Below are positions 1 through 39,182 of a stretch of DNA of 39,182 nucleotides, in pieces. The position numbers were made by a program, and so were the translations under genes. The first letter of the stretch is position 1. Each line of letters starts with the position of its first letter. The notes below the pieces were generated by a model. It did not search any database. It worked only from the letters and a program-made list of their open reading frames with translations, and was not told the DNA's origin. The stretch is from Candidatus Flavonifractor intestinigallinarum. Its GTDB lineage: Bacteria; Bacillota; Clostridia; Oscillospirales; Oscillospiraceae. The stretch spans positions 1 through 39,182 of the forward strand of contig DWXO01000001.1 of assembly GCA_019119165.1 (NCBI GenBank). Reading direction: 5' to 3'.

Positions 1-1
1 C

Positions 2-253
2 ATCGCCCTGCCCATGGCCTTCAGCATGACCGGCGGCCAGCTCACCCCCACCGTGGTGGCGGTGTTTGCCGCGGTGGCGGGCGGCGGTGTGTTCGGCGAC
101 CACTGCTCCCCCCTGTCCGATACCACCATCCTGTCCTCCATGGGTTCCGCTGCCGACCATCTGGACCATGTCAAGACCCAGCTGCCCTACGCCCTCACCT
201 GCGGCGCTCTGGCGGCGGTGGCCTACCTGATCCTGGGCTTCGCGGTGGCCTGA
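2..253 (+). CDS. NhaC-type Na+/H+ antiporter, C-terminal end (partial)
   Basis: Open from the left edge to TGA at 251-253; about 83 residues of the C-terminus remain. The fragment carries the segment [16 protein letters not shown] followed by [10 protein letters not shown], a pattern typical of the NhaC family of sodium/proton antiporters, and a last hydrophobic helix before the stop. NhaC proteins are polytopic inner-membrane carriers that exchange Na+ (some relatives exchange malate/lactate or amino acids) against protons. The true start lies outside the window, so length and substrate cannot be judged. A strong two-way terminator follows directly. Confidence 0.8.
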
Positions 254-270
254 ACCAATTCAATTCCATA

Positions 271-307
271 AAAAACGGCCTGCTGCATGATGCAGCAGGC
301 CGTTTTT
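271..307. terminator. Bidirectional intrinsic terminator
   Basis: Perfect 17-bp stem (AAAAACGGCCTGCTGCA and its complement) with a TGA loop. It is A-rich on the left and T-rich on the right, so it can end both the plus-strand antiporter transcript and the minus-strand trmO transcript. Confidence 0.9.
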
Positions 308-313
308 CTTCTG

Positions 314-997
314 TTATGAGCCCGGCTTCACCCAGCGGACGTGAAGGGTATTTCCGTCCACCGAGAAGCCAACCTCCACCCCGCCGAAGGCCATGCCGTA
401 TACCCGGTCGGGGTCGTGCTGGTAGGAGGGACGGGGGTCCCGGGCCAGCACTCCCATGAGGGCCTCCCGCTTGTCCGGCGGCACCTGGGCCAGTAATTCG
501 GTTGGGAACGCCACTTCCAACACCTTGCCCCCCACGTTGCCGGTAAAACCGCCGGTGGCCTCCGGGTGGGCGTCGGCGTAGGGCAGATAGGGCTTGATGT
601 CCAGGATGGGGGTGCCGTCCATGAGATCGGCCCCCGACACCACCAGCACGGTACCCAGCCTTGGGTCCTTCTCAATGGACTCCAGTTTCACGCAGGACAG
701 GCCGATGGCGTTGGGCCGGAAGGGGGAGCGGGTGGCGAACACGCCCATGCGGGTATTGCCTCCCAGCCGGGGGGGCCGCACCGTGGGGGACCACTTGTCC
801 CGCACCGCCTCAGAAAACTGCCAGATGAGCCAGATGTGGGAGAACTCCTCCAGCCCCCGCAGGGCGTCGGGATTGCGATACTCGGGCTCAAAGACGATGG
901 TGGCTTTCAGTTCCTCCACCAGGCCGCTTTGCCGGGGGATGCCGAACTTGGTGGGGAAGTCGCTGCGGATGCGGGCGATGATGTGTATGGGGATCAT
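314..997 (-). CDS. trmO: TrmO: tRNA (N6-threonylcarbamoyladenosine37-N6)-methyltransferase
   Basis: 227 residues of the TsaA/YaeB (TrmO) family, which uses S-adenosylmethionine to methylate the t6A37 base of ANN-decoding tRNAs. Visible family segments are LEEFSHIWLIWQF near residue 50, GVFATRSPFRPNAIGLS in the middle and DGTPILDIKPYLPYAD after it. The start ATG (995-997) overlaps the TGA of the upstream GTPase-nuclease gene as ATGA, and an AGGAGG site lies inside that gene's 3' end, so translation is probably coupled. No promoter of its own was seen. Length fits single-domain TrmO with the usual C-terminal extension. Confidence 0.88.
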   Translation of the reverse strand: MIPIHIIARIRSDFPTKFGIPRQSGLVEELKATIVFEPEYRNPDALRGLEEFSHIWLIWQFSEAVRDKWSPTVRPPRLGGNTRMGVFATRSPFRPNAIGLSCVKLESIEKDPRLGTVLVVSGADLMDGTPILDIKPYLPYADAHPEATGGFTGNVGGKVLEVAFPTELLAQVPPDKREALMGVLARDPRPSYQHDPDRVYGMAFGGVEVGFSVDGNTLHVRWVKPGS

Positions 998-3615
998 CTG
1001 TTTTCCTCCTGTGCCTTTTTCAGGGCGGCGGCCACCGGCCGGGACGGAGTGGACCGGTTGTTTTTCGCCAGGATGGCGGCGATCTGGCCGGAAGCCTGCT
1101 CCACCTCCGCCTTGAAGGTGGTGGCGGACAGCCGCAGGGCCCCGTGGCCCAGAATGATGAGCTGCTCCGCACCGTCGGAGGTGGCCACCCGGACCCGGTG
1201 GTGCTTGCCGATCTCATAGGTGGCACGCTCGATATAGGTGTCCGCCGTCTCCGCCTCTTTGGTATACACAACGTAGATGTTGTGGTATTTAAATACATCC
1301 TGTACATTGCGGGGCACCTTGTAGGCGTCGAATACCAGGATGACCACGCATTTTTTGAAGCCCTGGTAGTTGCTCAGCAGGTCCATCAGCAGCTGCCGGG
1401 CGGCGTCCAGATTGGTCTGGGCCACCGCCTTCAGCTCCTCCCAGGCGAAGATGATGTTATAGCCGTCCACCAGCAGATACTCCGGCCCCTTGTTCTGGGT
1501 CTGGACGTTGTACTTCCGCTCGTCCAGGCTGGTGCGGGCGGGCTTGGGCTGGGGGCGGAAGGAGTTGCGCTCCACCTTGCCGTAGGTGCGCTCGTAAATG
1601 GCCAGCAATTCCTTGTCCTGCTCCAGGGACAGGCCGGGATTGCTGCTCCGCCGGACGGGAGCGGCGGGGGCCTTTGGCTCCGGGGGCTTGTCCAGAGAAA
1701 GACCGCTGTCCACATGGGCCATTTCCTTTACCTGGTCCCATTTCACGTTGTACCCCGCCCCGTGGGCGCAGAACACCGAGCCGGTGGGGTTGTCCACGTC
1801 CCGCTCCGGGTCGTAGCCCAGGGCCTCCACCACAGTTTGCTGGTCGTAGCAGGGGTAGTAGCCCTTCAAGGTGCAGCTCAGACGCCCCATGCCTCTGGTG
1901 TAGGCGGCCACCTCGCCGCCGTAGTCCCGCAGCCCCGCTACCGGGGCGGAGCCGGTGAGGACGGTGAGCTCCCCCGCCGTCTCCGGGGGATCGCAGTCGC
2001 CCCCCATCCGTTGGAGGTCGCTCATGGCCCGTCCCACCTGGGCGGCGGGCACCTCCAGCCGGAAGGAGTACCAGGGCTCCAGCAGAACGCTCTCCGCCTC
2101 CATCAGGCCCTGACGCACCGCCCGGTAGGTGGCCTGCCGGAAGTCGCCTCCCTCGGTGTGCTTGAGATGGGCCCGGCCTGCCAGCAGGGTGATTTTTACG
2201 TCGGTGAGGGGAGAGCCGGTGAGGACGCCGGGGTGGGCCCGCTCGGTCAGATGGGTGAGAATGAGCCGCTGCCAGTTGCCGTCCAGCACATCCTCGGGAC
2301 AGGCGGTGGCCAAGGTCACGCCGCTGCCCCGCTCCCCCGGCTCCAGCAGCAGATGGACTTCGGCGTAGTGGCGGAGAGGCTCGTAGTGGCCCACACCGAT
2401 GACGGGCCCGGCGATGGTCTCCCGGTACACGATGCCCCCCTGGCCGAAGCTGACCTCCATGCCGAAGCGCTCGGCAATGAGCCGCTGCAAAATCTCCAGC
2501 TGGACCTGGCCCATAAGCTGGATGTGGATTTCTTTTAAGCGCTCGTTCCACACCAGATGGAGCTGGGGGTCTTCCTCCTCCAGCTGGCGCAGCTTTTGCA
2601 TGGCGGTGACCGGGTCCTGGCCCTCGGGCAGGATCACCTGATAGGTGAGCACCGGCTCCAGGACAGGGGGCGTGCCCTCCGCCTCAAAGCCCAGGCCCTG
2701 CCCGGCGGCGGCGGAACCCAGGCCGGTGACCGCTACCACGGTCCCAGCCGGTGCCACGTCCACCGGCTGGAATTTCAGGCCGGAGTATACCCGCAGCTGG
2801 TCGGCCTTGTCGCTCCAGCCGGGGCCCTCCAGCACGGTTTTCACCTTCAGGCTGCCGCCGGTGATCTTCATCCAGGCCAGACGGTTGTTCTGACTGTCCC
2901 GGGAGATCTTGAAAATGCGGGCGCCGAATTCCTCCCCGTACACCGGCCGGGGAGCGTATTCCTCCAGGCCCAGGAGGAAGTCCTCCACCCCCTCCAGTTT
3001 CAGCGCCGAGCCAAACCAGCAGGGGAAGAGCTTCCGCTGGGCCATGAGGGCGGTGAGGGCGGCGTCGGAGACGGCCCCTGTCTCCAGGTAGTCCTCCAGC
3101 AGGGACTCGTCGCACAGGGCGGCCTGCTCACAGAGGGCCTCTTTGTCGGCCATGTCCACACAGCCCTCGTCCAGCTTACCTTTCAGTTCCCCCAGCAGGG
3201 CGGCCTTGTCCGCCCCCGCCAGGTCCATTTTATTGACAAAGAGGAAGGTGGGCACATGATAGCGCTCCAGCAGCTTCCACAGGGTATGGGTATGGCCCTG
3301 GACCCCGTCGGTTCCGCTGACCACCAAAATGGCGCAGTCCAGCACCGACAGGGTGCGCTCCATCTCAGCGGAGAAGTCCACATGGCCCGGCGTGTCCAAC
3401 AGGGTGATCTCCAGGTGTTCCAGAGGGAGCATGGCCTGCTTGGAGAAGATGGTGATGCCCCGCTCCTTCTCCATGGGGTCGGTGTCCAGAAAGGCGTCCC
3501 CGTGGTCCACCCGGCCCAGCTTCTTTAATTTTCCGCAGGTGTAGAGCAGTCCCTCGCTGAGGGTGGTCTTGCCCGCGTCCACATGGGCCAGAATGCCCAC
3601 GACCAATGTTTCCAT
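994..3615 (-). CDS. TetM/TetO-type ribosomal protection GTPase fused to a Rae1/YacP-like NYN nuclease
   Basis: 873 residues. Residues 1 to about 650 look like a translational GTPase of the tetracycline ribosomal protection group (EF-G-like). They contain P-loop AHVDAGKT (10-17), switch I RGIT (52-55), DTPGHVD (74-80), NKMD (128-131), and a domain V end with GLRDYGGEVAAYTRGMGR. After a charged linker, residues about 711-850 form a NYN/PIN-like domain closely resembling Bacillus YacP (Rae1), the ribosome-associated endoribonuclease. It has LLVDGYNII (D717, N720), VFDAYK (D763), ETADTYIE (D792) and ATSDGAEQ (D814), so the putative acidic catalytic residues are kept. Usual TetM-type proteins are about 640 residues, so the extra 220 are a real extension in one frame. 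Whether it gives tetracycline resistance is unknown; a housekeeping or stress role at stalled ribosomes is equally possible. Its stop overlaps the trmO start. Confidence 0.85.
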   Translation of the reverse strand: METLVVGILAHVDAGKTTLSEGLLYTCGKLKKLGRVDHGDAFLDTDPMEKERGITIFSKQAMLPLEHLEITLLDTPGHVDFSAEMERTLSVLDCAILVVSGTDGVQGHTHTLWKLLERYHVPTFLFVNKMDLAGADKAALLGELKGKLDEGCVDMADKEALCEQAALCDESLLEDYLETGAVSDAALTALMAQRKLFPCWFGSALKLEGVEDFLLGLEEYAPRPVYGEEFGARIFKISRDSQNNRLAWMKITGGSLKVKTVLEGPGWSDKADQLRVYSGLKFQPVDVAPAGTVVAVTGLGSAAAGQGLGFEAEGTPPVLEPVLTYQVILPEGQDPVTAMQKLRQLEEEDPQLHLVWNERLKEIHIQLMGQVQLEILQRLIAERFGMEVSFGQGGIVYRETIAGPVIGVGHYEPLRHYAEVHLLLEPGERGSGVTLATACPEDVLDGNWQRLILTHLTERAHPGVLTGSPLTDVKITLLAGRAHLKHTEGGDFRQATYRAVRQGLMEAESVLLEPWYSFRLEVPAAQVGRAMSDLQRMGGDCDPPETAGELTVLTGSAPVAGLRDYGGEVAAYTRGMGRLSCTLKGYYPCYDQQTVVEALGYDPERDVDNPTGSVFCAHGAGYNVKWDQVKEMAHVDSGLSLDKPPEPKAPAAPVRRSSNPGLSLEQDKELLAIYERTYGKVERNSFRPQPKPARTSLDERKYNVQTQNKGPEYLLVDGYNIIFAWEELKAVAQTNLDAARQLLMDLLSNYQGFKKCVVILVFDAYKVPRNVQDVFKYHNIYVVYTKEAETADTYIERATYEIGKHHRVRVATSDGAEQLIILGHGALRLSATTFKAEVEQASGQIAAILAKNNRSTPSRPVAAALKKAQEENR

Positions 3616-3644
3616 AGCTGCCGTCCTTTATGGTATGATACCTT

Positions 3645-3673
3645 AGTATAGCACATCCCTGGGTGAGGGGCAA
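3645..3673 (-). promoter_or_regulatory. Sigma-A type promoter of the GTPase-nuclease/trmO operon
   Basis: On the minus strand TTGCCC (3668-3673), 17-bp spacer, TATACT (3645-3650), with TG one base before the -10 (extended -10). It sits 30 bp ahead of the ATG and follows the terminator of the upstream gene. Confidence 0.65.
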
Positions 3674-3676
3674 AGA

Positions 3677-3700
3677 AAAAGGGCCCCGAAGGGCCCTTTT
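3677..3700 (-). terminator. Intrinsic terminator of the dehydrogenase gene
   Basis: 10-bp perfect stem AAAAGGGCCC with a four-base loop that reads TTCG on the minus strand, followed there by TTTTTCTTTG. It lies 13 bp past the dehydrogenase stop codon. Confidence 0.88.
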
Positions 3701-3712
3701 GGGAAGGTAGGA

Positions 3713-4513
3713 TCAACCCTTTGCGCCGTCGCTCATATAGGAGCCGTACAGCGGGGTGGGCAGGCCGAAGCCGCCGGCCACGGGGAGGATCTCGCCGGTG
3801 ATGAAGGCGGCCCGGTCGCTGGCCAGGAAGGCCACGGCGTCGGCGATGTCCTCGGGACGGCCGGGGCGGTTGAGGGGGACGTTTTTCAGGAACAGGTCCA
3901 GGAAGGCCTGGGACATATTGTTCATGGCGGCGTCAGTGGCGGTAAAGCCGGGGAGCACCGCGTTGCACCGCACCCCCTGCCGGGCGTACTGCACGGCGAT
4001 GTCCTTGGTGAGGAAGTGGATGGCGGCCTTGCTGACGCCGTAGGCGGTGCGGCTCAGGTCGGGATAGAGGCCGCCCACCGAGCCGATGTTGATGATGGAG
4101 CCGCCGCCGTTCTTGGCCATGACGGGCACCGCCGCCTTGCTGGGCAGGTACACGCTCTTCAGGTTAGTATTGACGATGCGGAAGAAGTCGTCGCTGTCGC
4201 CGTTCACCACGTCCAGATCGGTCTTGACGTCGGTGGCACCGAAGTTGTTCACCAGAATGTCCAGCCGGCCCTCCTTCTTGGCCACCTCGTCCACCATGCC
4301 GGAGAAGCTGTCCTCGTTGGCGGCATCAAAGTAGACCACCCCGGCCCGTCCGCCGGCGGCGATGATCTCGTCGGCGATCTGCTGTCCGGCGTCCAGACGG
4401 CGCACGCCCAGATAGACGGCAGCGCCCTGGGCGGCCAGGGCCTTGGCGCAGGCCAGGCCGATGCCACGGGTGGAGGAGGAGACCAGCGCGACCTTTTGTT
4501 CCAGTTCTTTCAT
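3713..4513 (-). CDS. Short-chain dehydrogenase resembling clostridial 7-alpha-hydroxysteroid dehydrogenase
   Basis: 266 residues from the ATG at 4511-4513, chosen because AAGGAG lies 8 bases upstream; an earlier in-frame ATG at 4615 lacks family similarity and lies beyond the likely promoter. SDR hallmarks: nucleotide-binding loop SSSTRGIG (12-19), NNFG (89-92), and the catalytic set S145, Y158, K162 (YGVSK). R38 and R39 after strand 2 suggest NADP(H). From memory of the clostridial 7-alpha-HSDH group, several stretches agree well: an SSTRGIG loop instead of TGxxxGIG, SVYLPxKAA near 120, RCNAVLPG near 182, VPLNRxGRPEDIA near 215, and VAGGFxLxTPxY near the C-terminus. That makes oxidation of the bile acid 7-hydroxyl a plausible activity, but other SDR substrates remain possible. 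Monocistronic, with its own promoter and terminator. Confidence 0.78.
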   Translation of the reverse strand: MKELEQKVALVSSSTRGIGLACAKALAAQGAAVYLGVRRLDAGQQIADEIIAAGGRAGVVYFDAANEDSFSGMVDEVAKKEGRLDILVNNFGATDVKTDLDVVNGDSDDFFRIVNTNLKSVYLPSKAAVPVMAKNGGGSIINIGSVGGLYPDLSRTAYGVSKAAIHFLTKDIAVQYARQGVRCNAVLPGFTATDAAMNNMSQAFLDLFLKNVPLNRPGRPEDIADAVAFLASDRAAFITGEILPVAGGFGLPTPLYGSYMSDGAKG

Positions 4514-4558
4514 GACAATTCTCCTTTTTAAACCATGCGGTATGATTAAGATACTATG

Positions 4559-4587
4559 ATAATAGCACCATCCGCCTTTGGGCGCAA
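4559..4587 (-). promoter_or_regulatory. Sigma-A type promoter of the dehydrogenase gene
   Basis: On the minus strand TTGCGC (4582-4587), 17-bp spacer, TATTAT (4559-4564), about 45 bp before the ATG. On the opposite strand a TGCAAC at 4608-4613 could be an ECF-type -35 for the divergent sigma gene, but no convincing -10 follows. Confidence 0.6.
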
Positions 4588-4658
4588 GCATTATTTTTTG
4601 GAACGGATGCAACAAAACCGCCCCCTCAGGGATGTTAGGGGCGAAAGGGGGGAGGGCA

Positions 4659-5132
4659 ATGGCGGAAGAAACCGGTCTGCGGCAGGTGGTGGAGACCTAT
4701 GGGAACATGGTGTACCGCCTGGCGCTGGCCCAGACCCACAGCGGCCATGACGCTGACGACGTATTTCAGGAGGTCTTTCTCCGCTATCTCCGCTCCGCGC
4801 CGGACTTTCGGGAGGAGGAGCACCGGAAGGCCTGGCTGCTGCGGGTGACGGTGAACTGCTGCAAGAAATTCCACACCTCCTTCTGGCGGCGGCATACCAC
4901 GGCCCTGTCTGAGACCATCCCCGCCCGGACGGAGGAGGAGGGGGAGCTGCTGACGTTGTTGGAGGGCCTGCCGGAGAAGTACCGGGCGGTGCTCCACCTC
5001 TACTACTACGAGGGCTACGCCACCGGGGAGATCGCGGCCATCCTGGGCCGCAGTCCCAACACCGTCCGCAGTCAGCTCTCCCGGGGGCGGGCCCTGCTGC
5101 ACGACGCATGGAAAGGAGCGGAAGAGCTATGA
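4659..5132 (+). CDS. ECF-type RNA polymerase sigma factor
   Basis: 157 residues from the ATG at 4659, preceded by a purine-rich GGGGGGAGGG site. Region 2 spans about 10-75 with DADDVFQEVFLRYL, and region 4 spans about 97-150 with LPEKYRAVLHLYYYEGY and the helix-turn-helix TGEIAAILGRSPNTVRSQLS. Region 3 is absent, as in extracytoplasmic-function sigma factors, which direct polymerase to stress promoters and are held inactive by a membrane anti-sigma factor. The TGA overlaps the ATG of the next gene (ATGA at 5129-5132), which points to coupled, stoichiometric synthesis of both partners. Confidence 0.9.
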   Translation: MAEETGLRQVVETYGNMVYRLALAQTHSGHDADDVFQEVFLRYLRSAPDFREEEHRKAWLLRVTVNCCKKFHTSFWRRHTTALSETIPARTEEEGELLTLLEGLPEKYRAVLHLYYYEGYATGEIAAILGRSPNTVRSQLSRGRALLHDAWKGAEEL

Positions 5133-6205
5133 CGGAAGAGAACTATCGGGCGCTGTTTGACCGGGCGTCCCCCGACCGGGATCTGGTGGAGGATACCCTG
5201 GCGGCGGCGGAGCGGCCCCGGCGAAAGGGCGTTCCCACCAAGCGGCTGGCGGCGGCCCTGGTGTGTCTGGCCCTGGTGCTGGGGGTGGGCAACTATCAGG
5301 CCCTGGCGGCGGGGGTCCAGCGGATCATCCGGTTCTTTGCCGGCGCTGGGGCGTCGGAGACCCCCGTCATGGTGGTGGAGCAGGCCGACCAGTGGACCGA
5401 GGGGGACTGGCTGTGCCAGCTGGACGGGGTGAGCCAGGGGGAGTACCTGCTGCTGGAGCTCTACCTGGTAAGCCCGGAGATGGAAGAACACCAGCTGGCT
5501 ACCCGGATACTCCAGATTTACGCCGACGGCGTCCCCCTGGAGCAGGGGGACCAGGTTTACTCCGAATGGCTGCCCTATGACGGCTTTGCCCCCCAGGGCC
5601 AGGCGTGGATGTCTCTTTCCGGCCTGGACTGCGGGCCGGAGGTGGCCTGGCGGGAGGAAGGCTACCGCGCTCGGGTCCATATGCCCTTCACCTACCGTCT
5701 GCCGGAGGAAACGCCCGCAGAGCTGACCTATGAGCTGTTGGACCTGGAGGGGGGCGGCTCCCATACCGGCACCCTGACCCTCACCCCGGCGGAGACTCAG
5801 GCCGCTTGGTCGGACAGCCGGACCTTCGCCGAGGGCACCGTCACCGCCCTGGTCAGCGAGGATGGGCGGCAGCTGTCGGTGTACGCCCATCGGGAGGAGA
5901 ATGACGAGGGTCAGATGCTGACGGGGGCCTCCCTCTTCCACCATCAGGTCACCTTCATCGGGGCCTCCGGGGAGCGCTACTCCGACGCGGGCGAGGGCTT
6001 CCGCAGTTTCACCTCCGGCCATGTGAACGTCCAGTTGGCCGCCGCCCCAAGTTGGGTGGAGGAGCCCATCGTGGCGGTGGAGATTGACGCCATCCAGCTG
6101 GTATACGAGTATGATACCTGGTGGGACGGCCCGGGAGGGGGCATGGTCCGCACCCAGGGCGACGCGACGTACGGTGACCTGAACTGGATCATTGATTTGA
6201 CTTAA
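5129..6205 (+). CDS. Probable membrane-bound anti-sigma factor
   Basis: 358 residues starting at the ATG that overlaps the sigma factor stop; GGAG lies just upstream, and this start is preferred over the in-frame ATG at 5108. The N-terminal 38 residues are charged and would face the cytoplasm, followed by one transmembrane helix at about 39-62 and roughly 295 residues outside, rich in beta-strand patterns and acidic residues. This layout (short cytoplasmic part, one helix, large outer domain, coupled to an ECF sigma gene) matches the DUF4179-like anti-sigma proteins of Clostridia. No zinc-binding HxxxCxxC motif is present, so it is not a classical ZAS protein. The signal sensed cannot be told from sequence. 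Confidence 0.7.
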   Translation: MTEENYRALFDRASPDRDLVEDTLAAAERPRRKGVPTKRLAAALVCLALVLGVGNYQALAAGVQRIIRFFAGAGASETPVMVVEQADQWTEGDWLCQLDGVSQGEYLLLELYLVSPEMEEHQLATRILQIYADGVPLEQGDQVYSEWLPYDGFAPQGQAWMSLSGLDCGPEVAWREEGYRARVHMPFTYRLPEETPAELTYELLDLEGGGSHTGTLTLTPAETQAAWSDSRTFAEGTVTALVSEDGRQLSVYAHREENDEGQMLTGASLFHHQVTFIGASGERYSDAGEGFRSFTSGHVNVQLAAAPSWVEEPIVAVEIDAIQLVYEYDTWWDGPGGGMVRTQGDATYGDLNWIIDLT

Positions 6206-6208
6206 ACC

Positions 6209-6242
6209 AAACGGGCCTGCTGCGGTTGCAGCAGGCCCGTTT
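6209..6242. terminator. Bidirectional intrinsic terminator
   Basis: 15-bp perfect stem AAACGGGCCTGCTGC with a GGTT loop between the convergent anti-sigma and amylase genes. Its right arm touches the amylase stop codon (6242-6244). Confidence 0.85.
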
Positions 6243-8095
6243 CAGATTTTATGGGGTCCCCGGCCGGTAGGGGTGAGCAGCCAGCCGGTCATGGGAGGCA
6301 GAGCCACCTGTCCGGCGGGCAGCTCCATGCCGGTCATCCAGTCTTTGGCGGCCCAGGGCAGGGTGATAAGCTGGGGGGCCTTGCCGATGTTGACGGCGGT
6401 AAGCACCGGCTGGCCCTCCCCCTCCCGCAGGAAGGAGAGCAGCTTGCCTTCGGCCTTCCACCAGCGGATGCTCCCCCGGCGCAGGGCGGGCAGTTCCTTC
6501 CGGGCCTTGCCCAAACTGGCATACCAGCGGCGGAGCACGTCGTCGGCCATCTCCCAGCGGTAGGTCCGGCGGTTGAAGGGGTCCTCGAAGCCCTCGATGC
6601 CCGCCTCGTCCCCGTAGTAGATCATGGGGGAGCCGGGGAAGGCGAAGAGCACCAGGGCCCCCAGCATCAGCTTGGACCGGCCCAGCAGGTACTGCTCCGG
6701 AGTGAGGAAGTAGGAGGCGCGCCAGTCCTTGTCATGGTCCTGGCCGTCCCCGCCGTAGCCCAGCAGGGTGAGGATGCGGGGGGTGTCGTGGGTGCCCAGG
6801 AAGTTCATGGCGGAGTGGAAGGCGAAGGGGGGATAGTTCTCCCGGATGGTCTCCATGGTGTTCTTGAAGTGGACGGCGTCCCCGCCCATCAAATAGCCCA
6901 GCAGGCTGTTGCGGAAGGGGTAGTTCATCAGGCCGTCGCAGTGGCCCCCCAGGATGTGCTTGCGGCGGACGCCGTAGGCGATCTTGGTGGAGCCGTCCTC
7001 CCACACCTCGCCGATGACCACCGCCTCAGGGTTGGTCTCCCGGGCGGCCTGGTGGATGCCGTGGACAAAGTCGTCGGGCAGCTCGTCGGCCACATCCAGC
7101 CGCCAGGCGTCCGCCCCCGCCCGGAGCCAGCGGCGGACGATGCTGTTCTCGTCCCCGAAGATATAGTCCCGGTAGGAGGGCTCGGCCTCATTGACGGCGG
7201 GCAGGGAGTAGATCCCCCACCAGGAGTCGTACTGGTCCGGCCAGTGGGAGAAGTGGTACCACTTGTAGTAGGGGCTGTCCTGGGACTGGCAGGCCCCGTT
7301 TTCCGGATAGGAGCCGTCCCCGTTGAAGTAGCGGCTTACATAGCCCTGGTGGTTGAACACACCGTCCAGCATGATGCGGATGCCCAGCTTGTGGGCGGCG
7401 TCGCACAGGGCCTTGAAGTCCTCCTCGGTGCCCAGCATGGGGTCGATCTTCTCATAGTCGCCGGTGCCGTAGCGGTGGTTTTCCGGCGCCTCAAACACGG
7501 GGCAGAAGTAGATGGTCTCCACCCCCAGGTCGCGGAGGTAGGGCAGCTTTTCCATGACGCCCTTCAGATCGCCCCCGAAGAAGTCCCGGTTGCGGACCTC
7601 GCCGTTGGCGTCGGGCCGGTACTCCGGCTCCTCCCGCCAGCTGGTGTGGACGGTGCGGCCCCCCGGCATCCCGGTGGGGTCGGGCACTCTGGTGCGGCGG
7701 AACCGGTCGGGGAAGATCTGATAGGTGACCCCCTCCCCGAACCAGCCGGGCACCCGGTCGGTGCCGTCGTACACCGTCAACTGATAGGGGCCCAGCTCCT
7801 CTTGGCGGCCGTCCAGCCCCTCCAGGCGGAAGGAGTACCAGATCAGCCCCACATGGTCCCCGGTGTCCAGGGTGACCTTGAGCACGTCCCGGTCGCCGTC
7901 AATGCCGTCCCAGGCCATGGGCAGCTCCAGCCGCCGCTCCTGGGAGGACTCAAAGTAGGCGATAAGCACCGCCTGGGAAAAGCCCTCCGTCCGGAGGGGG
8001 CGCAGGGTGAGGGATACCTGGGTGCCCGAGGGCACCGCGCCATAGGGCTGTTTATACCGGCTGTCCCGGCTGTCAAAGGTCATTGCATCCAGCAA
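6242..8095 (-). CDS. GH13 alpha-amylase family protein (neopullulanase/maltogenic amylase-like)
   Basis: 617 residues if translation begins at the TTG at 8095, which has GGGAG 9 bases ahead; the next ATG (8083) has no good ribosome site. An N-terminal beta-sandwich-like region (about 1-115) precedes the (beta/alpha)8 barrel. Conserved GH13 regions: DGVFNH (244-249), WRLDVADE with nucleophile D334, IGEVW with acid/base E363, and FLGTHDTPR with D437. No signal peptide is seen, so it probably works in the cytoplasm on imported maltodextrins or pullulan fragments. It sits 14 bp after the PBP2 gene, whose stop overlaps its ribosome site, so it is likely the last gene of the cell-wall operon, an odd companion. 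Confidence 0.88.
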   Translation of the reverse strand: MLDAMTFDSRDSRYKQPYGAVPSGTQVSLTLRPLRTEGFSQAVLIAYFESSQERRLELPMAWDGIDGDRDVLKVTLDTGDHVGLIWYSFRLEGLDGRQEELGPYQLTVYDGTDRVPGWFGEGVTYQIFPDRFRRTRVPDPTGMPGGRTVHTSWREEPEYRPDANGEVRNRDFFGGDLKGVMEKLPYLRDLGVETIYFCPVFEAPENHRYGTGDYEKIDPMLGTEEDFKALCDAAHKLGIRIMLDGVFNHQGYVSRYFNGDGSYPENGACQSQDSPYYKWYHFSHWPDQYDSWWGIYSLPAVNEAEPSYRDYIFGDENSIVRRWLRAGADAWRLDVADELPDDFVHGIHQAARETNPEAVVIGEVWEDGSTKIAYGVRRKHILGGHCDGLMNYPFRNSLLGYLMGGDAVHFKNTMETIRENYPPFAFHSAMNFLGTHDTPRILTLLGYGGDGQDHDKDWRASYFLTPEQYLLGRSKLMLGALVLFAFPGSPMIYYGDEAGIEGFEDPFNRRTYRWEMADDVLRRWYASLGKARKELPALRRGSIRWWKAEGKLLSFLREGEGQPVLTAVNIGKAPQLITLPWAAKDWMTGMELPAGQVALPPMTGWLLTPTGRGPHKI

Positions 8096-8109
8096 AGAAA
8101 AGACTCCCT

Positions 8110-10281
8110 TCAGCGGATCAAGGTATTTTCCGTCCCGATGGATTCCATGGTATGCTCGCTGCCGAAGTAATAGTTCACGATCTCACCGGCGGCGCTGGCC
8201 AGGTTGGCGCCCGAGGCGCCGCCCTCCACCACCATGGAGATGACGATCTCCGGATCGTCGTAAGGGGCAAAGAGGACGAACACGGCGTTGGCGTTCTCGT
8301 CGGCGGACACCTGAGCGGAGCCGGTCTTGGCGCCCACCTCCACCACCAGATTGCTCAGGTACTGGTCCACGGTGCTCTCCTCGTCGTTGGCCACTTCCCA
8401 CATTCCCTGCTTTACCGCCTCCACGTAGGTGGGGTCCAGATTCAGGGTCTCTACCGGCTGGGCCTCATATTCATACACCGTCTCGGAGAAGTCGTTGGAT
8501 TTCACCGTCTTGAGCAGGTGCGTCTCATACCGGTTGCCCCCGTTGACCAGGGTGGCAATGTAGTTGGACAGCTGAAGCATGGTGATCTTGGTGTTGTCCT
8601 GACCGATGGCGGCGGACAGCAGGTTGCCGCCGTACCACTCCTGGCCCAGCATGGCGCTGGTATCAGGCCCGGCCACATAGCCCTCCTCCTCGCTCAGCTC
8701 CAGGCCGGTTTTCTGGCCCAGGCCGAACATGGCGGCATACTCGTCGATCTTTTCAATGCCCAGCCGGTGACCCAGGGTATAGAAATAGATGTTGCAGGAG
8801 TCCCGCAGGGCGTCGGCCATGTTCTCCCAGCCGTGGGTACCCCGGTACTGGCGGTAGATCCAGCACTGAGGATGGTAGTCGCCGTAGGGGTAGTGCTCCT
8901 CCTCGGGCAGCTGGAGCGCGCCGGTGTCCTGAATCTTCTCGGTGGGGGTCACCAGCCCCTCCTCCAGGGCGGCGATGGCCACCAGGGGCTTGAAGGTGGA
9001 GCCGGGGTAGTAGATCTCGCTGGTGGCCCGGTTGACAAAGGGGTTGCGGGGATCGTCGGCCACCGCTTTGTAGGCCTCGGTACTGCTGTACACGGTGGAC
9101 AGGTCGTAGTTGGGGTAGGAGGCCATGGCCAGAATGCCGCCGTCGTTGACGCTTTGCACCACCACGGCGCCTTTCTCCTTGGTGTCGGCCAGACTCTCGA
9201 TGGTGTTGGCCAGCACCTCCTCCACCTTCTCCTGGAGCCGCAGGTCCAGGGTGGTCATGACGTGGTTGCCCGGCTCCGGCTCCATGGTCTCGCCGGTCTC
9301 ATCGTCCACCATCCAGCTCTCGCTGACCACCTTGCCGCTGGTGGACATCTCCTGGATCAGAGTGCCCGACGTGCCCCGCAGGTAGTCCTCAAAGGCGGCC
9401 TCCATGCCGTTGATGCCCACGGAGTCATTCATGTTGTAGCCCTTATCCTTGTAGGCGTCCCAGTCCTGGATGGCGCCCACCCGGCCCAGCAGGTGGGCGG
9501 CGCTGGTGGTGTTGTACTGCCGGACGGTGGTGGCGGAGATGTTCACGCCGGTGAGGCTCCGCTCCTTTATCGCGGAGATCACGTCGATGGACACATCCTG
9601 GGCGAAGATATACTCGGTCTGCTTCACATTCTGGCTGCGGAGGTTGAGTTCGTACAGCACCCCAATCAGGGCCCGGGCGTCGGCGTCGGAGAGAGACTCG
9701 TCAATGAGGAAGTACTGCCTCAGGCCGTCGATGACCTCCTCCGCCGTGAGTCCCTCCCCCAGGTCGGCCACGCTGGCGGCGGCAGTCAGGTCCGCGCTGC
9801 GCCAGCGGTCGGACAGGATATCGGTGCCCAGGGGCAGGGCGTCCAGCAGGGCGCCCAGGTAGCTGAATTTGACCTTCCCCTCGCTGTTGGTATACACCAG
9901 GGCGTTTTCATCGGTGTAGGTAAAGGGGGCGTCCTTGGAGATGGGCAGGGTATCGGTCCACTCCAGGCCGTTGTCCCGGCAGATGGTGATAAGCTCCAGC
10001 AGATTGGCGTTGCGCTCCGCCTCCGCCCCCATGAGGGAGGAGTTGAGGGTGATCTCATAGGTGGCCCGGTTGCTCACCAGAGAGCGGCCGTACCGGTCCA
10101 GGAGCTCCCCCCGGGCGGCCTCCACCGTTACCGTGTTGGCGATCTTCACCGTGGAGGCGGCCCGATACTCGTCGCCCTTGACGATTTGCAGGTTGTAAAG
10201 CACCAGGATAAAGCCCACCAGCAGCAGAGCCAGCAGGCTGGCGATGATGAGGGTACGGATGTTGAATTGCTTGCCTTCCAC
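8110..10281 (-). CDS. mrdA: Penicillin-binding protein 2, elongation-specific transpeptidase
   Basis: 723 residues, GTG start with AAGGAG upstream. One N-terminal transmembrane anchor at about 9-30, the class B pedestal with AARGELLDRYGR near 55, then the transpeptidase domain with SxxK at S428-K431 (STFK), SxN at 495-497 (SCN) and KTG at 652-654. PBP2 cross-links peptidoglycan together with RodA and the MreBCD elongation machinery. It lies downstream of mreC and mreD, as in many bacteria, with the DUF6056-type gene between. The segment between the pedestal and the catalytic domain (about 95-245) is longer than in E. coli PBP2, which is usual for Gram-positive homologues. Confidence 0.92.
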   Translation of the reverse strand: MEGKQFNIRTLIIASLLALLLVGFILVLYNLQIVKGDEYRAASTVKIANTVTVEAARGELLDRYGRSLVSNRATYEITLNSSLMGAEAERNANLLELITICRDNGLEWTDTLPISKDAPFTYTDENALVYTNSEGKVKFSYLGALLDALPLGTDILSDRWRSADLTAAASVADLGEGLTAEEVIDGLRQYFLIDESLSDADARALIGVLYELNLRSQNVKQTEYIFAQDVSIDVISAIKERSLTGVNISATTVRQYNTTSAAHLLGRVGAIQDWDAYKDKGYNMNDSVGINGMEAAFEDYLRGTSGTLIQEMSTSGKVVSESWMVDDETGETMEPEPGNHVMTTLDLRLQEKVEEVLANTIESLADTKEKGAVVVQSVNDGGILAMASYPNYDLSTVYSSTEAYKAVADDPRNPFVNRATSEIYYPGSTFKPLVAIAALEEGLVTPTEKIQDTGALQLPEEEHYPYGDYHPQCWIYRQYRGTHGWENMADALRDSCNIYFYTLGHRLGIEKIDEYAAMFGLGQKTGLELSEEEGYVAGPDTSAMLGQEWYGGNLLSAAIGQDNTKITMLQLSNYIATLVNGGNRYETHLLKTVKSNDFSETVYEYEAQPVETLNLDPTYVEAVKQGMWEVANDEESTVDQYLSNLVVEVGAKTGSAQVSADENANAVFVLFAPYDDPEIVISMVVEGGASGANLASAAGEIVNYYFGSEHTMESIGTENTLIR

Positions 10282-10303
10282 AGGTTCAGGTCTCCTTCCG
10301 GGG

Positions 10304-11773
10304 TCAGGGGCTGATGCGAACAGTGGTTTTGTGGTAGAAGTTGGCCACCGCCTGGTTGACCCAGATGGCGGGGTCCTCCTTCAAATCGCCGTTGAAGAGC
10401 AGCTCATCCAGGTTGGCGGGCACATCCAGCGGCTCCAACACCACATCGGTGACGGTGGGGTCCTCCAGCAGGGGCAGACGGTCCGCCTGCTGCTGCCAGT
10501 AGTATTCCGCCGAGCCGTCGGCCAGGGCGGCGGCGGTCCGGCCGGCGGTGCTCATGTCGTAGTAGTGGTAATAGACGGTGGTAAAGGCCAGCAGCACCAG
10601 CAGCACCGGCACGGCTGCCCAGGCCCGGGCCAACAGCTTCTCCCCGCTGGCCAGCCGGGGCAGGACCGCCCGGCGTACCCACCCCAGCCAGTACCACAGG
10701 TTGACGGTCACCAGCCAGAAAAAGGAATAAAACACAATGCTCCGCAGCCGCTCCGGTCCGGCCTCCCCCAGGGCGTAGAAGTGGGGGGCGTTCTGGGCGG
10801 CGAAGAGGAGAAAGGTAAAAACAGAAAAGACCAGAGGCAGGGGGAAGGTGAACTTCACCTTGCCGGTGAGGGCCCACAGCAGGGGAATCATCAGCAGGAG
10901 CACCAGCAGAATGGGCCAGTTGAGGTAGTCCAGCACGTCGGTCCAGGCCTGCTGGATGGAGCGGATCACCGCGTCCACCGCCCCGATGGGGGGCGCCACG
11001 GTGGCCTGCCGCACCTGATTGCCGGGTGCGGCCACGCTGATCAGGAAGCCGGCCACCAGCACCGCCGTGGGGATCAGGGCGAGGAGGAACTTTTTCCGGT
11101 CCTTCCACAGAAACCACAGCAGGAACAGCCCGGCCAGCAGGGTGCCCAGCAGAGCGGAGACATAGTTGCTTCCCCCCACCATCAGGGCGGCCAGCACGCC
11201 GGGGATCACCGCCCACAGGGTCTGCCGCCGGTTTTGGGCCAGCTTGAGGGCCACCAGCCGCTCTATGAGCAGCAGGAAGATGCCGTAGGTAAAGGTGTAA
11301 TACACCGCCCCGTTCCACCAGTAAAAGGTGTCCTTGGGGGAGGAGACGAACTGGATGGACAGCAGCAGAATGGGGACCGCCAGGAAAATGACCTGCCGCC
11401 AGGTGCCCCCCAGAACCCGGCACACCAGGGTGTGGGCCAGCTTGAAGGTGCCAGCGCACAGGGAGCCCAGCATGACTACCGGGGTGAGCCAGTAGAGGAA
11501 GGGGGAGAAGGTGAGGGGGGTGAGGGTCATCATGCCGATGGCGGAGAAGGTGCCCTGCCACCCCTTGTAGCAGTTTAAAATGTACTTCCAGCTGCCCACC
11601 AGAGGAAATTCTCCCTTGAGCAAAGACTCATGAGACAAAAGGGCGTAGCTGTAGTCGTCGGCAGAGGGCCAGTCGTACCGGCCCAGCAGCAGGATAGGGA
11701 TGAGGCTGATCGCCAGCAGAGCCAGCAGCAGCCAGGGCCCGTATTTTTTCCAGGCCGAATGGATACCTTGCAT
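10304..11773 (-). CDS. Polytopic membrane protein, DUF6056-like
   Basis: 489 residues from the ATG at 11771-11773; longer in-frame reading upstream runs through mreD in another frame and is not used. The ribosome site is weak (AAAGAGAG). About ten hydrophobic helices alternate with short loops, starting at residues 13-30. An early loop reads DWPSADDYSYA and is followed by a GWQGT segment, which I recall as features of DUF6056, a family of unknown function thought to resemble lipid-linked sugar transferases. The C-terminal 100 residues look extracytoplasmic. The gene sits between mreD and the PBP2 gene with 17-22 bp gaps, so it is co-transcribed with the elongation machinery; a wall or lipid glycosylation role is inference only. 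Confidence 0.72.
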   Translation of the reverse strand: MQGIHSAWKKYGPWLLLALLAISLIPILLLGRYDWPSADDYSYALLSHESLLKGEFPLVGSWKYILNCYKGWQGTFSAIGMMTLTPLTFSPFLYWLTPVVMLGSLCAGTFKLAHTLVCRVLGGTWRQVIFLAVPILLLSIQFVSSPKDTFYWWNGAVYYTFTYGIFLLLIERLVALKLAQNRRQTLWAVIPGVLAALMVGGSNYVSALLGTLLAGLFLLWFLWKDRKKFLLALIPTAVLVAGFLISVAAPGNQVRQATVAPPIGAVDAVIRSIQQAWTDVLDYLNWPILLVLLLMIPLLWALTGKVKFTFPLPLVFSVFTFLLFAAQNAPHFYALGEAGPERLRSIVFYSFFWLVTVNLWYWLGWVRRAVLPRLASGEKLLARAWAAVPVLLVLLAFTTVYYHYYDMSTAGRTAAALADGSAEYYWQQQADRLPLLEDPTVTDVVLEPLDVPANLDELLFNGDLKEDPAIWVNQAVANFYHKTTVRISP

Positions 11774-11790
11774 CGTTATTCTCTCTTTCC

Positions 11791-12303
11791 CTATAGAACG
11801 GTTTTCTTGGGGACCCGGTGAAACACCCACAGGAAGAGAGCGTACACCGGGAATACAAATACCATGGACCAGGCGATCTCCCGCCCGGCCAGGGACAGCA
11901 TGGCGGGCAGCGTGGCTGTGCCCGCCAGCAGCCGGGAGAGGATGCGCACAGCGTCGATGCACACCAGGGCCAGCAGGGAGCACAGCAGGCAGCCCACCAG
12001 ATTCTGGCGCACCACATACTGGGCCAGGGCCCCGGCGCCGAAGCCCAGCAGGCACAGGCCCAGAGTCATGGCCCCGTCGGGGTTGAAGTACACCGCGTCG
12101 CACAGGATGCCCACACCCAGGCCGAAGCCGGCCCCCGCCGCGGTGCCCTCCAGCACGGCCACCGCCATGGCGGCCAGGGGGAGGAGCATGGGAGTCACCC
12201 CAAAGAGGGGGAAGCGGTTGAGCACATAGAGCTCACAAAACCACACCGGCAGCAGGGCCAGGGCATACACGCCCCACTTGATGAAAAAATCCTGTCTCGT
12301 CAC
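11791..12303 (-). CDS. mreD: Rod shape-determining protein MreD
   Basis: 170 residues, GTG start with AAGGAGG 10 bases ahead. Five or six hydrophobic helices fill the whole length, with the typical MreD pattern of G-rich middle helices (GAGFGLGVGILCDA near 78-90). MreD is the membrane partner of MreC in the lateral-wall elongation complex. MreD is poorly conserved, so the call leans on position directly after mreC as well as on topology and size. No mreB is in this window. Confidence 0.85.
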   Translation of the reverse strand: MTRQDFFIKWGVYALALLPVWFCELYVLNRFPLFGVTPMLLPLAAMAVAVLEGTAAGAGFGLGVGILCDAVYFNPDGAMTLGLCLLGFGAGALAQYVVRQNLVGCLLCSLLALVCIDAVRILSRLLAGTATLPAMLSLAGREIAWSMVFVFPVYALFLWVFHRVPKKTVL

Positions 12304-12326
12304 AGGGTACGTTCCTCCTTCGGGGT

Positions 12327-13169
12327 CTACTCCACAATGTTAAAGTCCTTGATGACAAAGACCTGCTGGAGGCTGTCCAGATCGGTCTCGGGGACGATAA
12401 CGGCATAGTCGGTCATGCCGGAGGCGTCGGTGCGGACCTCCTCCACATGGCCGGCCACCAGCCCGGAGGGATAGACGCCGCCCCGGCCCGAGGTGATCAC
12501 CAGGTCGCCGGACATAAGCTGACTGTTCTCAGGCAGGTAGGTCAGCTTCAGCTTGCCCTCTCCCATGAGGGCCAGGTCCCCCTCCAGAATGGCGGCGCCG
12601 CCGGTGCGGGAGAGCTGGCCGCCCATTTCGATGTTGGCGTCGATGAGGGTGCGGACGGTACACCAGTTTTCCCCCACCTCGGCCACAATGCCCACCAGGT
12701 TCCAGTATTCGTCCACCACGCAGTCGTCCACCTCAATGCCCTGGTTGGTGCCCTTGCTGAGGGTGAGGGTGGACTCCCAGTTGGAGGTGGAGCGGGCGGT
12801 GACCATGGCGGCCTCCTTGGTGAACTCTCTGCCCTTGGGGGTGAGTTCCAGCAGGTTGTATAGCCGCTCGTTCTCCTGGATGGCGGCCTCCGCCTCCCGG
12901 ATCTTGGCCTCCAGCTCCGAGTTCTCCTTTTTCAGCTCCTCCAGCTGAGTTTTCATCTGCTCCAGCTCGAAGGCGTCGGAGTAGCGCTCCTCCGCCCAGT
13001 TGGTGACAGCGCTGATGCCGTTGCGGACGGGGGTGGTGATAAAATTGACAAAGTTTGCCACCGGGTTGGCCTTGCCCCCCAGCAGCATGGAGACCACCGC
13101 CGTCACCAGCGCCAGCAGGATGGCGGCGATCAATATGAGTAATCCGTTGCGCCGGAAAAAGTCCTTCAC
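12327..13169 (-). CDS. mreC: Rod shape-determining protein MreC
   Basis: 280 residues, GTG start with only a modest ribosome site (AAAGG). Cytoplasmic RRNG, one transmembrane helix at about 9-29, a coiled coil at about 68-108 (LEQMKTQLEELKKENSELE), then the paired beta-barrel periplasm-type domain with ARSTSNWESTLTLSKGTNQGI and GDLVITSGRGGVYPSGL. MreC links MreB-MreD inside to PBP2 outside. It follows maf by 18 bp and precedes mreD by 23 bp. Confidence 0.92.
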   Translation of the reverse strand: MKDFFRRNGLLILIAAILLALVTAVVSMLLGGKANPVANFVNFITTPVRNGISAVTNWAEERYSDAFELEQMKTQLEELKKENSELEAKIREAEAAIQENERLYNLLELTPKGREFTKEAAMVTARSTSNWESTLTLSKGTNQGIEVDDCVVDEYWNLVGIVAEVGENWCTVRTLIDANIEMGGQLSRTGGAAILEGDLALMGEGKLKLTYLPENSQLMSGDLVITSGRGGVYPSGLVAGHVEEVRTDASGMTDYAVIVPETDLDSLQQVFVIKDFNIVE

Positions 13170-13187
13170 GCCTGCATCCAGCCTTTC

Positions 13188-13778
13188 TTATCGCTCTGCG
13201 GCCAGGGCCATACAGTTCATGCCCAGCTGTCCCAGGATCTGGCCCAGACGGCACACCGGCAGACCCATCACATTATAATAGTCGCCGCTGATGCCCTCAA
13301 TGAACAGGGCCCCATAGCCCTGGATGCCGTAGGCCCCCGCCTTGTCCATGGGCTCGCCGGTGGCGATATAGGCCTCGATTTCCTCCGCCGTCAGGGGGCG
13401 GAAGGTGACCGAGGTCTCCTCCCACTGGCTGAACACCTGCTCCCCCCGCAGTACGGTGAGGCCGGTGTACACCTGATGCCGGTTGCCCGACAGCAGGGAG
13501 AGCATCCGGAAGGCCTCCTCTTCATCGGCGGGCTTGCCCAGCACCACCCCGTCCAGAGCCACCACCGTGTCGGCGGCGATGATCACCGCGTTGGGGTCGG
13601 CCTGGGCGGCCACCGCCTGAGCCTTCTCCAGGGAGATCTGCCGCACCAGCTCCGCCGGGGGCAGCTCCCGGTCCATATGCTCGTCAATGTCGGGGGTAAG
13701 GATGCGGAAGTCCTTCACCCCCATCTGCTCCAGCAGCGCCCGCCGCCGGGGGCTTTTGGAAGCCAGAATGATATCCAT
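13188..13778 (-). CDS. maf: Maf family nucleotide pyrophosphatase
   Basis: 196 residues from the ATG at 13776-13778, with AGGAAG upstream; an in-frame extension to 13877 runs into the repeat and is rejected. Maf signatures: ILASKSPRRRALL (4-16), PDIDEH, SLEKAQAVA, IIAADTVV with the catalytic aspartate, GKPADEEEA and the end GDYYNVMGLPV. Maf proteins hydrolyse dTTP/UTP or modified nucleotides and are linked to septum control. The gene is next to mreC as in Bacillus. Confidence 0.92.
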   Translation of the reverse strand: MDIILASKSPRRRALLEQMGVKDFRILTPDIDEHMDRELPPAELVRQISLEKAQAVAAQADPNAVIIAADTVVALDGVVLGKPADEEEAFRMLSLLSGNRHQVYTGLTVLRGEQVFSQWEETSVTFRPLTAEEIEAYIATGEPMDKAGAYGIQGYGALFIEGISGDYYNVMGLPVCRLGQILGQLGMNCMALAAER

Positions 13779-13800
13779 GCGATTTCTTCCTTTCCGTTTG

Positions 13801-13917
13801 AGCTTCCCCCCTGATAGGGGAAGCTGTCGAGCCCGGCGAGACTGATGAGGGGGACCTTCTGCTATGCGCCCCCTCATCCGGCCCTGCGGGCCACCTTCCC
13901 CCCGCAGGGGGGAAGGT
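13801..13917. repeat. 117-bp multi-hairpin intergenic repeat, copy 1
   Basis: Same length and layout as 31374-31490. Order: hairpin with AGCTTCCCC arms; a GTCGAGC...GCGAGACT linker; a 10-bp stem GATGAGGGGG/CCCCCTCATC around a 15-base loop; a small hairpin GGCCC-TGC-GGGCC; and a last hairpin with 11-bp arms ACCTTCCCCCC around GCA. Outside the 15-base loop about 10 of 102 positions differ from copy 2. It fills the maf-dut gap. Confidence 0.85.
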
Positions 13918-13925
13918 CTTTTCTG

Positions 13926-14375
13926 CTATTGCCCGGTGGACCCAAATCCGCCGGTTCCCCGGCCTGTCTCGTCCAGCGCCTCCACCCGCTCCAGCTCTGG
14001 CAGTACCACCGGGGTCACCACCAGCTGGGCGATCCGGTCGCCGGGGTGGATGGTATAGAACTTATCGGACAGATTGGTGAGCCCCACCATGATCTCACCC
14101 CGGTAGTCGCTGTCAATGACCCCCACCCCGTTGGACAGGGAGACGCCGTGCTTGATGCCCAGTCCAGACCGGGCGTACACCAGCGCCACATACTCCGGCC
14201 CCGGAAGGGCGATGGCGATGCCGGTGGGGATCTTCACCAGCTGCCGGGGGGCAATGATCCTATCTTCCTCGATACAGGCACACAGGTCCATACCGGCGGA
14301 CCCTTCGGTGGCCCGGCTGGGCCAGGGCAGGTCCCGGCCGATTCTGGGGGACACCGCTTTGACTTTCAGCTTCAT
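13926..14375 (-). CDS. dut: dUTP diphosphatase (trimeric dUTPase)
   Basis: 149 residues, the normal length. All five dUTPase motifs are visible: GSAGMDL (25-31), ARSGLGIKHG (68-77), GVIDSDYRGE (85-94, with the catalytic-site aspartate), GDRIAQLV (112-119) and RGTGGFGSTG (139-148). The enzyme turns dUTP into dUMP and pyrophosphate, keeping uracil out of DNA and feeding dTMP synthesis. It starts 6 bp after the stop of the U32 gene, so the two are co-transcribed. Confidence 0.95.
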   Translation of the reverse strand: MKLKVKAVSPRIGRDLPWPSRATEGSAGMDLCACIEEDRIIAPRQLVKIPTGIAIALPGPEYVALVYARSGLGIKHGVSLSNGVGVIDSDYRGEIMVGLTNLSDKFYTIHPGDRIAQLVVTPVVLPELERVEALDETGRGTGGFGSTGQ

Positions 14376-14381
14376 TGATGG

Positions 14382-16460
14382 TTACTCCACATCTCGATAA
14401 TAAAGACCACGGGTGTACTCGCTGGGGCTCCAATTACCCTGGTCCAGATAGCGCCGGGTCACCTGGACGCACTCGTCGGGGGTCTCGGTGGTGAACAGCA
14501 GCCGCTGGGCCCACAGGCCGATGCGGCGGTAGTCGGCGGCCTTGTCCGCCAGGAAGAGCTTCTGAGAATTGAGCAGCTCGTTGCGGCAGCCGGGGGCCTT
14601 CACCACCGGGAACTTGGCGCCTTTCCGGTCGGTGAGGATATTGGTGTTCTGGCAGTTGCAGGAGCCGGTGCGGTTTTTGATGATGCAGTTCTCCATGATC
14701 ATCAGGGGCAGCCGGCCATAGGTGATGAGTTCGGTGTCCAGAGCCTTGGAAATATCCCGGATCTGGGGGAATTTCAGCTCAAAGGACAGAGTGAGGGAGG
14801 AGAAGCCCAGCTTCTTATATTCTTTCACCGCCTGGGCGTTATAGACCTCCAGGCCGAAATCTCCCCGCAGGGTAAAGCCCAGTTCCTTGGCAGCCTGGAT
14901 CATGCCCAGGTTGCCCACCAGAGCGTCTTTTACCCCCAGGTCTTTCACCTTTTTCAGGTTCTCCACCATCTGGGGGAACTCCCGGTCCCAGGCGATGCGG
15001 GGCAGGATCACCCCGATGGAGGTGCCCGCCGGGGCGTTGGCCGTCTCAGGATGGGCGGCCAGCTCCTCCAGGGGGATATAGACCAAGGCGGGGCCCAGGT
15101 CCAGCAGCTCCTGGGTGACCTGGTCCGCGGAGCGCACCGAGAGGGTGAGGGCGGGGGCCTCCCGCCGGTTTTCGTACCGGGCGCCGGGGTGGTATTCGCC
15201 GGTGCGGCGCTGGGGCAGCGCCTCCCGCTGCTTTGTCAGGCCGTCCAGGGCCTCCCGCCGCAGGGCATTGAGGGTGGACAGAGGCAGGGACAGGCCGTCC
15301 TCCACCAGCACCCGCATCCGCTCCGCCCGGTAGGGGGTGCCGCCGGTGCGGGCCAACTGCTTCTCCACCGCGTCGGTGGTCAGGGGGCGGGTGCGTGCCT
15401 CCTCGGGCACCGGACCCTCCACCGTGGACACCCGGCCCTCGGGGTCCTTTACCCCCACATGGGCGGGCTCGCCGGGGCGGAGCATGGCGTAGAAGGTGAT
15501 GGGCACCCGCTGGGCCTCGCCGCTCTGGTAGGTGTTGCGGGCGGCGGCGAACAGCTCGCGGGGCTCCTTGGTCTCCTCCCGTACGCCGAACATATGGGGG
15601 CCCTGCTGATCCAGGTAGTAGCCCTGGGTGAAGCCCTGGCGGGAGAAGGCGGCCTGGAGCTGGTTGACCTCCTCCGCCGTGGGTTCCCGATCCTCATGGA
15701 TGGCCCGGGAGAAGATGCCGGTGACCACCGCCACATACTCGGGCCGCTTCATCCGGCCCTCCAGCTTGACGCACGTTACCCCCATCTTCCGCAGCTGGCG
15801 CAGGTAGCCCGCCAGGGACAGGTCCTTCAGGGACAGGGGGTAGGAGTCCGCCTTGCCCTCCCAGCCGTATTTCAGCCGGCAGGGCTGGGCGCACAGGCCC
15901 CGGTTGCCCGAGCGGCCGCCGATGACAGAAGAGAGAAAGCACTGGCCGGAGTAGCACATACACAGGGCCCCGTGGGCAAATACCTCGATCTCGATGGGGG
16001 AGTGCTGGCAGATATATTCGATCTGGTCCCGGGACAGCTCCCGGGAGAGCACCGCCCGGGTCATGCCCAGGTCGGCCACCATCTTCACGCCGTCCAGGTT
16101 GTGGACGGTCATCTGGGTGGAGGCGTGGATGGGCAGGTCGGGGGCCACCTGGCGCACCATCCGCAGCACCCCCATGTCCTGCACCAGCACGGCATCGGCC
16201 CCCAGGCTGCTGGCCTCCAGGGCGAAATCGGCGGCCTGAGGCAGCTCCCGGTCGGTGAGCAGGGTATTGAGGGTCAGGTACACCTTGGCCCCTCGCACAT
16301 GGCAATAAGAAACCGCCGCCGCAAATTCCTCCCGGGAGAAATTCTTCGCGTTGCGGCGGGCATTAAAATCTCCGTATCCCAAATAGACGGCGTCCGCGCC
16401 GTTCTGTACAGCCGCCGCCACGGCCTCCATGGACCCGGCGGGGGCGAGCAGTTCCAACAT
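14382..16460 (-). CDS. U32 family protein with DUF3656-like region (RlhA-like)
   Basis: 692 residues from an ATG with GGGAGGG 6 bases ahead. N-terminal barrel begins LELLAPAGSMEA and carries the U32 signature near 155-200: EVFAHGALCMCYSGQC, then NRGLCAQPCR. The cysteines C167, C174, C190 and C194 could hold an iron-sulfur cluster. A middle insertion (about 310-480) fits DUF3656, and the C-terminal part ends with a second barrel-like segment containing NCIIKNRTGSCNCQN. Long U32 proteins of this type include RlhA, which hydroxylates C2501 of 23S rRNA; older labels say collagenase-like peptidase, which is probably wrong here. Located between zapA and dut. Confidence 0.85.
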   Translation of the reverse strand: MLELLAPAGSMEAVAAAVQNGADAVYLGYGDFNARRNAKNFSREEFAAAVSYCHVRGAKVYLTLNTLLTDRELPQAADFALEASSLGADAVLVQDMGVLRMVRQVAPDLPIHASTQMTVHNLDGVKMVADLGMTRAVLSRELSRDQIEYICQHSPIEIEVFAHGALCMCYSGQCFLSSVIGGRSGNRGLCAQPCRLKYGWEGKADSYPLSLKDLSLAGYLRQLRKMGVTCVKLEGRMKRPEYVAVVTGIFSRAIHEDREPTAEEVNQLQAAFSRQGFTQGYYLDQQGPHMFGVREETKEPRELFAAARNTYQSGEAQRVPITFYAMLRPGEPAHVGVKDPEGRVSTVEGPVPEEARTRPLTTDAVEKQLARTGGTPYRAERMRVLVEDGLSLPLSTLNALRREALDGLTKQREALPQRRTGEYHPGARYENRREAPALTLSVRSADQVTQELLDLGPALVYIPLEELAAHPETANAPAGTSIGVILPRIAWDREFPQMVENLKKVKDLGVKDALVGNLGMIQAAKELGFTLRGDFGLEVYNAQAVKEYKKLGFSSLTLSFELKFPQIRDISKALDTELITYGRLPLMIMENCIIKNRTGSCNCQNTNILTDRKGAKFPVVKAPGCRNELLNSQKLFLADKAADYRRIGLWAQRLLFTTETPDECVQVTRRYLDQGNWSPSEYTRGLYYRDVE

Positions 16461-16478
16461 ACCATCCCTCCCGGAGCA

Positions 16479-16497
16479 GGGGGGCGTCCCGCCCCCC
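16479..16497. other. GC-rich hairpin between zapA and the U32 gene
   Basis: 8-bp stem GGGGGGCG/CGCCCCCC with a TCC loop. No T-run follows on the minus strand, so it is more likely a processing or pausing element within the operon than a terminator. Confidence 0.4.
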
Positions 16498-16503
16498 GTT
16501 TCC

Positions 16504-16818
16504 TTACTTCTTGTTTTGCAGCTTGAAGATCTCCCGCTTGGCCTCGGAGAGTTCCATCTTCAGCTTGGTGGCCTCCTCCAGATATTCCTTCAGCTGGCGG
16601 CGCAGATTCTCCGCCGCCTCTACCTCTTTAAAATATTCATCGGCGATATTGACCGCCGCCAGGACAGCTCCGTCTACCAGGGAGACGCGGGCGCCCTCCA
16701 TGACCTCCCGCACCTTTTCGTCCACGTGGGCTGCCACCTTCTCGGTATAGCCGGCGTCCTCGGTGCCAACCAGGGTGTATTCCTGCCCGGCAATGGTAAC
16801 GGCGACGCGGTTTTTCAT
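16504..16818 (-). CDS. zapA: Cell division protein ZapA
   Basis: 104 residues. N-terminal beta part VAVTIAGQEYTLVG, the turn TEDAGYTEKVAAHVDEKVRE, then a long helix/coiled coil from about residue 50 to the end, ending in KLQNKK. ZapA bundles FtsZ filaments at the division site. First gene of the long minus-strand envelope cluster, with AGGAGG ahead of the ATG; TATAAT (on the minus strand) at 16852-16857 is a possible -10. Confidence 0.9.
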   Translation of the reverse strand: MKNRVAVTIAGQEYTLVGTEDAGYTEKVAAHVDEKVREVMEGARVSLVDGAVLAAVNIADEYFKEVEAAENLRRQLKEYLEEATKLKMELSEAKREIFKLQNKK

Positions 16819-16911
16819 GCAAACCCCTCCTGACCATAGTGATTTACAATATTATATCACATAAGCCCTTGGAAGAAAAACAAATTCTTCGTGAATTTTC
16901 GGGGGGACGCA

Positions 16912-16954
16912 AAAGGCCCGTAGGCGGAATCAATCGTTCCGCCCGCGGACCTTT
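16912..16954 (-). terminator. Long hairpin terminator, GGCGGAA core
   Basis: Two stacked arms: AAAGGCCCG with CGGACCTTT (one G-U pair in minus-strand RNA) and GGCGGAA with TTCCGCC. On the minus strand it is followed by CTTTTGCG. It ends transcripts of the 16990-17514 gene. The same core recurs at 18658-18695 and 20743-20782. Confidence 0.75.
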
Positions 16955-16989
16955 GGGATGTATCATAGAACAAAACCTGCATGGTCTCT

Positions 16990-17514
16990 TTACCGGACCT
17001 GGAAGGGAAACTCCACAAAGTAGTTTTGCCAGGTGAGATAGACGGAATAGAGATACCCATTTTCCGCCTGGAAGACATACCGCTCACCCTCCTGTTGGCA
17101 GTTCACCCGCTGAGCATCGTCCAGAGGGGAATCCGTGCCGTAGGCACTGAGGGGCCAGCGCAGCACCTGCACGCCGGAGAGAGCATTCTGGGTGAGGATC
17201 TGGAATGAGACCTGGGCCGAGCCTCCTGCCGGCTGGATAAAGCTCTCCTGCCGGGCGGACATGGAATCCGCCGGGAACATGATACGAAAGTCGGCATACT
17301 CTCCCTCAGGCAACGCAAATCCGCCCCAGGTGGGACCACCGTCCGGGAAGTCCTGTTCCTCCCCGCTGCCATCGAGATAGCGGACATTGGTCACCCGAGG
17401 AAAGCCCTCGCGGGCTTCGGAGGGCGCTCTGTGAAGCACATCATATGTCGCATACCCAATCCCGGCTGCAACAAGCAGAGCAAGGATCAACAACAGCTTC
17501 CTCGTTCTCGTCAT
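16990..17514 (-). CDS. Membrane-anchored protein of unknown function
   Basis: 174 residues from the ATG at 17512-17514 (AAAGGG 10 bases ahead); a GTG three codons earlier is possible. I do not recognise the family. Residues 2-8 are basic (TRTRK), 7-26 form one membrane helix, and about 145 residues follow outside, with alternating hydrophobic residues as in a beta-sandwich and a C-terminus rich in aromatics. No cysteine lipobox. It follows the broken gene at 17602-18051 by 87 bp and is probably in the same transcription unit as the HTH-membrane gene at 18048; a terminator follows. Confidence 0.6.
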   Translation of the reverse strand: MTRTRKLLLILALLVAAGIGYATYDVLHRAPSEAREGFPRVTNVRYLDGSGEEQDFPDGGPTWGGFALPEGEYADFRIMFPADSMSARQESFIQPAGGSAQVSFQILTQNALSGVQVLRWPLSAYGTDSPLDDAQRVNCQQEGERYVFQAENGYLYSVYLTWQNYFVEFPFQVR

Positions 17515-17601
17515 GGTATCCACGCCCTTTATGGTGCAATTTAGAACAAATATTGACGTTACTTAGCAAAAAGACTTACAGAATACCTTTCCTCCTGCTT
17601 C

Positions 17602-18051
17602 TTAATAGTTGACAGAACCGGAAACAGTGACCTTATAAGACGCGTTGTTTTGGAAGGCCAGCGTATAGGTGCCGGCCTCCGTCATTTCAATTGTTTTGCT
17701 GATCCGTCCGCCGGTGGCGGTAAAATAGTGGAAGGAGCCGTCTGAGGCAATCAGACCTACGTCCAGTTTTGCGGTAGAGGGGGAGTAGGTGGCGTCAATG
17801 GTGATGGTTTCACCCGCGGACATGGAAAAGCTGCTTTAGGCCTTTGACAGTGTATTTGCAGAAATTTTAATATAATAGGTCTCGGTGGCTCTGGATTCAA
17901 TAAGGCTGTCTATTTGATGCTCCAGAAGAGAATTTGTACTCACATCGTGCGTCACATCACATTGAACTGCAAAAGCCGGGCTTTGCATACTGAGACATCC
18001 CAGCAGGGCAACACAGGCCGCTACTGCTTTTAACCTATTTTTACAATTCAT
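17602..18051 (-). pseudogene. Secreted small protein gene interrupted by an in-frame TAA
   Basis: One reading frame of 149 codons broken by TAA at 17836-17838. The first part (from the ATG at 18049-18051, overlapping the upstream HTH gene stop as ATGA) encodes a clear signal peptide, positively charged CKNRLK, hydrophobic core and cleavage after AFA. The part after the stop (SAGETITIDATYSP to VSGSVNY) reads as a beta-sandwich like other small secreted Clostridia proteins, with a C-terminal AGTYTLAFQNN pattern. No ribosome site serves the ATG at 17823 beyond the stop, so the second half is probably not made. The stretch 17520-18120 is visibly more AT-rich than its surroundings. Family not recognised; nonsense decay, a sequencing error or readthrough are all possible. 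Confidence 0.6.
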
Positions 18052-18503
18052 TCCCATGGCACTAAATCAAACTCCTCTCCAGCATTTACATTTTCTTTTA
18101 CAACTAAATTGTCCCAAGAAATTTTGATCTTCTCTTTTGTGCCGACCATGCCAAAGCCGAGCCAAATCCCCAGGGCCAGGATGCCTGCGGCGGCAAAGGC
18201 CAGAACCGCCGCCAGCAGAGCTGTCCGCCGTCTGTGGGGCTCCCGCACCGCCGGGCACTCCGGCTGCGCCTCCGGTTCCGCCGCCTCCTCCCGGGGCTGG
18301 GCTGCTTCAGGGCCGTATACCAGCTCGTTCAGAGACACCCCGTACAGCTGGCTCATCTGGATCAGGCTGTCCAGGGAGGGCGTACCCACGCCGGTCTCCC
18401 ACCGGGAGATGGCCTGCCTGGACACGTTCAGCCGCTCCGCCGCATCAGCCTGGGAAAGCCCTCTGGCCTTCCGCGCCTGGGCCAGTCTCTCTGTCAATTC
18501 CAT
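18048..18503 (-). CDS. XRE-type HTH protein with one transmembrane helix, short outer tail
   Basis: 151 residues. N-terminal HTH_3 domain, about 1-60 (LSQADAAERLNVSRQAISRW), a proline/glutamate-rich linker, basic stop RRR, one membrane helix at about 94-120, then only 31 residues outside. The first 65 residues match those of the 273-residue protein at 18856 at about 55 of 65 positions, so the two are paralogues, but the large outer domain is missing here. This looks like a membrane-tethered DNA-binding protein. Its stop overlaps the start of the broken secreted gene, suggesting that the pair was made together. Confidence 0.8.
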   Translation of the reverse strand: MELTERLAQARKARGLSQADAAERLNVSRQAISRWETGVGTPSLDSLIQMSQLYGVSLNELVYGPEAAQPREEAAEPEAQPECPAVREPHRRRTALLAAVLAFAAAGILALGIWLGFGMVGTKEKIKISWDNLVVKENVNAGEEFDLVPWE

Positions 18504-18592
18504 CTTTCTTCACCTCAACAGCGTAGCTGATACCTGCTTTTTTGTAAACCTCATCTCCGTTGCGCCTGGGCAATGAAGCGTTGCGTCCCTCT

Positions 18593-18621
18593 ATTCTACC
18601 GCCATTTGCCCGATCCCGCAA
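18593..18621 (-). promoter_or_regulatory. Promoter of the 151-residue HTH gene
   Basis: TTGCGG (18616-18621), 17-bp spacer, TAGAAT (18593-18598) on the minus strand. Both hexamers and the spacing are identical to the promoter at 19725-19753. Confidence 0.7.
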
Positions 18622-18657
18622 CCTGTGGTCCCATCCGGCTTCCTCCGCACATGACAA

Positions 18658-18695
18658 AGCCCGGGGGCGGAATGAATTCATTCCGCCCCCGGGCT
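18658..18695 (-). terminator. Perfect 38-bp palindrome, probable terminator
   Basis: 19-bp arms AGCCCGGGGGCGGAATGAA meet with no spacer, centred on GAATTC. On the minus strand CTTTGTCATG follows, a weak T-run. It shares the GGCGGAAT core with the hairpins at 16912 and 20743 and would end the transcript of the 273-residue HTH gene. Confidence 0.65.
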
Positions 18696-18817
18696 CTGGA
18701 AGGGAATAAGAATAGGGAAACGCATTTTGAAGCTGCGGACACGTCTGTGTCATCTCTATCCTTAAAAATCAGCTTATCCAATGGAGCGTTTCTTGTAAAC
18801 CACATATCTGTTGCAGA

Positions 18818-18840
18818 GGGGGCAACGCTCCGTTGCCCCC
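18818..18840. repeat. GGGGGCAACG hairpin repeat, copy 1
   Basis: 10-bp perfect stem GGGGGCAACG/CGTTGCCCCC with CTC loop, 15 bases past the stop of the 273-residue HTH gene. An identical hairpin lies at 20662-20684, and in both the minus strand continues to an ATG-GTTTACAAG-like segment about 15-20 bases on. Confidence 0.75.
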
Positions 18841-18855
18841 GGGGCTGCCAGACCT

Positions 18856-19677
18856 TTATCCATTGAACTGCACCGCGGAAATCTGGATTTCCACCGTCCC
18901 ACCCGCGCTGCCGGTGGAGATATCCACGCCAAAGCGGGGCTGGTTATCCCCGCCGCTCTCCAGCGCCTCAAAGGTGCGGGTGACGGTGGCTCCGGCGGGA
19001 ATCCGAGTTTCCAGCATATCCCGCCCATTTTCATACAAGTAGCCAGCCTGGAACAGCAGAGGTTGGGCGCTGTCGTTGGTCACGGTGACGCTGAGGTAGC
19101 GGCCATTGGCGCCTATAAAAGAGATATCTCGTTCAAAATCGCTGCCCGAGCGGTATTCGGTGTCCTCCAGCACATGAATGCCCATTTCCTGCTCCACGGG
19201 CTCCACCTCAGCGAAGGGGCCTACCTGCTCCCCTGCCCGGTCCAGCGGCAGCTTGTCCCAATCCTGTTCCACCCCGCCGACCACGATGACCGAGCTACTC
19301 TGTTTGCTCTTGTTGCTGTTCATCAGGCTGCTGCCCCAAATCCCCAGGACCAGGCCCCCCACAGCCACAAGGGCCAGGACCACCAGCAGAGTGGGCCGCC
19401 TCCTTTTAGGCGCCTGTACCGGTTCCGACTCTTCCGTCAGTACCTCCGATTCCGGGGCCTCTTCCGGGGCTTCCGCCCCTCCCGGGCCGTATACCAGCTC
19501 ATCCAGCGACACCTGGTACAGCTTGCTCATCTGGATCAGGTTATCCAGGGTGGGCATCCCCGTTCCGGTTTCCCACCGGGAGATGGCCTGCCGGGATACG
19601 TTCATCCGCTCCGCCGCCTCGGCTTGGGAAAGCCCCCGGGCCTTCCGGGCCTGGGCCAGTCTTTCTGTCAAATCCAT
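18856..19677 (-). CDS. HTH-transmembrane protein with large outer domain
   Basis: 273 residues, start ATG with GAGGTGAAAAAAC upstream. HTH_3 domain at about 1-60 (LSQAEAAERMNVSRQAISRW), acidic linker with KRRR, membrane helix at about 95-115, serine-rich stem, then an outer domain at about 138-273. That outer domain is about 73 percent identical by eye to residues 121-257 of the secreted protein at 19783. Both contain RSGSDF, GANGRY, PLLFQAG, GRDML, a stretch IPAGATVTRTFEALESG and the same C-terminus IQISAVQFNG. I know no named family for the domain; beta-sandwich is inferred from its strand pattern. The layout suggests a one-protein signal relay from outside to DNA. Confidence 0.8.
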   Translation of the reverse strand: MDLTERLAQARKARGLSQAEAAERMNVSRQAISRWETGTGMPTLDNLIQMSKLYQVSLDELVYGPGGAEAPEEAPESEVLTEESEPVQAPKRRRPTLLVVLALVAVGGLVLGIWGSSLMNSNKSKQSSSVIVVGGVEQDWDKLPLDRAGEQVGPFAEVEPVEQEMGIHVLEDTEYRSGSDFERDISFIGANGRYLSVTVTNDSAQPLLFQAGYLYENGRDMLETRIPAGATVTRTFEALESGGDNQPRFGVDISTGSAGGTVEIQISAVQFNG

Positions 19678-19724
19678 GTTTTTTCACCTCAACAGCGCAG
19701 CGTATGCAGGATTTAGTACCTCTC

Positions 19725-19753
19725 ATTCTACTGTTCTTTTCCCCATTCCGCAA
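19725..19753 (-). promoter_or_regulatory. Promoter of the 273-residue HTH gene
   Basis: TTGCGG (19748-19753), 17-bp spacer, TAGAAT (19725-19730) on the minus strand, 47 bp before the ATG. Matches the promoter at 18593-18621 in both hexamers and spacing. Confidence 0.7.
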
Positions 19754-19782
19754 CCCACCTGAATATGGTAAAATTCGGGGCG

Positions 19783-20556
19783 TTACCCGTTGAACTGTAC
19801 CGCAGAAATCTGAATATCCACCGTTCCGCCCTCGCCGCTGCCGGTGGAGATATCCACGCCAAAGCGGGGCTGAATGGCCGCGCCACTCTCCAGTGCCTCA
19901 AAGGTGCGGGTAACGGTGGCCCCGGCGGGAATCTGGGTGGCGAGCATATCCCGCCCAGTGGCATACAGGTGCCCGGCCTGGAACAGCAGGGGGTGGGTGC
20001 CGTTGTTGGTTACGGTGATGCTGACATAGCGTCCATTGGCACCCACAAAGGGGATGTCCCGACTAAAATCGCTGCCCGAGCGGAACTGTGTCTCCTCCAG
20101 CACCATGATGCCGCCTTTCCGGGCGTCGGGCTGGACCTCAGCAAAGGAACCTACGGTCTTTCCAGCCTGATGCAGCGGAAGGGAATCCCATGCAGACGCC
20201 CCGGTACCCGATTCCACCGTAATGCCGCCCGGGTCGCTCCGACCCAGCACGACGGTAGTTTCGCCTCCGTCCCAGGTGATGGGTACGTCCAGCAGGTTGG
20301 CGATGGTCCGCAGGGGCAGATAGGTAGTGCCGCCGCCCGCCTGGTCGGTGTAGACGATGCTGGACGGAATTTCCTGGCCGCCCTCGGTTTTCAGTGTGTC
20401 CCCGGAAGCAAAGATGGTGCGCCCGTTGAGGTCCAGATTTACCGGATTGAAGGAGACCAGACCGGAGGCGGCCAGGGCGGTGGTAAGGCAGCCAGCCGTC
20501 AGGATCGTGGCCAGGACGCCGCTCAAAAACGGAATAACAGAACGGTTCTTTTTCAT
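19783..20556 (-). CDS. Secreted stalk-domain protein sharing its C-terminal domain with the HTH protein
   Basis: 257 residues, ATG with GGAGGG 6 bases ahead. Signal peptide at 1-30 (MKKNR, hydrophobic core, TALAA); C23 is preceded by TAG, a poor lipobox. Residues about 33-105 are a copper amine oxidase N-terminal-like stalk domain (NGRTI, TTYLPLRTIANLLDVPITWDG), a wall-associated module common in Firmicutes and not an oxidase. Residues 121-257 match the outer domain of the HTH protein encoded next downstream. The two genes are 105 bp apart and the downstream one has its own promoter. The natural reading is that this secreted form and the membrane sensor bind the same ligand or each other. Confidence 0.8.
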   Translation of the reverse strand: MKKNRSVIPFLSGVLATILTAGCLTTALAASGLVSFNPVNLDLNGRTIFASGDTLKTEGGQEIPSSIVYTDQAGGGTTYLPLRTIANLLDVPITWDGGETTVVLGRSDPGGITVESGTGASAWDSLPLHQAGKTVGSFAEVQPDARKGGIMVLEETQFRSGSDFSRDIPFVGANGRYVSITVTNNGTHPLLFQAGHLYATGRDMLATQIPAGATVTRTFEALESGAAIQPRFGVDISTGSGEGGTVDIQISAVQFNG

Positions 20557-20567
20557 GCAGTTCCCTC

Positions 20568-20645
20568 CTATGTTTTGTAATCAGCCCTTTCGGATTCTTT
20601 CACCGCCTCAACAGCGTAGCCCAGGACCTGTTGCTTGTAAACCAT
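20568..20645 (-). other. Possible 25-codon leader ORF before the stalk-domain gene
   Basis: ATG at 20643-20645 opens MVYKQQVLGYAVEAVKE and stops with TAG immediately before the GAGGG site of the stalk gene. It has no clear ribosome site. Similar sense sequence (VYKKAGISYAVEVKK) lies in the leader of the 151-residue HTH gene without a start codon, so this may be homologous leader DNA rather than a gene. Confidence 0.2.
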
Positions 20646-20661
20646 TTTCCCGTTGCTGTAG

Positions 20662-20684
20662 GGGGGCAACGCTCCGTTGCCCCC
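20662..20684. repeat. GGGGGCAACG hairpin repeat, copy 2
   Basis: Same 10-bp arms and CTC loop as 18818-18840, in the leader region of the stalk-domain gene. Confidence 0.75.
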
Positions 20685-20742
20685 GCATTTTGTATGACTT
20701 TTCAAGGGAACACAGGCTGTTTGCCGGGGAAAGACAAACAAA

Positions 20743-20782
20743 AAGCCCATGGACGGAATCCACGGATTCCGCCCATGGGCTT
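20743..20782 (-). terminator. 19-bp-arm hairpin terminator, CGGAATCC core
   Basis: Arms 20743-20761 and 20764-20782 pair fully in minus-strand RNA with one G-U pair, a mismatch on the plus strand. The minus strand then reads CTTTTTGTTTGTC. Ends the transcript of the zinc-ribbon membrane gene, 11 bp past its stop. Confidence 0.8.
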
Positions 20783-20792
20783 GAAAGTGCAA

Positions 20793-21254
20793 TTATAACC
20801 GGGCCCCGCAATGGGGGCAGATGCCCTCCGCGCCCACGTCCCGCTCCCGCAGCCGTCCGCCGCAGCGAGAGCAGCGGCAGAACCGCCAGGCGATGAGTGC
20901 CATCAGCAGGATTACCACGCCCAGCAGGAGAAACACGGACCAGAGGGGCAGCAGATCTTTCAGGAAGAGGACCAACAGTCCCGCCGCGGCCAGAATCCGA
21001 AGGCAGGTCCAGCCCACCCGGCAGAGGGGGGCTTTTTGTCCCGGGGAGGGCGGGGCCTCCACCGTCGGAGCGGCACGGAGGGCGCTCCACAGCAGATAGC
21101 CGTCCACAGCAATCAGGCAGGCCAGCAGGATGGCGTTGGGGAGCAGGCCAGCCGCCCCGCCTACCCACAGGGTTTTCCCGATCTGGTAAACGCTTCGCAG
21201 GGTGAGCAGCAGGCTGACGGCACACAGCAGCCAGAGGTAACTCCGCCGGGTCAT
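20793..21254 (-). CDS. Four-helix membrane protein with C-terminal zinc ribbon, unknown function
   Basis: 153 residues from the ATG at 21252-21254, with GGGGG 7 bases ahead; upstream in-frame ATGs (to 21350) lack support. Four hydrophobic helices (about 6-22, 35-55, 80-95, 100-122) are followed by CSRCGGRL...GICPHCGARL, two CxxC pairs that should bind one zinc ion, facing the cytoplasm if the helix count is right. I do not recognise the family. First gene on the minus strand facing the divergent dnaD gene; the terminator follows. Confidence 0.65.
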   Translation of the reverse strand: MTRRSYLWLLCAVSLLLTLRSVYQIGKTLWVGGAAGLLPNAILLACLIAVDGYLLWSALRAAPTVEAPPSPGQKAPLCRVGWTCLRILAAAGLLVLFLKDLLPLWSVFLLLGVVILLMALIAWRFCRCSRCGGRLRERDVGAEGICPHCGARL

Positions 21255-21373
21255 GGCAAGGCCCCCTTTCCCAGGCTTGCAGGTGGATCTCTTCCCCTTC
21301 ATTGTATCAGCTTTCCTTTGAAATGCAATCGATTCCGAAAGAAAACACATCCCCGGAAATGTTTGCTGCGGGA

Positions 21374-21403
21374 TTGTGCCCCACCCCAGAAATGTGGTAT
21401 GAT
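21374..21403 (+). promoter_or_regulatory. Promoter of the dnaD-loader-thiI-cinA group
   Basis: TTGTGC (21374-21379), 18-bp spacer, TATGAT (21398-21403), with TGG directly before the -10 (extended -10). 35 bp before the start codon. Confidence 0.6.
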
Positions 21404-21437
21404 AACAGATACGATATCACAGAGAGGGGGATGCCCC

Positions 21438-22436
21438 ATGCCGGAGCTGCTGCTGCCGGGCAATATCATATCCATGGATGCCCGGGCCGCCGAACGGCTC
21501 ACCGCCTGCGGAAACGGGGACGCCGCCCTGCTCTACCTGTGGCTGCTCCGCCACGGGGGACAGCTGGACCCCGCCCAGGCCCGGAAGGGACTCAAGTGGG
21601 ACGGCCAGCGGCTGGAGGAGGCCTCCGCCGCCCTGGTGAATCTGGGCCTGTCCGACGGCAAGACCCAGGCCGAGGCCGACCCCATCCCCGCCCCCCAGGG
21701 CCCGCCGGACTACACCGCCGCCGACATCACCCGGGAGATCGAGGACACCACCTCCACCTTCCCCGGCCTGGTGAATGAGGTCCAGCGGCGGCTGGGCAAG
21801 GTGCTGTCCACCGCCGATCTCAAGAGCCTGTACACCCTGTACGACTACCTGGCTCTCCCCGCCGAGGTGATCTGCCTGTTGGTGAGCTGGTGCGTGGAGG
21901 AGTTTGAGCGGAAATATGGCGCGGGCCAGAAGCCCCGGATGTCCCAGGTGCTGAAGGAGGGCTTCGCCTGGAAGCGGTTGGGGGTGGATACCGCCCAGGC
22001 CGCCGACGCCCACCTGAAACGCAAGAGCCTCTACCGCACCCGGGAGGGGGCCATCCTCCAGCTGCTGGGCCTCAAGCCCCGGCCCCTGGTGGACAAGGAG
22101 AAAAGGAAGGTGGCGGCCTGGACCGACATGGGCTTTTCCGACGACGTGCTGCGGCTGGCCTACGAAAAGACGGTGTACAAGAAGCAGCAGATGGACTGGG
22201 ATTACATGAACGGCATCCTGACGGGCTGGCACAAGAAGAACCTACATACCCTGGCGGAGATCGAGGCGGGGGACAAGCCCGCCCGGACGGCCCAGAGCAG
22301 CCTCTCCACCGGCAGCAGGCCCGCCATGCAGGACCACCCCGCCGCCCCCGGCGACGTGGACCGGCGGGTGCGGGAGGATCTGGAGCGGATGCGGGCCTTT
22401 CTCCGGCAGGAGAAGGAACGGGACAAGGAGGGATAA
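21438..22436 (+). CDS. DnaD-domain replication protein
   Basis: 332 residues from the ATG at 21438 (GAGAGGGGG ahead). The N-terminal 90 residues suit a winged-helix part, then two DnaD C-terminal (DnaB_2-type) segments. The first spans about 95-160 (TSTFPGLVNEVQRRLGK to EEFERKYG), and the second about 215-270 with WTDMGFSDDVLRLAYEKT and the YMNGILTGWHKKN signature. DnaD/DnaB proteins of Firmicutes remodel the origin and help load the replicative helicase. It is followed after 3 bp by a DnaI-like ATPase gene, which supports that role. Confidence 0.85.
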   Translation: MPELLLPGNIISMDARAAERLTACGNGDAALLYLWLLRHGGQLDPAQARKGLKWDGQRLEEASAALVNLGLSDGKTQAEADPIPAPQGPPDYTAADITREIEDTTSTFPGLVNEVQRRLGKVLSTADLKSLYTLYDYLALPAEVICLLVSWCVEEFERKYGAGQKPRMSQVLKEGFAWKRLGVDTAQAADAHLKRKSLYRTREGAILQLLGLKPRPLVDKEKRKVAAWTDMGFSDDVLRLAYEKTVYKKQQMDWDYMNGILTGWHKKNLHTLAEIEAGDKPARTAQSSLSTGSRPAMQDHPAAPGDVDRRVREDLERMRAFLRQEKERDKEG

Positions 22437-22439
22437 GCC

Positions 22440-23444
22440 ATGGGATACGAAGCCAGCGTGCTCTATCGGGCCACCAAGCGGCTGGAGGAGGGCCGCCGCC
22501 GCCGGGAGGAGGCCCTTGCCCGCCGCAGGAGGGAGATCTATGCCCAGCTGCCCCGGGTCCGGGAGATCGACAAGGAGCTGAAGGGGACGGTGTACCAGAT
22601 CATTGCCTCCTCTCTGCGGGACGGAAGGGACCCCGGCCCCTCCATCCAGGTTATCAAGGACCACAACCTGTCCCTCCAGGCCGAGCGCACCCGGCTACTT
22701 CTTCAAAACGGCTGGGGAGCCGACGCCCTGGACGAGCAGCCCGCCTGCCCCAAGTGCAACGACACCGGCTGGGTGGGAGCCAGGATGTGCGACTGCCTGA
22801 AAAAGCTGTGCGGCGAGGAGCAGATCAAGGAGCTGTCCAAGCTGCTGGACCTGGGGGAGCAGTCCTTTGAGACCTTCTCCATGGATTACTACTCCCCTCT
22901 GCCCTGGCCGGGGGAGGTCATGTCTCCCCGGGAGAATATGGAGTTTATCTTCGACCTGTGCTCCAACTACGCCCGGAAGTTTGGGCGGTTCAAGCTGCGT
23001 AACCTGTTCCTCTCCGGTACGCCAGGGCTGGGCAAGACCTTTCTGTCGGCCTGTATTGCCCGCACCGTATCGGAAAACGGCTTCTCCGTGGTGTACGATA
23101 CGGCGGTCAACGTGTTTGCCCGGTTCGAGGAACAGAAATTTGCCCGGGACAAGCTGGACGCCGACGAGGCCAAAGACGAGACAAAGCGCTATCTGGGCTG
23201 CGATCTGCTGATTTTGGACGATCTGGGCAGCGAGCTCACCACCCCCTTCGTCCAGTCCGCCCTGTATACCCTGGTCAACTCCCGGCTCATGGCGGGAAAA
23301 CAGACGGTGATCTCCTCCAACCTGACCATGACTCAGGTGCGCCAGCGCTACACGCCCCAAATTTCCTCCCGGCTGGAGGGGGAGTACCGGGTGCTGCCCT
23401 TCTACGGGGAGGACATTCGCCTGCAAAAGAAACGGGATTTATAA
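22440..23444 (+). CDS. DnaC/DnaI-like helicase loader ATPase
   Basis: 334 residues. N-terminal coiled region, a zinc-binding cluster CPKC (103-106) with CDC (117-119) as in DnaI, then an AAA+ domain: Walker A GTPGLGKT (193-200), Walker B LLILDDLGSE (256-265), and sensor I SSN (292-294). Loaders of this kind deliver the DnaB helicase to the origin. AAGGAGG overlaps the end of the DnaD-like gene, so the two are translated together. The helicase itself (dnaB) is at 29999-31351 on the other strand. Confidence 0.88.
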   Translation: MGYEASVLYRATKRLEEGRRRREEALARRRREIYAQLPRVREIDKELKGTVYQIIASSLRDGRDPGPSIQVIKDHNLSLQAERTRLLLQNGWGADALDEQPACPKCNDTGWVGARMCDCLKKLCGEEQIKELSKLLDLGEQSFETFSMDYYSPLPWPGEVMSPRENMEFIFDLCSNYARKFGRFKLRNLFLSGTPGLGKTFLSACIARTVSENGFSVVYDTAVNVFARFEEQKFARDKLDADEAKDETKRYLGCDLLILDDLGSELTTPFVQSALYTLVNSRLMAGKQTVISSNLTMTQVRQRYTPQISSRLEGEYRVLPFYGEDIRLQKKRDL

Positions 23445-23468
23445 ACCATTGATAAAGGAGAACTACCA

Positions 23469-24635
23469 TTGAACGAGATCATTCTGCTCAAGCTGGGGGA
23501 GCTGGTCCTGAAGGGCCTGAACCGCCGCACCTTTGAGGATAAGCTGATCGCCAACGCACGCCGCCGCCTGAAACATTATGGCGATTTCAAGGTGTACTGC
23601 AAGCAGTCCACCATGTATGTGGAGCCCAAAAACGACGACTGCGACCTGGACGGGGCCTGGGAGGCCATGACCAAGCTGTTCGGCGTGGTGGGCCTGTCCC
23701 GGGCCCGGGCCTGCGAGAAGGACAAGGACGCCATGCTCCAGACCGCCATTGAGTATCTGGGGGACAAGCTGGCCGCCGCTCACACCTTCAAGGTGGAGTC
23801 CAAGCGGGCCGACAAAACCTTCCCCATGACCTCCATCCAGCTGTCCCAGTATGTGGGAGGCGAGCTGGACGAGAAATACCCCAACTTGAAGGTGGACGTA
23901 CACCATCCGGAGCTCACCGTCTATCTTGAAGTACGGGACTACGCCGCCTATGTCCACGCCGACCCGGAGCCGGGCGCCGGCGGTCTGCCGGTGGGCGTGG
24001 GAGGCCGGGCGGTGAGCCTGCTCTCCGGCGGCATCGACTCCCCGGTGGCTTCCTGGATGATTGCCAAGCGGGGCATCGCCCTGGAGATGGTCCACTTCTT
24101 CTCCTACCCCTACACCTCCGAGGAGGCCAAGCAGAAGGTGCTGGACCTGGCCAGGCTGCTCACCCCCTGGTGCGGACGGCTCACCGTCCATGTGGTACCC
24201 TTTACAGAGATCCAAGAAGAGTTAAGGCGCAAGTGCCCCGAGGAGCTGTTTACCGTGCTTATGCGGCGGTTCATGATGCGCATTGCCCAGGCGGTGGCCG
24301 CCCGGTGCGGCGCCGGGGCCATTGTCACCGGCGAGTGCCTGGGCCAGGTGGCAAGTCAGACCATGGAGGCCATGCGGGCCACCACCGCTGTGTGCGACCT
24401 GCCTATTCTGCGGCCTGTGGTGGGCATGGACAAGGAGGAGATCGTGCGGATCGCCCGCAAGATCAACACCTTTGAGACATCCATCCTGCCCTACGAGGAC
24501 TGCTGCACCGTGTTTACCCCCCGCCATCCCCGGCTGCGGCCGGTGCTGGGGGAGCTGGAGCACGCCGAGGAGGCCCTGGACGTGGAGGGCCTGGTGAAGG
24601 CCGCTGTGGAGGGCATCGAGCGGGTGCAGGTATAA
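23469..24635 (+). CDS. thiI: ThiI: tRNA 4-thiouridine synthetase
   Basis: 388 residues, TTG start with AAAGGAG 9 bases ahead. THUMP-type RNA-binding part about 60-165, then the PP-loop ATPase with SGGIDS (186-191), followed by the family segment MVHFFSYPYTSEEAKQKV. The protein adenylates U8 of tRNA and accepts sulfur from an IscS-type desulfurase; it also has a role in thiamine thiazole synthesis in some bacteria. No C-terminal rhodanese domain, as normal for Firmicutes. Stop is followed by a hairpin repeat before cinA. Confidence 0.93.
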   Translation: MNEIILLKLGELVLKGLNRRTFEDKLIANARRRLKHYGDFKVYCKQSTMYVEPKNDDCDLDGAWEAMTKLFGVVGLSRARACEKDKDAMLQTAIEYLGDKLAAAHTFKVESKRADKTFPMTSIQLSQYVGGELDEKYPNLKVDVHHPELTVYLEVRDYAAYVHADPEPGAGGLPVGVGGRAVSLLSGGIDSPVASWMIAKRGIALEMVHFFSYPYTSEEAKQKVLDLARLLTPWCGRLTVHVVPFTEIQEELRRKCPEELFTVLMRRFMMRIAQAVAARCGAGAIVTGECLGQVASQTMEAMRATTAVCDLPILRPVVGMDKEEIVRIARKINTFETSILPYEDCCTVFTPRHPRLRPVLGELEHAEEALDVEGLVKAAVEGIERVQV

Positions 24636-24651
24636 GCAATGCAACGCAACC

Positions 24652-24678
24652 GGTAGGGGCGGGGTTTATCCCCGCCCG
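24652..24678. repeat. GTAGGGGCGG-type hairpin between thiI and cinA
   Basis: 8-bp stem GGGCGGGG/CCCCGCCC (24657-24664, 24670-24677) with a TTTAT loop, preceded by GGTAG. Resembles the paired hairpins at 29939-29990, so it is probably a dispersed element; weak terminator action is possible. Confidence 0.5.
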
Positions 24679-24711
24679 TTCCCTTAATTCCAACAAAGGA
24701 AGTGTTTCCTC

Positions 24712-25968
24712 ATGTCTCATACCGCGGAACTCATTGCCGTGGGTACGGAATTGCTGCTGGGCAACATCGCCAACACCGACGCCCAGATGCTGTCCCAGGG
24801 GCTGAGCGCCCTGGGCATCAACGTCTACTACCACACGGTGGTGGGGGACAATCCGGACCGGCTGCGCGCCGCCGTGGAGCTGGCCCGCACCCGGGCGGAT
24901 ATCATCATCACCACCGGCGGCCTGGGCCCCACCTGCGACGATCTGACCAAGAACGTCCTGGCCCAGTGCTTTGGCAGGCAGCTGGTGTTTCATGAGCCCT
25001 CCGCCCGGCGGATCGAGGCCTATTTCCAGCGGCTCCACCCCAACCGCCCCATGACGGACAACAACTACCAGCAGGCCATGCTGCCAGAGGGCTGCACCGT
25101 GCTGGACAACGACTGGGGTACCGCCCCCGGTGTGGCTTTTGAGGCCGACGGCGTCCGGGTCATCATGCTCCCCGGCCCGCCCCGGGAATGTGAGGCCATG
25201 TTTACCCACCGGGTGGTCCCCTACCTGAGGGACCTGGCCGACGGGGTGATCGTGTCCCGTACCCTGAAGCTGTTCGGCATCGGGGAGTCCTCCATGGAGG
25301 CCCAGCTGCGGGAGCGGATGAACGCCATGACCAACCCCACCCTGGCCCCCTACGCCAAGGAGGGGGAGTGCGAGCTGCGGATCACCGCCAAGGCCGCCGA
25401 CGAGAGGGCCGCCCACGCCCTTATCGATCCGGTGGAGGCCGACCTGAAGGTCCACTTCGGACCTCTGGTCTATGGAGTGGATATCCCCTCTCTGGAGGCG
25501 GCGGTCTTTGCCCTCCTCAAGGAGAAGGGCTTCACCCTGGGCACCGCCGAGAGCTGCACCGGCGGCCTGGTGGCCAAGCGGATGACCGATCTGGCCGGGG
25601 TGTCCTCGATGTTCCGGGGCGGCGTGGTGAGCTACGCCACCGAAGTGAAGCACACCGTCCTGGGTGTGGACCAGGACCTGCTGGACCAGTACGGCGCTGT
25701 CAGCGAACCAGTGGCCCGGGCCATGGCTGAAGGAGCCCGGAAGGTGCTGGGTTGTGACCTAGCCATCTCCACCACCGGGGTGGCGGGGCCCGACCCCGAT
25801 GAACGGGGCAATCCGGTGGGGTTGGTGTTCATCGGCCTGGCGACCCCCGACGGCACCTGGGTCCGCAAGGTGAACCTGTCTATGGGCCGCCAGCGCATTC
25901 GCCACATCGCCGCCAGCCACGGCTTTGATCTGGCCCGGCGGTATCTGTCCGGTCTGGAGCTGAAATAA
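24712..25968 (+). CDS. cinA: CinA-type protein (competence/damage-inducible; NMN deamidase)
   Basis: 418 residues, full-length two-domain form. N-terminal MoCF-like domain (about 3-170) begins AELIAVGTELLLGNIANTDAQ and has TTGGLGPTCDDLTKN. The C-terminal CinA domain (about 265-415) has LGTAESCTGGLVAKRMTD, GGVVSYATEVK and STTGVAGPDPDERGNPVG. The C-terminal domain deamidates nicotinamide mononucleotide to recycle NAD in characterised relatives; the N-terminal domain hydrolyses ADP-ribose in some. AAAGGAAG precedes the ATG. Confidence 0.93.
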   Translation: MSHTAELIAVGTELLLGNIANTDAQMLSQGLSALGINVYYHTVVGDNPDRLRAAVELARTRADIIITTGGLGPTCDDLTKNVLAQCFGRQLVFHEPSARRIEAYFQRLHPNRPMTDNNYQQAMLPEGCTVLDNDWGTAPGVAFEADGVRVIMLPGPPRECEAMFTHRVVPYLRDLADGVIVSRTLKLFGIGESSMEAQLRERMNAMTNPTLAPYAKEGECELRITAKAADERAAHALIDPVEADLKVHFGPLVYGVDIPSLEAAVFALLKEKGFTLGTAESCTGGLVAKRMTDLAGVSSMFRGGVVSYATEVKHTVLGVDQDLLDQYGAVSEPVARAMAEGARKVLGCDLAISTTGVAGPDPDERGNPVGLVFIGLATPDGTWVRKVNLSMGRQRIRHIAASHGFDLARRYLSGLELK

Positions 25969-25970
25969 AC

Positions 25971-26013
25971 AAAACACGGTGTATTTTCCATTTTGGAAAA
26001 TACACCGTGTTTT
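25971..26013. terminator. Bidirectional intrinsic terminator, 20-bp stem
   Basis: Perfect 20-bp stem beginning AAAACACGGTGTATTTTCCA with a TTT loop and T-runs on both sides, between convergent cinA and ftsH. Confidence 0.92.
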
Positions 26014-26025
26014 TTGTCTTGGGGG

Positions 26026-27957
26026 TTAGTCCTGCTCGTCCTGAGGCTCGGATTCCTCCTCCTGGGCCTCCTCAATCGCCTGATAGGCGGCGGGGGGCTG
26101 AACGGCGGCGGGATCGGTGAACACCAGCTCGAAGGCGGCGGCGTCCATGTTCTCGTACTTCAGCAGGTAGTCGGCCACAAAGTCCAGCTCCTTCCGCCTT
26201 GCGGAGAGGATCTCCACGCAGCGGTTGTAGGCGCCGTCGATGAGGCCCTTGATCTCCTGATCGATGAGGGCGGCCACCTCTTCCGAGTAGTTCTTGGTCT
26301 GGGCCATGGAGCGGCCGATGAACACCTCGTCGTGGCCGGAGTCAAAGACCACGTTGCCCACCTTGTCGCTCATGCCGTAGCGGGTGACCATGTTGCGGGC
26401 GATGGCGCTGGCCTTTTGCAGGTCGTTGCCAGCCCCGGTGGAGATATCGCCCAGAGCCAGCTGCTCGGCGGCCCGGCCGCCCAGGCAGACGGCGATGCGC
26501 TCGGTGAGCTGCTGTCGGGACTGGAAGGTCACATCCTCCTGGGGCAGGGAGATGGTCATGCCGCCCGCCATGCCACGGGGGATAATGGTGATCTGATGGA
26601 CCGGGTCCTGGGTCTCCAGGTCGTGAATGACGATGGCGTGGCCCGCCTCATGGTAGGCGGTGAGCTTGCGCTCCCGCTCGATGACCACCCGGCTCTTTTT
26701 CTCGGGCCCGGCGATGACCTTGATGACCGCCTCGTTCAGGTCCTGCATGGAGATAAACCGGCGGTGCCGGCGGGCGGCCAGCAGGGCGGCCTCGTTCATC
26801 AGGTTCTCCAGGTCTGCGCCGGTGAAGCCGCCGGTGCCCTTGGCCAGCTCCGCCAGGGACACGTCGTCCCCCAGGGGCTTGTTGCGGGCGTGGACCTTCA
26901 AAATGGCTTCACGGCCCTTGATGTCGGGGTAGCCCACATAGACCTGCCGGTCGAACCGGCCGGGGCGCAGCAGGGCGGGGTCCAGAATGTCCTGCCGGTT
27001 GGTGGCCGCCATGACCACCACGCCCTCGTTGTTGCCGAAGCCGTCCATTTCCACCAGCAGCTGGTTGAGGGTCTGCTCCCGCTCGTCATGACCGCCGCCC
27101 AGGCCCGCGCCTCTCTGGCGGCCCACAGCGTCGATCTCGTCGATGAACACGATGGCGGGAGAATTCTTCTTGGCCTGATCAAAGAGGTCCCGGACGCGGG
27201 AGGCGCCCACGCCCACATAAAGCTCCACAAAGTCGGAGCCGGAGATGGACAGAAAGTGGACCCCGGCCTCTCCGGCCACCGCCTTGGCCAGCAGGGTCTT
27301 ACCGGTACCGGGCGGGCCCACCAGCAGTACGCCCTTGGGGATGCGGGCACCCAGGTCCAGGAACCGACGGGGGTCCTTGAGGAACTCCACGATCTCCTGG
27401 AGTTCCCCCTTCTCCTCCTCGGCGCCGGCCACGTCGTCAAAGGTGACCTTCTTCTGCTCGTCGGCGCCGGTGCGGGTGCGGGCCCGGCCAAAGCGGGCGG
27501 TGCGGTCGGCGGCGCCGCCCCCGCCTCCGCCGCCGGTCTGGCGGAGGAACATGAAATACCACAGCATTCCAAAGACCACCAGCACCGCGATCCAGGGCAG
27601 GAAGCTGACCCAGAAGGGCGGCTCAAACCCGGCGGGATAGTCGTAGTCCTGGATGATCCCCAGCTGCATCTGATCCACAATCAGATCGTTGAAGTCGTTA
27701 TAGAACCACTGGGGATCGGCTACGTCATAGGTGACGGTGGATTTGCCCCCCACCGCCTCCTTGAGCCAGAGGGTGACGGTTTTGTTGTCCAGCTCCACGC
27801 GGGTGACCTGCTGCTGTTCCAGCAGGCGGCGGACCTGGCCGTAGGTCACGCTGTCCCCGGTGTTCATGCCGCCCCGGAGGACAAAGATGGATACGATCAG
27901 CAAAATGGCAATGAGTACATAAAAGCCCACGTCCCGCAGGCTTCCGTTACGTTTCAA
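26026..27957 (-). CDS. ftsH: ATP-dependent zinc metalloprotease FtsH
   Basis: 643 residues, TTG start with AAAGGA 12 bases ahead. Two membrane helices (about 10-28 and 117-138) flank the small outer domain, then a glycine run (142-148). The AAA module has Walker A GPPGTGKT (214-221), Walker B FIDEID (271-276) and the second region of homology near [20 protein letters not shown], and the protease has HEAGH (436-440) for zinc. FtsH forms a membrane hexamer that degrades misfolded membrane proteins and some regulators. Third gene of the tilS-hpt-ftsH set. Confidence 0.96.
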
Positions 27958-27996
27958 GGAACAGACACGTCCTTTCCGGGCAGATTTGAGGGAGCC

Positions 27997-28551
27997 TTAT
28001 TCCCCGCCGTACACGGAGGGCTTCAGCACGCCGATGTAGGGCAGGTTGCGGTACTTCTCCGCGTAGTCCAGGCCGTAGCCCACCACGAAGTAGTCGGGGA
28101 TGGAGAAGCCGGAGTAGCTGACCTCTACTTCCTTCACCCGGCGGGAGGGCTTATCCAGCAGGGTACACAGCCGCACGGAGGCGGGCTTGCGGGCTTCGAG
28201 GAGCTGGAGCAGATAGCTCAGGGTGTTACCGCTGTCCAGAATGTCCTCCACCACGATCAGGTCCTTGCCCTCGATCTGCTCGGACAGGTCCTTGATGATC
28301 TTGACCTGACCGGAGCTGGAGGTACCGGCGCCGTAGGAGGACACCGCCATGAAGTCCACGGTGCAGGGCACATGGATCTGCCGCACCAGGTCGGCCATAA
28401 AGACGAAGGAGCCCCGCAGCACGCTGACCAGAAGGGGCTGCTTGCCCGCATAGTCCTTGTCGATCTGAGCGGCGATTTCCGCCACCCGGTTTTTCAGCTC
28501 CTCCTCTGAAAAGAGGACCCGCTCTACGTCTTTGTCCAGGATATGTTCCAT
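27997..28551 (-). CDS. hpt: Hypoxanthine phosphoribosyltransferase
   Basis: 184 residues from the ATG at 28549-28551 with AAGGAG 6 bases ahead; an in-frame start at 28575 lies inside tilS and is less likely. PRPP-binding motif IVVEDILDSGNTL near 105-117, flexible-loop segment SSYGAGTSSSG near 74-84, and the end YFVVGYGLDYAEKYRNLPYIGVL. It salvages hypoxanthine and guanine to IMP and GMP. In Bacillus, HprT also associates with FtsH and TilS, which fits the conserved order here. Confidence 0.94.
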   Translation of the reverse strand: MEHILDKDVERVLFSEEELKNRVAEIAAQIDKDYAGKQPLLVSVLRGSFVFMADLVRQIHVPCTVDFMAVSSYGAGTSSSGQVKIIKDLSEQIEGKDLIVVEDILDSGNTLSYLLQLLEARKPASVRLCTLLDKPSRRVKEVEVSYSGFSIPDYFVVGYGLDYAEKYRNLPYIGVLKPSVYGGE

Positions 28552-28559
28552 ATTTCTCC

Positions 28560-29921
28560 TTACCTTTCCTTCCAAAATACCACTTCCCAGGCCGGTTGGC
28601 CGGGCTTTGCCATACGATCTCTATGGGGGCCGAGACCGGCTGCCGCCAGCACGCCCCGTTCATCCGCCAGCACCGGGATGCGGTCCCGGTCCCGGCGAGG
28701 AATTTTCTCGTCGATCATCCATTTTTTCAGGGTCTTGGTGTCCCGGCCCGGCAGGGCCAGCTCATCCCCTGTCTGCCGGGGCCGCAGGATCAGAGGTCCC
28801 TGGGTCTCCCAGGACAGATACCAGGCGTTGGGCTTGCCCGTCCCGGCAGGGGGACAGATTGCCGCCCGGCAGGCACACCGCCACGGGGAACCCTCCGGGG
28901 CGGTCTCCCCGTCGGTGTTCAGAGGGCAGGGGACCAGGGGCGGGCTCTCCTCCTGGGTGGTGATGAGCAGTTCCCGGTATACCCGCTGGGCCAGCCGCCC
29001 GTTGGGCAGAAAAGCCACCGCCGAGGGATCGTCTCCCACCGCCAGATCCACCACCGCCTTCAGGTGGGCGGCGGAGCAGTCTGTGTTGCCATCCCCCGTC
29101 ATCTCCAGCAGGCGGCGGGCCGCCCGGGGGGCGATGGCGGCGGGCAGCTCGGCAATGTAGCGGGCTTCGATGACCAGGTCGTCCTCCGCCCAGCGGGCGT
29201 GGGAACAGGCCAGGGCGGCCTGGGCGTTGAGGTAGTCGTTGTCGGCGCGGAGATAGCCCATGGTTTCCACCGAACGCTCGGTCAGCCGGGGATTCAGCTC
29301 CCGCAGCACCGGGATCACCTGATGGCGCAGCTTGTTGCGGGCGTAGCTGTCGTCGGCGTTGGTGCAGTCCTCCACATGGTTCAGGTGGTGCTCCTCCAGA
29401 TAGGTCTCGATGTTTGCCCGTGGGGTGGTGAGCAGGGGGCGCACCAGCTCCCCCCGCCGGGGCGGGATGCCCGTCAGACCGTGGAGCCCGGCTCCCCGGG
29501 TCAGGTGGAGCAGCAGGGTCTCCAGATTGTCGTCGGCGTTGTGGGCGGTGGCGATGCGGCTGCACCCCAGCTGTTCCGCCGTCCGGTGGAGAAATTCGTA
29601 CCGCAGCAGGCGGCCGGTCTCCTCCACACCCAGGCCCCGTCGGCGGGCCTCGCCGTACACGTCGCCCTGCTCCACCACACAGGGGATGTTCCGCTCCTTG
29701 CAGAAGGTTTCCACAAAGGCGGCGTCGGCATCGGCGGCCTCTCCCCGCATCCCGTGGTGGTAATGGGCGGCGGCCACCTGGAAGCCCCCATCGGCCGACA
29801 GGCTGTGGAGCAGGTGGAGCAGGCAGATGGAATCGGCCCCGCCGGACACGGCGCACAGCACCTTCCCCCCACGGGGGAGCATATCGTATTCGGTTGTAAG
29901 GGCGCGGACGTTTTCCAGCAT
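28560..29921 (-). CDS. tilS: TilS: tRNA(Ile)-lysidine synthase
   Basis: 453 residues from the ATG at 29919-29921, AAAGGAG 5-6 bases ahead. P-loop SGGADS (about 28-33), HHGMRGEAADADAAFV and ATAHNADDNLETLLL are the N-terminal PP-loop pattern, with a TilS substrate-binding middle region and the C-terminal domain (IPRRDRDRIPVLADERGVLAA) present. TilS attaches lysine to C34 of the CAU-anticodon tRNA(Ile), so that it reads AUA. Essential in most bacteria. Ends 8 bp before hpt. Confidence 0.94.
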   Translation of the reverse strand: MLENVRALTTEYDMLPRGGKVLCAVSGGADSICLLHLLHSLSADGGFQVAAAHYHHGMRGEAADADAAFVETFCKERNIPCVVEQGDVYGEARRRGLGVEETGRLLRYEFLHRTAEQLGCSRIATAHNADDNLETLLLHLTRGAGLHGLTGIPPRRGELVRPLLTTPRANIETYLEEHHLNHVEDCTNADDSYARNKLRHQVIPVLRELNPRLTERSVETMGYLRADNDYLNAQAALACSHARWAEDDLVIEARYIAELPAAIAPRAARRLLEMTGDGNTDCSAAHLKAVVDLAVGDDPSAVAFLPNGRLAQRVYRELLITTQEESPPLVPCPLNTDGETAPEGSPWRCACRAAICPPAGTGKPNAWYLSWETQGPLILRPRQTGDELALPGRDTKTLKKWMIDEKIPRRDRDRIPVLADERGVLAAAGLGPHRDRMAKPGQPAWEVVFWKER

Positions 29922-29938
29922 AAAGTCTCCTTTGCGGT

Positions 29939-29990
29939 GGGCGGATGTGGGCATCCGCCCCTACGTAGGGGGCGATGCCTACATCGCCCC
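29939..29990. repeat. Head-to-head pair of GTAGGGG hairpins
   Basis: Hairpin 29939-29960 (GGGCGGATG arms) and hairpin 29969-29990 (GGGGCGATG arms) face each other across the palindrome CTACGTAG (29961-29968). Read outward from that centre, each half is GTAGGGG(G)CG(G)ATG, four loop bases, then the complement. Lies between dnaB and tilS. Confidence 0.75.
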
Positions 29991-29998
29991 ATTCCACA

Positions 29999-31351
29999 TC
30001 AATATTCGGAATGTCTCCGGTCGATGGAAGAGAAGGTGGTGTATTCGGGCAGCCACTGCAGCTCCACCGTGCCGGTCTCGCCGTGGCGGTTCTTGGCGAT
30101 GATGCACTCGGCCAGATTGTGGTTGTCGCTGGTCTCGTTATAGTAGTCGTCCCGGTAGAGGAACATGACGATGTCGGCGTCCTGCTCGATGGCGCCCGAC
30201 TCACGCAGGTCGGACAGCATGGGCCGCTTGTTCTGGCGGCTCTCGGGACCACGGGAGAGCTGGGACAGGCAGACCACCGGCACGTTGAGCTCCTTGGCCA
30301 TGATCTTCAGGGCACGGGAGATGTCGGAGACGATCTGCTGGCGGTTGTCGCTGCTGCGGGTGGGGCCGCCGGCGGAGGTCATGAGCTGGAGGTAGTCTAT
30401 GACCACCAGTCCCAGATTATCCACCCGGCGGCACTTGGCGTTCATGTCGGCCACGGAGAGGGCGGGGTTGTCGTCAATGAGGATCTGGGTCTGGTTGAGG
30501 GCCGCCGAGGCGGCGGCGATCTTGGACCAGTCCTCCTCCCCCAGCTTGCCGGTGACCAGCTTCTTGTTGTCCACGAAGGCCTCGCCGGAGATGAGGCGCA
30601 TGGCCAGCTGCTCCCGGCTCATTTCCAGGGAGAAAAAGACCACCGTCTTGCCGGAGAACTTGCCGGCGTGAAGCAGCATATTCAGGGCGAAGGAGGTCTT
30701 GCCCATGCCGGGACGGGCGGCCAACAGAATCAGGTCGGACTTGTTCAGGCCGGAGATAGCCATATCCACGTCGGGCAGGCCGGTACTCAGGCCGGGTACG
30801 GCGGAATCGCTGGCGGCCAGCTCGTTCAGCCGCTCATATACGTTGAGAATGACGCCAGAGATATGGGTCAGGCCCTGGGAGGCCCGGCCCTGGCGGATGG
30901 CGTAGATCCGCTGCTCGGCGGCCTCCAGCACCTCCTGACCGGTGCCGGTGCCCTCCTGCACCAGGGCGGTGAGATCTCCCGCCGTCTCGGCGATGCGGCG
31001 GAGCAGGGCCTTGTCCTTGACAATGGCGACATACTCCTTCACGTTGGCCGCCGTGGGGGTGACCTCCATCAGCTGGAGGATGTAGTTGCGGGAGGTGTTC
31101 TCGTCGTATACCCCGTTCTGGCGCATATGGTCCAGCACGGTTACCGGGTCGATGGTGAGGGAGAAATTGAACATGGAGTAGATGGTCTCATAGATCTCCC
31201 GGTTGGTGCGCAGGTAGAAGTCCTCGGGCTTGAGTTCCTCGATAACGTCGGGCACGCAGCGGGCATCGATGAGCATGGCGCCCAGCACGCTCTGCTCGGC
31301 CTCCACGCTGTGGGGCATCTGCCGCAGCAGCAGCTCCTCTTCGGTTGCCAT
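29999..31351 (-). CDS. dnaB: Replicative DNA helicase DnaB (Bacillus DnaC)
   Basis: 450 residues, GGGAGG before the ATG. N-terminal helical domain (about 10-110, PHSVEAEQSVLGAML), linker, RecA-like motor from about 180: PGLSTGLPDVD, Walker A RPGMGKTS (213-220), FFSLEMSREQLAMRL, Walker B VVIDYLQLM, and LSRGPESRQNKRPMLSDLRESG near the end. No intein. Forms the hexamer that unwinds DNA ahead of the polymerase. Follows rplI as in many Firmicutes, with the 117-bp repeat between. Confidence 0.96.
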   Translation of the reverse strand: MATEEELLLRQMPHSVEAEQSVLGAMLIDARCVPDVIEELKPEDFYLRTNREIYETIYSMFNFSLTIDPVTVLDHMRQNGVYDENTSRNYILQLMEVTPTAANVKEYVAIVKDKALLRRIAETAGDLTALVQEGTGTGQEVLEAAEQRIYAIRQGRASQGLTHISGVILNVYERLNELAASDSAVPGLSTGLPDVDMAISGLNKSDLILLAARPGMGKTSFALNMLLHAGKFSGKTVVFFSLEMSREQLAMRLISGEAFVDNKKLVTGKLGEEDWSKIAAASAALNQTQILIDDNPALSVADMNAKCRRVDNLGLVVIDYLQLMTSAGGPTRSSDNRQQIVSDISRALKIMAKELNVPVVCLSQLSRGPESRQNKRPMLSDLRESGAIEQDADIVMFLYRDDYYNETSDNHNLAECIIAKNRHGETGTVELQWLPEYTTFSSIDRRHSEY

Positions 31352-31373
31352 GTTCCTTCACCTCCCCTGGATA

Positions 31374-31490
31374 AGCTTCCCCCCTGAGGGGGGAAGCTGT
31401 CGAGCAAAGCGAGACTGATGAGGGGGCGCACAGGACTCAGCCCCCCTCATCCGGCCTTTCAGGCCACCTTCCCCCCTGAGGGGGGAAGGT
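31374..31490. repeat. 117-bp multi-hairpin intergenic repeat, copy 2
   Basis: Same order of hairpins and same orientation as 13801-13917. First arms AGCTTCCCCCC around TGA; same 10-bp GATGAGGGGG stem with an unrelated 15-base loop; small hairpin GGCCT-TTC-AGGCC, where copy 1 has a C-G pair in place of T-A; last arms ACCTTCCCCCC around TGA. Fills the rplI-dnaB gap. Confidence 0.85.
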
Positions 31491-31495
31491 TTGAT

Positions 31496-31942
31496 TTACT
31501 GCTCGGCCACGACCACCTTCAGGGTGCCGGTGACCTCATAGCCCAGCTTCACCTTCAGCTCGTAGGTGCCGAAGGCCTTGATGGGCTCATCCTGCACGAT
31601 CTTGGTTTTCTGGATGGCGATGCCGTGCTGGGCGTTGAGGGCGTCGGCGATCTCCTTGGAGGTGACGGCGCCGAAGAGCCGCCCGCCGTTGCCAGCCTTG
31701 GCGGACACCTTGACGGAGAGCTCCTTGAGCTTGGCGGCGGTGGCCTCGGCCTCCGCCTTCTCGGCGGCCATCTGGGCGGCCTTGGCCTTCTCCTGCATCT
31801 TCATGGTGTTGATATTCTCCGCGGTGGCCAGAACCGCCAGCTTGCGGGGAAGAAGGAAGTTGCGGGCGTAGCCGTCGCTGGCCTCGATCATCTGGCCCTT
31901 CTTGCCCTGGCCCTTCACATCCTGCTGCAAAATCACTTTCAT
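31496..31942 (-). CDS. rplI: 50S ribosomal protein L9
   Basis: 148 residues from the ATG at 31940-31942, giving the family's MKVILQQDVKGQGKKG start with AAAGGA 9 bases ahead; the ATG two codons earlier is too close to that site. The rest fits L9: GYARNFLLPRKLA, a long connecting helix rich in K/A/E (about 45-80), then the C-terminal rRNA-binding domain with NGGRLFGAVTSKEIADAL. Between gdpP and dnaB. Confidence 0.95.
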   Translation of the reverse strand: MKVILQQDVKGQGKKGQMIEASDGYARNFLLPRKLAVLATAENINTMKMQEKAKAAQMAAEKAEAEATAAKLKELSVKVSAKAGNGGRLFGAVTSKEIADALNAQHGIAIQKTKIVQDEPIKAFGTYELKVKLGYEVTGTLKVVVAEQ

Positions 31943-31995
31943 GGTCATTCGTCCTTTCTTATCGCTTCGGGCGGATACAGAACCCGCCCCGTGGG

Positions 31996-33990
31996 TTATT
32001 CGTCTTCTAAATATTGGTCAATGGCCTGGAGGAGCAGCTTGGTCACCTCTTCCACCGTCTTGCCGGGGACCTGGGCGCCGGCGGTGGCGGCGTTGCCGCC
32101 GCCGCCCAGCTTCTCCAGCACCACCTGCACGTTCACATCCCCCATGCTCCGGGCGGACAGGATGACCCGCCCCTCATTGTCGGGGAAGAGGACAAAGGAG
32201 GTGTCGATGCCCGAGATGTTCAGCAGCTCATCGGCGGCCTGGGCGGCGGTGATGCGGCCCACGGTGTGGTCCACCCGGGCCACGGCGATGCCATCCTTGT
32301 ACATCCGGGCGGTCTGGATAATGTCGTACTTGGCGATGGTGCCCTCCAGATCGTTCTGGAACAGCTTTTTCACGTCGCCGGTGTCGGCGCCGGAGCGGCG
32401 CAGGAAGGCCGCCGCCTCAAAGGTGCGGCTGCCGGTGCGCATGGTGAACTGCTTGGTGTCCAGGGTGATGCCCGCCAGCAGGGCCTCCGCCTCGATCTTC
32501 AGCAGGTCCGCCGGCTCCAGCAGATACTGGGACAGCTCGGTGACCAGCTCACTGGCGGAGGAGGCGTAGGGCTCGTGGAAGTTGAGGGCGGCGTCGGCGA
32601 TATAGGAGGAGGCACGACGGTGGTGGTCGATAACCGCCACCTTGTGGACCGCCTCCAGCAGGTCCTGGCTCACCACCTGCTCGGGGCGGTTGGTGTCCAC
32701 CACCACCAACAGGCAGTTGGAGTCGGCCAGCAGAATGGCGTCCTGGGGGGAGAGGAACACGTCCTTGTACTCGGGGACCTGGCTCAGCCGGTCGCTCATC
32801 TCGCTGGCCGGGTTGATTCCCGGCTCCCGCACGATATGGACCGGGGTGCCCTTCTTCCGGGCCATGGCGCACACACCGGCGGCGGCGCCGATGCAGTCCA
32901 GGTCGGGGTACTTGTGGCCCATGACAAACACGGTGGAGGCGTCGGCCATCAGCTCGCCCAAGGCGTTGGCCATGACCCGGCTCTTCACCTTGGTGCGCTT
33001 CTCCAACTCCTTGGTGCGTCCGCCGAAGAACTCGAAGTTGAACTTGTTCTTCACCACCACCTGGTCGCCGCCCCGGCTGAGGGCCATTTCCACCGACAGG
33101 GCGGCGTACTGGAACAGGTCGCCCAGGTTGTCCCCGTCCTTACCGATGCCGATGGACAGGGTGGCCTGGATGCCCGAGGGGCTGACCACCTGGCGCACGG
33201 TGTCCAGAATGGAGAACTTGCCCTCCTGGAACTGGGCCAGGAACCGCTCCTCAAAGAGGAAGAGGTAGCGGTCACGCTCGTACCGGGTAAATACGCCCTG
33301 GGCGGGGGCCACCCACTGGGCCAGCCGGTCGTCGATCTCACTGCGCATGGCCGACTTGGCGCTGTCGTTGGCGCCCTTCATCAACTCCTCGTAGTTGTCC
33401 ACTGTCAGGATGGCCACCACGGGGCGGGTGGCGTAGTACTCGTCCCGCACCTGGGCAAAGTCGGTGATGTCCACCCAGTAGGTGGTGGCCAGGTAGCCCC
33501 TGGCCCCCTGCTCCTCGGTGCGGACCAGATGGCCGAACACCAGGAACCGCCGGTCCCCGATGCGGACCTCGGTGGGGCACTCGGTCTTGCCCTCCATCAG
33601 CCAGCGGGAGGAGAAGTCGGGCACCGCCGCGGTGATCTTGGCGTCAAAGAGGTGCTCCCGCTCCCCGGTGATCTGGAGGAAACGGTCGTTGGACCAGATG
33701 ACCTCGTCATTTTCCGGCCGGAAGATGACCATGGGCAGGGGGGCGTTCACCATGGTGTCCTTGGTGGCCGAGTCCATGTTGCAGGTCACATTTTCGATGT
33801 ACTTTAGGATCTCCTTCTGCCGCAGGGCGTTGCTGCGGCGGAAGTAGAGGTAGAGAATGACCACCACCGCCAGCTCCGCCACCGCGGCGGGGACGGAAAA
33901 GAAGGCGGTAACGGCGGCAAACACCACCAGACAGAGGAAATACAGCCTCAGACTGGGCTCCACCAGATGAGTGAGCTTATTCTTCCGCAT
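31996..33990 (-). CDS. gdpP: GdpP: cyclic-di-AMP phosphodiesterase
   Basis: 664 residues from the ATG at 33988-33990 (GGGAGG ahead); a reading upstream to 34104 passes the promoter and is rejected. Two membrane helices (about 14-50), a PAS-like region (70-170), a degenerate GGDEF-like region (about 175-310), then the DHH-DHHA1 phosphodiesterase: HKYPDLDCIGA (359-369), VDTNRP near 432, DHH (455-457), and GGGGNAATAG near the C-terminus. The enzyme hydrolyses c-di-AMP and so affects wall stress, potassium balance and beta-lactam tolerance. First gene of gdpP-rplI-dnaB. Confidence 0.93.
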   Translation of the reverse strand: MRKNKLTHLVEPSLRLYFLCLVVFAAVTAFFSVPAAVAELAVVVILYLYFRRSNALRQKEILKYIENVTCNMDSATKDTMVNAPLPMVIFRPENDEVIWSNDRFLQITGEREHLFDAKITAAVPDFSSRWLMEGKTECPTEVRIGDRRFLVFGHLVRTEEQGARGYLATTYWVDITDFAQVRDEYYATRPVVAILTVDNYEELMKGANDSAKSAMRSEIDDRLAQWVAPAQGVFTRYERDRYLFLFEERFLAQFQEGKFSILDTVRQVVSPSGIQATLSIGIGKDGDNLGDLFQYAALSVEMALSRGGDQVVVKNKFNFEFFGGRTKELEKRTKVKSRVMANALGELMADASTVFVMGHKYPDLDCIGAAAGVCAMARKKGTPVHIVREPGINPASEMSDRLSQVPEYKDVFLSPQDAILLADSNCLLVVVDTNRPEQVVSQDLLEAVHKVAVIDHHRRASSYIADAALNFHEPYASSASELVTELSQYLLEPADLLKIEAEALLAGITLDTKQFTMRTGSRTFEAAAFLRRSGADTGDVKKLFQNDLEGTIAKYDIIQTARMYKDGIAVARVDHTVGRITAAQAADELLNISGIDTSFVLFPDNEGRVILSARSMGDVNVQVVLEKLGGGGNAATAGAQVPGKTVEEVTKLLLQAIDQYLEDE

Positions 33991-34030
33991 AGGGACCTCC
34001 CAACTGCGATCAAATACAAGATGACACGTT

Positions 34031-34059
34031 ATTATATCAAAGAAGCACGGCAAAAACAA
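34031..34059 (-). promoter_or_regulatory. Promoter of gdpP-rplI-dnaB
   Basis: TTGTTT (34054-34059), 17-bp spacer, consensus TATAAT (34031-34036) on the minus strand, 40 bp before the ATG. Confidence 0.7.
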
Positions 34060-34098
34060 GTGCGGCAGGCCGGGTTTTCCTGCCTGAGCCTCCTGCGG

Positions 34099-34127
34099 TT
34101 GCAAAAAGGACCGGGGCGTGCTATCCT
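34099..34127 (+). promoter_or_regulatory. Promoter of the Crp/Fnr-type regulator gene
   Basis: TTGCAA (34099-34104), 17-bp spacer, TATCCT (34122-34127), 21 bp before the ATG; divergent from the gdpP promoter. Confidence 0.55.
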
Positions 34128-34148
34128 TGCGGGCAAGGAGGTGGGACC

Positions 34149-34823
34149 ATGGAGGACTGTGAGATTTTGGCGGGCTGTGTGCTCTTCCGGGGCCTGGAGG
34201 CGGACCGGGTGGCGCCCCTGCTGGGGGGCAGGCGGGAGGAGTACCCCGCCAACCGGGTGGTGATCCAGGAGGGGGAGCGGGTGGACAGGCTGGAGGTGCT
34301 GCTCTCCGGCGCCATGCGGGCGGTCCGGCTGGACGCCGACGGCTCGGAATTTCTCTACCAGCAGCTCAACCCCGGCTATCTGGTGGCGGGGGAGGTGGCC
34401 TGCACCCCCAGGCGCACCAGCCCCTACGCCGTCCGCACCCTGGAGTGCTGTACCACCTGGAGCATCCCTGTGGACCGGCTCAGCGACCCGGCCCTGCCCC
34501 CGGAGCTGCGACTGGCCCTGCTGGGCAACCTGCTCCACTTCGTGGGCAACCAGAACATCCGAAAATATTATAAAATCGACGCCCTCTCCGTGAAAAGTGC
34601 CCGCCAGCGTATTTTAAAGTACCTGACCGCCCAGGCCGGGCGGTCGGGAAGCACCACCTTTACCATCCCCTTCGACCGGGAGGCCATGGCCAACTACCTC
34701 TGCCTCAACCGCTCCGTCCTCTCCCACACCCTCAAGGAGCTGGAGGGGGAGGGGGTACTCACCTTCCGAAAGAACCGGTTTACCCTTTTTTCAGAAAAGT
34801 TGTCCGGACAACATACCCGCTGA
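34149..34823 (+). CDS. Crp/Fnr family transcriptional regulator
   Basis: 224 residues, AAGGAGG before the ATG. Beta-roll sensor domain about 1-110, dimer helix about 118-140, then the winged helix with [26 protein letters not shown] (about 177-202) as recognition part. The usual cAMP-contact residues (GExxxx-R-[ST]A) are not evident, and there is no N-terminal four-cysteine cluster as in FNR, although C4, C10, C85, C100 and C101 are present. So the ligand is unknown. The next three genes form a transport group, and a palindrome at the 3' end of this gene could be its binding site. Confidence 0.88.
34799..34812 (+). promoter_or_regulatory. Perfect 14-bp palindrome, candidate Crp/Fnr-type operator
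   Basis: GTTGTCCGGACAAC lies in the last codons of the regulator gene. With a start of transcription about 7 bases past the -10 (near 34847), its centre is at about -41.5, the classic position for class II activation by Crp/Fnr proteins. Half-sites TTGTC/GACAA resemble FNR-type TTGAT/ATCAA. Confidence 0.5.
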
Positions 34824-34831
34824 GGGGATTT

Positions 34832-34840
34832 TGGTATACT
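34832..34840 (+). promoter_or_regulatory. Extended -10 promoter of the ModA-like operon
   Basis: TGG-TATACT (TATACT at 34835-34840) ahead of the ModA-like gene; no fair -35 at the right distance, as expected for an activator-dependent promoter. Confidence 0.6.
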
Positions 34841-34866
34841 CGTGGCAAACCTTGGAGGTGTTTGTC

Positions 34867-35685
34867 ATGAAGAAACTGTTATCCCTGACCCTGTCCGCCC
34901 TGCTGGCCCTGTCCATGCTGGCGGGCTGCTCCAGCCCCGCTCCGGCGGAGACCGATCCCGCCGTGGAGACTACCCCTGCCGCCGCAGAGACCACCCCGGC
35001 GGCCGCCGATCTCAGCGGGCACACCCTGCTGGTCTTTTGCGGCGCGGGCATGAAGGACCCCTTTGCTGAAATTGCCCAGGCCTTCCAGGACCAGACCGGC
35101 TGTACGGTGGAGGTGACCTACGCCAACGCCGCTCAGATCCAGACCCAGATCAACACCGCCCAGGAGGGCGACTTCTTCATTGCCGGCTCCGAGCAGGAGG
35201 TCAAGCCGGTGGCCGAGCTGGTGGAGTCCTCCACCCCTCTGGTGCGCCACATCCCGGTGATCGCGGTGCAGAAGGGCAACCCCCTGGAGATCACCGGCCC
35301 CGCCGACCTGGCCAAAGAGGGGGTGCGGGTGGTCATCGGCGACCCGGAGGCCACCCCCATCGGCAAGATCGCCGTGCAGCTTTTTGAGGACTTCGGCATT
35401 GCCGATCAGGTGGACATCGTGTCCAATACCGCCACCGCGCCCGCCATGACCACCGCCCTGGCTGCCGACGAGTGCGACGCCATCATCGTATGGAAGGAGA
35501 ACGTCAGCGCCGACCAGGGGGAGATCGTGGACAGCGCCGACATGGAAAACTACATCAAGACCATCCCCGCCGCCCGGCTGACCTGCTCGGCGGACGCGGA
35601 GGCCGCCGACGCCTTCGCGGAATTTCTGAACAGCCAGACCGCCCAGGACATCTGGACCAGCTACGGCTATGAACTGGCGGGATAA
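34867..35685 (+). CDS. ModA-like substrate-binding lipoprotein
   Basis: 272 residues from the ATG at 34867 (GGAGG 8 bases ahead). Lipoprotein signal with lipobox LAGC (C21), a threonine/alanine/proline linker (about 25-45), then a type 2 periplasmic-binding fold: [50 protein letters not shown]. These correspond to the start of ModA/WtpA-type oxyanion-binding proteins (molybdate, tungstate). The exact anion cannot be fixed. Overlaps the permease gene by 17 bp. Confidence 0.82.
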
Positions 35686-36469
35686 ACGCCCGTTAAAACC
35701 CTTTGAGTGGGGCTTTCTGGTATTGCTGCTGGCGGTGCTGCTCTATGTGGCGGCCAGCCTGTGGGGGGTGGTGGCCGGCGGCCTGCCCAACCTGGGCCGC
35801 GCCCTGGCCGACGGGGAGATCCGCTTCGCTGTGGGGCTGAGCCTGTGGACCGCCACCCTGTCCACCCTGCTGTGCATCCTCATCGGCATCCCCTGCGCCT
35901 ATCTGCTGGCCTTCACGCCCCTGCCGGGCAAGCGGTGGGCCGAGGCCCTGCTGGAGCTGCCGCTGGCCCTGCCCTATCTGGTGTTGGGCCTGTGCCTGCT
36001 CACCCTTTTTTCCTCCCCCTTCGGCAAGGCCCTGAAGGAGCTGGGCCTGCGGCTGGTCTTTGATCCCAAGGGCATTGTGGCGGTCCATCTGCTCATCAAT
36101 CTGCCCTTTGTGATCCATCTGGCCGCCCAGGCCTTCCGGCAGATCGACCCGGAGCTGCCCCTCACCGCCCAGACCCTGGGGGCCACCCGGCTCCAGGCCT
36201 TTCGCTACATCACCCTTCCCCTGTGCCGCCCGGCTCTGCTGTCGGCCTTCCTGCTGGCCTGGAGCCGGGGCATGGGGGAGTTCGGCGCCACTTTGATGCT
36301 GGTGGGGGTCACCCGGCTGAAAACCGAGACCCTGCCCGCCAGCATCTACCTCAATATCTCCACCGGCGACAACGGCATGGCGCTGGCGGCGGCTCTGCTG
36401 CTGCTTCTGCTCTCCCTGGCGGTCCAGGGGGTGAGCCGTCTGGCCGGACGAAAAGGAAGGGATCTGTAA
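35669..36469 (+). CDS. ModB-like ABC transporter permease
   Basis: 266 residues, about six membrane helices. The cytoplasmic EAA-type loop is at about 163-190 ([22 protein letters not shown]), followed by the ModB-like [13 protein letters not shown]. No good ribosome site of its own; the ATG lies inside the preceding gene, so translation is coupled. It would move the anion delivered by the lipoprotein across the membrane. No ATP-binding subunit gene follows, which is unusual for this operon type. Confidence 0.85.
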
Positions 36470-36470
36470 C

Positions 36471-37226
36471 ATGGACCGGCATACCCTGTACGAGACGCTC
36501 CGCACCGCCCTGGCCGCCGCCCTGGAAGAGCACGGCCTCACCGGCTCGGCGGTGACCATCCATGCCCGGGGCCTGACGCCGGAGGAGGCCATCGGCCATA
36601 CCCAGCGCACCGACTATCCCATTCTCACCGGCAAGGAGGTCATGCTGATGGCCGACTTCCGGGGGGCGAAAGGCCAGGCCTTCACCGACGCCCCCGCCCG
36701 GTTTGAGGGGGCCTTGGAACAGGTGCTGGCCCTGGATCTGGAGGGGGACCCCCACAGCCGGGGGCTGTTCATCGCCGCCCTGAACGCGGTGATGAAGTAC
36801 CTGGGCCGGGCGGACAACACCGTCCACTGCAGGGACGGCGGGCCGGAGTTCTGTGCCCGCCACATGGCTCAGTGGGTGGAGGAGACCTACGGCGCCCCCA
36901 AAATCGCCCTGGTGGGCTTCCAGCCCGCTCTCATTGCCGCCCTGTCCGGGCGCTTTTCCGTAAAAGTGCTGGACCTGAACCCGGACAACATCGGCAAGGT
37001 GAAGGACGGCTGCCCGGTGCTGGACGGCGTGGCCGACCGGCGGGAGGCGGTGGATTGGGCCGATCTGGTGCTGTGTACCGGCAGTATCCTGTGCAACGGC
37101 ACCATTGTGGACTACCTGGACCTGGACAAGGAGGTGGTGTTCTTCGGCACCACCCTGGCCGGGGCCGCCCCCATCCTGGGGCTGAAACGGGCCTGCTTTG
37201 CCGACCGGAGTCTGGAGGAGGCCTGA
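36471..37226 (+). CDS. DUF364 (DUF4213-DUF364) family protein, putative metal-related
   Basis: 251 residues, starting 1 bp after the permease stop with AAGGAAGG ahead. The N-terminal half has NAVMKYLGRADNTVHC; the C-terminal half is Rossmann-like: KIALVGFQPALIAAL, VKVLDLNPDNIGK, DWADLVLCTGSILCNGT and VVFFGTTLAGAAPILG. These match the DUF364 family, labelled as putative heavy-metal chelation proteins in domain databases. The position right behind a ModA/ModB pair supports a role in handling the imported metal or its cofactor; the reaction is unknown. Confidence 0.8.
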   Translation: MDRHTLYETLRTALAAALEEHGLTGSAVTIHARGLTPEEAIGHTQRTDYPILTGKEVMLMADFRGAKGQAFTDAPARFEGALEQVLALDLEGDPHSRGLFIAALNAVMKYLGRADNTVHCRDGGPEFCARHMAQWVEETYGAPKIALVGFQPALIAALSGRFSVKVLDLNPDNIGKVKDGCPVLDGVADRREAVDWADLVLCTGSILCNGTIVDYLDLDKEVVFFGTTLAGAAPILGLKRACFADRSLEEA

Positions 37227-37236
37227 GAACCACAAT

Positions 37237-37264
37237 AAAACGGCCGCCGAGAGGCGGCCGTTTT
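37237..37264. terminator. Bidirectional intrinsic terminator
   Basis: 12-bp stem AAAACGGCCGCC with a GAGA loop between the DUF364 gene and the convergent kinase gene. Confidence 0.9.
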
Positions 37265-37277
37265 GGCGTTCTGGAGG

Positions 37278-38107
37278 TCAGTTCATGCGCTGAACCAGGT
37301 AGGGGATAGCCCGTTCAAATTCCACGCCGTACCAGTTGGCGTCGGGGGATTCCAGGGTGAGGCGGATGGACTCCACCGTGTAGTCGGCGGCCAGGGTCAG
37401 GGCGTCCCCCAGGGGCAGGCCGCGGGTGAGCGCGCCCACGCAGGTGGAGGCAAATATGTCGCCGGTGCCGTGGAAGCTGGCGGGCAGGCGCTGGGTGAAG
37501 TAGCTGCCGTACTGGCCGGTGACCGTGTCGTAGTACATGACCCCCAGCTTGTCCGGCTCAAAGCTGACGCCGGTGAGGGCCACATACCGGGGACCCAGGG
37601 CGGCCAGGGCCTGGAGCAGCTCCTTGATATAGCCCTCGTCCTGCTCGGTGCGGTAGGGCAGGCCGGTGAGCAGGCTGGCCTCGGTCAGGTTGGGCAGGAT
37701 CAGGTCGGCCTTGGCGCACACCCGGGCCATCTGGGCGGGGAAGTCGGGGCCGAAGGCGGGGTAGAGCTTGCCGTTGTCCGCCATCACCGGGTCCACCACG
37801 ACCATCCCCCCTCCTGCCGGAAGGCATCAAAGAAGGCGCACACATAGTCGATCTGCTCCGCGGAGGCCAGATAGCCGGTATAGACCGCGTCAAAGCCCAG
37901 GCCGCGCTCCTTCCAGTGGGCGGCGATGGGTTCGATCTGGTCGGTGAGGTCCTTGCAGGTAAAGCCGGAGAACATGGTGTGGGTGGACAGTACCGCCGTG
38001 GGGACGATGGAGCACTCCACCCCCATGGCCGAGATGATGGGCAGGGCCACCGTCAGGGAACATTTGCCCAGGCAGGACACATCCTGAATGCTGACGATCC
38101 GTTTCAA
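37278..38107 (-). pseudogene. Pyridoxal/pyridoxamine kinase, frameshifted in a G6 run
   Basis: Two overlapping frames together make a full kinase of about 276 residues. The first frame (TTG start at 38107 with AAGGA 10 bases ahead; a GTG at 38116 sits too close to that site) gives KRIVSIQDVSCLGKCSLTVALPIISAMG. It runs to FRQEGG and then leaves the family pattern at about 37805. The second frame picks up at MVVVDPVMADNGKLY and continues with PNLTEASLLTGLP, and the ribokinase-type ATP-site motif FHGTGDIFAST with the catalytic aspartate. One extra G in the run of six at about 37806-37811 would restore one frame. Pyridoxal kinases phosphorylate vitamin B6 compounds to give PLP/PMP. A true inactivation, a sequencing error in the homopolymer, or slippage all fit. 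Confidence 0.85.
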
Positions 38108-38236
38108 GAACCGCACTTCCTTTCTGATTTCGTTGGATGCAGTATAACAGAGGAACTGACCTGATTAAAGTATCACATATTGCTTTTTTAATAAGGTCAG
38201 AATTGGAAAAAGAAGTGTGAATCCGCCCAACGGTGG

Positions 38237-38265
38237 TTGCATATCGGGGCGGAGGCGTATATAAT
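38237..38265 (+). promoter_or_regulatory. Strong sigma-A type promoter of the nucleotidyltransferase gene
   Basis: TTGCAT (38237-38242), 17-bp spacer, consensus TATAAT (38260-38265). The leader is then about 115 bases long; I found no riboswitch fold in it. Confidence 0.7.
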
Positions 38266-38387
38266 AGGTGCGGTCCGGCCAAAAAGGCGGGATCTCGGCA
38301 AAAATCCTATCAATGAACCACTATTTTCCCCCTCCGGGTTTTATTTTTGGACTGCTGGACGGGGAGAGGAAGGAAGGAAACAGAGGC

Positions 38388-39182
38388 ATGAACAAGCCTG
38401 TTCTTGTGGTCATGGCGGCGGGTATGGGCAGCCGCTACGGCGGGCTCAAGCAGATCGACCCTGTGGGGAGCCACGGCCAGATGATCATTGATTACGCCAT
38501 TTACGACGCCCGGCGGGCCGGGTTTGAGACGGTGGTGTTTGTCATCAAGCACCAGATCGAGGACACCTTCAAGGCGGCCATCGGCGACCGGCTCAGCAAG
38601 GTGATTGATGTGAAGTACGCCTATCAGGAGCTGGACGACCTGCCGGAGGGCTACGCCGTGCCGGCCGGTCGGGTGAAGCCCTGGGGCACCTGCCACGCGG
38701 TGCTGGCCGCCCGCAAGGTGGTGGATGGGCCCTTTGCCGTCATCAACTCCGACGACTACTACGGCCCGGAGGCCTTCCGGGAGATCTATCAGTACCTGGA
38801 GAGCCATCCCGACCAGCCCGGCTGCTATGAGTACGCCATGGTGGGCTACCGCCTGGGCAACACCGTCACCGAGCACGGCCATGTGGCCCGGGGCGTGTGC
38901 GCTGAGGACGGGGACCACTACCTGAAAGAGGTGGTGGAGCACACCCACATTGAGAAGGACGGGGACGACGCCCGCTGCACCGAGGACGACGGCCAGACCT
39001 GGACCCACCTCAGCGGCGACACCATCGTGTCCATGAATCTGTGGGGCTTTACCAAAAGCTTCCTCACCGAGGCTCAGGCCCGGTTCCCCGCCTTCCTGGA
39101 CAAGGCCCTGGCGGAAAATCCGGAGAAGGGAGAGTACTTCCTGCCCAGCGTGGTGACTCAGCTGCTGGAAGAGGGCAAGGCC
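38388..39182 (+). CDS. Sugar-phosphate nucleotidyltransferase-like protein (partial)
   Basis: 265 codons read to the right edge without a stop. The N-terminus VLVVMAAGMGSRYGGLKQIDPVG is the NTP-binding signature of the nucleotidyltransferase (GT-A-like) fold. GTCHAVLAARKVV follows near 105, and NSDDYYG near 120 carries the metal-binding aspartates. Related proteins join NTP to sugar phosphates or phosphocholine; here the substrate is unclear, as the C-terminus is missing. AGGAAGGAAACAG precedes the ATG at 38388. Confidence 0.85.
   Translation, partial: MNKPVLVVMAAGMGSRYGGLKQIDPVGSHGQMIIDYAIYDARRAGFETVVFVIKHQIEDTFKAAIGDRLSKVIDVKYAYQELDDLPEGYAVPAGRVKPWGTCHAVLAARKVVDGPFAVINSDDYYGPEAFREIYQYLESHPDQPGCYEYAMVGYRLGNTVTEHGHVARGVCAEDGDHYLKEVVEHTHIEKDGDDARCTEDDGQTWTHLSGDTIVSMNLWGFTKSFLTEAQARFPAFLDKALAENPEKGEYFLPSVVTQLLEEGKA

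Follow-up and report, generated by a model that had tools for sequence, protein, structure and literature searches.

The window analysed in this study is a stretch of 39,182 nucleotides from Candidatus Flavonifractor intestinigallinarum (contig DWXO01000001.1). Three genes lie in a row on its minus strand and encode a secreted stalk protein, an XRE-TM-domain protein (the putative receptor) and a short XRE-TM paralogue (Table 1). The receptor contains a DNA-binding domain and, C-terminal to it, a TM segment (hydropathy 2.60) in one chain, as transmembrane transcription regulators (TTRs) do. Its best HTH model in Pfam was HTH_3 (71.4 bits, E 6.4e-20), and the other top Pfam matches were further Cro/C1-type models. 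BLASTP of the two long proteins gave 99 identities in 135 positions with one gap (E 2e-70) between residues 140–273 of the receptor and 123–257 of the stalk protein, and the N-termini did not align. The original prediction of one domain shared by proteins with unrelated N-termini, made from a by-eye count of about 99 in 136 positions, was therefore correct. In DNA, the two copies of the shared domain form a direct repeat of 300 nt with 80% identity, and a repeat of 282 nt with 82% identity covers the HTH parts of both XRE genes. The short paralogue aligned to residues 1–143 of the long XRE protein (82/144) and lacks the shared domain, as had also been predicted.

Two ORFs after the short paralogue together form one secreted-protein gene broken by a single in-frame TAA, and the first of them overlaps the end of the paralogue gene by 10 bases. 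This gene, which was absent from the original prediction, is intact in G015, G004, G018 and G005, unlike the window copy.

Table 1. Genes, domains and DNA elements of the locus (positions are those of the window).
Feature	Position	Strand	Remarks
Secreted partner gene of short paralogue, second piece	17602..17823	-	After in-frame TAA; sec-family profile E 4.5e-37
Secreted partner gene of short paralogue, first piece	17836..18057	-	sec-family profile E 2.1e-17
Short XRE-TM paralogue, 151 aa	18048..18503	-	Outer tail of ~40 aa, terminus GEEFDLVPWE
GGTTTAC half-site, short XRE leader	18544..18550	-	34 nt from Box A start
Box A, 5' of short XRE gene	18570..18584	.	
Third Box A palindrome, between long and short XRE genes	18822..18836	.	
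XRE-TM-domain protein, 273 aa	18856..19677	-	HTH_3 (7-61), single TM (~97-115) after KRRR, outer domain 140-273
Shared domain, receptor copy	18859..19263	-	BLASTP match to stalk copy
Secreted stalk protein, 257 aa	19783..20556	-	ORF; signal peptide ~1-31 by eye, PF07833-like stalk domain, shared C-terminal domain
Shared domain, stalk copy	19786..20190	-	99/135 identity to XRE copy; orthologues in G011, G015
GGTTTAC half-site, stalk leader	20637..20643	-	37 nt from Box A start
Box A, 5' of stalk gene	20666..20680	.	Inside palindrome 20662-20684

The stalk protein matched PF07833 with 20.3 bits (E 5.5e-4), under the Pfam gathering cut-off of 24.2, and its profile matched residues 37–79 of PDB 8imd (E 1.1e-4). 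Because of this sub-cut-off score together with the 8imd match, it is classed by sequence comparison as only a distant PF07833 relative. Proteins with PF07833 (Cu_amine_oxidN1) such as PaSOD are likewise secreted and carry this domain at the N-terminus (PMC10432803, as far as its available text goes), whereas the C-terminal domain found here was unmatched in the family libraries searched. The shared domain matched no Pfam or NCBIfam model; in one subfamily of stalk proteins it makes up the C-terminal half. AlphaFold2 predicted eight strands for the domain from six sequences (mean pLDDT 62.1) and gave a mean pLDDT of 43.9 for the full stalk protein. Foldseek against the PDB ranked a carbohydrate-binding module of family 11 first for the domain model (E 5.8e-4, query TM 0.37), followed by many unrelated beta folds, with a maximum query-normalised TM of 0.50 among the 50 matches listed; the model offers only a hint of a carbohydrate role.

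The XRE-TM protein bearing the shared domain was found in this genus only, in 4 of 20 genomes. Its gene was adjacent to the stalk gene in G000, G011 and G015, that is, wherever both genes were visible, the gene in G016 being cut by a contig end. The predicted arrangement, a tethered DNA-binding protein with its domain predicted outside beside a secreted protein with the same domain, thus recurs side by side in three genomes. Stalk proteins with the shared domain at the C-terminus were also found in G275, G083 and G178, and weakly in G159, and no XRE protein with this domain was found in these four genomes. Because domain-bearing stalk proteins occur elsewhere without a domain-bearing XRE protein, the domain probably moved from the stalk protein to the receptor. 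In a tree of the domain copies, the XRE and stalk copies were split by one branch with a support of 78/100 (not starred), the outgroup branch being very long.

A second pair of this kind was found in G197, where an anti-sigma-like membrane regulator and the adjacent stalk protein share the outer domain DUF4367. This locus also contains a Sigma70_r2 ORF and represents a system apart from that of the window; homology between the shared domain and the DUF4367 stalk proteins was looked for and none was found. Other shared-region matches were rejected as regulator pairs, as they comprised two hydrolases (L127), two proteins with N-terminal signal-like stretches (L140) or an ORF on the opposite strand (L147). 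The HTH ORFs located by a stalk gene at L098, L133, L136, L138, L143, L155 and L166 had no TM segment or were on the other strand, and were likewise not taken as pairs.

The family of the interrupted gene, named here sec, was found at 22 places in 300 genomes. At 18 of them it lies directly 3' of a single-TM XRE gene on the same strand; of the other four, one is fused, one is joined to an XRE fragment, one is at a contig edge and one is another protein. The fusion, in G105, joins XRE, TM and sec in one 256-aa protein. The next gene belonged to the sec family for 18 of 25 short-tail single-TM XRE genes, a tally that leaves out the interrupted copy of the window, against 0/20 long-ectodomain and 0/42 multi-TM XRE genes. 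In one set of 14 next ORFs, two (L195, L212) had no sec-family match. The sec proteins have an N-terminal hydrophobic stretch, which was read as a signal peptide, and in 8 of the 22 cases the sec ORF, as called, shares 10–17 bases with the short XRE ORF. By this sequence survey, the short paralogue is a member of a wider cassette of a single-pass XRE regulator and an unnamed small, apparently secreted protein. It had been thought a truncated competitor of the receptor, a role that does not fit: G004, G018 and G005 have the short form but not the long one, and the short form comes with a secreted partner of its own and is similar to other short XRE-TM proteins.

Many XRE and sec cassettes have in common a two-box element, GCAA-N7-TTGC (Box A) followed by GGTTTAC. 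Box A was present in 18/25 short XRE leaders against 0.08/25 in shuffles, and GGTTTAC lay exactly 34 nt from Box A in nine of these 25 leaders, the boxes having been spotted and counted largely on one and the same leaders. In the window alone, three loose Box A sites were found against 0.56 expected, and 2 of 100 shuffles reached three. Since Box A also precedes 25/42 multi-TM XRE genes, one of which adds GGTTTAC at 28–40 nt, Box A by itself is not cassette-specific; the full Box B is (9/25 short, 0/42 multi-TM, 0/16). The stalk leaders contained Box A with GGTTTAC at 36–37 nt in 3/3 genomes, very like the cassette element, and the boxes were found in 0/4 stalk leaders of four other genomes. 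The stalk palindrome, with at most one mismatch, occurred six times in 20 genomes of the genus, every time at this locus. Because the cassette-like element precedes the stalk gene in 3/3 genomes, this gene is probably under XRE control. The leader of the receptor gene, which starts 105 bases downstream of the stalk gene, had neither box in 3/3 genomes, so control of the receptor rests on an assumed read-through from the stalk gene. Of the DNA-binding sites suggested near 18600 and 19740, the former corresponds to a Box A and the latter to none, the other site lying at 20637–20680, 5' of the stalk gene. As a sigma-70 promoter the conserved leader was rejected, with no overlapping site among those listed by the scan, and no Rfam family reached its gathering score anywhere in the window.

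From the architecture, homology, neighbourhood, common leader element and purifying selection (below), all of which are apparent in the sequences, we propose that the stalk and receptor genes form a derived, co-component-like switch in which the receptor carries the domain of its secreted partner (probability roughly 0.55). The locus would consist of two tandem cassettes, in each of which a secreted partner accompanies a membrane-tethered single-pass XRE regulator. The ordinary form would be that of the short XRE and its interrupted partner, and the stalk and receptor genes a derived form with the stalk protein as partner, in which the receptor would have acquired a copy of the stalk C-terminal domain as its outer sensor. 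No homology was detectable between the sec family and the shared domain (hhalign probability 2.4%), so it is the regulator, the neighbourhood and the boxes that support the reading of the stalk and receptor genes as derived from such a cassette. The most likely targets of the XRE part are the Box A sites 5' of the short XRE gene and of the stalk gene. What the receptor probably senses is either the outside target that the stalk protein also meets or that protein itself; both domain copies would bind the same thing, and this binding would change the activity at the DNA and adjust stalk production.

It was originally suggested that the stalk protein acts directly on the receptor, by domain pairing or ligand competition, so that the secreted copy tunes it. 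The identical domain type and the neighbouring genes favor this, and a PF07833 domain is able to dimerise, as seen for PaSOD (PDB 8imd) in the available part of PMC10432803. We hold it to be rather unlikely: the common boxes suit a regulated product equally well, and there is no general excess of sharing within genomes (6/14 uniquely shared sites, p 0.31). Receptor-like stretches in one stalk copy do hint at some recombination. In run tests over 12 stalk–receptor pairs, long runs were seen in the G015 stalk copy alone, where 18 variable sites in a row matched the receptor of G015 (p 0.0014 for this pair among the 12). In later alignment columns, the p values were 0.0014 for the G015 receptor, 0.0002 for that of G000 and 0.0028 for that of G016. 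Recombination may thus have touched one copy, and gene conversion as keeping the copies alike was rejected, since neither the shared sites nor the runs show concerted evolution.

Slightly less probable still is chance domain shuffling, by which the XRE gene uses its neighbour's domain otherwise or not at all. It would agree with the occurrence of the domain on an XRE protein in one genus only, and with the outcome for 35 XRE-TM ORFs whose ectodomain is at least 60 aa long, among which just two, both from this genus, share it with a neighbour (some ORFs in this set were counted in two overlapping loci). Against it, dN/dS was 0.09–0.12 for the stalk copy and 0.09–0.10 and 0.17–0.25 for the first and second parts of the receptor copy, from which both copies are judged to be under purifying selection; boxes precede the stalk gene; and in G197, too, a membrane regulator, there with a different cytoplasmic part, has the same outer domain as the stalk protein next to it.

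That a mobile element or phage carried the genes as cargo into a variable site is very improbable. In its favor, the dnaD–zapA interval had no XRE, stalk or sec match in 10 genomes of the genus examined, but the shared domain and the sec protein were unmatched in 50,697 phage records, the sec protein was unmatched in 72,556 plasmids, and the PHROGs matches listed fall in the N-terminal HTH-bearing part. The PADLOC matches were confined to the same part, and a known defence system was rejected. Least credible is a RodZ-type cell-shape protein whose HTH does not bind DNA: RodZ has an HTH-TM-beta layout and the models HTH_25 and DUF4115, and the layout and the zapA neighbour would fit, but HTH_25 scored 18.1 bits, under its cut-off of 24.6 and far below HTH_3, DUF4115 was not among the Pfam matches up to E 1, and palindromes lie 5' of related genes.

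The proposed switch has partial likenesses among known systems. The sensor of BlaR1 is homologous to class D beta-lactamases, so that a receptor sensor is related to a secreted protein meeting the same ligand; BlaR1, unlike the receptor here, signals by a protease through a separate repressor. TTRs have a cytoplasmic HTH, a TM segment and an outer part in one chain, as here, whereas an outer part that copies the secreted domain of a neighbour is not described in the available text of PMC10269533. The co-component systems VtrA/VtrC, ToxR/ToxS and TcpP/TcpH are cassettes of a regulator and an extracytoplasmic partner, and in them, as in the XRE and sec cassettes, the partner gene lies beside that of a tethered transcription factor, often with an overlap (PMC9214523, from the text available); their partner has a lipocalin-like fold. 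They differ from the present locus in having VtrA/ToxR-type HTHs rather than HTH_3/XRE, and a membrane-anchored partner rather than an apparently secreted one; the host here is Gram-positive, and "Gram-positive" and "Firmicutes" are absent from the main text of that article (PMC9214523). In SigI/RsgI systems, a membrane regulator has an outer domain resembling secreted regulon proteins, as seen for the outer GH10 of RsgI6 and the cellulosomal GH10 xylanase genes under sigma-I6 of Clostridium thermocellum (PMC4711584, PMC12203970, as available to us). Their mechanism is of the anti-sigma type, with an anti-sigma cytoplasmic domain and an adjacent sigma gene, whereas the present regulator itself carries an XRE DNA-binding domain in that place. 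The original claim that no described system has this arrangement was thus too strong in principle, with RsgI6/GH10 (PMC4711584) and VtrA/VtrC and ToxR/ToxS (PMC9214523) known.

More tentatively, and with slightly less than even confidence, we suggest an undescribed autoregulated cassette that belongs to a single family of gut Clostridia (assumed to be Oscillospiraceae) and in which a small secreted partner would, outside the cell, complete or read a short-tail single-pass XRE receptor. Such a cassette would be the Gram-positive equivalent of the co-component systems, its operator having two boxes in a fixed geometry, and its receptors would have taken the partner domain into their own chain at least twice, in the G105 fusion and in the Flavonifractor pair, where the secreted copy was kept. 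The design in which a regulator in the membrane has the same outer domain as the stalk protein encoded beside it was met twice, with an XRE and with an anti-sigma-like regulator. If the proposal is true, the natural fusion shows which parts belong together, two unnamed protein families gain a context, and gut Clostridia would have a short, testable route for sensing the cell surface or the surroundings, built of one regulator, one secreted partner and one palindromic operator.

The secreted stalk protein, with its PF07833-like domain, and two XRE proteins with a transmembrane (TM) segment are encoded in the window as follows.

ORFs of the stalk protein and the two XRE-TM proteins
Feature	Position	Strand	Source
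Stalk protein ORF, 257 aa	19783-20556	minus	ORF calling
Long XRE-TM ORF, 273 aa	18856-19677	minus	ORF calling
Short XRE-TM ORF, 151 aa	18048-18503	minus	ORF calling

The residues 140-273 of the long XRE aligned with residues 123-257 of the stalk protein with 99 of 135 positions identical (E 2e-70), which confirmed the match of about 99/136 proposed in the original prediction, and the similarity was confined to these ranges. The N-terminal parts of the long and short XRE proteins had 82 of 144 residues in common and HTH_3 was clear in both by Pfam, in agreement with the predicted second HTH-membrane paralogue having the same DNA-binding part. Neither Pfam nor NCBIfam gave a match within the shared domain at values up to E 1. 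The PF07833 match of the stalk protein was below the Pfam threshold; the assignment is credible all the same because a profile built from six stalk proteins matched PDB 8imd at 1.1e-4, a protein whose PF07833 domain is described as its dimer interface in PMC10432803.

The shared domain was found in 4 of 20 Flavonifractor genomes including the window's own (G000). Both copies, on the stalk and the XRE proteins, were present in G000, G011 and G015, and G016 had a single copy in a gene at a contig start. When 60 relatives were searched, the same four genus members alone matched. The profile of this domain added G275, G083 and a weak and partial G159 among 300 Oscillospiraceae genomes, all in stalk proteins, and the full-length stalk profile added G178. 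Since these added matches were all in stalk proteins, the shared domain is, judged from sequence, a property of a stalk-protein subfamily. On an XRE protein, it was seen in Flavonifractor alone across the genus, the relatives and the 300 family genomes.

The neighbours of stalk genes were scanned at 95 loci with 102 stalk ORFs, mostly from among the matches listed for the full-length stalk profile. A stalk C-terminus common to an adjoining regulator-like membrane protein was found at three Flavonifractor loci and in G197. In the latter, a Sigma70_r2 ORF with an apparent frame change in the assembly, a TM protein that carries DUF4367 twice and a DUF4367 stalk protein lie in a row (L150:4152-7225), and the cytoplasmic part of the TM protein had no Pfam match. 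From this layout, with DUF4367 common to the TM and stalk proteins and the Sigma70_r2 ORF ahead of them, an anti-sigma role of the TM protein is probable. XRE-TM genes also adjoin stalk genes in G083 and G294 without a common domain. Of 35 XRE-TM ORFs whose ectodomain spans at least 60 residues, only two, both from the genus, have it in common with the neighbour. Another regulator beside a stalk gene was noticed in G275 (L058:5170-6839), where a related stalk gene is divergent from the adjoining genes of a PadR regulator and of a TM protein that matches HAAS and DUF6120 below threshold.

All these Flavonifractor genes are located between dnaD/dnaC and zapA/U32 peptidase. The short XRE with a secreted gene occupies this site in G000, G004, G005, G015 and G018, and the long XRE in G000, G011, G015 and G016. 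The XRE, stalk and sec queries (sec being the small secreted family encoded after the short XRE) gave no hit in this interval in G001, G002, G003, G007, G008, G012, G013, G014, G017 and G019 (tblastn, 1e-3), in a survey that leaves out G006 and G010, where zapA lies close to the end of its contig, and G009 (no zapA match). The short XRE had been proposed as a truncated competitor; it is present without the long XRE in three genomes and therefore is not simply that. The window's sec gene (17602-18057), partner of the short XRE, contains an in-frame TAA and is intact in G015, G004, G018 and G005. Between G015 and G004 (L017:6763-7664 and L042:2356-3257), the adjacent short XRE and sec genes showed very unequal dS (0.249 and 0.009, respectively), a disparity that suggests that only the sec gene recombined or was transferred. 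Between the stalk gene and dnaD, 20793-21350 encodes a membrane protein of 185 aa whose C-terminal part weakly matches a zinc ribbon (E 0.046), and its counterpart was found in G004 and G015.

The XRE-TM profile at 1e-14 matched in 215 of 250 family genomes. The short single-TM XRE proteins, with an outer tail mostly of 35-55 residues, often have a small secreted protein directly next, and 12 of 14 such ORFs belonged to one family by phmmer. In ten members of this sec family, any one Pfam family matched at most one and any one NCBIfam family at most two (best E 0.002). A ten-member sec profile found 22 places in 19/300 family genomes and 14/106 genera, and a search of 291 class genomes gave matches in 2, both from the same family. 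Eighteen of these places, including the window's interrupted gene, are directly after a single-TM XRE with start-to-end differences of -16 to +25. The others are a single 256-aa XRE-TM-sec protein (L296 of G105), one joined to an XRE fragment (L292), one at a contig edge (L300) and another protein (L297). A sec-family gene came directly after 18/25 short-tail single-TM, 0/20 long-ectodomain and 0/42 multi-TM XRE genes, and any secreted-like ORF after 20/25, 2/20 and 2/42, respectively, some of the 25 having entered through the sec search itself. Among the 17 that entered via the XRE profile, 11 are followed by an uninterrupted sec-family ORF, which in one case runs off the contig, and the short XRE of the window is followed by an interrupted one. 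None of the papers listed in searches of an open-access library, from which most subscription papers are missing, described the XRE-sec cassette. The cassette would work much as the co-component systems of PMC9214523 do, but it falls outside their HTH type, and its partner appears secreted.

The GCAACGNNNCRTTGC pattern, derived from the very sites on which it was counted, occurred in the window at 18570-18584, 18822-18836 and 20666-20680 alone (5 strand matches against 0.03 expected). Loose Box A (GCAA-N7-TTGC) gave the same three sites against 0.56 expected, and three were reached in 2 of 100 shuffles. In leaders (-160 to +60 of gene starts; mononucleotide shuffles as controls), Box A was present for 18/25 short XRE (for L199, inside the gene), 25/42 multi-TM and 1/16 long-ectodomain genes against 0.08 per 25 in shuffles, the motif having been noticed on many of these leaders and L209 and L298 being near-identical loci of a single genome. 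When the spacer was varied from 3 to 12, only 7 stood out (18 leaders versus 0-2), and 622 kb of other loci contained nine sites, two near an XRE start. Full Box B, (G/A)TAAAC-N6-10-GTTTA(C/T), was found in 9/25, 0/42 and 0/16, and a half-site in 15/25, 1/42 and 0/16 short, multi-TM and long-ectodomain leaders, respectively. GGTTTAC lay 28-40 nt from the Box A start in 9/25 short XRE leaders, always at 34, and in 1/42 multi-TM leaders; both elements are upstream of the G105 fusion. Since Box A also precedes these multi-TM genes, which come from loci in the range L198 to L276, it may be an operator of wider use in this class of XRE. In G000, G011 and G015, the stalk leaders had Box A with GGTTTAC at 36-37 nt (3/3), and neither was found in long XRE leaders (0/3) or in stalk leaders of G294, G083, G197 and G275 (0/4). 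Across the 20 genomes of the genus, the stalk-leader palindrome (at most one mismatch) was found six times, each time at this locus. A loopless 22-nt inverted repeat, 95% complementary, lies in the interval that separates the long XRE gene from the short one (18655-18698), and similar palindromes were found in G004 and G015 leaders.

The architecture, homology, adjacency, common leader boxes and purifying selection of the regulator-stalk pair were shown at the level of sequence. The pair resembles the logic of RsgI as presented in PMC4711584. A carbohydrate ligand is hinted at by weak Foldseek matches to carbohydrate-binding modules, the sole hint of its kind. The receptor gene would lie within the stalk operon, 105 bases separating the two genes. 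The XRE part would bind Box A with the stalk gene as its regulatory target, and the outer domain of the receptor may read the stalk protein's own target or the stalk protein itself.
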